A stretch of DNA of 64,000 bases from a virus: the IMG/VR virus record IMGVR_UViG_3300030102_007626, positions 1 to 64,000 of that record; one strand, 5' to 3'. The notes under the pieces were generated by a model. It was not told where the DNA came from. It did not search any database and saw nothing but the letters and a program-made list of their open reading frames with translations. Both the position numbers and the translations under genes were made by a program. This document shows positions 1-64,000 of this stretch, piece after piece. Within the stretch, counting starts at the first letter, position 1. The number at the start of each line of letters is the position of its first letter.

Positions 1-1392
1 TTTTTAGCTGAAGCAAAGAAAGAATATTTTGATGATGAAAAAGCTGAACTTAAGAAAACTTCAAAACAAGTAGAAGAAGATGCTGAAAAGAATTTTGATT
101 ATGAGGATAAGAAAAATCCTGATAATTTAATCTTTGATCAGATTATGAAAGGATACTACACTGAAATGAAGGATCCTAAAAATGAAAGCAAAACAATGGA
201 ACAGTTAAAAGCCATTGTAATTAAAAATCTAGAAAAAAATCCTACATATTACACTGAAAAAGGTCAGTTTGGTGTAAAAGATTTAGGATATACGATGGAC
301 GCACCTGGTTTAGGTGAACCAAAAGAACCTAAAGGTAAATATAAATCTTCTGGATATGGTAATTTAAATGAAAATAAAGAACCAATTAATGAAGAAGATC
401 AAATTCGTAAAGTAGTTCGTTCTATAATTAATGAAGAATTAGAAGAAGGATATGCTGATGGAGAAATGGGCGCTTACCAACTCCCAGAACCCAGACATAT
501 TAAAAATCCCCAAGATATGGAAACTTACTTAAATGCTATTAAAGGCATGAAAAAAGTAGAAGCTATAGAATATTTAGGTGAGGAAGGATTATCTAGTTCT
601 ATGGTAATGAAAGTTCTTAATAAAGCGGATCGAATGGGTATGTTTGATGTTCAAGACATGTTTGATGTAAACCCAACAATACGAGGTGATGTATTTGAAG
701 ATAAAGAGGATGATGGATTTGATGAAATTTGGGAAAAATTTAAAAAAGATCTTAGAAAAAGAATGGGTCAACCTGAATCACCTAAAAATGAATCATTAAA
801 CGAATCTAAAATTCGAAAAGTAATTAAAGAAAATGTTCATAAAGAATTAGCTGAAATTAATAAGTTAGCTGAATACGAAGTATACGAATCTAAGTTAGCT
901 AAAATTAATGAATTAATTGAAAAGAAAAGTTCATTTCTTGAAAGAATTAACGAAGACGAAGCTATGAAAGCTTTAACTGATAAAAAGAAAGTTAAAGAAC
1001 TCCAAAAAGAAGTTAAAATTTTAGAAAGAGCTAAAGCTAAAATTGAAAAAGCACTTGCTAAAGAAGCTAAAAAAATAAAATCTGTTCCTAAAAAAGAAGT
1101 AATTGATGAAGATGACACTAAAAATGCAGATGATAGAAAAAAAGATTTAGATGATATTAAAAAATCAAAAGAAGAAATAGCTGCTATTGAAATGTTTAAA
1201 GAAGATGATGATACACCTAAAGAAGAAGAAATGGCCGCAGATGCACCTGTTGATTATGACAAAGCTAGAGAAGAAGCTATAGCTAGATATGATGCTGGAG
1301 AAGAACTAGATTCAATACTATTAGATTACCCAAAGCATAGAAACACACTTGAAAGGGATATTTTAGGCCAAAATGATGGGATGGACTTTTAA
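1..1392 (+). CDS. Prohead core / internal head protein candidate, 5' end outside window
   Basis: The reading frame is open from the first base, so the protein begins upstream of the window; the first Met visible is at 145. The product is very acidic and lysine-rich, with a long coiled-coil-like stretch in its last third (about 945-1100) and no transmembrane segment. Two similar helices, IRKVVRSIINEEL and IRKVIKENVHKEL, are followed by I/L-x-E motifs of the type cut by the T4 prohead protease. It sits immediately before the protease, scaffold and capsid genes, where T4 carries the prohead core genes 67 and 68. I infer a core or internal head protein from position and composition; no family is recognised by sequence. 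Confidence 0.5.
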   Translation, partial: FLAEAKKEYFDDEKAELKKTSKQVEEDAEKNFDYEDKKNPDNLIFDQIMKGYYTEMKDPKNESKTMEQLKAIVIKNLEKNPTYYTEKGQFGVKDLGYTMDAPGLGEPKEPKGKYKSSGYGNLNENKEPINEEDQIRKVVRSIINEELEEGYADGEMGAYQLPEPRHIKNPQDMETYLNAIKGMKKVEAIEYLGEEGLSSSMVMKVLNKADRMGMFDVQDMFDVNPTIRGDVFEDKEDDGFDEIWEKFKKDLRKRMGQPESPKNESLNESKIRKVIKENVHKELAEINKLAEYEVYESKLAKINELIEKKSSFLERINEDEAMKALTDKKKVKELQKEVKILERAKAKIEKALAKEAKKIKSVPKKEVIDEDDTKNADDRKKDLDDIKKSKEEIAAIEMFKEDDDTPKEEEMAADAPVDYDKAREEAIARYDAGEELDSILLDYPKHRNTLERDILGQNDGMDF

Positions 1393-1401
1393 TACATAAT
1401 C

Positions 1402-2034
1402 ATGAACAAAGAACTCTTAATAGAAACTAGACAATTTAAACCAAGTCCTGTTCGACTTGTAGAAGGACTAAACAGAGGCGGAAACATTTTTGTTGAAGGT
1501 ATTTTAGCAACTGTTGAGGTTAAAAATGGTAATGGTAGATATTACAAAAAAGAGTTATGGGAGCGTGAAATTAATAATTTTCAAAGAAAAATAGACCAAA
1601 AATCAACTGAAACGTGTGGTGAATTAGATCATCCTGATTCTCAAGTAATAAATTTAAAAAATGCATCACACGCTATTAGAGAAGTAAGGTGGAGTGGTGA
1701 TGAAATAGTAGGTAAAGTAGAAATATTTTGTGATGAAGGACCACTTGGAACTGAATCTGGTCGTATAGCAGGAGCATTAGTTAAAAACGGTTTAATTATA
1801 GGTATATCTTCTCGTGGAATGGGTTCATTAAAACAAATGGGAGAAGTAATGGAAGTACAAGATGACTTTGAATTACTTACTTGGGATTTAGTATCTAATC
1901 CATCAAACCCAGATTCTTGGATGAAAAATGGTCAACTAAATGAATCTAGATCTACATTTCTTCATCCATATGCGCGCACTAATTCAATTATTACCGAAAT
2001 ATTATGCGCTAAGGGCACCTGTCCTGTAATGTAG
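1402..2034 (+). CDS. 21: Prohead protease (T4 gp21-like, peptidase family S80)
   Basis: Serine protease that matures the prohead by cutting scaffold, core and capsid proteins. The length of 210 aa is close to T4 gp21 (212 aa). The catalytic His is in CGELDHPDS (H77) and the nucleophile Ser is in GISSRGMGS (S136 or S137), the usual His-Ser arrangement of this family. The N-terminal NGNGRYYKKELWEREI is also typical. It lies 9 nt after the core gene and before the scaffold and capsid genes, the conserved 21-22-23 order. The product matters for this genome because several other genes carry putative cleavage sites for it. Confidence 0.93.
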   Translation: MNKELLIETRQFKPSPVRLVEGLNRGGNIFVEGILATVEVKNGNGRYYKKELWEREINNFQRKIDQKSTETCGELDHPDSQVINLKNASHAIREVRWSGDEIVGKVEIFCDEGPLGTESGRIAGALVKNGLIIGISSRGMGSLKQMGEVMEVQDDFELLTWDLVSNPSNPDSWMKNGQLNESRSTFLHPYARTNSIITEILCAKGTCPVM

Positions 2035-2051
2035 TGCGACTTTGATTCCTC

Positions 2052-2094
2052 CTCATATATGTATATGAGAATATGCCACGATTCTATGTGGTAT
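2052..2094 (+). other. Two adjacent hairpins between protease and scaffold genes
   Basis: An 18-nt perfect palindrome (CTCATATA-TG-TATATGAG, 2052-2069) is followed by a second stem of 7 bp with one G-U pair (2073-2079 with 2088-2094, loop of 8). No U-tract follows, so neither is a convincing intrinsic terminator. They fill part of the 128-nt gap before the scaffold gene and could be an RNA processing or mRNA stability element. The role is inference. Confidence 0.45.
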
Positions 2095-2162
2095 CACAAT
2101 TAATTATTCTATTACGTTTTTTAAATAAACGTACTTTCCCAACAAAATAAAATTTAGGAAAA

Positions 2163-3806
2163 ATGGCAACAAACAGAGATTTGCTTAAAGAAGCAATCGC
2201 AGATGCTAAAGCCGTAAAAGAAATGGCAATAGCAAACGCTAAGACAGCTCTAGAAGAAGCCTTCACACCTCGTTTAAAAGAAATGTTATCTGCAAAAATC
2301 CAAGAAATGGAATATGAAGAAGATGATGTTAAAGAAATGATGTACGACGAAGATGACGATTCTAAAAAAATGGAAGAAGAAATGAAGTACGACGAAGACG
2401 ATTCTAAAGTGGATGAAGCAAAAGAAGAAGTTGAAGAAGCTGGATTTGAACCAATGATAGCTGCAGACGACGACCAAGGATTTGATTCATTAAAAGGAAA
2501 TATTCCTGAAGGTGAAAAAGATTTAGACGAGATGAATTTGGAAGAACTATTAGCTGAATTAGAAGAAGAAGAAAAAGGTGAAGTGGATGAAGGAAAAAAA
2601 TCCGACGACAAAGATGATGTCAAAGAAGGCATGTACATGGAAGATGACGATGACATGGCTGATGGCGACATGGATGGAGAAGGTGAACCACTTGATCTTG
2701 AAGACATGACCGATGAAGACCTTAAGAAAATGATCGAAGACGTAATCGCTGACATGATTGAATCAGGGGAACTTGAAGCAGGTGAAGGCGCTGAAGACGA
2801 CATGGATGAAGAAGGTGGAGAAATGAAAATGTCTGATGAAGAAGAAGTTGATTTAACAGAATTGTTAAAAGAAATTGAAGAAGAAATGTTAACAGAAGAA
2901 TCTGTTCTTGATACTAGTGATAGTGAGCTTAAAGCAGCAGCAGATAAAATCGCTAAAGCTTTTGACTCTGGAAAACTAGATCCAGAAGATCTTCCTACAG
3001 AGGATGAAGTTGAAAAAGTAATTACACCTTCTGATGTAGCTGATATAAAGAGTAATTTAGAAGAAGCTCTTATGTTACATGAAGGAGATGAAGCTACTAT
3101 CAACGAAGAAAAAGAAAAAGCTAAAGCTGCAATTGATGCAGAAATTCGACAACTTGCAAAAACTAAAAAAATAGCTAAAATAGCTAAAATTGCTGGACTT
3201 TCAACCGCGGTTGTTGCAGGATTAGTAGCTTTTACATTCCTTCCAGCAGTAGCAGCTGCAGGAGCAGCAGCTTCTGTACTTTCTAAAGGTGCTATGACAG
3301 CAGCTGGTGTTAAAATGGCTACAGCAGCAGGAGTTGCGGGTGCAGGATTAGCAGTAGGAACAGCTGGTGCTGCTAAAGAGTTTAGTACAAAAGGAAGAAG
3401 AAGAGATCTTCAAAGAGCAAAAGCTAAGCTAGAAGAAGAACTTTATGAAGCTAAAGCTGAAATTGAATCTTTAAAATCTGACTTAAATGAAGCTGTTAAA
3501 GAAACTAATGCAACTAATTTATTAAATGCAAAACTTCTTTATACAAACAAAATTTTCAAGGCTAAAAACTTGAATGAAAGTCAAAAAGTAAAAGTATTGA
3601 GTTCGTTTGACAAAGCAAATACAACTAAGGAAGCTAAGTTGATATATGAAACTTTAAACGAAGGTTTAAAAGTTAAAAAATCAACTATTAAAGAAAACTT
3701 AGGTAGAGCTTCTAAAGCGACAACAATACCAACAACTAAAAAACCAATTGTTGAATCTAACGAAGTATTCGCTAGAATGCAAAAATTGGCAGGTATTATT
3801 AAATAA
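2163..3806 (+). CDS. 22: Prohead scaffold protein (T4 gp22-like)
   Basis: Main scaffold of the prohead core. The 547-aa product is extremely acidic in its first 300 residues (runs of E and D), starts with an amphipathic helix MATNRDLLKEAIADAKAVKE, and ends in a helix (FARMQKLAGIIK) like the C-terminus of other T4-like scaffolds, which contacts the shell. Position between the protease and capsid genes supports the call. It is about twice the length of T4 gp22. The oddity is an Ala/Gly-rich hydrophobic block at about residues 345-402, followed by a basic coiled coil, which looks like a fused membrane-active segment. Several L/I-x-E sites for gp21 are present. Confidence 0.85.
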   Translation: MATNRDLLKEAIADAKAVKEMAIANAKTALEEAFTPRLKEMLSAKIQEMEYEEDDVKEMMYDEDDDSKKMEEEMKYDEDDSKVDEAKEEVEEAGFEPMIAADDDQGFDSLKGNIPEGEKDLDEMNLEELLAELEEEEKGEVDEGKKSDDKDDVKEGMYMEDDDDMADGDMDGEGEPLDLEDMTDEDLKKMIEDVIADMIESGELEAGEGAEDDMDEEGGEMKMSDEEEVDLTELLKEIEEEMLTEESVLDTSDSELKAAADKIAKAFDSGKLDPEDLPTEDEVEKVITPSDVADIKSNLEEALMLHEGDEATINEEKEKAKAAIDAEIRQLAKTKKIAKIAKIAGLSTAVVAGLVAFTFLPAVAAAGAAASVLSKGAMTAAGVKMATAAGVAGAGLAVGTAGAAKEFSTKGRRRDLQRAKAKLEEELYEAKAEIESLKSDLNEAVKETNATNLLNAKLLYTNKIFKAKNLNESQKVKVLSSFDKANTTKEAKLIYETLNEGLKVKKSTIKENLGRASKATTIPTTKKPIVESNEVFARMQKLAGIIK

Positions 3807-3832
3807 TTTAAAAACGACAAAAACTTAAACAA

Positions 3833-5521
3833 ATGTCAACAATTAATTCATTACTCGAAAACTCTGCAAATAGTTATAAAAACTTGCAGAGCGATGCTGC
3901 TAAAATGGCATCAAAATGGGGTAAAACCGGATTGTTAGAAGGTCTCGATGGCGAGATTGCAAAAAACAATATGGCGATGATCCTCGAAAACCAAGCTAAA
4001 CAGCTTGTAACTGAAGCGTCCGCTACTAGCCAAAATGGAGGTTCGTTTACACAAGGACAAGGTGAGCAATGGGCTGGAGTAGCGCTTCCATTGGTAAGAA
4101 AAGTATTTGGATCTTTATCAACTAAAGAATTCATGTCTGTTCAACCAATGAACCTACCTTCAGGTCTTGTATTCTTCCTTGACTTCCAGTATGGACAAAA
4201 TAAAAATGCACCACAAAATGGATTTGGTGGTGGAAATGGGGATGCTTACACAGGTACAGATTCAATGTATGGTAATACAGACCCAGGTGCTACTAATGAC
4301 CCAGAAGGTGGTCTTTATGGTGCTGGTAGGTTTGCTTATTCAATTAATCAAACTTCCTCTACTATTACAGCTGCTAACATTACAGAAGCAACAGCTTCTT
4401 GGTCAGATGTACAGTATGATTCATCACTTTCTGCTTCAATCGCAGCAGGTGGTCTTACTAAAATTACAGTAGTAGGTCCTCAAAGATTTGATGCTAAAGG
4501 AGTTAGAGCATTTGCAATGGCTTCAGGTTCAACTCTTACAACTGGTACACAAGGTATTGCATTACCCAAGTTTACTACAACAGATGGAACTAATATTTCA
4601 TTTATTTATAGTAACCCAGTTGATGGTGCTAATGTACCACAAAAGGATACAGATTTAAATACATTATTCTATAATGTACAACCAACTGATAACAACAGAG
4701 GTGATTTTGAAGATGCTAGTGGAGCTGGATTCCCTAATGCTGAATCAACAGCTGCTGATCAATTAGCGATCCCTCAAATTGATATCAAAATGAAATCTGA
4801 GGCTATTGTTGCCAAAACTCGTAAGTTGAAAGCACAATGGACACCAGAATTTGCTCAAGATTTGAACGCTTACCAATCTTTGGATGCTGAAGCGGAATTA
4901 ACTTCAATCATGAGTGAGTATATTTCATTAGAAATTGATTTAGAAAACTTGGATATGTTAATTCAAGACGCTTCTGCTGCTGATGAGTACTGGTATGCTA
5001 CATCAAACAGAGCATTAAATTCTGATAAAACAGGATATGATAATCTAGGATTTTTTAACACACAAGGACAATGGTTCCAAACTTTAGGAACTAAATTCCA
5101 AAAAGTGTCTAATAAAATTCACCAAAAGACTCTTAGAGGTGGTGCTAATTTCTTAGTATGTTCTCCAACAGTAGGTACAGTCTTAGAATCAATTCCTGGA
5201 TTTGCTTCAACATCTGATGGTGATACTGCTAAAATGTCTTATGCATTTGGTATCCAAAAAGCAGGTAACTTGAATAACCGTTATACGGTTTATAAGAACC
5301 CATACATGACTGAAAATGTAATCCTAATGGGTTATAGAGGTTCTCAATTCTTGGAAACAGGAGCAGTATTTGCCCCATATGTTCCATTAATTATGACTCC
5401 TCTAGTATACGATCCAGATACATTTACACCACGTAAAGGTCTCTTGACTCGTTACGCGAAGAAGATGATTCGACCTGAATTCTATGGACGTGTCTTCGTA
5501 AATGATTTACATACTCTATAA
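3833..5521 (+). CDS. 23: Major capsid protein (T4 gp23-like)
   Basis: HK97-fold shell protein of 562 aa (T4 gp23 is 521 aa). The N-terminal region to about residue 61 matches the T4 propeptide layout and ends in QLVTE/ASATSQNGG, the counterpart of T4 FLTE/AEIGG, so gp21 should cut after E61. QPMNLPSGLVFFLDFQYG corresponds to the conserved T4 stretch QPMNSPTGQVF. The C-terminus (KKMIRPEFYGRVFVNDLHTL) is also typical. A strong intrinsic terminator follows, ending the head operon. Folding of T4 gp23 needs GroEL with gp31; here the phage encodes its own GroEL and GroES at 59619-61560. Confidence 0.95.
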   Translation: MSTINSLLENSANSYKNLQSDAAKMASKWGKTGLLEGLDGEIAKNNMAMILENQAKQLVTEASATSQNGGSFTQGQGEQWAGVALPLVRKVFGSLSTKEFMSVQPMNLPSGLVFFLDFQYGQNKNAPQNGFGGGNGDAYTGTDSMYGNTDPGATNDPEGGLYGAGRFAYSINQTSSTITAANITEATASWSDVQYDSSLSASIAAGGLTKITVVGPQRFDAKGVRAFAMASGSTLTTGTQGIALPKFTTTDGTNISFIYSNPVDGANVPQKDTDLNTLFYNVQPTDNNRGDFEDASGAGFPNAESTAADQLAIPQIDIKMKSEAIVAKTRKLKAQWTPEFAQDLNAYQSLDAEAELTSIMSEYISLEIDLENLDMLIQDASAADEYWYATSNRALNSDKTGYDNLGFFNTQGQWFQTLGTKFQKVSNKIHQKTLRGGANFLVCSPTVGTVLESIPGFASTSDGDTAKMSYAFGIQKAGNLNNRYTVYKNPYMTENVILMGYRGSQFLETGAVFAPYVPLIMTPLVYDPDTFTPRKGLLTRYAKKMIRPEFYGRVFVNDLHTL

Positions 5522-5545
5522 GAGCATAAATCATAAAGATTAAAG

Positions 5546-5573
5546 AAGCCTGACAAAAGTCAGGCTTTTTTTT
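5546..5573 (+). terminator. Intrinsic terminator after major capsid gene
   Basis: AAGCCTGAC pairs perfectly with GTCAGGCTT across an AAAA loop (9-bp stem), followed by eight T. It lies 25 nt after the capsid stop codon. A late-type box starts 2 nt after the T-run. Confidence 0.93.
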
Positions 5574-5574
5574 A

Positions 5575-5583
5575 TATTTATTA
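5575..5583 (+). promoter_or_regulatory. Late-promoter-like box TATTTATTA before phoH
   Basis: Variant of the TATTTATAA box, 15 nt before the phoH start and directly after a terminator. Confidence 0.45.
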
Positions 5584-5598
5584 CCAAATGTTACAGTA

Positions 5599-6261
5599 AT
5601 GGCTAAACCAAATATAGAAAAAACTCCACCTAAAGGAGCAGTTAAGTTTTCAATAACACTTTCTGAAGAACAAAAAGCAGCAAAACAAGCTATACTCCAC
5701 CACCCATATAATTTTATTGTAGGTAAAGCAGGTAGTGGTAAAACTTTATTAGCATGTCAAATAGCTTTAGATATGTTTTTTAAAAGAGAAATAAATAAAA
5801 TTATAATTACTAGACCTACAGTTTCTACTGAAGACAATGGTTTTTTACCTGGTGATGAAAGAGAAAAAATGGAACCTTGGTTAGTACCTATTCGTTCTAA
5901 TATGAGAAAAGTTTATAATAAACCTGCTATATTAGAAAAAATGGAAGCAGATGAAAACGTTGAATTAGTATCTTTAGCTCACTTTAGAGGTAGAACATTT
6001 GAAAATTCTATAGTAATAGTAGATGAATTTCAAAATTTAACTCGTTCTCAATTTAAAATGGCTTTAGGAAGAATTGGAAAAGGATCAACAATGATATTTT
6101 GTGGTGATAATCAACAAATTGATTTAAAAGATCAAAACTATTCAGCTATCCATGATCTTCCTAAAATTGGTGATTCACAATATGTTTATAAAAGAGTTTT
6201 ACAAGATAATCATCGTCATGAAGCAATAGATGAAATATTTGAAATGCTAAATGGAATGTAA
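5599..6261 (+). CDS. phoH: PhoH-like ATPase
   Basis: P-loop ATPase of the PhoH family, 220 aa, consisting almost entirely of the ATPase core. Walker A is GKAGSGKT (residues 42-49) and Walker B is VIVDEFQN (about 139-146). The GFLPGDEREKMEPWL segment is a family signature. The family is related to superfamily 1 RNA helicases; its phage role is not settled. phoH is very common in marine T4-like phages. It is preceded by a terminator and a late-type box, so it appears to start a new transcription unit. Confidence 0.9.
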   Translation: MAKPNIEKTPPKGAVKFSITLSEEQKAAKQAILHHPYNFIVGKAGSGKTLLACQIALDMFFKREINKIIITRPTVSTEDNGFLPGDEREKMEPWLVPIRSNMRKVYNKPAILEKMEADENVELVSLAHFRGRTFENSIVIVDEFQNLTRSQFKMALGRIGKGSTMIFCGDNQQIDLKDQNYSAIHDLPKIGDSQYVYKRVLQDNHRHEAIDEIFEMLNGM

Positions 6262-6281
6262 TTTTTTTTAATATTTTTTTA

Positions 6282-6290
6282 TATTTATAA
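6282..6290 (+). promoter_or_regulatory. Late-promoter-like box TATTTATAA
   Basis: Exact box followed by TAAAATAA; 8 nt separate it from the ATG at 6299, the first gene of the tail fibre module. Confidence 0.6.
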
Positions 6291-6298
6291 TAAAATAA

Positions 6299-6697
6299 AT
6301 GGCTGCAGGAAGATATTCTTTTGTAATAGAACAAGGTGCTACTACAGATTTTGAAATACAATACAAAGATTCTAATAATAACCCTATAGACTTATCAGAT
6401 TATACAGGTAGATTACAAATACGATCTACTTTTGCTCAAGATAGTGGTGTACTTTTTTTAACATTATCCTCTTCAAGAAACCCAGACGGAACAGGTTTAA
6501 ATTTTAGTGGATCAAATGGTACAACTCCTCCTACCTCTGGTTCAATTGGTATTTTTATTGCAGCATGCACCAGTTCAGCTTTAACTTTTAATGAAGCTAA
6601 ATATGATTTAGAAATTTATTCAGGAAGTGGACATTGTCCTTTTACAGTAAGATTATTAGAAGGAAACGTAAAATTAAGTAAAGAAGTAACCACTTAA
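6299..6697 (+). CDS. Small virion-associated beta-sandwich-like protein
   Basis: The 132-aa protein is rich in beta-strand-forming residues, Gly, Ser and Thr, with no signal peptide. The start FVIEQGATTDFEIQYKD and the later YDLEIYSGSG resemble small phage tail and baseplate proteins that carry an all-beta domain, but I do not recognise a named family with certainty. It is the first gene of the tail fibre cluster, 1 nt before the tailspike gene, and has its own late-type box. It may be a fibre connector or baseplate attachment protein. Confidence 0.5.
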   Translation: MAAGRYSFVIEQGATTDFEIQYKDSNNNPIDLSDYTGRLQIRSTFAQDSGVLFLTLSSSRNPDGTGLNFSGSNGTTPPTSGSIGIFIAACTSSALTFNEAKYDLEIYSGSGHCPFTVRLLEGNVKLSKEVTT

Positions 6698-6698
6698 T

Positions 6699-8756
6699 AT
6701 GAGAACTATTATAGTAAATACTGAAGGACCAAGAGGTTCTGCAGGACCTGTAGGACCTCAAGGTAATCCCGGACCTTCAGGATCTGGAGGGTTTTTATTC
6801 CCAGAAACCTATGGTGCTAGTGGTGATGGTATAACAAATGATACTAATGCTTTACAAAATGTTTTTAGTGCTTCTAGATCAACTCAAACTCCTGTTTATT
6901 TAAAAAATATTTACCACATTAGTGAATCTATTAATGTAACAGATACTGTAGTATATAGTGGTCCACTATCTAAAATAATTGCTAATACAACAGATTTTGT
7001 TTTATTTGCAACAGGAAGTAGATCTTTAAGGTATGATACTACACATGATATTTTAAGGGGGCATTCTACTGCATCTATAAACCCTATAACTTTATCTCAA
7101 TTAAACTTAAAACAAGGTGATTTAATTAAAGTTACATCTGATAGGGCATTTAATACAGGATCAGGTGAAGGTGGAAAACAAGGGGAAATCCAAAGAGTTT
7201 TTGAAACAGGCTCTTCAGGTGATATTAAAATATACGGTTTTTGGGAAGATACTTATTTATCTTTATCGGGTGCAAATATTTCTAAAATAACCTCAGGGAA
7301 ATTTGAAACTGTTGGTGTTTTAAATATAGAACAGGGGGGACAAAGTAATTCTCAAGGTATACAACTTCAATATTTAGACTCTCCAAGAGTTGATGTTAAA
7401 ATTACTAATGCTATAGAAAGATCATTACAAATTATAGACTGTTATGCCCCAGTAATTCATGTAAATAATTATGGTGCTAATAAAGAAGGGACTGGATATG
7501 GTGTTTCTATAAATAATGCAAACATGTATGGTACTTTTAGTGGTAAAAGTGAAAGTAACAGACATTCCATTACATTTGGAACAAACTCTGATAGAGGAGT
7601 AGGATGGGGAAATAAAATTATTAATTTTACAGGTAAATCTCATACTTCATCTTCTATATTTGATTCCCATGCTACTTGTGGATCAGTTTATTTTAATAAT
7701 TGTACAGCAATTGGAGGAACAAATAGGCATGGAGAACCTGTTCCATCAGCTTTCCCAAATGGGTTTAGTATAGAAGGTAGAACTACTTATATTACAAACT
7801 GTAATGTAAAAGATTGTTATGGAGGTGCTTTAACTGGAGATTATAATGGTATTCAAGAAATACATATTAAAGGATTAAATTTAGAAAATTGCACAATAGG
7901 ATTTTCAGCTGTAGGAACTGAAGTTGAAAGATTAACTGTTGAAGATATTAATATATATAATTCAACATTTGATGCTAATAGTATAGGTTTAAATATATCA
8001 TCTATTACTTCATCATTTGTTAATATAAAAAATTGTAATACATATAATATCAGATGTGGTATTAATTTAAACAATAATAATTTAATAAATGGTTTAAATG
8101 AGTTTAGAATAGAAAATTTAAAAACAATATACTCTATCCCATCTTCTGAAACTACAGGGTTTTATTCAGCTTTACGTTTATATGATGACACACCTGTTAC
8201 TTTAACAAATTGTGAAACTAATGCACCAAGACTTCTTATAACAGATAATGGATTAAATTTAAAACAACTTAATTTAAGTAATTGTAAAGTATATGATTCC
8301 TATAATGTACCTATACTTTTACAATCTCCCATAGAAAATCTAAATATTCAAAATTGTTATTTTAGTGGATCTCAAGAAAATGGGTATTTTTTACAAGCTA
8401 ATATAGGAGCCAATATTGCAGATTTTACTTTTGTAAATAATACATTAGTAGGAGACGGAGCTAAAATAAGAGGAGCTTATATCCATCCTTCAAATACTTT
8501 TACTAATTTTTTTGATTCTGGAAATAATTTAAGTATAGCAACCCCTATATCTATTACTTCAACTGGAAAACAACCTACTTATTGGATTATAGAAGGTAAT
8601 ATACATGAACCCTTAAAATTAAAAGGAACATCAGCTCCTGAAGGGGTAGTTACTGCAAATATAGGAACGATGTTTGTAAACCTTTCAGGAGGATCGAATA
8701 CAACTTTATTTATTAAAGAAAGTGGAACTGGAAATACTGGATGGGTAGGAATATAG
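6699..8756 (+). CDS. Tailspike with collagen-like neck and right-handed beta-helix
   Basis: The 685-aa protein starts with a short collagen-like segment of GxP/GPx triplets (residues about 10-30), followed by the classic spike-head motif YGASGDGITNDTNALQNV (about 38-55). The remainder is a long Asn-rich repetitive region with NCTxxNC-like turns, typical of pectate-lyase-like beta-helices. Such spikes bind and often cleave surface polysaccharide; no catalytic residues can be assigned here. The C-terminus (TMFVNLSGGSNTTLFIKESG) resembles phage fibre tips. It is probably a trimeric adsorption protein on the baseplate. The position between 6299 and the long fibre supports this. Confidence 0.8.
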   Translation: MRTIIVNTEGPRGSAGPVGPQGNPGPSGSGGFLFPETYGASGDGITNDTNALQNVFSASRSTQTPVYLKNIYHISESINVTDTVVYSGPLSKIIANTTDFVLFATGSRSLRYDTTHDILRGHSTASINPITLSQLNLKQGDLIKVTSDRAFNTGSGEGGKQGEIQRVFETGSSGDIKIYGFWEDTYLSLSGANISKITSGKFETVGVLNIEQGGQSNSQGIQLQYLDSPRVDVKITNAIERSLQIIDCYAPVIHVNNYGANKEGTGYGVSINNANMYGTFSGKSESNRHSITFGTNSDRGVGWGNKIINFTGKSHTSSSIFDSHATCGSVYFNNCTAIGGTNRHGEPVPSAFPNGFSIEGRTTYITNCNVKDCYGGALTGDYNGIQEIHIKGLNLENCTIGFSAVGTEVERLTVEDINIYNSTFDANSIGLNISSITSSFVNIKNCNTYNIRCGINLNNNNLINGLNEFRIENLKTIYSIPSSETTGFYSALRLYDDTPVTLTNCETNAPRLLITDNGLNLKQLNLSNCKVYDSYNVPILLQSPIENLNIQNCYFSGSQENGYFLQANIGANIADFTFVNNTLVGDGAKIRGAYIHPSNTFTNFFDSGNNLSIATPISITSTGKQPTYWIIEGNIHEPLKLKGTSAPEGVVTANIGTMFVNLSGGSNTTLFIKESGTGNTGWVGI

Positions 8757-8758
8757 AA

Positions 8759-8767
8759 TATTTATTA
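8759..8767 (+). promoter_or_regulatory. Late-promoter-like box TATTTATTA
   Basis: Variant box only 4 nt before the ATG at 8772. At that spacing a promoter here would give a leaderless message, so its function is uncertain. Confidence 0.35.
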
Positions 8768-8771
8768 GTAT

Positions 8772-11700
8772 ATGGCAACAGCAAAAAATGTATCAACAGA
8801 AAATAAAGTTAATATAGTAACAAATACTGAAAATAATGTTACTGTAACTCAACCTTCTATTCAGGCTGTTGAAATTATAACAGGTCCACAAGGAAAAAAA
8901 GGAGATACTGGAGCTCAAGGTACCCCAGGTGATCCTGCATCAACAGGTTCATTAGTAGCAACAGGATCTGTAAGTAATAATGTTTTAACATTTACAAAAG
9001 GTGATAATTCTACTTTTGTTTTAACTGTTGATACTGGTAGTTCAACAACTCCTGCAGGTAATGATCAAGAAATACAATTTAATAACAATGGTTCTTTTGG
9101 TGGAGATTCAAAATTTAGATTTATACATACTTCTCAAAGTTTAGAACAAGGTAATGGAGTAAATGCTTCTGGATCATATTCTCATGCTGAAGGAGAATTT
9201 ACAAAAGCTATAGGTTCTGGTGCTCATGCTGAAGGTCAGGTAACTAGAGCAATAGGAGAAGCCTCTCATGCTGAAGGAAGAGAAACAAAAGCTTTAGGAA
9301 AATTTGCTCATTCCCAAGGAGAACAAACAATGGCTATAGGACGTGCTTCTTTTGTAGCAGGTGACATAAACACAGCAAGTGCTCATTATTCATTTGTAAT
9401 AGGAAATCAAAATAAAGAAACTCATGGAGAATATGGTTTTGTTGCAGGATATGGAAATGCATCAACAGAAGATGCTAAATATTCTACAGTTTTAGGATAT
9501 CAAAGTCACGTATATGGTTGGGCTGCAGTTGCTATAGGAAGAAAAACATCAGCAAGTTTTTATGGTTTTGCTTCAGGTGATGCAACTAGAGCTTTATTTG
9601 CTGCACATGCTGAAGGAAGATTTACAAAAGCAAACTCAAGATATACTCACACTGAAGGAGTAAGTACTATGGGAGGTGGACATTTTGTTACACTTTTTAC
9701 AGCTTCTTCAACAGAACCTACTTCCAATTGGGGAGACGAAGATGAAGACTCTAATATTAACGATGGAGATGTTTGGTATAATACTAATAATAATTTATTG
9801 TATGCTTATAGTGGATCCCCTTCGGGAGTATTTGTTTCTCAAAACACAACCCCTGTAGAGACAATTTCTTTTAATACTTCTTCAGGAGTATATACTTTTT
9901 TTACAGGATCTGCAGCTTTTGGAAATGGGGATACATTCCCTCCTTCTTCAGGTTCAGATATTCTTGCTGCAAGACACCAATATAATTCAGGAAAACACTC
10001 ACATGCTGAAGGTGTTTTAACTACAACTTATGCTAGAAATTCTCATGCTGAGGGAAAATCAACTGTTGCAGCGGGATTTGCTTCTCATGCAGAAGGACTT
10101 GCAACTAGAACTGGAGCTCATAATAATTATTACGCACAATTAGAAGGAGAAAGTGGTTCTTATGCTCATGCTGAAGGTAAACAAACTCAAGCAGTTGGAA
10201 TAGCATCACATGCTGAAGGTCTTAGTTCAAGAGCATTAGGTGATTTTTCACATGCTGAAGGATTACTTACTATTGCATTAGGTGATTACCAACATACAAT
10301 GGGTCGCTATAACCATCCTAATACTCATTCTCTAGTTATTATAGGAAATGGACAAAATTCTTCTATTACTAGTAGTTTAATTGAATTTAATAGGGATGGA
10401 ATTATAATAAACGAACCTATTACAGGTTCTACATTTAATGTAGAAGCTAATACTATTATTAGTGATAATAGTGACACTGAGTTACTTCGTGTAACCCAAA
10501 CAGGAACAGGTGATGCTATACGTATAGAAGACTCAGGAAACCCTGATTCAACTCCTACTGTTATTACAAATGTTGGTGATGTACTAATTGGTACAGGTTC
10601 TGGAGCACCTGCTAATAATAAACTTTATGTAAAAGAGGGTGATGCAGGATCTCTATCTTTAAGTTCAGGAAATACTGTAGTAATAGAAAGTAATACTACA
10701 AATTATTTAGGATTATTTGCTCCAGATGCTAGTTTCTCTGGAATAGTAATGGGTAGTCCTTCTGATGCATTTGGAGCATTTATTAGATGGCAACATGATA
10801 GTGGACAATTGCGAATTGCAGCAGCTAAAACTAATCATAGCATTGGGTTTTCTGTTGGTAATAAAAGTGCAACATCGATGCAACTTACACCTGATGCTAC
10901 ATCAACATCGAACCCTAATGCTACCTTAACTGTAACAGGAAGTATACGCTCACACACAGGATCATTTGGGAGATTAGAAGGATTATCTCCTATAATAGTT
11001 GGGGATCAAACAACATTTGAACAATCTATAACTGCATCAAGTAATATAAGTGCTAGTGGAACTATTGTAGCATCTAATTTAAGCGGAACGAACACCGGTG
11101 ATCAAGACTTATCATCTTTCATAACTAATTCGCAAACTGCTTCAATGTCAGTAGAGAGTGCTAGCTTTGCTACAACGGCATCGCATTTATTAGATAATCC
11201 TCCACCATTTCCATTTGTTGGCGATGCAACAATAACTGGATCATTAACAGTATCTGGAAGCCAAACCGGCGTTACTGCAGCAGTTGAAAAAATAAATTTA
11301 GGTAAATACTCAATTCAAACTCTAAATTCTCAAGATGCCGGATTTTTAGGACAATTCGGAGGTCAACTTATTATAAGCGCTTCAGATTTTACTTATAAAA
11401 ATCCTCTTTTTGTAATACAAAGACATGCACTTAATAATGAGGGGCTTGATCTTTGGGCTCAAAAAGATTTTTATGTTGGCGGCTCTAGTTATGCAAGTGG
11501 TGAAATTAGTACTATATTTTCAGTTAGTGGATCTGATTCAGGTGGAAGATATGGTGAAATTCACCTAGGGAATGAGTTAAAAAGTCTTAATTTACAACCC
11601 AGTATAAAAATACTCGGCCATGTAACAGCATCAGCAAATATAAGTTCAAGTGGAACTATAGAATCTGCAGGTAACATAACAAGTGGAACATCAAGAACTT

Positions 11701-11915
11701 TATTTACTACAGCAAGTATAGTTTATAGTGGAAGTAATGTTACACAAGTAACACAATCATTTGGATCAACCCAACAAATAACAAATATAATCTACTCAGG
11801 TTCATTTGAAGATGGGAATCCTTTATCAATATCCGTGACTGGGTCAGATGGGGTTAATAAATTATACACTCTAACATATAGTGCAAGTTTAGTTACACAA
11901 ATAATACAAAGTTAA
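8772..11915 (+). CDS. Long tail fibre with YadA-head-like HAEG repeats and collagen-like segment
   Basis: The 1047-aa fibre has a short collagen-like stretch (GPQGKKGDTGAQGTPGD, residues 38-54). Ten HAEG repeats (plus HSQG and HTEG variants) follow in two blocks between about residues 136 and 510. HAEG repeats spaced 14-16 residues apart are the hallmark of the left-handed YadA-type head domain of trimeric adhesins. The second half carries SGSxxxTG beta-rich repeats of phage fibre shafts. It is probably the receptor-binding fibre or its shaft. From about 11030 the codon and base use becomes less AT-rich than the first part, suggesting a mosaic C-terminal half. Confidence 0.82.
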   Translation: MATAKNVSTENKVNIVTNTENNVTVTQPSIQAVEIITGPQGKKGDTGAQGTPGDPASTGSLVATGSVSNNVLTFTKGDNSTFVLTVDTGSSTTPAGNDQEIQFNNNGSFGGDSKFRFIHTSQSLEQGNGVNASGSYSHAEGEFTKAIGSGAHAEGQVTRAIGEASHAEGRETKALGKFAHSQGEQTMAIGRASFVAGDINTASAHYSFVIGNQNKETHGEYGFVAGYGNASTEDAKYSTVLGYQSHVYGWAAVAIGRKTSASFYGFASGDATRALFAAHAEGRFTKANSRYTHTEGVSTMGGGHFVTLFTASSTEPTSNWGDEDEDSNINDGDVWYNTNNNLLYAYSGSPSGVFVSQNTTPVETISFNTSSGVYTFFTGSAAFGNGDTFPPSSGSDILAARHQYNSGKHSHAEGVLTTTYARNSHAEGKSTVAAGFASHAEGLATRTGAHNNYYAQLEGESGSYAHAEGKQTQAVGIASHAEGLSSRALGDFSHAEGLLTIALGDYQHTMGRYNHPNTHSLVIIGNGQNSSITSSLIEFNRDGIIINEPITGSTFNVEANTIISDNSDTELLRVTQTGTGDAIRIEDSGNPDSTPTVITNVGDVLIGTGSGAPANNKLYVKEGDAGSLSLSSGNTVVIESNTTNYLGLFAPDASFSGIVMGSPSDAFGAFIRWQHDSGQLRIAAAKTNHSIGFSVGNKSATSMQLTPDATSTSNPNATLTVTGSIRSHTGSFGRLEGLSPIIVGDQTTFEQSITASSNISASGTIVASNLSGTNTGDQDLSSFITNSQTASMSVESASFATTASHLLDNPPPFPFVGDATITGSLTVSGSQTGVTAAVEKINLGKYSIQTLNSQDAGFLGQFGGQLIISASDFTYKNPLFVIQRHALNNEGLDLWAQKDFYVGGSSYASGEISTIFSVSGSDSGGRYGEIHLGNELKSLNLQPSIKILGHVTASANISSSGTIESAGNITSGTSRTLFTTASIVYSGSNVTQVTQSFGSTQQITNIIYSGSFEDGNPLSISVTGSDGVNKLYTLTYSASLVTQIIQS

Positions 11916-11924
11916 TATTTATAA
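11916..11924 (+). promoter_or_regulatory. Late-promoter-like box TATTTATAA
   Basis: Exact box, 9 nt before the ATG at 11934. Confidence 0.55.
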
Positions 11925-11933
11925 TAAAGAATT

Positions 11934-12218
11934 ATGGCAACATACACACTACCAAATGGATCAACATGGAACACCGGTTTAGATTATTTTAAACAAACCG
12001 ACGAAAACGTGTATCAATTTATTAAAGAGATTGAAGCAGCAAACACTCCAGTTAAAACATCTATCTCTGGAGCTCCTACGCCAAGAACATCTCAACAACA
12101 ATGGATTGAGTCTTCATACGACAATTACAACTACATACGTACTACTACTTATACATATGACGGAAACACATACGTTAGAAAACATGTACAAGAAACATTT
12201 GAAATACAAAGTAAATAA
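11934..12218 (+). CDS. Hypothetical protein in tail fibre module
   Basis: The 94-aa soluble protein has Tyr- and Thr-rich beta-strand-like repeats (YDNYNYIRTTTYTYDGNTY) and no recognised domain. It lies between the long fibre and a beta-helix protein, 2 nt before the next gene, and has its own late-type box. It may be a fibre attachment or accessory adhesion protein, which is inferred from context only. Confidence 0.5.
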   Translation: MATYTLPNGSTWNTGLDYFKQTDENVYQFIKEIEAANTPVKTSISGAPTPRTSQQQWIESSYDNYNYIRTTTYTYDGNTYVRKHVQETFEIQSK

Positions 12219-12220
12219 TT

Positions 12221-13639
12221 ATGGCATGGACATTATCAGGTGATTATTATGTAGACGCAGTAGCCGGAGACGATACTAATGCAGGAACATCTACAGCACC
12301 ATTTAAAACAATACAAAAAGCAATACAAGAAGCAGAAGACAATGGATCAGGATACCAAGACATTATAGTCGGAGCTGGCACATACACAGACAGACTAGTA
12401 GCAGGAACCACAACCAATTACCTATGCTTTAAAGCAGACGGTGAAGTAATATTTGATGCTAGCAGCACAGGCGACAGTGCATTTTATAATGGCAACTTAT
12501 GGCGTGTTGAAGGATTTAAAATAGTTGATGTTGAACAAGCATTGCAAAAATCAAGTAACGATGCGTATCGAGTAAATTTTCATAAATGCTACATAAAAAA
12601 TTGTCCTGATTGGTATATAGATGCAATTATGGCAGAACTTTCTAAATATCATGACACTAATTGTATATTTGAAAACTGTGGAAGCACAAACATAAGCACA
12701 ACAAAATATGCTCGTTATTGGGCATTTACAAATTGCATGTTTATTAACAGTTGGATGCCAGGTTATAGAGCTAATGGTGATTTTTTTAGTAGTAATACTT
12801 TTACTCCACCCGCCAATTCATGTGTATTTATAAACACTGAAGATAATGGAATCACTAATTATTATATGAGCAGTGCACAATATGGAGCTGTCAGAAATTG
12901 TGTATTTAACGAACATGCTGTGTACAGAAATACCACTACTATAAAACGATCAGGATCTGCATTAGCTGACTATTTTGATACTAATACCAGTCATTATTGG
13001 GAAGCAGGAGCCATAGTTGCTAGTGCATCATTTAACACAGACATATCTGGATCTAACATGATGTCAGATGCAATGTTTACTTTAGCAGGCACCACATCTA
13101 ATAAAGATTATTTTCAAAACTATCGTTTAGGTACTACCGGTAGATTTGCTGGTACTAAAAACATGGCAACAGCGTATGGATATCAAGATATTGCATCTAA
13201 TCCATTTCACACTGCAGGTGGAGCAACGTGGACAAATATTACTGCATCAAATACAGGAGGTTTACAAATTTCAGCATCTACACACCCAACTGGAACAATC
13301 GAATCTGCAGTTATAGACCAAGGAAGTGTAAAAGTTATTAGACAAATTAAAACGTCATTTACTTCTACAGTACTAGGTGCAACTGGTATATCAGCTCACA
13401 CTGCAAGTGTAGACAACAAATTCCCAACTAGACAAACATTTGAAATGCGTTTTGGAAATACTTCTAATTTGTCTAGTACTGACTATCAAATATTTGATAC
13501 TGATTTACCGACATATGTAGATTTAAACGGATCAGGTAGTGGTGATGTAGGATTCAATACTGGTAGTTTTAGCTTACCGAGTGCTAGATATTTGCAACTC
13601 AAATTTACACTAAGAACCAACATGACTGGATCAGCATAA
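12221..13639 (+). CDS. Beta-helix (pectate-lyase-like) tail protein
   Basis: The 472-aa protein begins with YYVDAVAGDDTNAGTSTAPF followed by KTIQKAIQEA, the standard opening of DUF1565-type right-handed beta-helix proteins. Asn/Cys turns typical of stacked coils (NCIFENCGS, NCMFINSW) follow. It is probably a second spike or host-surface-degrading protein. No catalytic residues can be named. Codon choice is less AT-biased than neighbouring structural genes, consistent with horizontal acquisition of an adsorption cassette. The stop overlaps the next start by one base. Confidence 0.7.
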   Translation: MAWTLSGDYYVDAVAGDDTNAGTSTAPFKTIQKAIQEAEDNGSGYQDIIVGAGTYTDRLVAGTTTNYLCFKADGEVIFDASSTGDSAFYNGNLWRVEGFKIVDVEQALQKSSNDAYRVNFHKCYIKNCPDWYIDAIMAELSKYHDTNCIFENCGSTNISTTKYARYWAFTNCMFINSWMPGYRANGDFFSSNTFTPPANSCVFINTEDNGITNYYMSSAQYGAVRNCVFNEHAVYRNTTTIKRSGSALADYFDTNTSHYWEAGAIVASASFNTDISGSNMMSDAMFTLAGTTSNKDYFQNYRLGTTGRFAGTKNMATAYGYQDIASNPFHTAGGATWTNITASNTGGLQISASTHPTGTIESAVIDQGSVKVIRQIKTSFTSTVLGATGISAHTASVDNKFPTRQTFEMRFGNTSNLSSTDYQIFDTDLPTYVDLNGSGSGDVGFNTGSFSLPSARYLQLKFTLRTNMTGSA

Positions 13640-14118
13640 TGGCAGTAGATGATAGAATATTATTTTATGGTGCAGCTATACAAAGCGATACTCCTAGATT
13701 TTACGGAGCATCTATCGTAGCAGATACACCTCGTTTTTATGGTGCTTCTATAGTTACAAATAATTATATGAATGGAGACATACTTGTAATTGATGGAGCA
13801 ACTTCCGAACCAATTAGCGGAGCAACTGTCACCATAGTATCCACACAAACAAACCCTATACATTATATTGGTGATATTTCAGGATCAACAGACAGTAATG
13901 GTATATTTGTAGCAACAGGTTCATCAACAACTGGAACTACTCTAACTATTGAAGCAAATGGATTTACAACATATACAGGACCATTAACATCTACAGATTA
14001 TGATTTTGGATTAACTATACCTCTATTTAAAAGTGGAGGAGCATCTAAAAAAATATATACTACAAATAAAGGTAATATCCTTATTAATCCTAATGATACT
14101 GTTCTTATAGAACTCTAG
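13639..14118 (+). CDS. Tail accessory protein with FYGA repeats and carboxypeptidase-regulatory-like domain
   Basis: The 159-aa protein has a three-fold N-terminal repeat FYGA(A/S)I with TPR spacers, which may form a trimer or attachment stem. A beta-sandwich follows (ISGATVTIVST, STDSNGIFVATG) with the pattern of carboxypeptidase regulatory-like or Ig-like surface domains. It is the last gene of the adsorption module. The C-terminus (KGNILINPNDTVLIEL) is beta-rich. The function is inferred as an exposed fibre decoration or adhesion protein. Confidence 0.55.
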   Translation: MAVDDRILFYGAAIQSDTPRFYGASIVADTPRFYGASIVTNNYMNGDILVIDGATSEPISGATVTIVSTQTNPIHYIGDISGSTDSNGIFVATGSSTTGTTLTIEANGFTTYTGPLTSTDYDFGLTIPLFKSGGASKKIYTTNKGNILINPNDTVLIEL

Positions 14119-14129
14119 GTTTTTTTTAA

Positions 14130-14138
14130 TATTTATAA
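14130..14138 (+). promoter_or_regulatory. Late-promoter-like box TATTTATAA before neck genes
   Basis: Exact box followed by CAAAA, 12 nt before the ATG at 14151. Confidence 0.6.
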
Positions 14139-14150
14139 CAAAATACTAAT

Positions 14151-15305
14151 ATGGCAAATATTCCTATATGGCCGGGTTCAAGTAGTTTCTTCCCAGGAGA
14201 CACACCTTTCGGATTTTACGATGATGATTTTCAGTTTCAAACTGACACTGATAAATTTGCTAAATTTGCAGCTCAACGTTTAGGTTACCCTCTTGTAGAA
14301 ATTGAATTACAAGATATAAATTTTTATACAGCATTTGAAGAAGCTATAACTACATATGGGAATGAATTATATGCATATCAAGTATCTGATAATTTGCTAA
14401 CTTTTCAAGGTGCTACTTCCTCAATTAACCCAGCAAATGAAGAACTACCCCAAGAAAATCTTTCAGAAATAGTACGATTATCAAATCAGTATGGAACTGA
14501 AGCAGGAGTTGGTGGTACTGTAACTTTTTATAAAGGTATTTTACCTTTAAAAGCAGGTAAACAAATTTATGATTTAAATGAATGGGCTATAAGTGAATCT
14601 ATTGAAGGTAGAATTGAAGTTAAAAAAGTTTATTATGAAATTTCTCCTGCAATCATGAGATATTTTGATCCATATGCAGGTACAGGTGTTGGAATGCAAC
14701 AAATGATGGACTCATTTGGTTGGGGATCATTTTCCCCTGCTATTAATTTTATGTTAATGCCTATTAACTATGATATGCAAAAAATTCAAGCAATTGAATT
14801 TAATGATCAAATTAGAAAATCACAATATACATTTGAATTAAAAAATAATCAAATTAAAGTATTTCCTATACCTGTACAAAGAGGTGTTAGAAAATTATGT
14901 TTTGAGTATGTTAAATTAGAAGAAACAAATCAACCTTATTTTAACAGAAATGGTCGAGAAATAATAACTAATGCATCTAATGTACCATATCAAAATCCAA
15001 ATTATACACGTATTAACTCAGTTGGTAGACAATGGATATTTGAATATGGTTTAGCATTAGTAAAAGAAATGTTAGGATATGTTAGAGGAAAATATTCACA
15101 GATACCTATTCCTGGTTCTGAAGTAACTTTAAATCAATCAGATTTAATTTCTGCAGCAACATCAGAAAAAACAGCATTAATAGAAAGACTAAGAACTTAT
15201 TTTGAATCAACATCTCGTAAAACTTTACTTCAAAAGAAAGCAGAAGAAGGTGAAGCACAAAATAAAACTTTAGGGCAAGCCCCTATGACAATTTATATAG
15301 GATAA
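14151..15305 (+). CDS. Neck / head completion protein (T4 gp13-like)
   Basis: The 384-aa protein opens a conserved neck-tail operon. It has no signal peptide or membrane segment. Features such as FAKFAAQRLGYPLVEIELQD near the N-terminus and WIFEYGLALVKEMLGYVRGK near the C-terminus are like neck proteins of marine T4-like phages. The gene order (this, gp14-like, gp15-like, sheath, tube) matches T4 genes 13-14-15-18-19, so I assign the gp13 role, which closes the portal vertex and binds gp14. It is longer than T4 gp13 (309 aa). The family call rests on synteny and partial similarity. Confidence 0.65.
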   Translation: MANIPIWPGSSSFFPGDTPFGFYDDDFQFQTDTDKFAKFAAQRLGYPLVEIELQDINFYTAFEEAITTYGNELYAYQVSDNLLTFQGATSSINPANEELPQENLSEIVRLSNQYGTEAGVGGTVTFYKGILPLKAGKQIYDLNEWAISESIEGRIEVKKVYYEISPAIMRYFDPYAGTGVGMQQMMDSFGWGSFSPAINFMLMPINYDMQKIQAIEFNDQIRKSQYTFELKNNQIKVFPIPVQRGVRKLCFEYVKLEETNQPYFNRNGREIITNASNVPYQNPNYTRINSVGRQWIFEYGLALVKEMLGYVRGKYSQIPIPGSEVTLNQSDLISAATSEKTALIERLRTYFESTSRKTLLQKKAEEGEAQNKTLGQAPMTIYIG

Positions 15306-15306
15306 T

Positions 15307-15816
15307 ATGGCATTATTTGGTACACAACGTGACGTTTCTTTAATTAGAAACATTAACCGAGAGTTAATGGGGGATATTATTACCCAACAGTGTGCAGTAT
15401 ATAAATTGAATTTAGAAGAAACTCGAGTAAATATTTATGGTGAATCCTCAGGAGCTAAATATTACCAAGACCCTGTATTATTAAATGTTTTACTTGAAAG
15501 AGGTGATCAAACATATAACTCTAGTGATATGGGTGTAGATTATTCAAGAGAAGTAGAATTTAGATTCTTTAGACAAGATCTAGTTGATGCTAGTTTAGTA
15601 ATTGAACCAGGAGATATATTATTATATTATGAAAGTTATTTTGAAGTAGATAGTATAAAAGATAATCAATTATTTGTAGGTAAAGACCCTAGATATCCTT
15701 ATAACCAAAATCCATTAAATCCTGGATTAGAAGATTTTGGTGCTAACTTATCTATAATATGTAAAACACATTACACTCCAGCAGACAGAGTACAAATTAC
15801 AAGAGAAAGATTATAA
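15307..15816 (+). CDS. Neck protein (T4 gp14-like)
   Basis: The 169-aa protein is shorter than T4 gp14 (256 aa) but shares the segment EPGDILLYYESYFEVDSI, which corresponds to GDLIYFPMDNSLFEI of gp14. It starts 1 nt after the gp13-like gene and is 3 nt before the gp15-like gene. It presumably forms part of the neck ring to which the tail attaches. The call combines this local resemblance with position. Confidence 0.62.
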   Translation: MALFGTQRDVSLIRNINRELMGDIITQQCAVYKLNLEETRVNIYGESSGAKYYQDPVLLNVLLERGDQTYNSSDMGVDYSREVEFRFFRQDLVDASLVIEPGDILLYYESYFEVDSIKDNQLFVGKDPRYPYNQNPLNPGLEDFGANLSIICKTHYTPADRVQITRERL

Positions 15817-15819
15817 TAT

Positions 15820-16716
15820 ATGCCTCAATCAAGAAAACCTGTACCTAAATCTCAAAAAGAACTTAGTCGTTCTCAACAGGATCCTTATGTTTTTCCTGAA
15901 ACAGGTAATACATTAGGTAATCCTAACCAACCCTCTAATTTTAATCAGTTTACTCCTACTGAACAAAATGGTTTGGATCATAATAGATCTAATGAAATGT
16001 CTTTTAAAAATGATACAACTAAACCTTTTACAATAGGTTTACAAGATATAGATGAATCTATAATGTATTATTTTCAAAATGTAATACGCCCTTTTGTTAT
16101 ACAAAATGGTAAACGGATAGCAGTACCTATAATTTATGGTGCTCCTGAAAGATGGAAATCTGCTCAAAGGGATGGATATTATAAAGATAAAAGGGGTAAA
16201 ATTATGGCTCCTATTATTATGTTTAAAAGAGAATCTTTTGAAAAAGATAGGTCTGTAGGTAATAAATTAGATGGAAATACCCCTAATTTAGTTACAACAT
16301 TTAAAAAAGTATATAACCCTAAAAACTCATATTCTAATTTTAATGCTTTAAATAATAGAAAACCTACAGAACAATTTATAGTTAATGTAATTCCTGATTA
16401 TGTTAAGTTAAGTTATAATTGTGTTATTCAAACTTATTATATTGATCAATTAAATAAAATTGTAGAAGCTATAAACTATGCATCTGATTCTTATTGGGGT
16501 GATCCTGAACGTTTTAAATTTAAAGCTACTATAGATTCATATACTACAACAGTAGAATTAAATGATGGAGAAGATAGAATAGTAAAATCAACTTTTACTC
16601 TTAATATGTATGGACATATTATTCCTGATAATGTTCAAAAACAAATTTCATCTCTTAAAAAATTTAATAGTAAATCACAAGTAATTATAGGAATAGAAAC
16701 CACAGGAAACATTTAA
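15820..16716 (+). CDS. 15: Tail completion / sheath terminator (T4 gp15-like)
   Basis: The 298-aa protein ends the tail tube and sheath and contacts the neck. RIAVPIIYGAPERWKSAQRD matches the T4 gp15 stretch FIRVPITYASKEHFM. LSYNCVIQTYYIDQLNKIVE matches the gp15 helix after the strand YELSIFTRYEDDMFQIVEQI. The central insertion is longer than in T4. The N-terminal 60 residues are Pro/Gln-rich and likely disordered. It is located directly before the sheath genes. Confidence 0.78.
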   Translation: MPQSRKPVPKSQKELSRSQQDPYVFPETGNTLGNPNQPSNFNQFTPTEQNGLDHNRSNEMSFKNDTTKPFTIGLQDIDESIMYYFQNVIRPFVIQNGKRIAVPIIYGAPERWKSAQRDGYYKDKRGKIMAPIIMFKRESFEKDRSVGNKLDGNTPNLVTTFKKVYNPKNSYSNFNALNNRKPTEQFIVNVIPDYVKLSYNCVIQTYYIDQLNKIVEAINYASDSYWGDPERFKFKATIDSYTTTVELNDGEDRIVKSTFTLNMYGHIIPDNVQKQISSLKKFNSKSQVIIGIETTGNI

Positions 16717-16740
16717 AATTTTAAATAAATAAAACTAATT

Positions 16741-17013
16741 ATGTCAATTGTTACAAATCAAAAAGAAAAAAAGTTTTTAACTAAAGAAGAACTAAAAACC
16801 CTAAAAGAAATTCAAAACCAAACTCAATCTCTTATTTTAGAATTAGGTGAAATAGAAATGGTAAAATTACAAACAGAAAAAAGACATGAAGTCGCTAAAT
16901 CATTTTTAAATGAACTTACAGATCGTGAAAAAAATCTTACAAAATCTATTTTTGAAAAATATGGAAAATGTAATATTGAACCAGAAACTGGGGAAATTAC
17001 TAAGCTAAATTAA
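16741..17013 (+). CDS. Small coiled-coil protein
   Basis: The 90-aa protein is almost entirely charged alpha-helix and is predicted by eye to form a coiled coil over residues 10-75 (KEELKTLKEIQNQTQSLILE). It has no known family. It is encoded between the tail terminator and the first sheath gene, so it could be a tail assembly factor or chaperone, but this is only positional inference. Confidence 0.5.
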   Translation: MSIVTNQKEKKFLTKEELKTLKEIQNQTQSLILELGEIEMVKLQTEKRHEVAKSFLNELTDREKNLTKSIFEKYGKCNIEPETGEITKLN

Positions 17014-17031
17014 TTGACTTAAAATTTGTTA

Positions 17032-17040
17032 TATTTATAA
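17032..17040 (+). promoter_or_regulatory. Late-promoter-like box TATTTATAA before first sheath gene
   Basis: Exact box followed by TAAAATAA, 20 nt before the ATG at 17061. Confidence 0.62.
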
Positions 17041-17060
17041 TAAAATAATCTATTAATAAA

Positions 17061-19151
17061 ATGGCAGAAACTATTGTATCACCTGGAGTATTAGCTATTG
17101 AAAATGATCAATCTCAAATAACCCAACTCCCAATAGAAGCAGGTGCAGCTATTATAGGACCAACAGTAAAAGGAAAAGTTGGAATACCCACAATATGTAC
17201 TACTTATAGTGACTATACAAGTAAATATGGTTCTACTTTTGAAAGTGGAAGCCAAACTTTTACTTATCTTACTTCTATTTCAGCTTATAACTATTTTCAA
17301 AATGGGGGAACTTCTTTATTAGTAACTCGAGTAACAAGTGGATCTTTTACATCTGCAACTTCTTCTCGTATTCCTACATCAACAGCAGATACCCAAGCTA
17401 CCGCAAGTATAAATTTAACTTTTATTTCTGCTAGTGTAGCAAGTGGAGGATCAGGATCTTTTGGTATAAACGGTATTACATTATCTTACACAGGAAATAA
17501 TGTTACAAACACATCTACCCAAATTAATATAAATACAGGGTCATTTAGTGATAGTACAGTTGCTGATTATGCATTTTCATCTTCCGCAACATTTACAGTA
17601 AGCAGTTCTGTAGCTCCATATAGTGCATCTTTACAAAATATTTCTTCATCTTTTACTAGTACTAATTTAGTATTAACCCATATAGGTCAAAATGGTATTG
17701 ATGGTAATAATTTATTTTTTACCTCGGGTAGTGTTAACTATAGTTTTGTAGGAGGTACTAATACTGAATTATTAGTATTAGAAACAATTGCTGAAGGTGA
17801 AATAATGAATAGTGATGGTACATTAAATGCTAATGGTACTTTAGTTAATGGTACTTCTGATAATATAAGGTGGCAAGTAACTAACCAAAATATAAATGAA
17901 GGTACTTTTGAAATAGTAATAAGAAGAGGTGATGATACAACTTTATCTCCTTCAAGATTAGAAACTTTTAGTAATCTTTCATTAGATCCATATTCTCCTA
18001 ATTATGTTGAAAAAATAATAGGAAATCAAAAAGAAGTAGTAAATAGTGATGCTGGAGAATTTTATGTAAAAATGCAAGGTGAATATCCTAATAATTCAAG
18101 ATTTGTAAGAGTTAAAAAAGTAAATTTCACAACTCCTGAATATTTTGATAATAACGGGGACCCTAAACCCCAATTTACAGGATCCTTACCTACCACTTCA
18201 AGTGGAGCTTTTGGATCAGCTATAGGAAGTAATATTTCTACAGATGAAGGTAAATACTATGAAAACATTTCAAACGATAATATTCAAGGACTTCAAGCTT
18301 CAGATTATACAAATTCAGTTTCATTATTAGCTAATAAAGAAGCATATAGATATAATTTACTTACTATTCCTGGGTTAACTTCTGATTTTTCAAATCATGT
18401 TTCTACTATTACAAATGTAATAAATACAGTACAAAATAGAGGAGATTCTATGGCTGTAATAGATTTAGTAAGATATGGATCAAATGTAACCACAGTAAAT
18501 TTACAAGCTAATACCTATGATACATCCTATGCTGCTACTTATTGGCCTTGGGTACAAACAATTGATCCTAATACTGCTAGACAAGTATGGGTGCCTGCTT
18601 CAACATTAATACCTGGAATTTATGCTTTTAATGATAGAATAGCTGCCCCATGGTTTGCACCAGCGGGACAAAATAGAGGTATAATGGGTACCGCTGTTAG
18701 AGCTGAAAGATATTTAACCCAAGGTAATAGAGATTCACTATATGAAAATAAAGTAAATGGTATAGTTACATTCCCTAATACTGGAGTTACAGTATTTGGA
18801 CAAAAAACACTCCAAAAGAAAAAAACAGCTTTAGATAGAGTAAATGTAAGACGATTATTAATTGAATTAAAAGGTTTTATTTCTCAAGTAGCAGATACTT
18901 TAGTATTTGAACAAAATAATGTTACAACAAGAAATAATTTTTTATCCCAAGTAAATCCTTACTTAAACTCTGTCCAAAATCAACAAGGTTTAACAGAATT
19001 TAAAGTTGTAATGGATGATTCAAATAATACCCCAACAACTATAGACAATAACCAATTAATTGGACAAATATATTTACAACCAGTTAGATCAGCAGAATTT
19101 ATTATATTAGACTTTAATGTATTACCAACAGGTGCAACATTTCCATCATAA
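17061..19151 (+). CDS. 18: Tail sheath protein (T4 gp18-like), copy 1
   Basis: Contractile sheath subunit of 696 aa (T4 gp18 is 659 aa). The N-terminus (IVSPGVLAIENDQSQITQ) and the C-terminal core (VFGQKTLQKK, DRVNVRRLLIELKGFISQ, QLIGQIYLQPVRSAEFI) are sheath signatures. Between about residues 105 and 225 it has a Ser/Thr-rich beta domain that is different from the one in the second copy, while both ends are near-identical in pattern. A late-type box precedes each copy, so both should be expressed late. Confidence 0.93.
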   Translation: MAETIVSPGVLAIENDQSQITQLPIEAGAAIIGPTVKGKVGIPTICTTYSDYTSKYGSTFESGSQTFTYLTSISAYNYFQNGGTSLLVTRVTSGSFTSATSSRIPTSTADTQATASINLTFISASVASGGSGSFGINGITLSYTGNNVTNTSTQININTGSFSDSTVADYAFSSSATFTVSSSVAPYSASLQNISSSFTSTNLVLTHIGQNGIDGNNLFFTSGSVNYSFVGGTNTELLVLETIAEGEIMNSDGTLNANGTLVNGTSDNIRWQVTNQNINEGTFEIVIRRGDDTTLSPSRLETFSNLSLDPYSPNYVEKIIGNQKEVVNSDAGEFYVKMQGEYPNNSRFVRVKKVNFTTPEYFDNNGDPKPQFTGSLPTTSSGAFGSAIGSNISTDEGKYYENISNDNIQGLQASDYTNSVSLLANKEAYRYNLLTIPGLTSDFSNHVSTITNVINTVQNRGDSMAVIDLVRYGSNVTTVNLQANTYDTSYAATYWPWVQTIDPNTARQVWVPASTLIPGIYAFNDRIAAPWFAPAGQNRGIMGTAVRAERYLTQGNRDSLYENKVNGIVTFPNTGVTVFGQKTLQKKKTALDRVNVRRLLIELKGFISQVADTLVFEQNNVTTRNNFLSQVNPYLNSVQNQQGLTEFKVVMDDSNNTPTTIDNNQLIGQIYLQPVRSAEFIILDFNVLPTGATFPS

Positions 19152-19176
19152 TATAATATTTTAAAAAAAGAATTAA

Positions 19177-19185
19177 TATTTATAA
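19177..19185 (+). promoter_or_regulatory. Late-promoter-like box TATTTATAA before second sheath gene
   Basis: Exact box followed by TAAAA, 12 nt before the ATG at 19198. Confidence 0.62.
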
Positions 19186-19197
19186 TAAAAATATAAA

Positions 19198-21186
19198 ATG
19201 GCAAATTTTACAGTCTCCCCTGGAGTTTCCTTAAATGAAATAGATCAAACATTTTTAACAGCTGAACCTATACAAGCAGGTGCAGCTATTATAGGCCCTG
19301 CAGTAAAAGGTCCTATTTTACATCCTATTAAAGTTACATCATATAGTGAATATACTACAATGTTTGGTGATATTATTGAAAGTGGTAGTCAAAACTATTC
19401 GTATTTAACTTCAATAGCAGCATATAATTATTTTAATAATGGGGGAGAATCTCTTTTAGTAACTAGGGTGGCTAGTGGATCCTTTACCTCAGCAACTTCA
19501 AATATTGGTTCTGCTATTGAATCTGGAGTAATATCAACTGAAACAGATGCTTTACTAACTTCTTTAGCTAGTGTTACTGGTTCCGCAGGAACATACACAA
19601 TATCTGGATCTTCAAGTGGTACAGGAACAGCTTTTACAGGTAGTATAACCTTAACAGATGGAACAACAGTTTCTACTATAACAGCTACTAATGGTGGGTC
19701 TGGATATGCAGTAGGAGAAATAATTACTATCCCATCTCAATCTTTAGGTTATGGAGCAGGTACTGCGGGAACTAATATGACTATAACTTTAAACGCTGAT
19801 GATATAGTAAACACAACCTCATTCACTTTAGAAACAATTTCCGAAGGTACTATTATGAATACTGGAACTAGTGGAACAGGTGGTGCTCTTACAACAGGTA
19901 CTCAGGATAATGTAAGATGGGAAGTTACTAGTGCTAATACTTCATCAGGAACTTTTAGTTTATCAATTAGAAGAGGTGATGACATTACTAATAAAAAAAT
20001 TATTTTAGAATCATTTAATAATTTAAGTTTAGACCCTAATTCAAGTAGATATGTTGCTAAAGTAATAGGAGACCAAAAACTATCATATGATTCTGTAAAT
20101 AATCAAATGTCTACTACGGGTGAATACCCAAATAATTCAAGATTTGTAAGAGTTAAATCTATAAATTTACCTACCCCTAATTATTTAGATGCTAATGGAA
20201 CACCTGTTACCTCTTTTACAAGTTCAATTCCAATACCAGGAAATGGAACATTTAGTGGTGCTACTGGAACACCTTTTATTGGACAAGCTGCTAATTTTTA
20301 CTCAAATATAAATTCTACTGATTCACAAGGTTTAATAGGAGCAAATTACAATAATGCTATTTCATTATTAAGTAATACTGATGATTACATGTTTAATGTG
20401 TTGTTTACCCCTGGTTTAACAGATGAATCACATACTGCTCAAATTACAAGTATTATAACTAATACACAAAACAGAGGAGATAATATATTTGTTTATGATA
20501 ATGTTAATTATGGAAGTACAGTTACTCAAGCAGTTAATCAAGTAAGTGCAAGAGACACTTCATATGCTGCTACTTATTGGCCTTGGGTAAGAATTTTAGA
20601 TCCTGCAACAGGTAAATTAGTATTTGTCCCTGCTTCAACTGTAATACCTGGGGTATATGCTTTTAATGATAGAACAGCCGCTCCATGGTTTGCACCTGCT
20701 GGTATTAATAGAGGTGGATTAAACACTGTACAAAGTGCCGAATATAAATTAACAGCTGCTAATAAAGATACTTTATATGAAGCTAATATTAATCCTATAG
20801 CAACTTTACCTAGAGAAGGTGTTGTTGTATTTGGACAAAAAACACTACAAAAAGAAGCATCTGCTTTAGATAGAGTAAATGTAAGACGATTATTAATTGC
20901 TCTTAAATCCTTTATAGGACAATTAGCAGATCAAATAGTATTTGAACAAAATACTGCTACTACAAGAAATGCATTTTTAGCTAGGGTTACCCCATATTTA
21001 GAAGGAGTACAACAAAAACAAGGTTTATTTGCTTTTAAAGTTGTAATGGATGATTCAAATAATGGACCTGATGTAATAGATAGAAACCAATTAATTGGAC
21101 AAATATTTATTCAACCAACAAGAACAGCTGAATTTATATCATTAGATTTTATCTTATTACCTACAGGGGCAGAATTCCCAGCATAA
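19198..21186 (+). CDS. 18: Tail sheath protein (T4 gp18-like), copy 2
   Basis: The 662-aa paralogue of the preceding gene. The shared blocks include QAGAAIIGPAVKGP near the N-terminus, DTSYAATYWPWVRILDP in the middle, and the C-terminal contraction core (VFGQKTLQKE, DRVNVRRLLIALKSFIGQ, QLIGQIFIQPTRTAEFI). The variable domain at about residues 100-205 contains a GGSGYAVGEIITIP motif instead of the beta domain seen in copy 1. Two complete sheath genes in tandem suggest a mixed sheath or two alternative sheaths. Neither copy shows a frameshift or loss of the core. Confidence 0.93.
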   Translation: MANFTVSPGVSLNEIDQTFLTAEPIQAGAAIIGPAVKGPILHPIKVTSYSEYTTMFGDIIESGSQNYSYLTSIAAYNYFNNGGESLLVTRVASGSFTSATSNIGSAIESGVISTETDALLTSLASVTGSAGTYTISGSSSGTGTAFTGSITLTDGTTVSTITATNGGSGYAVGEIITIPSQSLGYGAGTAGTNMTITLNADDIVNTTSFTLETISEGTIMNTGTSGTGGALTTGTQDNVRWEVTSANTSSGTFSLSIRRGDDITNKKIILESFNNLSLDPNSSRYVAKVIGDQKLSYDSVNNQMSTTGEYPNNSRFVRVKSINLPTPNYLDANGTPVTSFTSSIPIPGNGTFSGATGTPFIGQAANFYSNINSTDSQGLIGANYNNAISLLSNTDDYMFNVLFTPGLTDESHTAQITSIITNTQNRGDNIFVYDNVNYGSTVTQAVNQVSARDTSYAATYWPWVRILDPATGKLVFVPASTVIPGVYAFNDRTAAPWFAPAGINRGGLNTVQSAEYKLTAANKDTLYEANINPIATLPREGVVVFGQKTLQKEASALDRVNVRRLLIALKSFIGQLADQIVFEQNTATTRNAFLARVTPYLEGVQQKQGLFAFKVVMDDSNNGPDVIDRNQLIGQIFIQPTRTAEFISLDFILLPTGAEFPA

Positions 21187-21202
21187 AAACTTAAAATTTA
21201 GA

Positions 21203-21211
21203 TATTTATAA
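21203..21211 (+). promoter_or_regulatory. Late-promoter-like box TATTTATAA before tube gene
   Basis: Exact box followed by TAGAACAAAA, 21 nt before the ATG at 21233. Confidence 0.6.
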
Positions 21212-21232
21212 TAGAACAAAATAAAAAATAAA

Positions 21233-21721
21233 ATGGCAATTTTAAATCCGAACGAAATTTTCTTTACAGCATTCGAACCTAGAATGACTAATAGGTTTAT
21301 CCTTTATTTAGATGGGATACCTTCATTTTTAGTAAAAGGAATGGGTGCTATATCAAACACTACAACTGCTGTAGCACTTAATCATATTAACGTTCAACGT
21401 TATGTAAAAGGTAAAACTATTTGGAATACTATCCAATTTACACTATATGAAGCAATTACACCCGCAGGTTCACAAGCAGTAATGGAATGGGTACGTTTAG
21501 GACATGAATCCGTAACAGGTAGAGATGGCTATTCTGATTTTTATAAAAAAGATATTACATTTAATGGCTTAGGACCAGTTGGTGATGTTGTAAACGAATG
21601 GATAATTAAAGGTGCTATGATTACTGAAACCAACTTTGGAGATTACAATTGGGATGATGATGGAACAGCTGTTAACCTTACAGTAACAGTCCAACCCGAT
21701 TATTGTATACTAAACTTCTAA
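21233..21721 (+). CDS. 19: Tail tube protein (T4 gp19-like)
   Basis: Inner tail tube subunit of 162 aa, matching T4 gp19 (163 aa). The start (PNEIFFTAFEPRMTNRFILY) and the end (GTAVNLTVTVQPDYCILNF) are typical of the tube fold, in which a strand-rich barrel stacks into hexameric rings. It follows the sheath genes as in T4 and is closed by an intrinsic terminator, so it is probably made in high amount from its own late-type promoter. Confidence 0.93.
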   Translation: MAILNPNEIFFTAFEPRMTNRFILYLDGIPSFLVKGMGAISNTTTAVALNHINVQRYVKGKTIWNTIQFTLYEAITPAGSQAVMEWVRLGHESVTGRDGYSDFYKKDITFNGLGPVGDVVNEWIIKGAMITETNFGDYNWDDDGTAVNLTVTVQPDYCILNF

Positions 21722-21742
21722 AATTAAGTTTAAAATATATTT

Positions 21743-21776
21743 AAAAGCTCTACTTCTACGTAGGGCTTTTATTTTT
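21743..21776 (+). terminator. Intrinsic terminator after tail tube gene
   Basis: AAAAGCTCTAC pairs with GTAGGGCTTTT (11-bp stem with one G-U) across a 6-nt loop, followed by ATTTTT. It lies 21 nt after the tube stop codon. Confidence 0.88.
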
Positions 21777-21803
21777 CCTTGGTTATCTAATTAGGTCTTA
21801 ATA

Positions 21804-21812
21804 TATTTATAA
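21804..21812 (+). promoter_or_regulatory. Late-promoter-like box TATTTATAA
   Basis: Exact box, 13 nt before the ATG at 21826 and 28 nt after the preceding terminator. Confidence 0.6.
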
Positions 21813-21825
21813 CATATATACACAA

Positions 21826-22197
21826 ATGAAATATAATAGTTTACGTGCGTTAGTAAAAGAAGAACTTAAACAAGCTATAAATGAAGTCTACCAAGATAAA
21901 TTTAAAATGGTAGGTACTTTAATTACTGACATTAAACAACGCCCTCAAAAAGAAATATATTCTGATATTAGAGCAATCCCTGGAATTACAGTTATTTCCT
22001 CTACAGAACCACTTGCTTATGCTGATCAAAATTTAAATAAATTTAAAGCTATATTAAGTGTAAAAGTAGATGGATACCCATTTATTACAAAAGGTGGATT
22101 TACCAGAGATAAAATGATGGAAATTGCTGAAGAAATTAAAAAAGTACCAGCAGTTAAAGCTTTCTTTGTAGGAGAAGATAATATTTCACAAATTTAA
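21826..22197 (+). CDS. Small virion-protein candidate with N-terminal LRALVKEEL helix
   Basis: The 123-aa protein begins MKYNSLRALVKEELKQAINE, an amphipathic helix with Glu after hydrophobic-x positions, of the sort found at the start of several proteins in this window and in many marine phages. The rest (VGTLITDIKQRPQKEIYSDI, IPGITVISSTEP, LSVKVDGYPF, EEIKKVPAVKAFFVGE) has a beta-alpha-beta pattern resembling an ACT-like or ferredoxin-like fold. It is preceded by a terminator and late-type box and sits between the tube and tail chaperone genes. I infer a late virion or internal head protein; no function is known. Confidence 0.55.
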   Translation: MKYNSLRALVKEELKQAINEVYQDKFKMVGTLITDIKQRPQKEIYSDIRAIPGITVISSTEPLAYADQNLNKFKAILSVKVDGYPFITKGGFTRDKMMEIAEEIKKVPAVKAFFVGEDNISQI

Positions 22198-22238
22198 TAT
22201 ATGTATATCAAACAATAAAGTTATTTTAAATAAAAATT

Positions 22239-22964
22239 ATGAGTGAATTTAAATTACCTACTGAAGTAGTAGATTTACCTTCAAAAGGATTATTATATTC
22301 TGAGGAATCAGGATTAAAAAGCGGTAAAGTAGAAATGAAATATATGACCGCAAAAGAAGAAGATATCCTAACTAACCAATCTTATATTTCAAAAGGAACA
22401 GTATTAGATAAACTAATGCAATCGTTAATTGTATCTGAAGTTAAATATGATGAACTATTAATAGGAGATAAAAATGCAATTATGGTTGCTGCCCGTATTT
22501 TAGGATATGGCTCAGAATATAAATTTGATTATAGAGGTGAAGAACAAACAGTTGATTTATCTTTATTAGAAAATAAAGAAATTGATGAAACTATTTTTAC
22601 AAATGGTAATAAATTTGAATTTACTCTTCCTCATTCAAAAAATAATATTACATTTAAGTTCTTAACACATAAAGACGAAAAAAATATTACTCGAGAATTA
22701 GAAGGTTTAAAAAAAATAAATAAAGATAATTCTCCTGAACTTACTACACGTTTAAAGTATATGATTACTTCTGTGGAGGGGAAGACAGAAACAAAAGATA
22801 TTCGAGATTTTGTTGATAATTACCTCTTAGCTAAAGATTCAAGAGCTTTAAGAGAACATGTTAAAAAGATTCAACCCGATGTAGATCTAACTTTTTTTCC
22901 CGATGGCGCTGAAAATAGAGTCACTATCCCAATTGGAGTTAGCTTTTTTTGGCCTGACGTCTGA
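22239..22964 (+). CDS. 26: Baseplate/tail assembly chaperone-like protein (T4 gp26-type)
   Basis: The 241-aa protein resembles the T4 baseplate gp26 family (T4 gp26 is 208 aa). Signatures include KLPTEVVDLPSKGLLY at the N-terminus, MKYMTAKEEDILTNQSYI, and the C-terminal IPIGVSFFWPD motif. It lies directly upstream of the tape measure and overlaps the next gene by 62 nt in another frame, an arrangement like the lambda G/GT chaperone pair. No late-type box precedes it; it is probably read from the box at 21804. Confidence 0.8.
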   Translation: MSEFKLPTEVVDLPSKGLLYSEESGLKSGKVEMKYMTAKEEDILTNQSYISKGTVLDKLMQSLIVSEVKYDELLIGDKNAIMVAARILGYGSEYKFDYRGEEQTVDLSLLENKEIDETIFTNGNKFEFTLPHSKNNITFKFLTHKDEKNITRELEGLKKINKDNSPELTTRLKYMITSVEGKTETKDIRDFVDNYLLAKDSRALREHVKKIQPDVDLTFFPDGAENRVTIPIGVSFFWPDV

Positions 22965-23238
22965 TACCATATCACAAACTAGAGCATCTATATTTCAACA
23001 AATACACCAAATAGTATTTCATGGTAATGGTGGTTATGACTGGGAAACAGTTTATAACATGCCTATATGGCTTCGTCGTTTTACTTTTAATGAGATTAAA
23101 AAACATTATGATAAAGAAAAACAAGCTTATGAAAATAAAGGTAATGGAACTAAAACTGTAGTTGATGAAAATGGTCAAATTAAATCACCTGAATTTTTAA
23201 AAGGTGCTAAAGGTAAACGTCCTATTAAATATAAATAA
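22903..23238 (+). CDS. 51: Tail assembly protein (T4 gp51-like), overlaps gp26
   Basis: The 111-aa protein has the motif YNMPIWLRRFTFNEIKKHYDKE, typical of the small gp51-like protein that follows gp26 in T4-like phages. The ATG at 22903 lies inside the gp26-type gene, and the preceding in-frame stops (22882 and 22885) leave frame +1 open from 22888, so a frameshift product is also possible at one of two T-runs. The two proteins precede the tape measure, consistent with a chaperone role. It is much shorter than T4 gp51 (249 aa). Confidence 0.7.
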   Translation: MALKIESLSQLELAFFGLTSDTISQTRASIFQQIHQIVFHGNGGYDWETVYNMPIWLRRFTFNEIKKHYDKEKQAYENKGNGTKTVVDENGQIKSPEFLKGAKGKRPIKYK

Positions 23239-23254
23239 AAATTATATTTTTAAA

Positions 23255-23263
23255 TATTTATAA
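23255..23263 (+). promoter_or_regulatory. Late-promoter-like box TATTTATAA before tape measure gene
   Basis: Exact box followed by TAAAATA, 14 nt before the ATG at 23278. Confidence 0.6.
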
Positions 23264-23277
23264 TAAAATACCTTTAA

Positions 23278-25788
23278 ATGTCTGAAAGTAAAAAAAGAAT
23301 AGAAGAAATTAAAAAAGCTCTTAAATCTACTGAGCTATCCCAAAAAGACATTATTAAACTTCAAAAAGAGTATAATGATCTTTTACAAGAACAGATAGAT
23401 AAACAAAGAGAAAGTTATGATATATCATCTTCAATGGTAGATGCTATAAAAGAAACTTTAGGTATTAATATTAGAAGAACAACAGCTAGTTCTAATCTTT
23501 TAAAGATTAATAAAAGTATCAATAATCAAATTTTAGATCAAGTAAAAGGTAGTTATGAAGTTAATGAAATTAATAAACAAATTAATTCAAATGCTAAACT
23601 TTTAGAAAAAGCTAAAGTTAAAATTTTATCGTTAGAACAAAAAGTAAGTGAGGAAGGAAAAGAAAGGGCTAAGAAAGTAAACAGTGAATTAGGACAAATT
23701 AGAGCTAAAGAAAAACTAATTCAAGCAGAATTATCAAAAACTAAAGAACAAGGAGGAATAGATCTCTCTATTGTTGCAACACTCAAACAACAAATTATAC
23801 AACACGATGCAGCTATTGATAAAACACTATCAGTTATGAGTGCATCAGAAAAACAGTTAGCTTTTACTATGGCTAACAGAAAAGCTTTAAAAGAACAAAA
23901 TAAAGAAAGACAAAAAGATTTAGAAAACGCTAAAAAAATAAATAAAAAATTAGGTATAGCTGGTGGTTTATTAAAAGGTATAAGTAAAATACCTATTATA
24001 AGTGATGTTGTTGATGCTAATAGTGCATTAGATGATATGAGGGAACATATAGCAGATGGTGGATCAGCTGTAGGAGGTTTAGCAAAAGGTTTTAAAAATT
24101 TAGGAACTCAAATAGGCGCAGGTTTATTCAATGCCTCAAATTTAGTTTTAGGAGCTCTTACTATGATGGGGCAAGCTATTATGAGTGTAGATAAACAAAC
24201 AGGGGATTTTGCTAAATCTATGAACCTTTCATATAACGAAGCTCTTGCTGTTAGAAAAGAACTTACAGAAATAGGAAGAACTTCTGCGAGTATGACTACT
24301 TTTGGGTTTTTTGGAGAAGATCCTGCTTTAAATACTAGAGCATTAGTAGAAACTTTAGGATCTGTAAATAAATCATTAGGGACCACAGGAAAACTTTCAG
24401 AGGGTGATTTAAAAACATTTACAAAACTTAGAGAACAAACTGGAATGACCAATGAGCAAATCATGGGAATGCAAAAGTTTACTATGGTAATGGGAGGAGA
24501 TTTAGATAAAAACACTGTTAATTTTCAAGCTCAAGCTAAAGCACTTGGAATGGCTAAAGGAATTTCTCTTAACACAAAGGATTTAATGGCAGATATAAGT
24601 AATATCTCTAGTAGAACTAAATTATCTATAGAAGGTGGAGCTGATGGTTTAGCTAAAGCAGCAGTTAATGCTAAGTTAATGGGGTCTAATATGGCTCAAG
24701 TAGAGGCAATAGCTGATTCTTTATTAAATTTCGAACAATCAATAGAAAAAGAACTATCAGCTGAATTACTTTTAGGAAAAGAACTTAATTTAGAAAAAGC
24801 AAGAACAGCAGCTTTAAATAATGATATGGCTACAGTAGCTGCTGAAATTACAAAACAAGCAGGATCAGCAGAAGAATTTGGAAACATGAACCGGATTCAA
24901 CAAGAAGCTATAGCCTCTGCTATAGGTATGTCAGCGGATGCAATGGGTGATATGCTTTATGAACAAGAAGCTTTAAAATCTATAGGTCAATCTTTAAATG
25001 AAGAAGAACAGAGAGCTTTTGATTTAGCTAAAGAAAAATATGGTGTTGAAGAAGCTTCTAGAATGTTAAAATCTGAAGCACAAGGAGAAGGTTTACAAGG
25101 TTTATTAGACCAACAATCAGCCCAAGAAGAATTTAACATGGCTATAGAAAAAGCTAAAGAGGTGTTTGTTACTATAGCCCAAGAAGTCCTCCCTGCAGTA
25201 AAATTAGCTATGACACCTATATTGTTTATAATCCAGGCTATTTCAGAAGGAATTCAAATGTTTGTTAAAGGTTTAAAAGACGGAAATCCTTTAGCTATAG
25301 TTTTAGCTGGTGTACTAGGAGCAATGGCAATACCCGCGCTTATATCTGCAGTAGGAGCTATTATCACTACTTTTTCTATGATTCCTTTTGGAGTAGGTAT
25401 CCCATTAGGTATTGCTGCAATTGCAGGGATGTATTCTATGGCAAATAAAGCAAAAAATGTTAAAGATGCTGCAATTGACCCTAAAGGTGGTATAGTAATG
25501 CAAGGTGAAAAAGGAGCAATTCAACTTGATAAAGAAGATAGTGTAATAGCAGGAACTGATCTATTTGGAAAGAAAAAAGAAAAATCAGTCCAACAATCCT
25601 CACCACAATCCTCACCACAACCCCAAGGAGGTACAGATATGACTGCTATTCTTAATGCTATAAATGCCTTAGCTGCTAGACCTATTAATGTACAAGTAGG
25701 AGAAGAAGTAGTAGTTAAAGCAGCTGTAGGTAATAGTCCTAATATTACTGGAGATGAAATGGGAAAAAATTCATACCAATTAAATTAA
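23278..25788 (+). CDS. Tail tape measure protein
   Basis: The 836-aa protein has a long charged coiled-coil N-terminal part (about residues 1-230), then a mixed helical region. The hydrophobic C-terminal part (about 625-730: ILFIIQAISEGIQMFVKGL, IPALISAVGAIITTFSMIPF) is the usual membrane-active section of tape measures. The Gln/Pro tail is followed by a short C-terminal domain. Its place after the gp26/gp51-type genes and before baseplate genes fits. By the rule of about 0.15 nm per residue it would set a tail of roughly 125 nm; this is an estimate only. T4 gp29 is the functional counterpart, with little visible sequence similarity. Confidence 0.82.
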   Translation: MSESKKRIEEIKKALKSTELSQKDIIKLQKEYNDLLQEQIDKQRESYDISSSMVDAIKETLGINIRRTTASSNLLKINKSINNQILDQVKGSYEVNEINKQINSNAKLLEKAKVKILSLEQKVSEEGKERAKKVNSELGQIRAKEKLIQAELSKTKEQGGIDLSIVATLKQQIIQHDAAIDKTLSVMSASEKQLAFTMANRKALKEQNKERQKDLENAKKINKKLGIAGGLLKGISKIPIISDVVDANSALDDMREHIADGGSAVGGLAKGFKNLGTQIGAGLFNASNLVLGALTMMGQAIMSVDKQTGDFAKSMNLSYNEALAVRKELTEIGRTSASMTTFGFFGEDPALNTRALVETLGSVNKSLGTTGKLSEGDLKTFTKLREQTGMTNEQIMGMQKFTMVMGGDLDKNTVNFQAQAKALGMAKGISLNTKDLMADISNISSRTKLSIEGGADGLAKAAVNAKLMGSNMAQVEAIADSLLNFEQSIEKELSAELLLGKELNLEKARTAALNNDMATVAAEITKQAGSAEEFGNMNRIQQEAIASAIGMSADAMGDMLYEQEALKSIGQSLNEEEQRAFDLAKEKYGVEEASRMLKSEAQGEGLQGLLDQQSAQEEFNMAIEKAKEVFVTIAQEVLPAVKLAMTPILFIIQAISEGIQMFVKGLKDGNPLAIVLAGVLGAMAIPALISAVGAIITTFSMIPFGVGIPLGIAAIAGMYSMANKAKNVKDAAIDPKGGIVMQGEKGAIQLDKEDSVIAGTDLFGKKKEKSVQQSSPQSSPQPQGGTDMTAILNAINALAARPINVQVGEEVVVKAAVGNSPNITGDEMGKNSYQLN

Positions 25789-25792
25789 GCAA

Positions 25793-25801
25793 TATTTATA
25801 A
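25793..25801 (+). promoter_or_regulatory. Late-promoter-like box TATTTATAA before baseplate genes
   Basis: Exact box followed by TAAAAAAAA, 18 nt before the ATG at 25820. Confidence 0.6.
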
Positions 25802-25819
25802 TAAAAAAAAACAATAATT

Positions 25820-26035
25820 ATGGGAATTTTAAATAAACTACAATCAGAAGGATCTAATCTAAGTGAGTATGATGGAGCAACACCTCCAACAAGTAACCAA
25901 GACACACCCGAATCTGTATTACATAAAACTTATTCACTTAATGGTGATCCAGCTTTATTAGGTTTTCCACAACCTTCACAATTAGATTTAGATGGTGTTA
26001 CTCCTCCAAGATATATGGATAACCCACCACAATAA
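25820..26035 (+). CDS. Small Pro-rich baseplate-region protein
   Basis: The 71-aa protein starts MGILNKLQSEGSNLSEYDGA and ends with a repeat of the phrase (G/D)GxTPPxY. The N-terminus resembles that of the next protein (MGLLIKLKNGDTSLKSLKFG), suggesting a shared docking segment or an old duplication. No known domain is recognised. It is probably disordered and is likely co-expressed with the baseplate proteins from the late-type box at 25793. Confidence 0.5.
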   Translation: MGILNKLQSEGSNLSEYDGATPPTSNQDTPESVLHKTYSLNGDPALLGFPQPSQLDLDGVTPPRYMDNPPQ

Positions 26036-26052
26036 TAAAATTAATATAAAAT

Positions 26053-28680
26053 ATGGGGCTTTTAATAAAATTAAAAAATGGGGATACCTCATTAAAATCT
26101 CTTAAATTTGGTAAAGATAGACCAGGAGGAGGAGATAGTGGAAAGCCTTATATTCAAACCCCAATCGGAGACCAAGCTGAAAATACAGCTATTGATGGTG
26201 ATGGAATTATTAGAGGTGGTTTAACTGCACCATCTAGAGCACTTGAAGATGTTACGCGTTTATCAAAATATTTTTTTGATTTTAAAAACCCAAATGGGTT
26301 ACTTTTTACAGCAAAACAAAATTTACTTTCAAGAATAGCCCCAAAAACAGAAACAGCAATAGGTCTTGGTTATGGTGGAAGTAAATCAAGAACTCTTTTA
26401 GGGCCAATGGCTCAAGATGTTAGTGATGGATTTACTGAAAATAATGGACTTATAAATGGAGGTATTTATACTCCTTTATCTACTTTAGGACAAGCAGCAG
26501 TTGGTTTTACAGGAACCCACATTAACAAACAAGGGCTTGACCCTACAGGACTACTCCCAGATGCTGCTATTAAAAAATATGGTGATGTAGTATTTCAAAA
26601 CAATAAAGCAGAAAGAAATGGTGATGGTCCTGTTAGAAGTATTATACCTTTTAATCTTATAAAAAAAGAACAAAGAGCAAGTGATAGACTTGAAAATGCT
26701 ACTTTACAACAATCTAATGCTGAAGATAGAGCTATTGATGAATTAAATAGAGAAGCTTCTCAAACTGATTTATTTACTCGTGGTCGTGTTCTTCCACCTA
26801 TCCCAAAAGTTTCTACATCACTAAATAATGCTGCTAATTCATTTCTAAAAAAATGGGATGAATATAGGAACCAACAAGCTCAAAAAAAGTTAGATAGAAA
26901 AACAAATAAATTACAAACGGCAGAAAAAAAAGCATTAGAAGCTAGTGCAAATGTAGGCCAATCTTATGAAGATAACTTTCAGGAGGTATATTATGATAAT
27001 AGATTATTAAATTTATGGAATTCACAAGGTTTAGATACTACTAAATCATATGAAGGACAAATTTATAATTTAGCTTCTGGAGGGGTTTTATATTCTTATG
27101 GGGGTGGTCCTAATTCTATTGCTGGGGTAGGAAAAACAGATATACGTTTTTCTACTTTAAATGATGGGGTTTCACCTGTTAGAACAGGAGCATTTAGAAT
27201 AGACCCGTATTTTAAAGGGGTTGATAAAGATACATCTCTCCCTATCTATGAATATGGTAAACCCATAAACCGTCCCTTAATATATAGTCTTAAACATATT
27301 TTTTCTAATAATACTGTTTCTTTACTTTACCAACAATTAAATAATCCTTTAGTTAAAGGAGAACAATTATTTGGTACAAAAACCTATCTTATAGATAAAG
27401 ATAATAAAGAAGATATACAACCATGGGATAATAATGATCTTATAAGATCAAATACTAGTTTTTTTAGTGAACCTGATAATGACCAAATTATATCTGCTGC
27501 TTGGAATTATGGTGATTTTATATCCCAAGATCCTAATAGAACAGGCCAATTAAAACAAGATTTTAGAAAAAATATATCATCAAATCAAACAAAAACTTTT
27601 ATAGCTAAATCTCCTGATTATTTAAAAGAAAACCTAGAAAGAAGAGTTAATATAGGAGAATTTAACGATCCTGGCCAAAAAGGAGATATATCCAATTATG
27701 TATTAGGTAAAAGAGATTTAGGTGCAGGAAAAATTGTTTTAGGGGCGGTAGATACTATTAATACTTTACCTGTATATAAATCAAATAGTGGACCTTTAGG
27801 ATCAGGGGGTGATGGAAAAGATGCTTTAACAAATGACTTTTGTAAATTTAGATTTGCAGTATTAGATAATGATTCAACTTTAAAATTTTATCTTCATTTT
27901 AGAGCTTATTTAGATGGATTTAAAGATAATTATAAAGCTAAGTACAAGTCATTAAGTTATGTTGGAAGAGGAGAAGAATTTCATAAATATGGAGGATTTA
28001 CAAGAGATATATCTTTTGGTTTTAAAGTTGTTGCTTTATCAAAACAAGAACTTCTTCCAATGTATAGAAAATTAAACTTCTTAGCTTCATCTTTAGCCCC
28101 TAGCTATACAAATGCAGGATATATGGGTGGTACTATGACAGAAGTTACTATAGGTGGTTATTTATATAATCAACCTGGGATAATTACAAGTATTAATTTA
28201 TCGGCTCCAAAAGAAACAACTTGGGAAATTCAAGTTCCTTTAAAAGGAATAACAGAAGATGGAACAGGTAAAGCAAGCGATTTTACAGATAAATCCACCT
28301 TAGAATTACCACATATGATAGAAGTAGATGTAAGCTTTACACCTATCCATGACTTTAGAGTACAACGTCAAAGAAATGGATTTATGCGTAAGGATGACTT
28401 TCCATTTAACAGTCTTATTGAAGATAAAAATATTCATGGTCCTGAAAGGTATATAAATTTAAAAGAAGCGGGTATAGACGGTTATAAAAGTATTTCACCT
28501 AGTGAAGCAGTACAAATTGAATCAAGAACAGAAGGAGACCAAAACCAAATACCTGATCCTGAATCTGCTTCTGATGAAGCAGAAGCAGCTGAAGCAGCAG
28601 CCGCCGAAACAGCAGCACTTCAACAACTCCAAGAAACTTTTAATAATTTTGGTGGTACAGGATTACCTTTTTCTCTTTAA
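26053..28680 (+). CDS. Baseplate tail-tube / hub-associated protein (gp48/gp54-type role)
   Basis: The 875-aa protein has a tube-like C-terminal domain. FCKFRFAVLDNDSTLKFYLH, LLPMYRKLNFLASSLAPSY, VTIGGYLYNQPGIITSINLS, and ELPHMIEVDVSFTPIHDFRV match the strand pattern of tube-cap and baseplate-tube proteins of contractile phages. The N-terminal 550 residues are polar and without a recognisable domain. It sits between the tape measure and gp53-like genes, where the tube-initiating baseplate proteins are expected. The name gp48/gp54 is a role, not a proven homology. Confidence 0.6.
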   Translation: MGLLIKLKNGDTSLKSLKFGKDRPGGGDSGKPYIQTPIGDQAENTAIDGDGIIRGGLTAPSRALEDVTRLSKYFFDFKNPNGLLFTAKQNLLSRIAPKTETAIGLGYGGSKSRTLLGPMAQDVSDGFTENNGLINGGIYTPLSTLGQAAVGFTGTHINKQGLDPTGLLPDAAIKKYGDVVFQNNKAERNGDGPVRSIIPFNLIKKEQRASDRLENATLQQSNAEDRAIDELNREASQTDLFTRGRVLPPIPKVSTSLNNAANSFLKKWDEYRNQQAQKKLDRKTNKLQTAEKKALEASANVGQSYEDNFQEVYYDNRLLNLWNSQGLDTTKSYEGQIYNLASGGVLYSYGGGPNSIAGVGKTDIRFSTLNDGVSPVRTGAFRIDPYFKGVDKDTSLPIYEYGKPINRPLIYSLKHIFSNNTVSLLYQQLNNPLVKGEQLFGTKTYLIDKDNKEDIQPWDNNDLIRSNTSFFSEPDNDQIISAAWNYGDFISQDPNRTGQLKQDFRKNISSNQTKTFIAKSPDYLKENLERRVNIGEFNDPGQKGDISNYVLGKRDLGAGKIVLGAVDTINTLPVYKSNSGPLGSGGDGKDALTNDFCKFRFAVLDNDSTLKFYLHFRAYLDGFKDNYKAKYKSLSYVGRGEEFHKYGGFTRDISFGFKVVALSKQELLPMYRKLNFLASSLAPSYTNAGYMGGTMTEVTIGGYLYNQPGIITSINLSAPKETTWEIQVPLKGITEDGTGKASDFTDKSTLELPHMIEVDVSFTPIHDFRVQRQRNGFMRKDDFPFNSLIEDKNIHGPERYINLKEAGIDGYKSISPSEAVQIESRTEGDQNQIPDPESASDEAEAAEAAAAETAALQQLQETFNNFGGTGLPFSL

Positions 28681-28692
28681 TAAATTAAAAAT

Positions 28693-29073
28693 ATGAGTAG
28701 ATATAGTGATATTGGTAAAGGAACTTATTTTAACCCAACCACAAATAAAATAGTTCGTGGATATTTAAATGTAAAATATCCTTCAATCCCCCTTGATTTT
28801 TCGGATGTTTATGTGTATACTAACAGAGGTGATAGATATGATCTTTTATCTCAAAATTTTTATGGTGATCCTAATTTATGGTGGATAATAGCTAGAGCAA
28901 ACCCATCTCAAACACCTGATTCTTTAATCCCTGAAGTAGGTGCTCAAATTAGAATTCCTTCTAAAAATAGATTATCAAAGATAATATCTTCATATAATTT
29001 ACTTAACAACCTTACAGATTTAGTATCTTTAGAAGAAAATAATAATACAACAAGAGGTTCTATTTCTTATTAA
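28693..29073 (+). CDS. 53: Baseplate wedge protein with LysM-like domain (T4 gp53-like)
   Basis: The 126-aa protein carries a LysM-like fold: DRYDLLSQNFYGDPNLWWII followed by ARANPSQTPDSLIPEVGAQI and RIPS. This combination is diagnostic for gp53-type baseplate wedge proteins of contractile tails. It is shorter than T4 gp53 (196 aa). It follows the tube/hub gene and precedes the large hub protein, the usual cluster. Confidence 0.85.
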   Translation: MSRYSDIGKGTYFNPTTNKIVRGYLNVKYPSIPLDFSDVYVYTNRGDRYDLLSQNFYGDPNLWWIIARANPSQTPDSLIPEVGAQIRIPSKNRLSKIISSYNLLNNLTDLVSLEENNNTTRGSISY

Positions 29074-29083
29074 AATTTAAGTT

Positions 29084-31999
29084 ATGAGTATAGTAGGAGA
29101 AGAATTAGCATACCCAATATATACCCAAGTTAAAGCTAGACAAATTTTACATGGTAGTGGTAAATCATATACTAGAAATAATAACCAATTAAAAATATTA
29201 AATACCCAAAACTCATGGATAAAACTTGCTTCAGGAGTATCAATAACCCAAGAAAAAGCAGATGAAATGGGAATCCCAGATCTTGCAGGAGATAAGTTAG
29301 CTAAAAAATACGTTTTATTTAACGGAACCTCTCAAGCTGGTAAAAAAGGTGATCCTTTAGCTCAAAAGGGAAAGTTTTTACCTGGAACTTATACAAGAGG
29401 GGAATTTGGAATTGTTCCAATGCCTGGTATTGAAAATTTAACTGTAAAAACTTTAAATCGTGGTTCATTAAAAAAGGCTACTTTAAAATTAAAAGTTCAT
29501 GATAGAACACAATTTGAAGCTATTGAAGTTTTATATTTAAGATTAGGATATACTGTATTAGTTGAATGGGGTAATAACATCTATACTTCAAATGGTACTA
29601 ACCTTAAAACAATAAATACTACTGTAACAGAAAATGCTTTTTTTGTTGATGGAGAGGAGGGATTAGGAAAAAATAAAACTTATTTAGAAGGATTAGGAAC
29701 AATTGAAAAAGAAAGATTAAAATATAGTGGAAATTATGATGGATTTTTTGCTAAAATATCTAATTTTGAGTGGGCATTTCAAGATGATGGTTCTTATGAT
29801 ATAACTATTACTTTAATAAGTTTAGGTGATGTTATAGAATCTTTAAAATCTAATATTTCAATTTCCCCACAATTTATTGAATTTCAATCATATACAGATC
29901 AAAAAGACACTACTAAAGAAGAAATTCAAAGTAGATCAAAAAGTATACTTCATGCTTTTTTATGGACATGGGAGTATGTAAACACAGATGGTACAAGAAT
30001 AAAATACCCTGAATCTTCTAAAGTTAAGATTAATGGTGGTGATGTGGTAGGTTACCAAATGCATATGGGAGATGATACTTTATCAGCAACAAGGTATATT
30101 GTAAAATATAAGAGTGTTTATCAATATAATGGAACTTACACATCATATTCAGACACACAAGGTTCTACAAAAAGAAATTGGATGAGAGCACAGGGTTATG
30201 CTGTTAATGACTCAGGTATTTATGAATACACCCCAGAAGAATATGCTAAAAGTCCTTTTGAAGAGGGAAGTGTAACTCAGAATACTATAGCTGAACAAAA
30301 AGGTTGGATAGCTTATGTAGGGTATCATTATAAAGATTGGGGTGACTGGAGAGAAGAAGCTGATGATGATGCATTAAGTGGTTATAACCCTTATACTATA
30401 GACATAAAAACTGTTACTGATACTACTGAAAATCCTTTACTTGATACTGGGATTATTGGTAGAGATGGTTTTAGAACTACACATAAAGGAAAACCTTTTA
30501 TGTATATAAGATTTGGAGCTTTAATAACCTATCTACAAAATAAAGTAATCCCAAATATTAAATCTGGAAATGAAACAGTTCCTTTATTTAAAATTCAAAA
30601 TGATGCAAAACCTAATGGTACTATTATGTACACTATTCCAAATCAACAGAGTAATGATCTTAAAAAATGTTATATTAGAACTAAACTAGAATTTCCTACT
30701 GATATTACAGAAGACGATGGAACAAAACATTCAAAAGGATCATATTATATAACAGCTAATGACAAGCTTGAACCTTTTAGAACATTAGATTATAATGGTG
30801 ATAGTAAACTAAATAAATATAAAAGTGTTAATAGAGCATTTCCTTTAAATGTTTATTTACATTTTGATTTTGTAAGAGAAGTTTTAGATAGTAATACTGA
30901 TAAAGATGGAAATGTTAGTATATTTAATTTATTAAAGGGATTATGTGATGGTATTAATTTATCACTAGGAGGTATTAATAATTTAGAACCTATAATGCAT
31001 GAAACTACTAATACCCTTCATATTGTAGATACTACCCCTATTCCTGGAAGAGTAAATCCAATAGGAAAATATAAGCTTAATTTATTTGGATATGCTGGTG
31101 AAACCTCAAATTTTATAAGAAAACTAGATGTAAAAACAGCCATCACCCCAGAATATGCTACTATGATCACAGTAGGAGCTACAGCTGGAGGAAATATAAA
31201 AGGAGTTGATGCTACATCTTTTGCTAAATGGAATAAAGGTGTAATAGATAAATTTAAACAAGAATTAGAGCCTGCAGATCAAAGCTCTGCAAATTCATTC
31301 CCTGCAGACCCAGTAAAAAATTATTCTCAAAAAACACTAAAGAATTTTGTTCAAAGTTGGTTATGTGCAGAGACTAGTAAGCAGTTTAGTAGTGAGGGGC
31401 TTTGGAAAGAAGGTGTATCTGATAGTTTAATAGACCAAAATCTTTCAATTAATACGGAATTTTACAAATATGCTATTGCACGAAAAAATCAACTTTCTAG
31501 TGGACCAAATGTAAGTGGAGGAATAGGTTTTATTCCTTTTAAAATTAACTTTACAATAGATGGATTATCAGGTATAAAAATATATAATGTTTTACATGTT
31601 GATACTTCATTTTTACCTAAAGTATATGGTAATACTTTAGATTTTATAGTAACAGGGATAACACATAAAGTAAGTAAGGGAGATTGGGAAACAGAATTAA
31701 CTGTTACGGTAATACCTAAATCCTCAAAAGATGGGGGTGTAATAGAAAATTATGATTATTTATTTACTAAAGAAGCAGAAGAAGCTTTAAAACTTTCTCT
31801 TAGTAATACTGCTTCAAGTGCTACTGCTGCACCTTCTTATGCTTCTCCTAATGTTAATGTTAATACTGGTGGTGGAACTGGGGATGGAAAAGGTACTTTA
31901 GGAACAGGAGCAACAGAGCTTGCAAAGGGTGCATATAAAGATGAAACAGAACTAAATAATGCAATTAAAAAAGGACTAGATATAATAAAGAATTTATAA
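29084..31999 (+). CDS. Large baseplate hub protein (gp27/gpD-type candidate)
   Basis: The 971-aa protein has two hub-like ends. The N-terminal part contains FGIVPMPGIENLTVKTLNRG, with strand-rich LKLKVHDRTQFEAIEVLYLR. The C-terminal part (DTSFLPKVYGNTLDFIVTGI followed by THKVSKGDWETELTV) is the typical closing barrel of gp27/gpD/VgrG-type hub proteins. The middle is a long insertion with Tyr- and Asp-rich loops. It precedes the peptidase gene by 4 nt, as expected if the two make the hub and its cell-wall-digesting tip. It is much longer than T4 gp27 (391 aa). Confidence 0.62.
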   Translation: MSIVGEELAYPIYTQVKARQILHGSGKSYTRNNNQLKILNTQNSWIKLASGVSITQEKADEMGIPDLAGDKLAKKYVLFNGTSQAGKKGDPLAQKGKFLPGTYTRGEFGIVPMPGIENLTVKTLNRGSLKKATLKLKVHDRTQFEAIEVLYLRLGYTVLVEWGNNIYTSNGTNLKTINTTVTENAFFVDGEEGLGKNKTYLEGLGTIEKERLKYSGNYDGFFAKISNFEWAFQDDGSYDITITLISLGDVIESLKSNISISPQFIEFQSYTDQKDTTKEEIQSRSKSILHAFLWTWEYVNTDGTRIKYPESSKVKINGGDVVGYQMHMGDDTLSATRYIVKYKSVYQYNGTYTSYSDTQGSTKRNWMRAQGYAVNDSGIYEYTPEEYAKSPFEEGSVTQNTIAEQKGWIAYVGYHYKDWGDWREEADDDALSGYNPYTIDIKTVTDTTENPLLDTGIIGRDGFRTTHKGKPFMYIRFGALITYLQNKVIPNIKSGNETVPLFKIQNDAKPNGTIMYTIPNQQSNDLKKCYIRTKLEFPTDITEDDGTKHSKGSYYITANDKLEPFRTLDYNGDSKLNKYKSVNRAFPLNVYLHFDFVREVLDSNTDKDGNVSIFNLLKGLCDGINLSLGGINNLEPIMHETTNTLHIVDTTPIPGRVNPIGKYKLNLFGYAGETSNFIRKLDVKTAITPEYATMITVGATAGGNIKGVDATSFAKWNKGVIDKFKQELEPADQSSANSFPADPVKNYSQKTLKNFVQSWLCAETSKQFSSEGLWKEGVSDSLIDQNLSINTEFYKYAIARKNQLSSGPNVSGGIGFIPFKINFTIDGLSGIKIYNVLHVDTSFLPKVYGNTLDFIVTGITHKVSKGDWETELTVTVIPKSSKDGGVIENYDYLFTKEAEEALKLSLSNTASSATAAPSYASPNVNVNTGGGTGDGKGTLGTGATELAKGAYKDETELNNAIKKGLDIIKNL

Positions 32000-32003
32000 A
32001 ACT

Positions 32004-32741
32004 ATGGCATATATTAAGGGAGAACCTTTAAAAGAATTAAGGGAAAAAATAATTAAAATAGCTGCTTCTTATGTAGGACAAGCTTCAACAGGAGGCCAAG
32101 ACTCACAGAAACATGACCCAAAATTTAATGAAAAATTAAAATCTCTTGGTTGGGTTCAAAATGGAGGAGCTTTAGGTGCTTATTGCAATTATACTGTTTT
32201 ACTTATATATAGAGAAGCTATAATAGGAGGTAATAGTTTTATAGGTGGAATTGGAAATACAAATAAAAATTGGGAAGGAAAAAGATTTTTTATTGCTGTC
32301 CCTATTAATTCTTCAAAATCAGGAAAAACAAGAAAAGTTCTTTATAGAACTGATTATGGTATGCAAACACCACATACAACAGCAACAAGATGGAACCATC
32401 AACTGTTTAATCGTTTTATTAGTGTTTCTTCTAATTCTAATAATCTAGGAAGACCTGGAACTCCTTCTAAATTTAAAAAATATGTAGAAGAAGGTTATAT
32501 TCTCCCAGGAGATAGTGTTTTATTTGATTGGAAGGAAAGTCCACAATTACCTCGAACAGAAGATCATATAGGTATTTATATAGCTCCTGCAAATAGTACT
32601 TATACACATGCTATATGTATAGAGGGCAATACAAGACCCGAAGGTGCGGCATATGGAAATCCAAATGGTGTTTGGATGAGACTACGACCAATAAGTCAAA
32701 TTATGGGGTTTAATCAATTAGTATTAAGAGAAAACATGTAG
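32004..32741 (+). CDS. Tail-associated peptidoglycan peptidase (NlpC/P60- or CHAP-like)
   Basis: The 245-aa protein starts with a helix before a catalytic Cys in GAYCNYTVLLIYREA. The His is in TEDHIGIYIAPA, followed by THAICIEGNT, and PGDSVLFDW marks the characteristic strand before the His. This is the C-H order of papain-like cell-wall hydrolases used in phage tails and by CHAP/NlpC enzymes. No signal peptide is seen, as expected for a virion protein delivered by the tail. It is encoded directly after the hub, so it probably opens the cell wall during injection. Confidence 0.72.
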   Translation: MAYIKGEPLKELREKIIKIAASYVGQASTGGQDSQKHDPKFNEKLKSLGWVQNGGALGAYCNYTVLLIYREAIIGGNSFIGGIGNTNKNWEGKRFFIAVPINSSKSGKTRKVLYRTDYGMQTPHTTATRWNHQLFNRFISVSSNSNNLGRPGTPSKFKKYVEEGYILPGDSVLFDWKESPQLPRTEDHIGIYIAPANSTYTHAICIEGNTRPEGAAYGNPNGVWMRLRPISQIMGFNQLVLRENM

Positions 32742-32744
32742 ATT

Positions 32745-33671
32745 ATGCCTTATTATCCACTTTCCCAAATACAAACCGACTTCTTTACTAATGGAGATGA
32801 ATATGCTTTTATAAACACCGAGGAACTTTATACAGGCCCATACTATAAAACTTCTGATGGAAAATTTTATTCAGGAAAAATCCCAAACCAACAATCAAAA
32901 GAATTAATCCCTGTTAATCCTGCTACTCTTAAACCCCCAACTGGCCCAAATTTTTCAATAAAACCTTCAGAAAATTCAATTAATATTGTTGGAGGTCCAA
33001 CACAAACTGATAATCCTATATATGATCCTAATGGAAACTTTTTACCTACCTCAGATAACTCAGGGTATATTTTTGATGGGAATTCAAGAATATTACCCAC
33101 TCCTTATTATCCTATTTTAACCCAAAAACAAAAAAATAATAAACAGTTTACAAGGTATTTTACTAAAAAAACAAATGAACTAAAATATATAGAAATTGAT
33201 AAAATAACTTATGATGCTTTACTAAACAAAGAAGCGGATATTGCTTATGATCTATATGAACCTGCTTCTCTTATTTGGAGAATAGAAGGAGATAGAACAG
33301 AAATATTTAACTCAAATAAAGGATCAGCTTTATCAGTTGAACAACAATCTAGATGGCCAGGTTTTTCTCAATATTTTAAAGATAAGTTTACACAATTTTA
33401 TCAAACACAAACAGTCCAAGAAAATTTATATACAAATGGGGGTGAATTTCAAACCCCTGACGGAAAAGAATATATAGGTCCGTATCATCTCCATCCTGAA
33501 AAAGGAGCTATGGTAGGTGCTGTTCATGTAAAGAAAAAACATGATTTATTATTTCCTTTATCTCCTGATGCTCCTCAAATTGAAACACCACCCCCATCTC
33601 AACCAAAACAACCATCAACATCTCCTCCTTCAATGGGTGGAGGAGGATATTCTGGTGGAGGAGGATATTAA
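32745..33671 (+). CDS. Baseplate-region virion protein with paired Y-x-GPY motifs and Gly-rich C-terminus
   Basis: The 308-aa protein has two related blocks. Near the N-terminus is ELYTGPYYKTSDGKFYSG, and near the C-terminus is NGGEFQTPDGKEYIGPYHLH, followed by PEKGAMVGAVH. The latter type of motif recurs in structural proteins of other phages. The C-terminus is a Pro-rich then Gly/Tyr-rich tail (SMGGGGYSGGGGY). It is the last gene of the tail operon. The function is unknown; I infer an exposed baseplate component. Confidence 0.5.
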   Translation: MPYYPLSQIQTDFFTNGDEYAFINTEELYTGPYYKTSDGKFYSGKIPNQQSKELIPVNPATLKPPTGPNFSIKPSENSINIVGGPTQTDNPIYDPNGNFLPTSDNSGYIFDGNSRILPTPYYPILTQKQKNNKQFTRYFTKKTNELKYIEIDKITYDALLNKEADIAYDLYEPASLIWRIEGDRTEIFNSNKGSALSVEQQSRWPGFSQYFKDKFTQFYQTQTVQENLYTNGGEFQTPDGKEYIGPYHLHPEKGAMVGAVHVKKKHDLLFPLSPDAPQIETPPPSQPKQPSTSPPSMGGGGYSGGGGY

Positions 33672-33676
33672 AATAT

Positions 33677-33706
33677 TTGTTTTTTTAAATATTTTTTAGT
33701 ATCTTA
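33677..33706 (+). promoter_or_regulatory. Early promoter candidate, TTG-N20-TATCTTA
   Basis: TTG (33677-33679), 20 nt, TATCTTA (33700-33706). It marks the switch from tail genes to replication genes. Only 5 nt separate the downstream box from the ATG at 33712, so the transcript would be nearly leaderless. An AT-only stem (33670-33678 with 33687-33695) with T-runs overlaps it and might act as a weak terminator. Confidence 0.55.
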
Positions 33707-33711
33707 ATCTT

Positions 33712-34989
33712 ATGTATTGGCTTATAGAAAATCAAACTAAGATAGATCATCTTTGTCAAATAAAACACAAAGAAGCGTATGTTGAGGTAATTCCAACATC
33801 ACCATTTCTACACCCTGTAGAAAATAATATATGTGCTATCTATATTAGACCAATAACAGATACAAAAGGATATATTATTCCAATAAATCATAGTGAAACA
33901 ATAAATTTTAATATAGAAGAAGGAATAAAAGTATTAAATAGCATAGAAAACATTCACATAAGGGATAAAAAGGAATTTCTACATTATATAAAAGAAGTAC
34001 CATTTAATAACTTACTACAACCACCCCCATCCCTTACTACGTATATACCAGAATTAACCCCTGCTCATAACCATATTAATCAAAATAGTGGTGGACGTGT
34101 GCATACTAACCCATTAATACCAATAGTTAAACACTATGAGGTATGTAAAGAAAATTATAGAAATTTTACATTTACAAAACCAAATTTGTTTTATAATAAT
34201 AGAGCATCAATTGTGTTTAATATGATAGAACAAGCGGGAATTAAAGTAGATAACACGTTGTATCAACATTATTTTGATAAAGGCACTAATGATGGCTATG
34301 TATACACACAATATAATTTTAACACAACAACTACGAGACCCTCTAATAGATATGGAGGTGTAAATTACTCGGCATTAAATAAAGAAAATGGAGAAAGAAA
34401 ATGTTTTAAACCGCGTAACGACTTATTTATCGAAATGGATATTAGTGCTTACCATCCTACCCTTTTGGCTAGTCTCTGTGATTATAACTTTCATACTGTG
34501 GATGTTCATGAGTCTTTTGCTGAAATGTATGGAGTTGACTACAATAAAGCCAAAGAAATTACGTTTAAGCAAATCTATGGAGGGATTTGGGAAAAGTATG
34601 AACATCTTCCGTATTTTAAAAAAGTAAAAGTATATACAAATAAATTATGGGAAGAGTTTCAAACAAAAGGATATATAGAATGTCCAATATCTAAATATAG
34701 ATTTGAAAGAGATAAGCTGGATAATATGAATCCACAAAAACTTTTAAATTATTTACTACAAAACTTGGAAACCTCAACTAATGTTCTTATACTATGGGAT
34801 ATTTTTAAACTTTTACGAAGAAAAAATACTAAACTCGTATTATATGTTTATGATTCGTTTTTATTAGATTATGATGAAAGTGAGGCAGAAGTTTTAGAAC
34901 AAATTAAAGAAATATTTAAACAAAGAAATTTACAAATTAAAACAAAAATAGGCAAAGATTATAGTTTTGCAACAACAAATTATGCTTAA
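33712..34989 (+). CDS. Family A DNA polymerase-like protein (divergent)
   Basis: The 425-aa protein has the three palm motifs of family A polymerases in order: motif A FIEMDISAYHPTLLASL (D243), an O-helix-like motif B KEITFKQIYGG (K281, Y289-G290), and motif C LYVYDSFLLDY (D381; the usual HDE is YDS). SNRYGGVNYSALNKENGER resembles the template-binding loop before motif A. No 3'-5' exonuclease motif is visible in the first 150 residues. The phage also has a family B replicative polymerase, so this is an accessory polymerase of unknown role. It is the first gene of the early region. Confidence 0.7.
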   Translation: MYWLIENQTKIDHLCQIKHKEAYVEVIPTSPFLHPVENNICAIYIRPITDTKGYIIPINHSETINFNIEEGIKVLNSIENIHIRDKKEFLHYIKEVPFNNLLQPPPSLTTYIPELTPAHNHINQNSGGRVHTNPLIPIVKHYEVCKENYRNFTFTKPNLFYNNRASIVFNMIEQAGIKVDNTLYQHYFDKGTNDGYVYTQYNFNTTTTRPSNRYGGVNYSALNKENGERKCFKPRNDLFIEMDISAYHPTLLASLCDYNFHTVDVHESFAEMYGVDYNKAKEITFKQIYGGIWEKYEHLPYFKKVKVYTNKLWEEFQTKGYIECPISKYRFERDKLDNMNPQKLLNYLLQNLETSTNVLILWDIFKLLRRKNTKLVLYVYDSFLLDYDESEAEVLEQIKEIFKQRNLQIKTKIGKDYSFATTNYA

Positions 34990-35443
34990 TACTTTAGAAG
35001 ATTCACTCCATACGTATAATAAATATGACTTTAATAGTTATATGGATATTACATCAATGAATAATAGACTGTTTTGTACTTTTACTACTTTAGATGAATT
35101 AGATGCTCTAGTTGAGCAACTATCAAGTAAATATATTATAATGTATAACAAAATGTTTGCATTACAAGTTAAAAGTAACAATGAATATGTTATAACCTAT
35201 AATGTTGATCAAGGTAATATTAATGATATACCTGAAAATACTATTCTTGTACATAGAAAAAAAGAATCTAATACTTTATATACAATAAATGCTCTTAATG
35301 AGTTAATAAAAAAATTAAATAATGGGGTAGTTGATACTAAATTTCCTATAAATTGGCAACATTATAGAAATTGTATTTTGCTTACCCAACATAACGAAAT
35401 TAAACAACTAAATACAAAAATTCATAAAATTATTGAATTATAG
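34982..35443 (+). CDS. Hypothetical protein following family A polymerase
   Basis: The start ATG at 34982 overlaps the polymerase stop by 8 nt; an in-frame ATG at 34967 is possible but would extend the overlap. The product (153 aa) contains the strand-rich segment ENTILVHRKKESNTLYTINA and helix NELIKKLNNG, then FPINWQHYRNCILLT. I do not recognise a family. Tight coupling to the polymerase gene suggests a joint function. Confidence 0.5.
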   Translation: MLNTLEDSLHTYNKYDFNSYMDITSMNNRLFCTFTTLDELDALVEQLSSKYIIMYNKMFALQVKSNNEYVITYNVDQGNINDIPENTILVHRKKESNTLYTINALNELIKKLNNGVVDTKFPINWQHYRNCILLTQHNEIKQLNTKIHKIIEL

Positions 35444-35473
35444 TTGGATATTAAAATAAAGGTTATTATATTA
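35444..35473 (+). promoter_or_regulatory. Early promoter candidate, TTGGATATTA-N13-TATATTA
   Basis: TTG (35444-35446), 20 nt, TATATTA (35467-35473), 30 nt before the gp32-like start. The 10-mer TTGGATATTA recurs in the folE2 promoter at 53302. Confidence 0.6.
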
Positions 35474-35503
35474 TAGTTACAAATTTTTAAATAAGTTATC
35501 AAT

Positions 35504-36331
35504 ATGAATCTAGATGCAATCAAGAAAAAACTTGACACATTACAACAATCTTCTAATAATGGAAGTAACAAAGCTGACTACCCTCAGCTGAAAAAATTTA
35601 AACCCTCTGTAGGTAAACAAACAGTAAGAGTTGTACCATTTAAGTACAATAAGGATTATCCTTTTACTGAAATGAAATTTTATTATAACATTGGTAAGTT
35701 TAGAATGCTTGCTTCTCCTTTAAATTGGGATGAAAAAGACCCAATTGCTGAGTTTGCAAAGCAACTTAGAGGTACTAATGATAAGGAAAATTGGCGTTTA
35801 GCTAAAAAACTAGACCCTAAAACTCGTATATTTGTCCCTGTAGTTGTTAGAGGACAAGAATCAGAAGGAGTTCAAATGTGGGAATTTGGAAAATTAATTT
35901 ATGAAGCATTCCTAAATTTAGCTGCTGATGAAGAAGTAGGTGATTTTACAGATATTGTAAATGGTAGAGATATTAAACTAGTTACTACTGGTCCTGATAC
36001 TAATGGTACTAAATATAATGCTACTACAATTTCACCATCAATGAAACAAACCCCTTTATCAACTGATAAAGCACAAGTTGAAACGTTTTTAAATGATCAA
36101 CAAAATCCTAAAGAAACATTCCGTCCACTTCCATTTGATACTCTTAAAGGTGCTCTTCAAGAATGGTTATCACCTGAAGAAGATGAAGAAGGAGAAATTT
36201 CATCTGAACCCCCTGTAGGATTTGATGATGAAAAACCTGAATCAAACTATAGTCTTTCTACTAAAAAGAAAGAAACTAAAGTAGATAAGTTTGATGAAAT
36301 GTTTGATAAAGAAGACGATTTACCATTTTAA
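35504..36331 (+). CDS. 32: Single-stranded DNA-binding protein (T4 gp32-like)
   Basis: The 275-aa protein coats single-stranded DNA in replication and recombination. The N-terminal basic region, FKPSVGKQTVRVVPFKYNKD and FGKLIYEAFLNLAADEEVGD match gp32. There is not one Cys, so the gp32 zinc site (His-Cys3) is absent. The C-terminal 60 residues are acidic and end EDDLPF, very like the DDDIPF tip of bacterial SSB, which recruits host repair enzymes. It is followed 10 nt later by uvsX. It has its own early-type promoter. Confidence 0.88.
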   Translation: MNLDAIKKKLDTLQQSSNNGSNKADYPQLKKFKPSVGKQTVRVVPFKYNKDYPFTEMKFYYNIGKFRMLASPLNWDEKDPIAEFAKQLRGTNDKENWRLAKKLDPKTRIFVPVVVRGQESEGVQMWEFGKLIYEAFLNLAADEEVGDFTDIVNGRDIKLVTTGPDTNGTKYNATTISPSMKQTPLSTDKAQVETFLNDQQNPKETFRPLPFDTLKGALQEWLSPEEDEEGEISSEPPVGFDDEKPESNYSLSTKKKETKVDKFDEMFDKEDDLPF

Positions 36332-36341
36332 ATAAAGTTAT

Positions 36342-37418
36342 ATGCCAAGAAAAAGAAAATCACTGTCTGAAGCAGTAGATAAGGAACTAAAATCTAGTTT
36401 TAATTTAAATAGTTTTAAAAATAAAAAGGGTTTAGCATCTAATGTAAAATTTAAAGCACAAGACTGGGTACCACTTTCACCGGCATTTCAAGAAGTTACA
36501 TCAGTACCAGGAATACCTTTAGGCCATATTGTTTTACTTAGAGGACATTCAGATACAGGAAAAACTACCGCGCTACTCGAGGCAGCAGTTGCTGCTCAAA
36601 AGCGTGGTATACTACCTGTTTTTATCATTACAGAAATGAAATGGTCATGGGAACATGCTAAAATGATGGGTTTTGAAGTTAATGAAATATTTGATGAAGA
36701 AACAGGTGAGTTAATTGATTATGAAGGTCAATTTCTTTATGTTGATAGAGAAACTATTAACACAATTGAAGATGTTGCTGCGTTTATTTTAGATTTAATG
36801 GATGAACAAAAGAAAGGTAATTTACCATATGATCTTTTATTTTTATGGGATTCAATTGGTTCTGTACCTTGTGAAATGTCTGTTAAATCAAACAAAAATA
36901 ATAATGAATGGAACGCAGGTGCTATGTCAACTCAATTTGGAAATAATGTTAATCAGCGTATTACATTATCACGTAAAGAAAGCTCAAAATACACGAATAC
37001 TTTAGTTTGTGTCAATAAAGTTTGGGCAGCTAAACCTGTTGTACCTATGGGACAACCTAAATTAATGAATAAAGGAGGATTTGCAATGTGGTTTGACGCT
37101 ACATTTGTAGTAACATTTGGAAATATTGCAGACTCTGGTACTTCAAAATTAAAAGCTATCAAAGATGGTAAACAAGTAGAATTTGCTAAACGAACAAATT
37201 TACAAATTGATAAAAACCATATTAATGGTATACAATCTAGAGGAAGAATTATAATGACTCCTCATGGATTTATTACAGATACAGATAAAGATTTAAAGAA
37301 GTATAAAGAATCACAAGCAGAAGAATGGAGACACGTGTTAGGAGGAGGAGACTTTAATATAATTGAAGAAAATTCCGATACTTCACAAGTTGAATCCTTT
37401 ATAAACGAACCAGAATAA
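36342..37418 (+). CDS. uvsX: UvsX RecA-like recombinase
   Basis: The 358-aa strand-exchange protein. Walker A is GHSDTGKT (residues 68-75), and the Walker B region is YDLLFLWDSIGSV. SGTSKLKAIKDGKQ and KNHINGIQSRGRIIMTPHG are also typical of UvsX. T4 UvsX is 391 aa. It works with gp32 in recombination-dependent replication, and the two are adjacent here as part of one operon. An acidic C-terminal tail is present. Confidence 0.92.
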   Translation: MPRKRKSLSEAVDKELKSSFNLNSFKNKKGLASNVKFKAQDWVPLSPAFQEVTSVPGIPLGHIVLLRGHSDTGKTTALLEAAVAAQKRGILPVFIITEMKWSWEHAKMMGFEVNEIFDEETGELIDYEGQFLYVDRETINTIEDVAAFILDLMDEQKKGNLPYDLLFLWDSIGSVPCEMSVKSNKNNNEWNAGAMSTQFGNNVNQRITLSRKESSKYTNTLVCVNKVWAAKPVVPMGQPKLMNKGGFAMWFDATFVVTFGNIADSGTSKLKAIKDGKQVEFAKRTNLQIDKNHINGIQSRGRIIMTPHGFITDTDKDLKKYKESQAEEWRHVLGGGDFNIIEENSDTSQVESFINEPE

Positions 37419-37425
37419 AAGTTAT

Positions 37426-38454
37426 ATGAAAAAAGACCTTCTAAATCTCCTAGATAATATTCAAGAAACAGGAGTAAAATTGCCACAACCTGAAAGATAT
37501 ATGCTTATCGACGGCCTAAATCTATTTTTTAGAAATTTTAGTGTTATAAGAGCTGTCAACCCCGATGGAGCACATATTGGGGGTTTAGGAGGATTTTTTC
37601 GTTCATTAGGTTTTTTAATTAAACAAATTCAACCAACTCAAGTATATGTTGTGTTTGATGGGGTTGGTTCTTCTAATAATAGAAAAAATATTATTCCTGA
37701 ATATAAATCTAATAGAAATATTAATAGAATTACTAATTGGGATATATTTGATAATATAGAAGAAGAAGATCAAGCTAAAGTTGATCAAATTACTAGAATA
37801 ATTCAATATTTAAAAACATTACCTGTAAAGACTATTTCAATTGATAAAGTAGAAGCAGATGATATTATAGCTTATTTAGCTCAAACATTACCTACTAAAC
37901 CTGATGATAGAGCTTTTATAGTATCTAGTGATAAAGATTATCTTCAATTAGTTGATAATAATACTGTTGTTTATAGACCAATAGAAAAAGAATTTTATGT
38001 AGAACAAACAGTAAAAGATAAATTTAAAGTTACTCCACATAATTTTTTATTATATAAACTATTAATGGGAGATAATTCAGATGGTATACCGGGTATAAAA
38101 GGATTAGGACTTAAAAAGTTATATAAATTATTCCCTGAACTTACAGAAAAAAACATGTCTTTTAATGATTTACTTAATTTATGTGAAAACAAATTAAAAA
38201 GTCATATAATATATGCTCGTGTTTTACATGACATAGAATTATTAGAAAATAAATATAAGGTTATGGATCTATCAAACCCTATGATAGATGATAAGGATAA
38301 AATATTTATAGATAAATTTGTAGAAAATACACCTATAAATTATTTACCTTCACAATTTATAGAAATGTATCAACAAGATCAACTTGGAGGTTTAATAAGA
38401 AATGTTGATATATGGATTAAAGAAGTTTTTGAAAATTTGTTGGAAAACAAATAA
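37426..38454 (+). CDS. rnh: 5'-3' exonuclease / RNase H (T4 Rnh-like, FEN family)
   Basis: The 342-aa flap endonuclease that removes RNA primers from Okazaki fragments. PIN-like domain motifs are MLIDGLNLFFRNF (first Asp), YVVFDGVGSSNNRKNI, DKVEADDIIAYLAQ and SSDKDYLQLV. A helix-hairpin-helix follows in GDNSDGIPGIKGLGLKKLYK. T4 RNase H is 305 aa. It lies in the replication operon between uvsX and gp41. Confidence 0.9.
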   Translation: MKKDLLNLLDNIQETGVKLPQPERYMLIDGLNLFFRNFSVIRAVNPDGAHIGGLGGFFRSLGFLIKQIQPTQVYVVFDGVGSSNNRKNIIPEYKSNRNINRITNWDIFDNIEEEDQAKVDQITRIIQYLKTLPVKTISIDKVEADDIIAYLAQTLPTKPDDRAFIVSSDKDYLQLVDNNTVVYRPIEKEFYVEQTVKDKFKVTPHNFLLYKLLMGDNSDGIPGIKGLGLKKLYKLFPELTEKNMSFNDLLNLCENKLKSHIIYARVLHDIELLENKYKVMDLSNPMIDDKDKIFIDKFVENTPINYLPSQFIEMYQQDQLGGLIRNVDIWIKEVFENLLENK

Positions 38455-38469
38455 AATATTTTTACATTT
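38440..38469 (+). promoter_or_regulatory. Early promoter candidate, TTG-N20-TACATTT
   Basis: TTG (38440-38442, inside the end of the rnh gene), 20 nt, TACATTT (38463-38469), 17 nt before the helicase ATG. TAnnTTT fits the Bacteroidota -7 element. Confidence 0.55.
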
Positions 38470-38486
38470 AAATAAAAGTTATAAAA

Positions 38487-39845
38487 ATGACGTTAAAATC
38501 AATTGACGAATACGGATCAGTCTTTCAAATGAAGGTTATTTCTTCATTGTTAACACATAAGAATTTTTTACAAAATATAAATGATGTTTTAGATAGTGAA
38601 TATTTTACCAACCCAGCACATAAATGGATTATAAATGAAATATTAGATTATTACGAAAAATATCATACTACTATTTCAATGGATATTTTAAAAGTTGAAA
38701 TGAAAAAAGTAGAAAATGAAGTACTTCAAGTTTCAATTAGAGAACAGTTACGTGAAGCATATAAAGCAGATATAGAAGATTTAACTTATGTTCAAGAAGA
38801 ATTTTCTGCATTTTGTAAAAATCAACAACTTAAAAAAGCACTATTAAATAGCGTAGATTTACTTAAAGCAGGTGATTATGATTCTATAAAGTTTATGATT
38901 GAAGCAGCTATGAAAGCTGGTCAAGATAAAAATATAGGACATGAATATAGAAAAGACGTAGAGTCTAGATATAGAGAAGACCATAGAACAATTGTTCCAA
39001 CTCCTTGGGAACCTATAAATCAATTAATACAAGGTGGTTTAGGTAATGGTGATTTAGGATTAATATTTGGTAATCCTGGAGGAGGTAAATCTTGGACATT
39101 AGTTGCTTTAGGAGGATTTGCTGTTAAATTAGGTTATAATGTAATCCATTATACTTTAGAACTAAGTGAATCATATACAGGAAGACGATATGACGCTTAT
39201 TTTACTAGTATAGCTGTAGATAATCTAGAAAAACATAAAACTAAAGTAGAAGAAGTAGTACCTGAACTCCCAGGTGAATTAATAATTAAAGAATATCCTA
39301 TGGGTAAAACTACTATGTCTACAATAGAAGCCCATATTAAAAAAGTTACTGATTTAGGAATTAAACCTGATTTAATTCTTATTGACTATATTGACCTTCT
39401 TTCAACAAAAAAGAAAAATGTTGATCGTAAAGGAGAAATAGATGATATTTATACTAGTACAAAAGGATTAGCAAGACAGTTAAACATACCTATTTGGTCA
39501 GTTTCACAAGTAAATCGTGCAGGTGCTAAAGATAATGTCATAGAAGGAGACAAAGCAGCTGGTAGTTACGATAAAATGATGATTACAGATTTGTCTATAT
39601 CCTTATCAAGAAAAAAAGAAGATAAAGTAAACGGAACAGGAAGATTTCACATTATGAAAAATCGATATGGGATGGATGGCCTTACTTACCAAGTTGGTGT
39701 TGACACAACTATTGGGAAAATAGAGATTGGAGATGTTTATGATGATGAAGCTGATACTGTTACACCTGGCTCTTCAAGTTATAATACTGTTGACGACTTA
39801 GATCGTCAAATGCTGAAAAACAAATTTTTTGAATTAAACACTTAA
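38487..39845 (+). CDS. 41: Replicative DNA helicase (T4 gp41-like, DnaB family)
   Basis: The 452-aa hexameric helicase. Walker A is GNPGGGKS (residues 195-202), and Walker B is in PDLILIDYIDLLS. The N-terminal helical domain and KSIDEYGSVFQMKVISSLLT resemble phage gp41. IWSVSQVNRAGAKDNVIEG and GRFHIMKNRYGMDG are typical DnaB-family arginine-containing motifs. T4 gp41 is 475 aa. No primase (gp61) gene is present in the window. Confidence 0.92.
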   Translation: MTLKSIDEYGSVFQMKVISSLLTHKNFLQNINDVLDSEYFTNPAHKWIINEILDYYEKYHTTISMDILKVEMKKVENEVLQVSIREQLREAYKADIEDLTYVQEEFSAFCKNQQLKKALLNSVDLLKAGDYDSIKFMIEAAMKAGQDKNIGHEYRKDVESRYREDHRTIVPTPWEPINQLIQGGLGNGDLGLIFGNPGGGKSWTLVALGGFAVKLGYNVIHYTLELSESYTGRRYDAYFTSIAVDNLEKHKTKVEEVVPELPGELIIKEYPMGKTTMSTIEAHIKKVTDLGIKPDLILIDYIDLLSTKKKNVDRKGEIDDIYTSTKGLARQLNIPIWSVSQVNRAGAKDNVIEGDKAAGSYDKMMITDLSISLSRKKEDKVNGTGRFHIMKNRYGMDGLTYQVGVDTTIGKIEIGDVYDDEADTVTPGSSSYNTVDDLDRQMLKNKFFELNT

Positions 39846-39859
39846 TACTTTACTAAATT

Positions 39860-41722
39860 ATGACAAACCTTGACACCCCACAGAAAATCTTTTCAGATAT
39901 TGTTGTGTATAACAAATACTCAAAATATTTACCTGAAAAACAAAGAAGAGAAACTTGGGAAGAGTTAGTAACTAGGAATAAAAATATGCATAAAGAAAAA
40001 TTTCCTATGTTACAAAATGAAATTGAAGATCTTTATAAACTAGTTTATGATAAAAAAGTTCTTCCTTCTATGAGAAGTCTTCAATTTGCTGGAAAGCCTA
40101 TTGGCATAAATAATTCTAGAATATTTAATTGTTCTTATTTACCAATTGAAAATTGGGTAGCTTTTAGTGAAACAATGTTTTTATTACTTTCAGGGTGTGG
40201 AGTTGGATATTCAGTACAAAAACACCATGTTGAAAAACTACCAGAAATAAAAAGGCCTACTAAAACAAGAAGATTTTTAGTTGGGGATTCAATAGAAGGT
40301 TGGGCTGATGCTGTAAAAGTATTAATGAAAAGTTATTTTGGTATTTCAAATTCAAGACCTAAATTTGATTTTAGAGATATTAGACCAAAAGGAGCAGAAT
40401 TAATTACAGTAGGAGGAAAAGCCCCAGGACCAGAACCATTAAAAGAGTGTTTATTTCAAATACAAAAAGTACTTGATAGAAAAAAAGATGGTGAACAATT
40501 AAAACCAATTGAAGTCCATGATATTATTTGTCATATAGCTGATGCTGTACTATCAGGTGGAATTAGAAGAGCAGCATTAATTTCATTGTTTGATCTACAT
40601 GATGAAGAAATGTTAACATGTAAATATGGGAACTGGTGGGAAAATAACCCACAAAGAGGTAGGGCTAATAATTCAGCTGTTACTATTCGTTCAAAAGTTA
40701 GAAAAAAAGACTTTTTTAGTCTTTGGGAAAAAATAGTAGCAAGTAATTCTGGGGAACCTGGAATATATTTTTCAAATGATAAAGATTGGGGAACTAACCC
40801 ATGCTGTGAAATTGCTTTACGTCCTTATCAATTTTGTAATCTTACAGAAGTAAATGTATCAAATATTGAATCACAAGAAGATTTAAATACTAGAGTAAAA
40901 GCCGCTTCTTTTTTAGGTACTTTGCAAGCAAGTTATACTGATTTTCATTATTTAAGAGATATATGGAATAAAACAACAGAAAGAGATGCTTTGTTAGGTG
41001 TTGGAATGACAGGAATAGGTTCAGGAAAAGTTTTAAAATATAATTTAAAAGAAGCAGCTGAAGAAGCTAAGAAAACAAATGAAGAGATTGCTAGTATTAT
41101 AGGTGTTAATAAAGCTGCTAGAGTTACAACAGTAAAACCATCAGGAACTAGTTCATTAGTATTAGGTACTTCATCTGGTATTCACGCTTGGCATAATGAT
41201 TATTATATTCGTAGAATGAGATTAGGTAAAAATGAAGCTTTATATCAATATTTAGCAAAACATCATCCTGAATTAGTAGAAGATGATTTCTTTAAACCAA
41301 CTATACAAGCAGTAATTTCTATCCCTCAAAAATCACCTAAAGGTTCAATTTTAAGAACAGAATCAGCAATTGATTTACTTGAAAGAACTAAGAAATTTAA
41401 TATGGAATGGGTAAAAGAAGGGCATAGAAAAGGAGACAACACAAATAACGTATCTGCTACTATATCAGTTAAACAAGAGGAATGGGAAAAAGTAGGACAA
41501 TGGATGTGGGAAAATAGAAAAACATTTAATGGTTTATCTGTTCTACCTTATGATAATGGTAGTTATACACAAGCTCCTTTTGAAGACATTACTGAAGAAA
41601 AATATAATAAAATGAAGGGTCATTTAAATAATATTGATTTAACTCTAATCAAAGAAACTACAGACGAAACAGACTTAAATGGTCAAGTTGCTTGTGCTGG
41701 AGGTGCTTGTGAAGTAATGTAG
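39860..41722 (+). CDS. nrdJ: Class II (adenosylcobalamin-dependent) ribonucleotide reductase, monomeric type
   Basis: The 620-aa enzyme reduces ribonucleotides to deoxyribonucleotides with a B12 cofactor, without oxygen. The residues match the Lactobacillus RTPR type. The thiyl Cys is in NPCCEIAL (C315 by alignment, with E317), the redox pair is C91 (FNCSYLP) and C326 (FCNLTEVN), and the C-terminal shuttle pair is in CAGGACEVM with the same five-residue spacing. PSGTSSLVLGTSSGIHAWHN is a family signature. Being monomeric and B12-dependent, it depends on host-supplied cobalamin. No late-type box precedes it; it belongs to the early region. Confidence 0.93.
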   Translation: MTNLDTPQKIFSDIVVYNKYSKYLPEKQRRETWEELVTRNKNMHKEKFPMLQNEIEDLYKLVYDKKVLPSMRSLQFAGKPIGINNSRIFNCSYLPIENWVAFSETMFLLLSGCGVGYSVQKHHVEKLPEIKRPTKTRRFLVGDSIEGWADAVKVLMKSYFGISNSRPKFDFRDIRPKGAELITVGGKAPGPEPLKECLFQIQKVLDRKKDGEQLKPIEVHDIICHIADAVLSGGIRRAALISLFDLHDEEMLTCKYGNWWENNPQRGRANNSAVTIRSKVRKKDFFSLWEKIVASNSGEPGIYFSNDKDWGTNPCCEIALRPYQFCNLTEVNVSNIESQEDLNTRVKAASFLGTLQASYTDFHYLRDIWNKTTERDALLGVGMTGIGSGKVLKYNLKEAAEEAKKTNEEIASIIGVNKAARVTTVKPSGTSSLVLGTSSGIHAWHNDYYIRRMRLGKNEALYQYLAKHHPELVEDDFFKPTIQAVISIPQKSPKGSILRTESAIDLLERTKKFNMEWVKEGHRKGDNTNNVSATISVKQEEWEKVGQWMWENRKTFNGLSVLPYDNGSYTQAPFEDITEEKYNKMKGHLNNIDLTLIKETTDETDLNGQVACAGGACEVM

Positions 41723-41724
41723 TT

Positions 41725-41820
41725 ATGAGACATGATGATTGGATAACAAGATTGTATTATAATCTAGATATTTCGCACTTGCCTATAGAGTCCTCTTATT
41801 TTACTTATATTTATAATTAA
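41725..41820 (+). CDS. Possible 31-aa micro-ORF after nrdJ
   Basis: ATG at 41725, 2 nt after the nrdJ stop, with an AGTTATG context seen at other early starts. It reads 31 codons (starting MRHDDWITRLYYNLDISHL) to a stop at 41818-41820. The last codons overlap the late box at 41808. No homologue is recognised. It may be a real small protein or chance. Confidence 0.35.
   Translation: MRHDDWITRLYYNLDISHLPIESSYFTYIYN
41808..41816 (+). promoter_or_regulatory. Late-promoter-like box TATTTATAA
   Basis: Exact box, 13 nt before the ATG at 41830. Confidence 0.58.
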
Positions 41821-41829
41821 ATTGTCTAA

Positions 41830-42342
41830 ATGCTTAAATTGAAAGATATATTACTTGAAGTATTACAAGATATAACTCCTCAATTTCAAAACATATCTAA
41901 ATATAACGGTACCCCTCTTGATACTATGTATGATTTTGGAGGATCAGATTATGTTAGTGTTAATCCTGAAAGTAAGGGTATTAAAAATATAATAGTAGTA
42001 GACATAGTAGACCCTTATATAGAGGATTTTGAAGATAAAAATATCTATTTTATTAAAAAAAATTTATTTGTTCCTGTTAATTTACCAACACAAGCTAAAG
42101 AAATCCAAGCTAATAAACTAATAAGATATGCAGGCAATAAAGAAGATATTATTATAGATAATATAGATAAACACCTTATAAAAGGAGGGATTCTTCGTAT
42201 TTTTGAAGACTCAGATGAAGATGATAATTATGATTCATTAATGTTAAGAATAATAGAAAAATTTAAATTAAAAGGGTATAGTGTTATTAAAATTGATGGT
42301 ATTAACTATGGAGATGTAGAATTAGCTATTTTAAAAAAATAA
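41830..42342 (+). CDS. Late protein with capsid-targeting-like N-terminus
   Basis: The 170-aa protein begins MLKLKDILLEVLQD, where ILLE/V fits the T4 prohead-protease site L/I-x-E. The rest includes an alternating helix and strand pattern (RYAGNKEDIIIDNIDKHLIK followed by GGILRIFEDSDED), vaguely like a Rossmann or methyltransferase fold, but no SAM motif is clear. A late-type box precedes it even though it follows an early gene, which supports a packaged virion protein. The function is unknown. Confidence 0.5.
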   Translation: MLKLKDILLEVLQDITPQFQNISKYNGTPLDTMYDFGGSDYVSVNPESKGIKNIIVVDIVDPYIEDFEDKNIYFIKKNLFVPVNLPTQAKEIQANKLIRYAGNKEDIIIDNIDKHLIKGGILRIFEDSDEDDNYDSLMLRIIEKFKLKGYSVIKIDGINYGDVELAILKK

Positions 42343-42373
42343 TTAGTAATATGTATAATCAAAAATAATAAGT

Positions 42374-42658
42374 ATGGAAAATGTAAAAATTGCTTTATTA
42401 ATAGTTTTATCATATGTTAAAGAAGCTTTTAAATGGATTGGAAGAAAAATTAAAAGTTTTTTTGTATGGGTATTTAGTAAAACAACTATTGATGAGAAAG
42501 TTATAGAAGTTGCAGAAGAAATATCTGATCGTGCAAAAACTGTAAAAGAAGAATTAAAAGACGTAAAAAAAGCTCTTGGTAATGTTGTAGAACAATCAAA
42601 AGACGTAGCGGGAGCAGTGAAAGGTAAAAAAAGAAGAGGTAGACCTAAAAAATCTTAA
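42374..42658 (+). CDS. Small protein with hydrophobic N-terminus and AT-hook-like C-terminus
   Basis: The 94-aa protein has a hydrophobic or amphipathic stretch (VKIALLIVLSYVKEAFKWIG), a coiled-coil middle (EVAEEISDRAKTVKEELKDV) and a basic tail KKRRGRPKKS with the GRP core of an AT-hook, which binds the minor groove of AT-rich DNA. A terminator follows. This combination could tether DNA to the membrane or the capsid interior. No family is recognised. Two other proteins in the window share the RGRP motif. Confidence 0.5.
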   Translation: MENVKIALLIVLSYVKEAFKWIGRKIKSFFVWVFSKTTIDEKVIEVAEEISDRAKTVKEELKDVKKALGNVVEQSKDVAGAVKGKKRRGRPKKS

Positions 42659-42679
42659 ATAGCTATTTATATTTTATTT

Positions 42680-42707
42680 AAAAGGTGTACGTTTGTATAC
42701 CTTTTTT
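42680..42707 (+). terminator. Intrinsic terminator before lysis operon
   Basis: AAAAGGTGTAC pairs with GTATACCTTTT (11-bp stem with one G-U pair) across a GTTT loop, followed by a run of T. A late-type box begins at 42709. Confidence 0.9.
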
Positions 42708-42708
42708 A

Positions 42709-42717
42709 TATTTATAC
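42709..42717 (+). promoter_or_regulatory. Late-promoter-like box TATTTATAC before lysis operon
   Basis: Variant box immediately after the terminator, 10 nt before the ATG at 42728. Another TATTTATAT lies upstream at 42664. Confidence 0.48.
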
Positions 42718-42727
42718 CTGATAATTA

Positions 42728-43027
42728 ATGTTTTATTTTAAAAAGTTTTTTATGAAAATTTATAATTATATAAAAAATAGGATTATGGCTTTTAAAGACA
42801 TGTTTAAAGACAAAAATGATGTAAATGAAAAAAATGTTATAGGATTTTTATCATTTGCAGTGATGGTATTATTTGCTGTTGCTGACCTAATAACAGGATA
42901 TTTAGGTAAAGACTTAGTAGTTCAAGAATTTATTTATAATTCTTTTTTAGTAATTACTTTAGGATGTTTTGGTATAGCAGGAGTTGAAAAAATATTTTCT
43001 AAAAAAAATAACGAAGAAGAAGTATGA
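42728..43027 (+). CDS. Small two-TM membrane protein, holin candidate
   Basis: The 99-aa protein has an N-terminal basic amphipathic region and two hydrophobic segments (VIGFLSFAVMVLFAVADLIT at about residues 37-56, and FIYNSFLVITLGCFGIAGVE at about 68-88), with a charged C-terminus. This matches the size and topology of class II holins. Internal ATGs at 42752 and 42785 are alternative starts. It heads the operon that ends with the endolysin. Its stop overlaps the next start (ATGA). Confidence 0.55.
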   Translation: MFYFKKFFMKIYNYIKNRIMAFKDMFKDKNDVNEKNVIGFLSFAVMVLFAVADLITGYLGKDLVVQEFIYNSFLVITLGCFGIAGVEKIFSKKNNEEEV

Positions 43028-45429
43028 AAAAGTTTTTATCATTATTATTGTGTTTAACTACATTTTTTAGTTTTTCACAAAACAATTGCAATTTTGAAAG
43101 TTCTAATGCATACCAACAATGTATTACCGGCCAGAATGGCATACCTGGAGGTCAAGCAATTATTATTTTTGAATGGTTTAATGCTCCTGGAAGTTGTGAA
43201 GTAGCTTCTGTTTCTTATTCAAATGCAGAAGGTGCTGGCCCATTTACATACCCAGTAGGACAGCCTCCTAATGTACCAAGTGGTAATTTTGGTGTGTATG
43301 CAGGACCGGGTGGAGGACAACCTGCACTTCCTACATGGTCTGTAGAGCATTATTTGGTATTAAACTACTCCAACGGAACACAATCTGATACTATAGCATA
43401 CACTCCATACCCATGTATACCTGGTTGTACAGACCCTAATTCAGAGTCATATAATCCATGGGCTAGTGTAAATAATGGATCTTGTGAAGGGGGAAATGGA
43501 AATGGAGATAATTGTGACCCTGGTGATTTTGAAATAACAGTTGAAATTACACTAGATAGTTACCCAGGAGAAACATCTTGGATATTAACATCATTATCTG
43601 ATGGTGGTTCTCCTATACAAATGCCACAAGGAGAATATAATTTTAGTGATATTGGACAAACATATAGTTATCCTGTTTGTATAGATGAACAAGGAGTTGA
43701 ACTTATAATAAATGATACTTATGGTGATGGATTAGCTGGATCAACAACAGGTGGAACTATTGATGGGAATGTTATTATATATGGTTGTAATGGTGAAATA
43801 CTTTGGGAATTACCTAACCCAAATTTTGGATATACAGGATACTCAGGAGCAGTTTTAGGAGTTCCTTGCAATAATATTGAACCTATACCAGGTTGTATGG
43901 ATCCTTTATATCAAGAATATAACCCTGAAGCAAATGTTGATGATGGAACTTGTGAAAATTTACATGTATATGGGTGTATTGATACATCAGCTTATAACTA
44001 TAATCCAGATGCTACTATAAACCAAATAGTAGAAACATGTAATTATACTTTATGGATAGGAGATGCCGCTGCTGATGGTTGGGGTAATTCATATATAGGA
44101 GTATACCAAGATGGGGAAACTTTAGGTACATATACAATGGGACCTGGTTTAAATGAACAAATTTTTCTTATCTCATTAAACACAGATAAACCAGTACAAG
44201 TTTATTACTTTGAAAATGCTAGTCCTCAACAACCACCTGAAGAAGTTGAATTTCAAACATGGCAAAATTCTTTTAAACTAACAAATTCAGATGGTGTAGT
44301 ATTAATGCATGAAGGATCTAATCCATTTGCTAATAATGGACAAGGTGCATTACAACCTTTTGAATTACCTACTTGGACAACTTATTCTGCATTACCTTAT
44401 TGTGGAGATTATTGTGAACCAAAAATATATGGCTGTATGGATACTCTTTCAGTTAACTATAACCCCTTAGCTAATACAGACGATGGTTCATGTATCCCAA
44501 TTATATATGGTTGTACTAATGAATTAGCATTTAATTACAATCCAGACGCGACAGTAGATGATGGTAGTTGTATACCTACAGTGTATGGGTGTATGGACCC
44601 ATTATCTTGGAATTATAATTCAGAAGCCAATATAGATGATGGTTCATGTATTTATTTTGGTTGTATGGATTCGTTAGCATTAAATTATGATCCTAATGCT
44701 AATGTTGATAATGGTACGTGCATATATCCAATTTATGGTTGTACAGACCCCGAAGCATTTAATTATGATCCTGAAGCTAATGTTGATGATGGTTCTTGTA
44801 TACCTGTAATATATGGTTGCATGGACCCAACTGCTTTTAATTATAATCCACTAGCTAATACTGATAATGGATCATGTGAACCAATTGTTTTTGGTTGTAC
44901 TGATTCAACAGCATTAAATTATAACCCACTAGCTAACACAGATAATGGTACTTGTATATTACCTTTAGCAGGGTGTACAGACCCTAATGCCTATAATTAT
45001 GACCCAACAGCAAATGTACCCGATTCATCAGCTTGTTTATATGATGCTGGTTGTATTGGGGGACCAGGTAATCCTTATTGGTTAAATGATGGTTGTTACG
45101 CTTGGGTAATAGATGTTGATATTTATTGTTGTGAAGTAGAATGGGACGCTTCATGCCAATCCATGTATGATTATTGTGAAGCTGGATGGCCTGTAGGAAT
45201 AGATGAAATGGATATTAATGGAATTATCGTTTATCCAAACCCAACAGATAATACTTTAAATATTGAAACTCATTTATCATTTAAATATGAATTAAGAGAT
45301 GCAATGGGTAAACTATTATTAACAGGAGAAAATAAACGTTTAGAATTAGGTAAATATAATGATGGAGTTTATTTTTTAACCTTAATTCATAACGAGAAAA
45401 AATTTAATAAAAGAATTATAAAACAATGA
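43024..45429 (+). CDS. Secreted T9SS cargo protein with repeat domain, host-derived
   Basis: The 801-aa protein has a typical flavobacterial signal peptide (MKKFLSLLLCLTTFFSFSQ) and eleven repeats of about 23 residues of the form GC(T/M)DxxAxNYNPxANxDDGSC between about residues 134 and 700. The C-terminal domain starts IIVYPNPTDNTLNIET and ends in GVYFLTLIHNEKKFNKRIIK, a type A sorting signal of the T9SS (Por) system. Such proteins are exported across the outer membrane by Bacteroidota. I know of no common phage function. It lies in the late lysis operon between the holin candidate and an outer-membrane-like protein. The repeats are Cys-pair- and Asp-rich and may bind calcium. Confidence 0.85.
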   Translation: MKKFLSLLLCLTTFFSFSQNNCNFESSNAYQQCITGQNGIPGGQAIIIFEWFNAPGSCEVASVSYSNAEGAGPFTYPVGQPPNVPSGNFGVYAGPGGGQPALPTWSVEHYLVLNYSNGTQSDTIAYTPYPCIPGCTDPNSESYNPWASVNNGSCEGGNGNGDNCDPGDFEITVEITLDSYPGETSWILTSLSDGGSPIQMPQGEYNFSDIGQTYSYPVCIDEQGVELIINDTYGDGLAGSTTGGTIDGNVIIYGCNGEILWELPNPNFGYTGYSGAVLGVPCNNIEPIPGCMDPLYQEYNPEANVDDGTCENLHVYGCIDTSAYNYNPDATINQIVETCNYTLWIGDAAADGWGNSYIGVYQDGETLGTYTMGPGLNEQIFLISLNTDKPVQVYYFENASPQQPPEEVEFQTWQNSFKLTNSDGVVLMHEGSNPFANNGQGALQPFELPTWTTYSALPYCGDYCEPKIYGCMDTLSVNYNPLANTDDGSCIPIIYGCTNELAFNYNPDATVDDGSCIPTVYGCMDPLSWNYNSEANIDDGSCIYFGCMDSLALNYDPNANVDNGTCIYPIYGCTDPEAFNYDPEANVDDGSCIPVIYGCMDPTAFNYNPLANTDNGSCEPIVFGCTDSTALNYNPLANTDNGTCILPLAGCTDPNAYNYDPTANVPDSSACLYDAGCIGGPGNPYWLNDGCYAWVIDVDIYCCEVEWDASCQSMYDYCEAGWPVGIDEMDINGIIVYPNPTDNTLNIETHLSFKYELRDAMGKLLLTGENKRLELGKYNDGVYFLTLIHNEKKFNKRIIKQ

Positions 45430-46487
45430 AAAAACTTTTAATTTTATTTCTATTATTACCCTTAATTACATTTAGTCAAACAGAGTCTAAATTTAAAAAA
45501 ACAGTTAAAAAAGTTCTTAAATATTCTACCTTTTATGGTGCTGTTACTGGTGGAAATTCAATATCTGATGTTAATGTTTATTCTGTAACAAATGGTTTAG
45601 AAACTTCAACTGTTAAAACTCCTTTTGATTATTCAATTGCATTAGGGGTTAGAAAAATAGCTAGGTTTGGTTATGAAAATAGAGCTAATATATTTTTTGA
45701 TGGAACAGAAAAAACATATGGTGATGCAGCTACAATTGGTAGAATAAATGGGTTTGAATATTTATTTGAAGCAGATTGGACAAGACAACAAGGTACATCA
45801 TTTTTAAATCAAGACTATTTTTTAAGATATGTAGCAAAAAACTGGATTGCTAAAGCAGAATACTTAGAAGATGGATTTGCTGATATTAGATATTTTGAAT
45901 CTTCAGAAAGATATAGACAAAAAATAGGAAATAAATTATCTTTTAATATAGGAGCAGTACAACGTATAGCTGAACCTTACGGTTATAACCCATTAGACCA
46001 ATGGTTATTATCAAATGGTAGTTTGCATTATACTGATTTAGCATTACAAGAGGGGTATTCTATTGAGTTTGATGGAAATGGTGGTGTAAATTATTTTAAC
46101 CCTAGTGGAGAATTAGTAGCAGAAAATACCCAAGTATGGGAAGCAGTAGTCATACCAGAAGTATTAGCTGAGTATACAGAAAAAGAAAGAAAAGCATTAA
46201 AATATCAATGGAATCATTCATTAGTAATAGGTTTTGATTTTTATCACTATACTAAAGATTTTTGGGTACATTCGTGGGGTAACGTGATGCCTTTACATTT
46301 AGAAACTAAAAGTGACTATTCATACCATAAATTTAATGGTGGACAGTGGGTAGACTATTCAGGTGGTTTAATATTTGGATATAAAATAACTAAAAATTTA
46401 GGAGTATTTTTAGAAGGTAAATATAATAAATACTGGAATAGAAAATGGCACGATTTTAGTGTAGGAATAAATTATATAATTTTATAA
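45426..46487 (+). CDS. Signal-peptide protein, outer membrane beta-barrel-like
   Basis: The 353-aa protein has signal peptide MKKLLILFLLLPLITFSQ and then alternating aromatic strands (RYVAKNWIAKAEYLEDG, HSLVIGFDFYHYTKDFWVHS, GGLIFGYKITKNLGVFLEGK). The final strand DFSVGINYIIL is like the closing strand of outer membrane barrels. No domain is recognised. It starts at the ATGA overlapping the T9SS gene stop, so the two are translationally coupled. A role in outer membrane disruption, superinfection exclusion or docking of the T9SS protein is plausible but inferred. Confidence 0.6.
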   Translation: MKKLLILFLLLPLITFSQTESKFKKTVKKVLKYSTFYGAVTGGNSISDVNVYSVTNGLETSTVKTPFDYSIALGVRKIARFGYENRANIFFDGTEKTYGDAATIGRINGFEYLFEADWTRQQGTSFLNQDYFLRYVAKNWIAKAEYLEDGFADIRYFESSERYRQKIGNKLSFNIGAVQRIAEPYGYNPLDQWLLSNGSLHYTDLALQEGYSIEFDGNGGVNYFNPSGELVAENTQVWEAVVIPEVLAEYTEKERKALKYQWNHSLVIGFDFYHYTKDFWVHSWGNVMPLHLETKSDYSYHKFNGGQWVDYSGGLIFGYKITKNLGVFLEGKYNKYWNRKWHDFSVGINYIIL

Positions 46488-46488
46488 A

Positions 46489-46773
46489 ATGGCAAAAGAA
46501 CTAAACGAAGACACAGGTTTTAGAGTAAGTATAAAAACTTTAATAGGTATTGCTTTTGCAATAGCAACTGTAGTAGGTATGTGGTTTGCTTTACAAGCTG
46601 ACATACAAGAAGCAAAAGAATTACCAAAACCCCCCGAACCAGAAGTAACTAGAATGGAATTTGACATGAAAGATCAAATAGTTAGACAAACTATTATGAC
46701 TACTCAAGAAGATGTTAAAGAATTAAAAACTGATATGGATCGCATAGAAGAAAAAATTGATAATCTAAAGTAA
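46489..46773 (+). CDS. Membrane-anchored coiled-coil protein, spanin- or holin-like
   Basis: The 94-aa protein has one transmembrane segment (SIKTLIGIAFAIATVVGMWF, about residues 14-33), a Pro-rich linker (PKPPEPEV) and a coiled coil (QEDVKELKTDMDRIEEKIDN). This resembles inner-membrane spanin subunits or small phage membrane proteins with a periplasmic coil. It starts right after the previous stop and belongs to the lysis operon. Confidence 0.55.
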   Translation: MAKELNEDTGFRVSIKTLIGIAFAIATVVGMWFALQADIQEAKELPKPPEPEVTRMEFDMKDQIVRQTIMTTQEDVKELKTDMDRIEEKIDNLK

Positions 46774-46779
46774 ATTATT

Positions 46780-47109
46780 ATGAAAAAGATGTTTTTACTA
46801 CTGTTTAGTATATTTTTTACAATAAGTTGTTATACTCAAATTACTATTAAACATTTTAATGCTTCATGGAATGCTACAAATAATGTTACATGGCTCAAAA
46901 GTTTAACAGATTGTAATGTAAAATATTATGACATAACTAAAAATCCTGAATTACAAAAAAAATATAAAGTAGTAGTTGTTCCAACTATTGTAGTATTTCA
47001 AGATGGAGAAGAAATAGAAAGATATCAAGCAGACATTTCTTTTAAAATGCCCGCTACAAAAAGTGAAGTACAAGAAGCTATTGATGAAGCTATAATGGGT
47101 GGATTTTAA
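46780..47109 (+). CDS. Thioredoxin-fold lipoprotein lacking the CxxC
   Basis: The 109-aa protein has an N-terminal hydrophobic stretch ending in TISC (C17), a plausible lipobox. The body has the thioredoxin pattern: TIKHFNASWNATNNVTW in place of WCGPC, then VVVVPTIVVFQDGEEIERY with the cis-Pro (P68). The active-site Cys pair is missing, so it cannot be a redox thioredoxin. It is predicted to be periplasmic, attached to a membrane. It sits between the coiled-coil protein and the endolysin in the lysis operon and could act as a periplasmic binding or structural subunit. Confidence 0.6.
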   Translation: MKKMFLLLFSIFFTISCYTQITIKHFNASWNATNNVTWLKSLTDCNVKYYDITKNPELQKKYKVVVVPTIVVFQDGEEIERYQADISFKMPATKSEVQEAIDEAIMGGF

Positions 47110-47125
47110 ATTATAAACAAAAAAT

Positions 47126-48037
47126 ATGTTACTAAAAAAAGGATCAAAAGGTAAAGAAGTAAAAGAACTTCAAGAAGCCCTAGAAATAGGAGCAGATGGT
47201 ATATTCGGACCTGGAACAGAATTATCAGTTAAAAAATTTCAAAAAGAAAATGGATTAATAGCTGATGGGGTAGTAGGACCTGCTACATGGGAAGCTATAG
47301 GAATAGATACAGATACTACAGCTGAAGAAACAGAATACACAACTAAAGATGGTTTAATAATTGAACGTCAATATTTAGATAAAAATGAATATGTAAGAGA
47401 TTATGGTAAAATAGAACCATTAGGTTTTTTCCTCCACCACACAGCAGGTTGGGACAATCCATTTGCATGTGTAAATAGTTGGAATAAAGATAAAAGAGGT
47501 AGAGTTGCTACTCAATATGTTATAGGAGGAACTAATGTAAAAGGTAAAGAAGCTAAATATGATGGTGTTGTAGTTGAATGTTTCCCAAATAATTATTTAG
47601 GATGGCATTTAGGTAAAGTAGGAAATTTTAAAATATCAAAACTATCAGGTGGTGTAGAACTTAATAACTTTGGCTATTTAACTAAAAAAGGAGATAAGTA
47701 TTATACTTATGTTAATACAGAAGTTAAACCTGAATTTGTTTGTGATTTAGGATATAAATTTAGAGGTCATCAATATTGGCATGCTTATTCAGATAAACAA
47801 ATTGAATCCCTTCGATTACTAATTTTACATTTAAAAGATATTTATCCTAAAATGGATTTAGAAAATGGACTTCCAAAACTATTAAAAGAAGGAGTTCATC
47901 CAAAAGATGCATTTGAATTTAATTTAGATGCTTATAATGCAAAACAATTTGGATTATGGACACACACAAATGTTCGTAAAGACAAATTTGATTGCTTTCC
48001 TCAACATGAATTAGTTGAGATGCTTAAAGGTTTGTAA
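47126..48037 (+). CDS. Endolysin: peptidoglycan-binding domain plus amidase_2
   Basis: The 303-aa protein has an N-terminal peptidoglycan-binding domain with two short repeats (KELQEALEIGADGIFGPGT and VKKFQKENGLIADGVVGPAT, residues 13-55). A zinc amidase domain follows: FFLHHTAGWDNPF (H104 or H105), ECFPNNYLGWHLG, and THTNVRKDKFDCFPQ (H280 and C290 as probable zinc ligands). It cleaves the N-acetylmuramoyl-L-alanine bond at the end of infection. It has no signal peptide, so the holin candidate would release it. A terminator follows. Confidence 0.88.
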   Translation: MLLKKGSKGKEVKELQEALEIGADGIFGPGTELSVKKFQKENGLIADGVVGPATWEAIGIDTDTTAEETEYTTKDGLIIERQYLDKNEYVRDYGKIEPLGFFLHHTAGWDNPFACVNSWNKDKRGRVATQYVIGGTNVKGKEAKYDGVVVECFPNNYLGWHLGKVGNFKISKLSGGVELNNFGYLTKKGDKYYTYVNTEVKPEFVCDLGYKFRGHQYWHAYSDKQIESLRLLILHLKDIYPKMDLENGLPKLLKEGVHPKDAFEFNLDAYNAKQFGLWTHTNVRKDKFDCFPQHELVEMLKGL

Positions 48038-48060
48038 AATCGCATTTTTTAAAAATACTT

Positions 48061-48085
48061 GGAGCCCTAAAAGGGGCTCCTTATT
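48061..48085 (+). terminator. Intrinsic terminator after endolysin
   Basis: GGAGCCC pairs with GGGCTCC (7-bp GC-rich stem, 6-nt loop), followed by TTATTTT. It is the most GC-rich hairpin in the window and closes the lysis operon. Confidence 0.85.
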
Positions 48086-48094
48086 TTACATGCT

Positions 48095-49141
48095 ATGAAA
48101 CGATTTTTTCCAATATTAATTTTAATAGCAGCCCTAAGTTTAGCAACTGTAGCTGCTTACTATAGTGTTTTTGGTATTAGTAAATTATTTTCTTCTCAAG
48201 CTAGTGCTGTAATATTAATGGCTGCTATACTTGAAGCTTCTAAACTTATTACTGCTTCTTATTTAGAAAGATTTTGGGAAACTATTCATTGGATAAGAAA
48301 AACTTATTTAATTTCCGCTTTAATAGCATTAATGGCTATAACTTCACTTGGGATTTATGGGTTTTTAGTTTCTGCTTATCAAGAAACGGCATATAAAATG
48401 CAAGCAGTAGATAAACAAGTTGAAGTAAAAGTTAAAAAACGTAATAGATATCAACAACAAATAAAAGATATATCTAAAGAACAAAAAGATATAAATACAC
48501 AAATAATTGAATTAAGTGAAAGCTTAGGTAATAATGTAATACAATATACTAATAGCGAAGGACAACTTATAACTACCCAATCATCAGCAACACGTAAAAT
48601 CATCCAACAACAATTAGATGCACAAACATCTAGAAGAGATAGTTTAACTACTAAACAAGATATCTTAAATGATAGTATAACAAAATTTGATTTAGATATA
48701 CTAAACCTAGAAATTAATTCAGATGTTGCAGCAGAAATTGGACCTTTAAAATATGTTGCTAATATTACAGGAAAAGATACTGATCAAGTAGTAAACTGGT
48801 TTATACTAGTTTTTATTTTTGTTTTTGATCCTTTAGCTGTTATGTTACTTATTTCTGCAAATAAAATATTCTATGAAAATTCTAAAAAAAACATTTATGG
48901 AGAAAAAAAAACTAAAGTTTTAAAGGAAGAAAAAGTAGAGGTAAAACAGGAGGAGAGTAAAGCCGAGCGGGTTAAAGCCCCAACTCCACCCTCTACTGCT
49001 TCTTCTGAAAAGCAACAACTTCAAAATGAAATAGCTAAAATCCAAAGATCTGGAGCTTCAAGTAGAAAAACAGGACAAGCTATAGAAAACTTACAATCTA
49101 GAATTAAAAAAATAGATGATGATAACACTAAAACTTATTAA
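48095..49141 (+). CDS. Membrane protein with central coiled coil
   Basis: The 348-aa protein has three N-terminal hydrophobic segments (about residues 5-30, 36-54 and 72-95). A long charged coiled coil (about 100-210, with the motif QQQIKDISKEQKDINTQII) and a fourth hydrophobic segment (WFILVFIFVFDPLAVMLLIS, about 230-250) follow, then a charged tail. The FDPLAVMLLISAN motif is shared with phage membrane proteins of unknown role. It starts 9 nt after a terminator, without an obvious late box. The function is unknown. Confidence 0.6.
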   Translation: MKRFFPILILIAALSLATVAAYYSVFGISKLFSSQASAVILMAAILEASKLITASYLERFWETIHWIRKTYLISALIALMAITSLGIYGFLVSAYQETAYKMQAVDKQVEVKVKKRNRYQQQIKDISKEQKDINTQIIELSESLGNNVIQYTNSEGQLITTQSSATRKIIQQQLDAQTSRRDSLTTKQDILNDSITKFDLDILNLEINSDVAAEIGPLKYVANITGKDTDQVVNWFILVFIFVFDPLAVMLLISANKIFYENSKKNIYGEKKTKVLKEEKVEVKQEESKAERVKAPTPPSTASSEKQQLQNEIAKIQRSGASSRKTGQAIENLQSRIKKIDDDNTKTY

Positions 49142-49147
49142 AGTTAC

Positions 49148-49177
49148 GTGTTTTTTTAAAGGTTATTAATTATATTT
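49148..49177 (+). promoter_or_regulatory. Early promoter variant, GTG-N20-TATATTT
   Basis: GTG (49148-49150), 20 nt, TATATTT (49171-49177), only 5 nt before the ATG at 49183. The -33 element is not TTG, so confidence is lower. Confidence 0.38.
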
Positions 49178-49182
49178 AGGTT

Positions 49183-49977
49183 ATGAAAAAAGTAAAAATA
49201 TCTCACGAAGTACCATTTTGTTTATTAAGTAAAAGTCTTGAATTTAATGACTATGATTATTGTTTACCTCATTTATTAGATCAAAATGAAGAGTATAGAA
49301 CGTTTTTTTATAATGTTAAAAGTATAGATAGATATGTTGTAATGGATAATTCACTACATGAATTAGGGGAAGCATACAATACAGAACGTTTAATGTATTG
49401 GATTAAAGAAATTAAACCTAATGAATTTATAGTACCTGATGTTTGGGAAAATTATAGTGAATCAGTTAGAAATGCTAAAATATGGTCTCAAATTGAATTA
49501 CCTGAAGGAGTAACTAAAGTTGCAGTAGTACAAGCTAAAACAAAACACTATGCAGCATTATGTACTCAAGTGTATAAAGATTTAGGATATAAAAAAATAG
49601 CATATTCATACGGTGCTTCATATTATAATGATGTTTGTCCTCACCCAAATAAAGATTTTGGTAAAGCAATTGGTAGATATATGGTTATAAATGATTTAAT
49701 GAAAGATAGAATATTATCTCCAACAGATAGAGTACATCTATTAGGTACTGCTTCTCCCATTGAATTTGGATTATATAAAGATATGGAATGTATTGAATCA
49801 ATAGATACATCAAACCCAGTAATGGCTGGTATTGAACAAAAAATGTATTTTGATTTAGGTTTACCTCATAAACCAGAGGCAAATATGAATAATTTTCAAG
49901 ATATAGAAGAAAAAGATGCTAATTTAGAGTTTATAGAGTATAATGTTAAAAAGTTTCGTGAAATAAATGGATTATAG
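49183..49977 (+). CDS. TGT-like (DpdA-type) enzyme candidate
   Basis: The 264-aa protein has a TIM-barrel-like succession of strands. RYVVMDNSLHELGEAYN aligns with the DSG(G/A) strand of tRNA-guanine transglycosylases, FIVPDVWE with the next strand, VAVVQAKTKHYAAL with a later one, and VHLLGTASPIEFGLY and ESIDTSNPVMAG with the C-terminal strands. Given the complete preQ0 pathway immediately downstream (QueC, QueD, QueE, FolE2), the expected role is exchange of guanine for a 7-deazaguanine in DNA (DpdA). It is shorter than bacterial Tgt, which also fits phage DpdA. The assignment rests on weak motifs plus context. Confidence 0.52.
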   Translation: MKKVKISHEVPFCLLSKSLEFNDYDYCLPHLLDQNEEYRTFFYNVKSIDRYVVMDNSLHELGEAYNTERLMYWIKEIKPNEFIVPDVWENYSESVRNAKIWSQIELPEGVTKVAVVQAKTKHYAALCTQVYKDLGYKKIAYSYGASYYNDVCPHPNKDFGKAIGRYMVINDLMKDRILSPTDRVHLLGTASPIEFGLYKDMECIESIDTSNPVMAGIEQKMYFDLGLPHKPEANMNNFQDIEEKDANLEFIEYNVKKFREINGL

Positions 49978-49978
49978 C

Positions 49979-50008
49979 TTGGAGATTATAAGTTTTTTTC
50001 TTATATTA
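49979..50008 (+). promoter_or_regulatory. Early promoter candidate, TTGGAGATTA-N13-TATATTA
   Basis: TTG (49979-49981), 20 nt, TATATTA (50002-50008), 16 nt before the ATG at 50025. It matches the promoters at 35444 and 53302 over most positions. Confidence 0.6.
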
Positions 50009-50024
50009 TCACAAATTAAAGGTT

Positions 50025-50528
50025 ATGTTATACAATACGTCTGATGAAAAAACTGTAAGGCAAAAAATTAAACAGTTACAACCCTTAAATTATAATCAAT
50101 TCTTTTGGTGGAGACGATATACAACAAAAACACCACCATTACCAAAAAAATCAACATTTTTAGATCGTATTAAAAACGGTGAATATGAATTTTCACATTA
50201 TTACTGGCAGTGGAAATTAACTGAGATAGAACTTAATGAAATATTTAAATCTTATGGTAATGATCATCAAAGATTAGTTGAATCAAACCAAGTTGATTTA
50301 GCTCGTAGAAAACGATTAATTGAGGATTTTGAAAAAGATGAAACTGCTAAATTAGAAGCACTACAAAAAGGTTTTTTACGAGAATTTGTTATGACAAAAG
50401 ATGAGTATGAAGAGCATATTATGAATTTTGATGGTACAACAGAAGAATTTTATATGTATTGTTTAAAAACATTTGATCGCTCTGGTAGATCAATAGAAAG
50501 AAGAGGTAGACCCCCAAAACAAAAATGA
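50025..50528 (+). CDS. Hypothetical protein with C-terminal AT-hook
   Basis: The 167-aa protein is rich in aromatic and basic residues (LNYNQFFWWRRYTTKTPPLP, SHYYWQWKLTEIELNEIF). It contains a coiled-coil middle and ends ERRGRPPKQK, an AT-hook-like RGRP core. Its function is unknown. The stop overlaps the next start (ATGA). Being first in the operon that leads into queC suggests it might be part of, or regulate, the DNA modification module. Confidence 0.5.
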   Translation: MLYNTSDEKTVRQKIKQLQPLNYNQFFWWRRYTTKTPPLPKKSTFLDRIKNGEYEFSHYYWQWKLTEIELNEIFKSYGNDHQRLVESNQVDLARRKRLIEDFEKDETAKLEALQKGFLREFVMTKDEYEEHIMNFDGTTEEFYMYCLKTFDRSGRSIERRGRPPKQK

Positions 50529-50824
50529 AAGATAAAATAACTGAACATATAGAAGATTTACCAAGAGAAATTAGTAAAATAAATGTTGATTCTCTTATAG
50601 ATAACTTAACTAACCTCAAAAAGAAATATGAGAAAAAGGGTTATAGAAATATGGAGGTGTCCATACGAGAAGATTTAGGTATTCTTGATATGTCCTTATT
50701 TGGTGATAGAGATTTAACTGAAAAAGAAAAATATGAAGATGAACGAATTAGCGTTATCTTTAGAACCAAAAGTAAAACCTCTAAAGGTGAAACTAGAGAT
50801 GATTTATTAAACCTAAACAAATAA
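50525..50824 (+). CDS. Hypothetical helical protein
   Basis: The 99-aa protein is charged, with an alpha-helical first half (EHIEDLPREISKINVDSLID, LTNLKKKYEKKG) and a strand-rich second half (MEVSIREDLGILDMSLFG, ERISVIFRTKSK). No known domain is recognised. It is translationally coupled to its upstream neighbour. Confidence 0.5.
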   Translation: MKDKITEHIEDLPREISKINVDSLIDNLTNLKKKYEKKGYRNMEVSIREDLGILDMSLFGDRDLTEKEKYEDERISVIFRTKSKTSKGETRDDLLNLNK

Positions 50825-50825
50825 G

Positions 50826-50918
50826 ATGAGTAAAGAAGAAAATACAGGTTGTTTTGAAGCATGGTTAGGAATCGTAATCTTTTCCATAGTAATGATATTA
50901 TTAATGATGATAGAATGA
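50826..50918 (+). CDS. 30-aa single-TM microprotein
   Basis: ATG at 50826, 1 nt after the previous stop, reading 30 residues with a polar start (MSKEENTGCFEAW) and one hydrophobic segment (LGIVIFSIVMILLMM). Its stop overlaps the next start (ATGA at 50915). The coupling on both sides argues that it is a true gene of the operon, a small membrane protein of unknown role. Confidence 0.55.
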   Translation: MSKEENTGCFEAWLGIVIFSIVMILLMMIE

Positions 50919-51100
50919 CTGAAAAAGACTTAAATAAAAAAATTGAATTTGAAAAATTCCGTGAAGAATGGAAAGAAAATTGGTATGATTATTATCGTTT
51001 ATTAGACATAGATTTTGAAGCATTTATGTTAATGAAAGGACTAACAATAGAAGAATTTAAACATTTAAATAACGAAGAATTATGGAAAAACATGTTGTAG
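50915..51100 (+). CDS. 61-aa acidic hypothetical protein
   Basis: The start chosen is the ATG at 50915, coupled to the microprotein stop; a longer frame from 50861 would overlap it and is less likely. The 61-aa product is helical and charged (NKKIEFEKFREEWKENWYDY, FEAFMLMKGLTIEEFKHLNN). The gene overlaps queC by 19 nt. The function is unknown. Confidence 0.5.
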   Translation: MTEKDLNKKIEFEKFREEWKENWYDYYRLLDIDFEAFMLMKGLTIEEFKHLNNEELWKNML

Positions 51101-51984
51101 TTTCACTATCTGGAGGGATGGACTCCAGTACATTATTATTACGTTGTCTAAAAGAATATGACACGGTAACAGCTATTTCATTTGATTATGGACAAAAACA
51201 TAGAGTTGAACTAGAACGCGCTCAATCATTAGTAGATTATATTAATAATCTTGAAAATAAAGCAGCAGAAGACGGGCAAAAAGCCCCATATTATCCTGTT
51301 AACTATAGAGTAATTAAATTAGATGGTTTAGTAGATTTACTTGATTCTGCTTTAGTAGATGGGGGAGATGAAGTACCTGAAGGTCATTATGCTGAAGATA
51401 ATATGAAAGCAACAGTTGTTCCAAATAGAAATAAAATATTTGCTTCTATTACACAAGCAGTAGCCCTATCTAGGGCAAACCAAACAGGTGAAGGTTGTGA
51501 TATTGCACTTGGTATTCATGCAGGTGATCATGCTATTTACCCTGATTGTAGACAAGAATTTAGAGACGCAGATGATGCTGCTTTTAGAATAGGTAATTGG
51601 AATGCTGATAAAGTAGGTTATTTTACACCTTATCTTGAAGGTGATAAATTTACTATCTTACAAGATGGGGAAAAATTATGTGATTATTTAGGTTTAGATT
51701 TTGATGAAGTTTATAAACGAACAAATACAAGCTATAAACCTATTAAACATTATGATAAAACAGGACCTGTAGCATGGGAAACACACAACCCTACAAGATG
51801 GAAATGGTACTCAGATTATAAATCAGCTTCATCAGTAGAGAGAGTAGAAGCATTTATTAAATTAGGAAGACCTGATCCTGTAGCATACGCAGATGAAACA
51901 GGACCTGTAGAATGGGAAACAGCAAGAATATATGTTGAACAAGTACTCTCAGAGTATGAAAAAGAACAATTTAACGTAAAATAA
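51082..51984 (+). CDS. queC: 7-cyano-7-deazaguanine (preQ0) synthase QueC
   Basis: The 300-aa ATP-dependent enzyme converts 7-carboxy-7-deazaguanine to preQ0. The PP-loop SGGMDS lies at residues 10-15. FDYGQKHRVELERA, VPNRNKIFASITQAVA and GIHAGDHAIYPDCRQEF are family signatures. The C-terminal zinc-Cys cluster of bacterial QueC is missing: where CxxCxxC is expected the sequence reads DYKSASSVERVEAF, and an inserted TGPVxWET repeat appears twice (about residues 227-280). The gene overlaps its neighbours at both ends. Confidence 0.9.
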   Translation: MEKHVVVSLSGGMDSSTLLLRCLKEYDTVTAISFDYGQKHRVELERAQSLVDYINNLENKAAEDGQKAPYYPVNYRVIKLDGLVDLLDSALVDGGDEVPEGHYAEDNMKATVVPNRNKIFASITQAVALSRANQTGEGCDIALGIHAGDHAIYPDCRQEFRDADDAAFRIGNWNADKVGYFTPYLEGDKFTILQDGEKLCDYLGLDFDEVYKRTNTSYKPIKHYDKTGPVAWETHNPTRWKWYSDYKSASSVERVEAFIKLGRPDPVAYADETGPVEWETARIYVEQVLSEYEKEQFNVK

Positions 51985-52445
51985 TGAAACATCAATCAAC
52001 TAAAATATTTGACGGATTCAGTACAGTATTTCGTCAATGGAGAGCAAAAGAAACACATTGTAGTTATTTACATGGATATGGAGTATCATTTAAAGTAACA
52101 TTTGAAGGTCAACTTGATCATAGGAATTGGGTTTGGGATTTTGGTGGTATGAAAAGAGCTAAAACCCAAATAGATGGTATGTCCCCAAAAGCTTGGATGG
52201 ATTACATGTTTGATCATACTTTAATTGCTGCAAATGATGACCCAGAACTAGATTCATTTAGAATGATGGATGCACAAGGAATAATCCAATTAAGAGTAGT
52301 AGATGATACTGGTGCAGAAAAATTTGCTGAGTATATTTATAATAAGTTAAATAGTTTTGTTGAAGAAGAAACAGATGGTAGAGTAAGAGTCACCCAAGTT
52401 GAATTTATGGAACATGGAAAAAACACAGCGATTTATGGAGAATAA
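51984..52445 (+). CDS. queD: 6-carboxy-tetrahydropterin synthase QueD
   Basis: The 153-aa enzyme makes 6-carboxy-tetrahydropterin from dihydroneopterin triphosphate. The catalytic Cys and zinc site lie in THCSYLHGYG (C26, H30). The usual HGH is HGY, and the first His of AAHR is replaced by Phe in FSTVFRQWRA. WVWDFGGMKRAKTQIDG and FDHTLIAANDDPELDSF are typical of a subfamily I recall from other bacteria and phages. The start overlaps the queC stop by one base. Confidence 0.85.
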   Translation: MKHQSTKIFDGFSTVFRQWRAKETHCSYLHGYGVSFKVTFEGQLDHRNWVWDFGGMKRAKTQIDGMSPKAWMDYMFDHTLIAANDDPELDSFRMMDAQGIIQLRVVDDTGAEKFAEYIYNKLNSFVEEETDGRVRVTQVEFMEHGKNTAIYGE

Positions 52446-52507
52446 TTACTGGTATGTGACTACAACTTATAGCAATTTTAAATTTAAATACATTTTAGTA
52501 AAATAAT

Positions 52508-53293
52508 ATGGAAAGACCTTTAGGAAGAATAAAAGATTATGATAAAAGATTACCTGTACTAGAACTATACAGGTGTGTTCAATCTGAAGGGAGTAGATTT
52601 GGTAGACCAACTATAGCAGTTAGAACAACTGGATGTACACATAGGTGCTATTTTGGAGAAGAAGGAGGATGGTGTGATAGTTGGTATACTAGTATACATC
52701 CAGAAAAAGGAACATTTAATTTTAATGATATTATCAAAATATATGATGAAAATCCTCATGTAAAAGAGATGATGTTAACAGGTGGTTCACCCACAATGCA
52801 TCCTAAGTTAGTAAATGAATTAACTCATTTTGCAAATCAAAGAGACATTCTTATTACTATTGAAACTGAAGGTTCTCATTTTCTTAAAACAGATTTCCCT
52901 CTAAATCTTATTTCTTTATCTCCTAAATTTTCTAATTCTGTCCCTAAATTAGGTGCTCTAACACCTAATGGAAAAGAAACAGATGAAAGAATGATTAAAC
53001 AACATAATAAATTAAGATTAAATTATAGTGCTATTAGAAAAACATTAGATTACCATACTGATTATCATTATAAACCAGTTTGGGATGGTACTGATGAATG
53101 TTTAAAAGAAATAGAAGATTTTAGAATTAAAATGGAAATCCCTAAGCATAAAACATTTATAATGCCTGCGGGTGATACAAGAAAAGAATTAATTAAAATG
53201 TATCCTTTAGTATTTGATTTATGTGCTGAACATGGTTATAACTTAACAGGTAGGGATCATATAATAGCATTTGACACAGAACGAGGAGTATAA
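52508..53293 (+). CDS. queE: 7-carboxy-7-deazaguanine synthase QueE (radical SAM)
   Basis: The 261-aa radical SAM enzyme makes 7-carboxy-7-deazaguanine. The iron-sulfur Cys set is CTHRCYFGEEGGWCD, a CX3CX8C variant of the usual CX3CX2C with an insertion. VQSEGSRFGRPTIAVRTTGC before it and MMLTGGSPTMHPKL after it (SAM-binding GGE-like motif) support the assignment. SLSPKFSNSVPKLG is a QueE feature. The gene is separated from queD by about 60 nt with no clear promoter. Confidence 0.88.
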   Translation: MERPLGRIKDYDKRLPVLELYRCVQSEGSRFGRPTIAVRTTGCTHRCYFGEEGGWCDSWYTSIHPEKGTFNFNDIIKIYDENPHVKEMMLTGGSPTMHPKLVNELTHFANQRDILITIETEGSHFLKTDFPLNLISLSPKFSNSVPKLGALTPNGKETDERMIKQHNKLRLNYSAIRKTLDYHTDYHYKPVWDGTDECLKEIEDFRIKMEIPKHKTFIMPAGDTRKELIKMYPLVFDLCAEHGYNLTGRDHIIAFDTERGV

Positions 53294-53301
53294 AGATATA
53301 T

Positions 53302-53331
53302 TTGGATATTATTAAAAAATTTTTTATATTA
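53302..53331 (+). promoter_or_regulatory. Early promoter candidate, TTGGATATTA-N13-TATATTA
   Basis: TTG (53302-53304), 20 nt, TATATTA (53325-53331), 18 nt before the ATG at 53350. The upstream 10-mer is identical to that of the gp32 promoter. Confidence 0.6.
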
Positions 53332-53349
53332 ACATAAATAAGTTATTAA

Positions 53350-54390
53350 ATGAGCGAAAAAAATACAATCGAAAAAAAATTTGTTAAAAAATATGAATGG
53401 GTAGGTGATGTTAAATCATATAAAGAACCCGAAGACAACGAACATTCATTAAAATATAATGAACCTAATAGAGAATATGATAAAAATTATTTTCCTACAA
53501 AAAAAGATATTGAAACATTTCCCGATTTACAAAATGGACCCTCTTCACTTATTCAAGGTTCACCTGTAGAAATTCAACAAGTAGGAATTCATAACTTTAG
53601 ATTACCTTTAAGATATAAAACACGAGATAATGGTGATATAGAATTAGAAACTAAAGTAACAGGAACAGTATCACTTGAAGCACATAAAAAAGGTATTAAT
53701 ATGTCTCGTATTATGAGATCATTTTATGAATTTAAAAATGATACTTTTAGTATTGATAAGTTAGAAACAGTTTTATCTGCTTACCAAGATAAATTAAAAG
53801 CATTTGATTCTAAAATAGCACTTAAATTTTCATATCCTATTATTCAAAAATCATTAAGATCAGATAATGCTGGGTACCAATATTATGATGTTACTTTAGA
53901 GGGTGATTTAAATAAACAAGGTGAATTAAGAAAAATTATTCATTTTGATTTTGTATACTCTTCAGCTTGTCCTTGTTCTTATGAATTAGCTGAATATGCT
54001 AGAAAATATAGAAATAAAGCAACAGTATCTCATTCACAAAGATCTGTAACTAGAATATCAATTGAATTTGATGATATGGTTTGGATAGAAGAATTACAAG
54101 AAATGTGTGCTAAAGCATTACAAACTGAAACACAAGTAGTAGTAAAAAGAGAAGATGAAATGGCATTTGCTGAATTAAATGGGTCATATTTAAAGTTTGT
54201 AGAAGATGCTGCTAGATTATTATATAAACAATTAATTGATGATAAAAGAATAAAAGATTTTAGAATTATATGTTCTCACCAAGAATCCCTCCATTCACAT
54301 GATGCTATTTCAGTTATGCTAGCTCCTGATAGTAATTTTAGTGGAGATATTCCCCATGAACTGTGGTCAAGTTTAATACATATTTCTTAA
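53350..54390 (+). CDS. folE2: GTP cyclohydrolase FolE2 (GTP cyclohydrolase IB)
   Basis: The 346-aa enzyme opens GTP to dihydroneopterin triphosphate, the first step to preQ0. Signatures are SPVEIQQVGIHNFRLPLRY, AHKKGINMSRIM, FVYSSACPCSYELAEYARK (metal Cys) and SHSQRSVTRI. FolE2 is a zinc-independent alternative to FolE. With QueD, QueE and QueC it gives a complete GTP-to-preQ0 pathway within 3.3 kb. It has its own early-type promoter. Confidence 0.9.
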   Translation: MSEKNTIEKKFVKKYEWVGDVKSYKEPEDNEHSLKYNEPNREYDKNYFPTKKDIETFPDLQNGPSSLIQGSPVEIQQVGIHNFRLPLRYKTRDNGDIELETKVTGTVSLEAHKKGINMSRIMRSFYEFKNDTFSIDKLETVLSAYQDKLKAFDSKIALKFSYPIIQKSLRSDNAGYQYYDVTLEGDLNKQGELRKIIHFDFVYSSACPCSYELAEYARKYRNKATVSHSQRSVTRISIEFDDMVWIEELQEMCAKALQTETQVVVKREDEMAFAELNGSYLKFVEDAARLLYKQLIDDKRIKDFRIICSHQESLHSHDAISVMLAPDSNFSGDIPHELWSSLIHIS

Positions 54391-54402
54391 ATTATATAAA
54401 TT

Positions 54403-54954
54403 ATGCAAAAACAAAAACAAAAACCAGAATTATCATTACAAGAAAAGTCTGATCAAATAACACAACAAGAATTAGAAAAAAAAGAAAAATATGTTCCATT
54501 TGTAAGTGAAGTTGAAGAATTTAACGCAACAATGGGTAAACCTAATAATTATGAACCAAAAATCCCTGAAAAAAAGGAGTGGCAGTTTGTATATGACTTC
54601 ATCCTTGAAGAGCTCGAAGAATATAAAGAAGCCTGTGAAACCGGAAATATTACTGAAGTTCTTGATGCTTTATGTGACATTGCCTATGTTTCGTTGGGCA
54701 ACGGCACTATGTTACATGGTCTTAAGGATCAAATATGGCCCGCGTATCAAGAAGTACAAGCAAGTAATATGTCAAAAGCTTGTATTAACGAAGAAGAGGC
54801 ACAAGAGACCGTTAGGGTACGTTCTGAAGAGCAAAAGGAACCATGTCACTATGAAAAGGTTGGAGACTATTATATCGTCTATAGAACACGTGATAAAAAA
54901 GTAATGAAAAATATAAATTATTTTAGACCAAATCTAAAACAATTTTTAAAGTAA
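54403..54954 (+). CDS. MazG-like NTP pyrophosphohydrolase
   Basis: The 183-aa all-alpha NTP-pyrophosphatase-like protein. LEELEEYKEACETGNITEVL followed by DALCDIAYVSLGNG is the ExxE-ExxD metal-binding pattern of MazG-type enzymes. The C-terminal half has a strand-rich extension (YEKVGDYYIVYRTRDKK) not found in the minimal domain. Phage MazG proteins hydrolyse nucleotide triphosphates or alarmone-like molecules. It precedes the polymerase gene with a TAA-ATG abutment. Confidence 0.78.
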   Translation: MQKQKQKPELSLQEKSDQITQQELEKKEKYVPFVSEVEEFNATMGKPNNYEPKIPEKKEWQFVYDFILEELEEYKEACETGNITEVLDALCDIAYVSLGNGTMLHGLKDQIWPAYQEVQASNMSKACINEEEAQETVRVRSEEQKEPCHYEKVGDYYIVYRTRDKKVMKNINYFRPNLKQFLK

Positions 54955-56718
54955 ATGTATAAGAAGTGTTTTGCCGAATATAAAAGTTATAATAAATACT
55001 TGATCCACTTATGGACTGATGAGGGCTATTCAACCACAGAATGGTCCTCTCCTGCTTATATTGAATGTGATGAAAGTGAAGCGGAGTATAAAGGTCTAAA
55101 TAATGAACCATTAAAAAAGATATATAAATGGAAAAGAGATATGGATGGTCTTCATTTTCATGATATGTCACCTTATCAAAATTTTTTAATTGATAAGTAT
55201 GGAACTAATGATGAACCATCAACTACTCATAAGGAAATATTTTTTGATATAGAAATTGAAATGGGAGATGCTTTAACTCCTGAATATATCCAATCTGCAC
55301 CTAAAAAAGTTACTTCAATTGCTTGGTATTTTAAACAAGAAGATGAATGGAAAATTATAATACTAGATCCTAAACAACAAATTCAACCAACAGTAAATGG
55401 GAATAAAGAAATAATTCCTGTTTACAATGAAGAAGTATTATTATCTAAATTTCTTACTTATATGAGAGAATTAGACCCAGATATTCTTATAGGTTATAAT
55501 AGTGATTATTTTGATATTCCTTATTTATACTATAGAATTAAAAAGGTATTAGGTGAGGAAATGGTAGAGTATTTATCTCCAATCCAACAAGTTAAAGAAA
55601 AACGTAGTTTTAGAACAGGTGAAATTTATGATTCTAAACAACCTATAGAGATAGCAGGTGTTGAATCACTTGATTATATGCGTTTACATAAAAAATATAG
55701 TTGGGAAGATGAACCAAGTTGGAAGTTAGATGCATTAGGTGAAAAATATGCTGATTTAAATAAAATAGAATATAATGGTTCTTTAGATAGATTATTTGAA
55801 GAAGATATTGAAACATTTATAGAATATAACTTTCGTGATGTTGAAATTTTAGTTGAATTAGATAAAAAATTAGAATATTTAGCACTAACCAAAAACCTAT
55901 CCCATAAAGGCAAACATAACTATGGAGAAGTATACCATAATACAGTTACACAAGATGGTGCTATTTCAGCTTATTTATTATCTGAAGGTATAGTTCCACC
56001 ACCTAAGGAAAAACACCAAGAAAAGAAAAAGGGATATGCAGGTGGTTATTTATTTTGTCCTAAAGCAGGTATTTACAAATATATGTTTGATGAAGATTTA
56101 ACTTCATTATATCCTTGTATTATTATGTCTTTAAATATAGGTAAAGAAACAATGGTGGGTAGAATTATAAGTGATACTTTACCTGAAAATTTAAGATATA
56201 GACCTTATATGAATGCTGAAACAGGTTTACCTATACCTTCTAGAAATAACTATTTAGGTTTAAATGATTTAAAGAAAAAAAACCCACAAGAAAAACTTAC
56301 AATTGAAAATGCTAAAGGTAAACGTACTCAAATTGAAGTAGATGCCTTAATTAATTTAATTGAGGATATGAAAATGGCTGTATCTGCAAATGGTACATTT
56401 TTTAGAACAGACAAACAATCAGTATTATCAATTATCTTAGATAAATGGTTTAATGAAAGAGTAAAGTACAAAAATCAAATGAAAAAAGCATATAAAGCAG
56501 GTAATGCTGAATTAGGTGCTTCGTTTCATTTAAAGCAATATACAATGAAAATTTTGCTAAACAGTTTGTATGGTGCAACTGCTTTACCTTCATTTAGATA
56601 CGCAATGAATAAAGCAATATTAAGTGAAGCAATTACCTTAAGTGGTTGGAGAATTATCCAAGAATCAGCTTTAGCAGCAAATAGACATATTAATAAACTA
56701 ATGAAAACAGAAGTATAA
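54955..56718 (+). CDS. 43: DNA polymerase family B, N-terminal part (gp43 A; split gene)
   Basis: The 587-aa protein has a 3'-5' exonuclease with motifs FFDIEIEMGD (exo I, D98), DILIGYNSDYFDIPYLYYR (exo II) and YNFRDVEILVEL (exo III). The polymerase domain has motif A DLTSLYPCIIMSLN (D381) and motif B KQYTMKILLNSLYGA. It stops shortly after motif B, at the loop before motif C, and the rest of the enzyme is encoded from 56983. T4 gp43 is a single protein of 898 aa; the two parts together are about the same length. The TAATG overlap couples it to the small intervening gene. Confidence 0.93.
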   Translation: MYKKCFAEYKSYNKYLIHLWTDEGYSTTEWSSPAYIECDESEAEYKGLNNEPLKKIYKWKRDMDGLHFHDMSPYQNFLIDKYGTNDEPSTTHKEIFFDIEIEMGDALTPEYIQSAPKKVTSIAWYFKQEDEWKIIILDPKQQIQPTVNGNKEIIPVYNEEVLLSKFLTYMRELDPDILIGYNSDYFDIPYLYYRIKKVLGEEMVEYLSPIQQVKEKRSFRTGEIYDSKQPIEIAGVESLDYMRLHKKYSWEDEPSWKLDALGEKYADLNKIEYNGSLDRLFEEDIETFIEYNFRDVEILVELDKKLEYLALTKNLSHKGKHNYGEVYHNTVTQDGAISAYLLSEGIVPPPKEKHQEKKKGYAGGYLFCPKAGIYKYMFDEDLTSLYPCIIMSLNIGKETMVGRIISDTLPENLRYRPYMNAETGLPIPSRNNYLGLNDLKKKNPQEKLTIENAKGKRTQIEVDALINLIEDMKMAVSANGTFFRTDKQSVLSIILDKWFNERVKYKNQMKKAYKAGNAELGASFHLKQYTMKILLNSLYGATALPSFRYAMNKAILSEAITLSGWRIIQESALAANRHINKLMKTEV

Positions 56719-56981
56719 TGGCACTTTCACCACAATCAATTAGAAAAAATGTTCAAGTTAAATTTGATGATGTTATAGTAGATAAACAAACTATAATTGA
56801 AAGAAGTGAATCTTGGACAGAAAAACAAGAAATATTATTTAAAAAATTCCTTAAACAAGGAGGTAAATGTAAAATACAAGGTGTTAAGATAGAAGTAGTT
56901 CCACCTCATGAAGTACTTACCTCAAAAGGAGAAAAACCAAGTGGTAAAATGGTAGCACCTGGAATTGACCAAAGATTTTAA
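56718..56981 (+). CDS. Small protein inserted between polymerase halves
   Basis: The 87-aa basic protein (MALSPQSIRKNVQVKFDDVI, SESWTEKQEILFKKFLKQGG, KCKIQGVKIEVVPPHEV) has no polymerase, homing endonuclease or intein motif that I can see. The start overlaps the polymerase stop (TAATG) and its stop is 1 nt before the second polymerase start. It may be a remnant of a mobile element or an accessory subunit. The position at the split is the strongest clue. Confidence 0.5.
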   Translation: MALSPQSIRKNVQVKFDDVIVDKQTIIERSESWTEKQEILFKKFLKQGGKCKIQGVKIEVVPPHEVLTSKGEKPSGKMVAPGIDQRF

Positions 56982-56982
56982 A

Positions 56983-57915
56983 ATGAAGCATATAGAAGAC
57001 GTACCATGGATGATTTGTGATGAAGGTGATGTAAACTACTGTGCTTATGTAGACACAGATAGTAATTATTTTCATGCTGAACCTATACTAAAACACTTCT
57101 ATCCTGATTTTGATAAAATGTCTGATGAAGATAAGGATGAAAAACTTGAAAAAGTAGCCCTTAAATATCAAGATATTATTACAGATTCTTATAACACATT
57201 GGCTAAAGAATGTTTTAATGTTCCTACTCATAGACTTGAAATGAAAACTGAATGTGTAATTAGATCAGCCTATTTTAGAAAAACTAGAAGATATGCTCAA
57301 TGGATTACTAAACAAGAAGGTATAGTAAAAGAGTCACTTGATATAAAAGGCCTTGAATTTAAAAAGGCAAATTTTCCACCTGTATTAGGTAAATTTTTTA
57401 AAGACATTTTAATTAATGTTTTGAAAGGTTCTACACAAACTGACATAGATCAAAAAGTTAAAGAATTTAAAAAACAAATATTAAATGGAGAAATACCTTT
57501 AGTTAAATTAGGTAACCCAACAGGAGTAAAAACATTAAACAAATATATGGGGCGTAAACCCAAAGCAGGTGAAATGTTTACTCAAATGACTAAAGGTGCT
57601 CCTGTAAGTGCTAAAGCAGCTGCTGTGTATAATGATTTAATTAGGTTTTGGAGATTAAATACTAAACATTCTTATATAGCACAAGGTGATAAAATTAAAT
57701 ATATCTATTTAAAACCAAACCCATACCAGATAGATACATTAGGGTTTTTAGATTTTGATTTACCATCTAAAATAGAAGAGTTTATGGAAAAATATGCTGA
57801 TAGACAAAAGATATTTGATGCTATATTACTTAATAAATTAGAAGGTTTTTATGACGATTTAGGTTGGTCATTAAATTTAAACCCATATAAAGACAAGTTT
57901 TTTAATTTTAGTTAG
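56983..57915 (+). CDS. 43: DNA polymerase family B, C-terminal part (gp43 B)
   Basis: The 310-aa protein starts at the ATG at 56983, 1 nt after the previous stop; a TTG at 56965 in frame is a longer alternative. Motif C is CAYVDTDSNYF (residues 20-30). The thumb has RSAYFRKTRRYAQWITKQEG and QIDTLGFLDFDLPSKIEEFM, and the C-terminal region ends in NLNPYKDKFFNF. It completes the polymerase begun at 54955. The two fragments should associate, as in T4-like phages with split gp43. Confidence 0.9.
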   Translation: MKHIEDVPWMICDEGDVNYCAYVDTDSNYFHAEPILKHFYPDFDKMSDEDKDEKLEKVALKYQDIITDSYNTLAKECFNVPTHRLEMKTECVIRSAYFRKTRRYAQWITKQEGIVKESLDIKGLEFKKANFPPVLGKFFKDILINVLKGSTQTDIDQKVKEFKKQILNGEIPLVKLGNPTGVKTLNKYMGRKPKAGEMFTQMTKGAPVSAKAAAVYNDLIRFWRLNTKHSYIAQGDKIKYIYLKPNPYQIDTLGFLDFDLPSKIEEFMEKYADRQKIFDAILLNKLEGFYDDLGWSLNLNPYKDKFFNFS

Positions 57916-57946
57916 GTTATTTAATAAAAAGTTATTATATTTAAAT

Positions 57947-58681
57947 ATGGTTAATAAATTAGTTTTACAAAGTGTTATAAACAAATACTACCTTGGTGAG
58001 GTAGAATCTGTTAAATGGAAAATTCAAGATAAAGTCTTAACAATAGACTTTATGTCTATAAATAAAGAAGTAATAGGAAATATTACTCATACTGATATTG
58101 ATATTGAAGATAGTAATTTAGCAATCTTTGACACTAAAAAATTATTAAACCTAATAAATATCACCTCAGGTGATTTATTAATTAATCTAGAAAAAACAAA
58201 ATCTGTTTATACTAAATTATATCTTGCAGATAGTGATTTTAATTTAACTTATGCCTTATCTGATCCTTTACTTATAGCTAAACCAGGTACAGTAGATGAA
58301 CCCAAATGGGATATGGTTTTACCACTTGAAAAAGAACATGTAGATAATTTAATTAAAGCAAAATCTGCTTTAGCAGGTGTAGGTAATATGACTTTATCCC
58401 CTGATAAAGATTTAGATGGAGGTGATTTATGTGTTGTTACTTTTGGAGATGAACAAGGTCATAACAATAAAATTGTTTATAATTTGCTAGGTGACATAAG
58501 ACAAGCAGATGTAAGTATTCCATTTAATTCAGATATGTTTAAAACTATTTTAAATGCAAATAAAGATCTAGAAGATGGAACTTTATATTTAAGTTATCAA
58601 GGTTTACTTAAACTAGAATTTAAATCTGAAAACACTACAAGCACTTATTACATGATTCGTAAAGAAGAAAGTGCTTTTTGA
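57947..58681 (+). CDS. 45: Sliding clamp (T4 gp45-like)
   Basis: The 244-aa trimeric processivity clamp. The two-domain pattern with VLTIDFMSINKEVIGNITHT and the C-terminal LYLSYQGLLKLEFKSENTTS are typical of gp45 (T4: 228 aa). In T4 gp45 also activates late transcription through gp55 and gp33, which is relevant to the late boxes seen here; neither gp33 nor gp55 is in the window. It follows the polymerase. No clamp loader is present in the window. Confidence 0.85.
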   Translation: MVNKLVLQSVINKYYLGEVESVKWKIQDKVLTIDFMSINKEVIGNITHTDIDIEDSNLAIFDTKKLLNLINITSGDLLINLEKTKSVYTKLYLADSDFNLTYALSDPLLIAKPGTVDEPKWDMVLPLEKEHVDNLIKAKSALAGVGNMTLSPDKDLDGGDLCVVTFGDEQGHNNKIVYNLLGDIRQADVSIPFNSDMFKTILNANKDLEDGTLYLSYQGLLKLEFKSENTTSTYYMIRKEESAF

Positions 58682-58705
58682 TATGTATTAACAAATAACA
58701 TTGTA

Positions 58706-59221
58706 GCTAGAGCACAAGTTATATTTTTATAAACCCGAGCAGCTAAGGCGCTCACAAAAATTAATGATATGAGTACATTAGAATTTTATGAAAGACAACA
58801 TAGTCCTTTCGACATTTTATTCCGCAACTTTTTTAATGCGCAAGACCAATTTGCACCTGCATTAAATTCCAAACAACCACATCCATTAAATATTTTTTAT
58901 AATAGTAAAGGTCTCAATTTTGAGATTGCCTGCACTGGTTTAACTAAGAAAGATATTATAATAGATATTGAAGATGATGTATTAAAAATTAGTTATGAAA
59001 AAAATGACAAAAATGAAAATGTTCCTGAAGGGACAATTTATCATGGTTTGTCTAAAAAATCTTTTAACTTAGGGTATAAAATAGCCCCCAAATTTGATTT
59101 AGCCCAAACAGAAGCTAAACTGGAAAATGGGTTGCTTGAAGTATTTATTCCTTTAGCTGAAAGTTCAAAACCAAAATCAATTAAAATTAAGTAAGTTTTA
59201 TTTAAAAAAGCGTGCTCTAGC
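58706..59221 (+). repeat. 10-bp inverted repeat flanking hsp20
   Basis: GCTAGAGCAC at 58706-58715 is the exact reverse complement of GTGCTCTAGC at 59212-59221. The two copies lie before and after hsp20; the second contains the GTG of the promoter before 59266. They could be operator or promoter elements, or chance. Confidence 0.35.
58769..59194 (+). CDS. Small heat shock protein Hsp20
   Basis: The 141-aa protein has the alpha-crystallin domain, with NFEIACTGLTKKDIIIDIED (strands 2-3) and AKLENGLLEVFIPL (the GxLxxxxP motif), and ends PKSIKIK, similar to the C-terminal IxI motif. It holds misfolded proteins for refolding. It is common in marine T4-like phages and here precedes a GroES-GroEL pair, giving the phage a broad folding module. 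Confidence 0.9.
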   Translation: MSTLEFYERQHSPFDILFRNFFNAQDQFAPALNSKQPHPLNIFYNSKGLNFEIACTGLTKKDIIIDIEDDVLKISYEKNDKNENVPEGTIYHGLSKKSFNLGYKIAPKFDLAQTEAKLENGLLEVFIPLAESSKPKSIKIK

Positions 59222-59241
59222 GCAATTTTATTTGTACATTT
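59212..59241 (+). promoter_or_regulatory. Early promoter variant, GTG-N20-TACATTT
   Basis: GTG (59212-59214), 20 nt, TACATTT (59235-59241), 24 nt before the ATG at 59266. It would drive the AT-hook gene and the chaperonin operon. Confidence 0.42.
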
Positions 59242-59265
59242 ATACGAACAAATTTAAATTTAGTT

Positions 59266-59618
59266 ATGCCAAAAACTACAAAAAGAGGACGTCCCTCAAA
59301 AGACACACAAACACAAAATTCATCTTATTGTACTATAAAAGACCCATTAATGGAACCCTTTTATATTTCTAAAGATGCAACAAATTTCACTGTAATAGAA
59401 AAATCGATTTCAACTAGAGGGTTTGCTGGAAGGAAAGCAACTGGAAAAGAAGTAGAAAAAGTAGTAGGTTATTATACAAGTTTTAAAAATGCTTTAAATA
59501 AAATAGCAAAAGAAAAATTCCATAATAACCCAGGTGAATTTAGTTCAATACAAGATTATATTAATTCTTGGGATGAAGTAAAAAATGGATTAGAAACAAT
59601 GTTAAATAAAGTAGAATT

Positions 59619-59622
<4 letters not shown>
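59266..59622 (+). CDS. Hypothetical protein with N-terminal AT-hook-like motif
   Basis: The 118-aa protein begins MPKTTKRGRPSKDTQTQ, an RGRP AT-hook core. The remainder has a helical DNA-binding-like pattern (YYTSFKNALNKIAKEKFHNN and FSSIQDYINSWDEVKNGLET). No family is recognised beyond unnamed phage proteins. Its stop overlaps the GroES start (ATGA). It could be a regulator of the chaperonin operon; this is inference. Confidence 0.5.
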
Positions 59623-61559
<1,937 letters not shown>

Positions 61560-61560
<1 letters not shown>

Positions 61561-61823
61561 TGCAGACAGAAAAAGTAGAGTATAATGAACTTATCGCAAC
61601 ACGAGTACCTCCTGGAGACCAGTGGGTGCTTGTGGGAGATAAGAAAAAAATTGTTCATAAAACAATAACTGATGCTTTAGAAGCATGGTTTGATAAAAAC
61701 CAAGAACAAGTTGAGTTTCGTTTAGCACCTCTAGATAGTAAACTCTATGTAATAAGAAGTGAGGAAAAAGAAATTATTCCTGAACCAACTAAAAGATACA
61801 ATATTTACGGGGACCCACTATAA
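61560..61823 (+). CDS. Hypothetical protein after groEL
   Basis: The 87-aa protein begins at an ATG overlapping the groEL stop (TAATG). It contains VPPGDQWVLVGDKKKIVHKT, a strand-loop-strand pattern, and ALEAWFDKNQEQVEFRLAPL. Its function is unknown. The terminator hairpin starts just before its stop codon. Confidence 0.5.
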
Positions 61824-61838
61824 TTGGTCCCTTTTTTT
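61810..61838 (+). terminator. Intrinsic terminator after chaperonin operon
   Basis: GGGACC pairs with GGTCCC (6-bp GC-rich stem, 10-nt loop), followed by seven T. The stem begins within the last codons of the preceding gene. A late-type box follows at 61842. Confidence 0.85.
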
Positions 61839-61841
61839 ATA

Positions 61842-61850
61842 TATTTATAA
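61842..61850 (+). promoter_or_regulatory. Late-promoter-like box TATTTATAA before capsid-targeted kinase
   Basis: Exact box followed by CAAATAA, 11 nt before the GTG start at 61862, directly after a terminator. Confidence 0.6.
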
Positions 61851-61861
61851 CAAATAATTAA

Positions 61862-62713
61862 GTGGATAATTTTGATTTGAGAAAATATTTAGCTGAAAAT
61901 ATACTGTTTAAAGAAGATACTAGTGATAAAACTGCTATATTAATAGATGGTACATCATCTGCAGGAAAATCAATGGCTGCTTCATTATTAAAGGCTGTTC
62001 CTTTTTATAAAACAACAGATAAAAATCAATGGGTTCAAATAGATAGCGATATGTTTCAGGGGTTTGATAACGAAGCAGAAGAAAGAAGGTTAAAATTAGA
62101 CCATCCTAACATAAGGGATTGGGCTAAAGGTAATGAAGTGGGGATGACTTCGGGAATGTATAGAAAAGATGGTGTTGAGGATATACCAGAAAATCCTTAT
62201 GAAACAGAAAGACCATATAAAGGCGGAGACATTAGAGCTTGGTATATGGCTCAAGAATATAAAGTAGGTGGTTGGAAAAAAGTTATCTTTGATGACGTAT
62301 CTGATGATATATTAAAATATGTCCCTAATGTAAAACACGTATTATTGCATGCCCCTATTGAAATTTTGCTCCAAAACATACAAGCAAGGAAAGAAAAAGA
62401 CCCTAGAAAAATTGACATGGTGTTAGATCAATATTTAGAAAAATATAAAGCTACCCCTTCCAAACCAGATGAAAATGTAGGAGATCCAAATACCCCTTTA
62501 ACAAAAGAAGGATTAACAAAATTATTATCTCAACACACAACTGATCAAGAATATATTGATAAATTTATCAAAGAATTAGGGATTACTGGAGATGGTACTT
62601 ATTATATTAAAGCTAAAAATATAGATCCAAATAAAACAATAATAGTAAATGTAGATAAAGAGTCAAGAGCAGCAAATGTTCCTCCTGCTAAATTACAACA
62701 AATTTTTAAATAA
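61862..62713 (+). CDS. P-loop kinase with capsid-targeting-like N-terminus
   Basis: GTG start. The 283-aa protein begins MDNFDLRKYLAEN, where YLAE/N matches the T4 capsid-targeting consensus (T4 IPIII: MKTYQEFIAE/A). The rest is a kinase fold: Walker A is GTSSAGKS (residues 30-37) in TAILIDGTSSAGKSMAASLL, a DSDMF motif follows, then VIFDDVSDD. The GTSSAGKS type is found in chloramphenicol phosphotransferase-like and zeta-toxin-like kinases. It is late-expressed by its promoter box. The inference is an internal head protein injected with the DNA; the substrate is unknown. Confidence 0.62.
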   Translation: MDNFDLRKYLAENILFKEDTSDKTAILIDGTSSAGKSMAASLLKAVPFYKTTDKNQWVQIDSDMFQGFDNEAEERRLKLDHPNIRDWAKGNEVGMTSGMYRKDGVEDIPENPYETERPYKGGDIRAWYMAQEYKVGGWKKVIFDDVSDDILKYVPNVKHVLLHAPIEILLQNIQARKEKDPRKIDMVLDQYLEKYKATPSKPDENVGDPNTPLTKEGLTKLLSQHTTDQEYIDKFIKELGITGDGTYYIKAKNIDPNKTIIVNVDKESRAANVPPAKLQQIFK

Positions 62714-62727
62714 AAAAATAAAATAAT

Positions 62728-62991
62728 ATGGACAATTTTAATCTAAAAAAATACTTAGCTGAAAATAAACTTGACGAACCGTATATAGGTCAATTTGAAA
62801 GTAGAGCAGCAGAAAACTTAGCAAGAGCTCAAGCAAAATTTTCAAATGCTATTCTTGCTCTTAGATCAGACAATATTCGTACAGCAGAAGAAGCAGAAAA
62901 CGCATACTTAGCAATAGCTTACCATTTAAAAACTCATTTTAAAGAAAAATATCCTGATTATAGACCACACCCAACTATTGCCCAAATATGA
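62728..62991 (+). CDS. Small protein with capsid-targeting-like N-terminus
   Basis: The 87-aa protein begins MDNFNLKKYLAENKL, nearly identical to the start of the preceding kinase, with YLAE/N as a candidate cleavage site. The rest is helical (FESRAAENLARAQAKFSNAI, AEEAENAYLAIAYHLKTHFK). Apart from the N-terminal tag it has no known domain. The stop overlaps the next start (ATGA). It probably encodes a small internal head protein. Confidence 0.6.
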   Translation: MDNFNLKKYLAENKLDEPYIGQFESRAAENLARAQAKFSNAILALRSDNIRTAEEAENAYLAIAYHLKTHFKEKYPDYRPHPTIAQI

Positions 62992-63998
62992 AACTAATAG
63001 ACATTTTAAGAGAGGTAGAGGGTGAAGAAGATGGGATGAAGCAACTTAAGGTTCAATACGACCTTGCTATTCAACCTACAGATATACCAGCTGCATTAAA
63101 CGCTTTAGATAATATAGACAACTATGGTATCTATGCTCAAAACCTACGTGACCCAAAAGTTATAGATAAAATATTTGGTTTTTCTAATCCTGGTAAAAAA
63201 ACAGTCCAAGCTCAAACCGAATGGAATGAGATGACACCTGAAAAAAGGTTAAAAAAGATAGATCAAATAAAAAATGATAGGATTATAAAAGATCGTGAAG
63301 GGAATATTGTAAAAGATCTTGGAAAAGAAACTTGGAATAACACATTAAAACTTCTTGAAAAATATAAACCTTATCAAGAATGGGTAGAAGAAAATGGAGA
63401 TAATCCTGAAGAATATTTATCATCTTTAGATGGGGTAACAGCTGGCAGTTCAAAAGGTTTAAAATTGTTTGGAAGTAGAGCAGAAACATACTTTCCATTT
63501 AGATCCCCAGAAAACATGAAAAAGTACGCTGGTAGATTAGAAAAAGATGTCCATTTTATGGTAAAAGATGGTAAAATTGTTTTTCCATTAGAAAACAGCC
63601 CTTATAAACCAAAAGCATACTTACAAAAAGTAATGAAAACAATAATGGATAACTCAGGTTTAGAGTATGAAATTGTTGATGTTGAAAAAACAGATGATAA
63701 AGGAGAAGTAATTAAAAAACCTGAAAAAAAGGTAACACCACCTTTATCTGTAACAGCAGATACTTTAGATAAAGTTGAAAAAATTAGAAGCCAATTTCAA
63801 AAAGAAATTGGAGATGTTCCAACAGCAAACTACACAACTGAACCAGTTGAGGTAGATGGTAAAAGAAAATATAAACTAGTTGTAACAGGTATTTCACCTG
63901 ATCAAAGACAAAAATTATTAATTAAAAAAGCGTCATTAAAAGAAGGTGTAGAATTTGATTTAGATCTATATTTAATGCAAAAAAGAGCAGGATTATGA
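62988..63998 (+). CDS. Protein with capsid-targeting-like N-terminus, function unknown
   Basis: The 336-aa protein begins MKLIDILREVEGEEDG, where ILRE/V fits L/I-x-E. The body has helical segments and a mixed region (GLKLFGSRAETYFPFRSPEN, EKDVHFMVKDGKIVFPLENS) without a recognised family. The C-terminus (VEFDLDLYLMQKRAGL) resembles the tag motif. It is in one operon with the kinase and the 87-aa protein, all after the late box at 61842. The ATG at 63995 overlaps the stop (ATGA), so another coupled gene continues to the right of the window. Confidence 0.6.
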   Translation: MKLIDILREVEGEEDGMKQLKVQYDLAIQPTDIPAALNALDNIDNYGIYAQNLRDPKVIDKIFGFSNPGKKTVQAQTEWNEMTPEKRLKKIDQIKNDRIIKDREGNIVKDLGKETWNNTLKLLEKYKPYQEWVEENGDNPEEYLSSLDGVTAGSSKGLKLFGSRAETYFPFRSPENMKKYAGRLEKDVHFMVKDGKIVFPLENSPYKPKAYLQKVMKTIMDNSGLEYEIVDVEKTDDKGEVIKKPEKKVTPPLSVTADTLDKVEKIRSQFQKEIGDVPTANYTTEPVEVDGKRKYKLVVTGISPDQRQKLLIKKASLKEGVEFDLDLYLMQKRAGL

Positions 63999-64000
63999 AA

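Follow-up and report, generated by a model that had tools for sequence, protein, structure and literature searches.

Organization of the locus

The DNA analysed here (the window) is a stretch of 64,000 nucleotides, positions 1 to 64,000 of the 155,669-bp IMG/VR virus record IMGVR_UViG_3300030102_007626. On its plus strand lie, in order, the genes of a holin-like protein of 99 aa with two predicted TM segments (42728..43027), a predicted T9SS cargo protein of 801 aa (43024..45429), a predicted outer-membrane beta-barrel of 353 aa (45426..46487), a 94-aa protein that we call TM46 (46489..46773), an exported pseudo-thioredoxin of 109 aa (TRX, 46780..47109), and an endolysin composed of PG_binding_1 and Amidase_2 domains (47126..48037). 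For the holin-like protein, searches of Pfam, NCBIfam and PHROG gave nothing above cut-off, so that its name is taken from topology and position.

The preliminary description of this DNA had placed the cargo gene in a lysis operon, coupled by ATGA overlaps to the holin-like gene and to the barrel gene. Both overlaps are present, at 43024-43027 and 45426-45429, respectively; the TM46 and TRX genes had been left out of that operon.

The contig also encodes a Gp23-type capsid protein, a tail sheath, a DnaB-type helicase and a DNA polymerase, which indicates a T4-like myovirus. Contamination with host DNA was considered and dismissed, because genes for Gp23 and tail sheath lie on the contig and the gene set discussed below recurs in many contigs. 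The host of this marine phage most likely belongs to Bacteroidota, the T9SS-bearing phylum, to judge from the Q-rule leaders of the barrel, cargo and TRX proteins, since the Q-rule is characteristic of Bacteroidota (PMC5837995, PMC10653852). The Bacteroidota promoter pattern shows no excess in the window, with 2 found against 4.3 expected. A tRNA-Ser (gga) reported by ARAGORN at 27956-28046 lies on the same strand inside an 875-aa ORF (26053-28680) and is probably spurious.

The predicted cargo protein

The cargo is composed of a signal peptide, beta-sandwich domains, eleven Cys-rich repeats, a WD-C domain and a type A sorting domain. Its Sec signal peptide (aa 1-19, 43024..43080; MKKFLSLLLCLTTFFSFSQ) is of the Q-rule type found in Bacteroidota, cut ahead of or at the Gln of its end, ..FSFSQ|N. 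A small residue followed by Q occurs in 41 of 42 cargo homologues and in 16 of 42 in a control region, a difference that is weak on its own for the cargo. The leader is followed by a variable N-terminal beta-sandwich region (aa 20-130, 43081..43413) with 54% identity to the relative at locus L004. Exactly eleven copies of the pattern GC[TMI][DN]...NY/EY..A...C were counted. Eight of them form a tandem block of GC-D-NYNP-A-DDGSC repeats at aa 470-671 (44431..45036), with starts at aa 470, 496, 522, 546, 572, 598, 624 and 650, and three stand outside it, at aa 134, 290 and 317. A conserved Cys/Trp domain (YCCEVEWDASCQSMYDYC; aa 678-732, 45055..45219) was delimited from the invariant columns in an alignment of 42 cargo proteins, and the whole protein contains 39 Cys residues. 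The ORF position, the leader and the repeat count thus bear out the 801-aa protein with signal peptide and eleven repeats that had been described beforehand. The AlphaFold model has a mean pLDDT of 76 (76-87 for the block means of the tail), and its fold matches are adhesive beta-sandwich proteins (fibronectin, SiiE) with low TM-scores.

The type A T9SS sorting domain was likewise confirmed, so that the first refuting outcome named beforehand, absence of a match to this domain, did not occur. The C-terminal 66 residues (aa 736-801, 45229..45426) match TIGR04183 of NCBIfam with an E-value of 9e-9 and 35.2 bits, above the cut-off of 23, and PF18962 of Pfam with 33.9 bits against a cut-off of 27; the match is unique within the 155,669-bp record. 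The modelled tail adopts the Ig-like fold, superposing on the substrate tail 8glk_D with a TMt of 0.82 and an rmsd of 1.6. Further solved T9SS substrate tails matched by the model are 8glj_D (TMt 0.76), 8gl8_D (0.67) and 8qb1; 8glk_D, 8glj_D and 8gl8_D are substrate tails in the T9SS translocon.

The repeats raise the question of whether the cargo is instead a virion component, such as a fibre or decoration protein whose tail domain has a structural role. Fibre-like phage proteins without a signal peptide do carry repeats of this kind (L072:5105-9610, L193:3598-5142), and the neighbouring genes are structural in podovirus-like phages. We nevertheless regard this as very unlikely, because the cargo, barrel and TRX proteins carry signal peptides and the sorting tail matches the fold of T9SS substrates. 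The GC-D-NYNP-DDGSC repeats are also found in the fibre-like proteins L063:2-2590 and L094:7169-9616; no signal peptide was seen in any of these four proteins, two of which begin at a contig or ORF edge, and one of which comes from a Kyanoviridae single-cell record. This repeat is apparently a module in general use among surface proteins of marine phages and bacteria.

In L281:7292-10147, L106:11709-13943 and 12 more loci, the position of the sorting domain is occupied by a shorter, recurrent look-alike tail, VTDLLGRPxKxxKNxLLxYIYSDGTVxRKLIKK. No NCBIfam model matches it in the nine proteins tested. Loci L281 and L282 encode about the same cargo, one with the canonical tail and the other with the look-alike (..TDVLGRKIKEQTNQIMLYIYDDGTTERIIKQ). 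Cargo tails are thus exchanged as well. The look-alike is possibly an undescribed sorting signal and, judging from its position, would serve as a T9SS signal. At L077, a second T9SS cargo, of type B (11704-13476, minus strand; CHU_C, PF13585; Q-rule leader) adjoins the cassette on the opposite strand.

The barrel and the two small proteins

The barrel has a Q-rule signal peptide and a NanC/KdgM-like fold. Among 62 homologues of 37-86% identity, 57 positions are invariant, and the leader follows the Q-rule in all 62, compared with 0/62 in a control region. Its model has about 12 strands at moderate confidence (pLDDT 74), and among solved structures the NanC porin matches best (E 1.5e-5, TMt 0.57). 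Searches against NCBIfam and Pfam gave no match at E 0.1. An assignment to PorV or PorP/SprF was therefore rejected: there is no family match, and the strand number of about 12 differs from that of the 14-stranded FadL-type barrels. The commonest order in relatives has the barrel gene directly downstream of the cargo gene, and this gene order suggests that the barrel may be a dedicated partner of the cargo.

TM46, as read from its sequence, has an N-terminal TM helix followed by a periplasmic coiled coil. This layout is i-spanin-like, but the protein is short, the periplasmic part comprising only about 58 residues. TRX has a thioredoxin fold, with 24.7 bits to PF00085 (cut-off 23.5) and a profile match to thioredoxins at E 2.6e-9. 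The cis-Pro is kept, whereas the CXXC motif is lost: FNAxWNxxN stands in place of WCGPC in the 36 aligned sequences. A Q-rule leader is present in 28 of the 36, the homologues having mostly SPI/Q-type leaders. No conserved lipoprotein of the o-spanin kind was found among the cargo, barrel, TM46 and TRX genes. In IMG/VR, at least 574 relatives of TM46 and at least 535 of TRX were counted.

A conserved four-gene cassette

The conserved unit consists of the cargo, barrel, TM46 and pseudo-thioredoxin genes; it is larger than the cargo gene alone, and it is not a lysis operon. In a set of 44 barrel loci differing by more than 5% and with 5 kb present on both sides, TM46 and TRX are found in every one and a canonical cargo in 41. 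When a looser dereplication was applied (61 barrel loci), the tail of the neighbouring large exported protein was canonical in 58, look-alike in 2 and absent in 1, and 37 further loci, on contigs that are partly repeated, gave 25 canonical and 12 look-alike tails. The reverse search, starting from the two small genes, recovered the barrel in 37/39 and 28/28 loci. At L113, the three core genes occur with no cargo nearby.

By head and portal families, both T4-like myoviruses and a podovirus-like group have the cassette; at L066 it is situated among structural genes of a phage whose portal and head set differs. A tblastn search of 50,697 phage records, including cultured phages, gave no match to the barrel, TM46 or TRX, and the cargo gave only a short repeat match, its sorting tail having no credible match. 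A reading as a defence system was rejected, since PADLOC gave no match.

These distributions bear on whether the cargo is a fitness factor, i.e. a host-type adhesin displayed for attachment or aggregation and unrelated to lysis or phage competition. Its repeats and sorting tail are of a kind found in secreted proteins of Bacteroidota, and its fold matches point, with low TM-scores, to adhesive proteins. Because the cargo always comes with these three core genes, in a late cluster, and because these core genes are absent from the phage records searched, we consider this explanation improbable.

Linkage to lysis genes

In the window, the cassette lies between the holin-like gene and the amidase endolysin gene, neither of which is an obligatory member. 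In 20 of the 44 loci, a member of the holin-like family lies no more than 5 kb from the barrel. A recognised holin or endolysin is present within 6 kb in 31/44, a count that was 8/44 with one endolysin family alone and rose when M15_3, phrog_33083-like and phrog_3427 holin models were added; the remaining 13 have none of the modelled families. Nearby endolysins belong to unrelated families (Amidase_2, M15_3, glucosaminidase and phrog_33083-like).

To place the endolysins, genome-wide positions were taken from 21 records with three Pfam endolysin families. Of the 11 genomes with an endolysin, 10 have it within 5 kb of the barrel, where 1.6 would be expected at random (P about 1e-8); kinship inflates this figure, and with one genome per lineage the count is 4/5 (P about 0.003). 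The 5-kb limit was picked after the data were seen. In G041, the genome to which L150 belongs, 42 kb separate the cassette from the amidase gene and 4 kb from a glucosaminidase gene.

In several relatives the holin and endolysin genes are neighbours: they directly abut in L129 and L150, and are adjacent or one small ORF apart in L142 and L184. The cassette hence looks as if it was inserted as a unit. L129, L142 and L184, which are fragments, keep the holin-endolysin pair without a cassette between. For this reason, and in view of the 13 loci without a modelled lysis gene within 6 kb, we rejected the lysis operon as the unit. The cassette thus tends strongly, but not invariably, to lie in a lysis cluster; the link is real, yet not obligatory. 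The earlier placement of a predicted T9SS cargo in a late cluster with holin-like, endolysin and barrel genes was correct, and the association recurs with unrelated endolysins.

Such linkage is what would be expected if the cassette were an outer-membrane lysis module, in which TM46, the pseudo-thioredoxin and the barrel stand in for the spanin complex while the cargo, on the outside, loosens the membrane. The three core genes are strongly conserved, and with TM46 at the inner membrane, TRX in the periplasm and the barrel in the outer membrane, they would occupy the layers that a spanin must bridge. This role is possible, although on balance unlikely. The periplasmic part of TM46 is short for it, there is neither a conserved o-spanin lipoprotein nor a match to a spanin family, lysis genes of the modelled families are missing within 6 kb in 13 of the 44 loci, the holin-endolysin pair persists without the cassette in the fragments named above, and lysis needs no diversifying cargo.

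The lysis cluster is bordered by two membrane proteins, TM42 (42374-42658) and TM48 (48095-49141), which keep this place in relatives that lack the cassette (e.g. L129, L142); they are possible lysis regulators.

Divergence between relatives

Compared with L004 (genome G002), identity is 95-98% for the barrel, TM46, TRX and endolysin, against a genome median of 84%. The cargo shows 74-75% identity, falling to 54% in the N-terminal region, and genes of the tail region are far more diverged, many at 32-50%. The cargo is thus the diversifying part of the cassette, though not the most variable gene of the genome. Its diversification fits surface recognition, while the conservation and position of the three core genes fit a role at the lysis stage. 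The core genes, at 95-97% compared with the median of 84%, fit poorly with an arms-race function.

Competition for receptors through shared fibre domains was rejected as a general reading, since no paralogue was found in 13 of 14 genomes. Plain receptor competition likewise has no sequence support, as in these 13 no domain is common to the cargo and the phage's own fibres.

A variable outer part joined to conserved inner parts could also be regarded as a sensor of lysis timing, with cargo and barrel sensing adsorbing phages and signalling through TRX and TM46 to the holin, as in lysis inhibition. The envelope-spanning set is indeed near a holin-like gene in just under half of the loci. The holin is not always nearby, however, and no interaction of this kind is known, so that the proposal is speculative and the one to which we give the least credence.

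Proposed role

We tentatively propose, with a probability of roughly 0.4, that the four genes form a mobile late envelope cassette whose cargo is shown outside the infected cell around lysis, remodelling or masking the surface. The 801-aa cargo would pass the host Sec system, the host T9SS would take its tail, and the protein would end up displayed on the exterior of the infected cell. The phage barrel would most likely be its partner or anchor, as PorP/SprF barrels are for neighbouring cargo. The pseudo-thioredoxin may be a non-catalytic chaperone for the cargo with its 39 Cys or may form a bridge in the periplasm, and TM46 may tie the cassette to the inner membrane. Masking of the surface around lysis could keep further phages out and keep released progeny off the debris.

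The proposal builds on the observed cargo signature, gene order, conservation, linkage to lysis genes and diversification; from these we infer secretion, late timing, a physical complex and the purpose of the cassette. A cargo that is diversifying, adhesin-like and predicted to be surface-displayed speaks for surface remodelling or exclusion. Conserved core genes in the lysis cluster speak for a contribution to lysis at its outer-membrane stage. If the cargo is secreted, the phages would use a host secretion machine to rework the cell exterior in the last stage of infection, and host T9SS mutants would give a direct test.

Relation to known systems

That a phage encodes T9SS cargo, which the preliminary description presented as new, was already reported in 2019-2020 (PMC6949934, PMC7468147). 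In Cryophage (Nat Commun 2020), phage genes with type A sorting domains were described and superinfection exclusion was proposed (PMC7468147). As in our case, such genes are highly variable between close relatives (PMC7468147). The Cryophage cargoes, however, lie in variable islands and comprise an endoglucanase, a GH39 protein and a PA14 protein, and the publication describes no conserved cassette of barrel, TM and pseudo-thioredoxin genes (PMC7468147). Cluster 2 of the crAss-like phages also resembles our locus in having T9SS sorting domains in Bacteroidota phages, there near head genes, but the domains are linked to BACON and no such cassette was reported (PMC6949934).

Among bacterial systems, PorV receives the type A tail, after which the protein is either released or found on the cell surface, while type B cargo genes often precede a barrel gene of their own (PorP/SprF), which acts as shuttle or anchor, and the periplasmic partner PorE may be added (PMC12618676, PMC9143113). 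The order of a cargo gene followed by an outer-membrane barrel gene is shared with these pairs (PMC9143113, PMC12618676). They differ in having a type B tail and 14 strands, whereas the cassette has a type A tail and a barrel of about 12 strands with no family match, and its partners are instead a pseudo-thioredoxin and a TM coiled-coil protein.

The Rz/Rz1 spanins share with the cassette the location in a lysis cluster and the combination of an inner-membrane coiled coil with an outer-membrane partner (PMC6139136). Unlike two-component spanins, the cassette lacks an o-spanin lipoprotein, its coiled coil is short, and a barrel and T9SS cargo take the place of the partner (PMC6139136). A bolder interpretation is that of a new envelope-spanning phage machine replacing spanins, with a T9SS-placed component outside and the barrel, pseudo-thioredoxin and coiled coil spanning the rest, which would perform the step of lysis at the outer membrane or link that step to events on the surface. 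We hold it to be rather doubtful. Were it true, the machine would be widespread in marine Bacteroidota phages, and in the barrel a type A cargo would have a dedicated partner of a new type.

No description of a cargo-barrel-TM-pseudothioredoxin cassette was found in the open-access literature, a scope with few preprints and with most subscription journals outside it; the conserved cassette therefore appears to be undescribed. Little is known of how the outer membrane is breached or altered by phages of Bacteroidota, whose hosts are abundant ocean bacteria. With more than 570 relatives of its small genes in IMG/VR, across kinds of tailed phages, and its absence from the cultured phages searched, the cassette marks a large blind spot.

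Contigs of cassette-bearing phages are also found binned into archaeal and alphaproteobacterial MAGs; the loci concerned are L188 (CALBOT010000064.1), L190/L191 (Maricaulis MAG) and L189 (Sphingobacteriales MAG). A T9SS sorting domain 'in Nitrosopelagicus' would arise from such misbinning of phage contigs.
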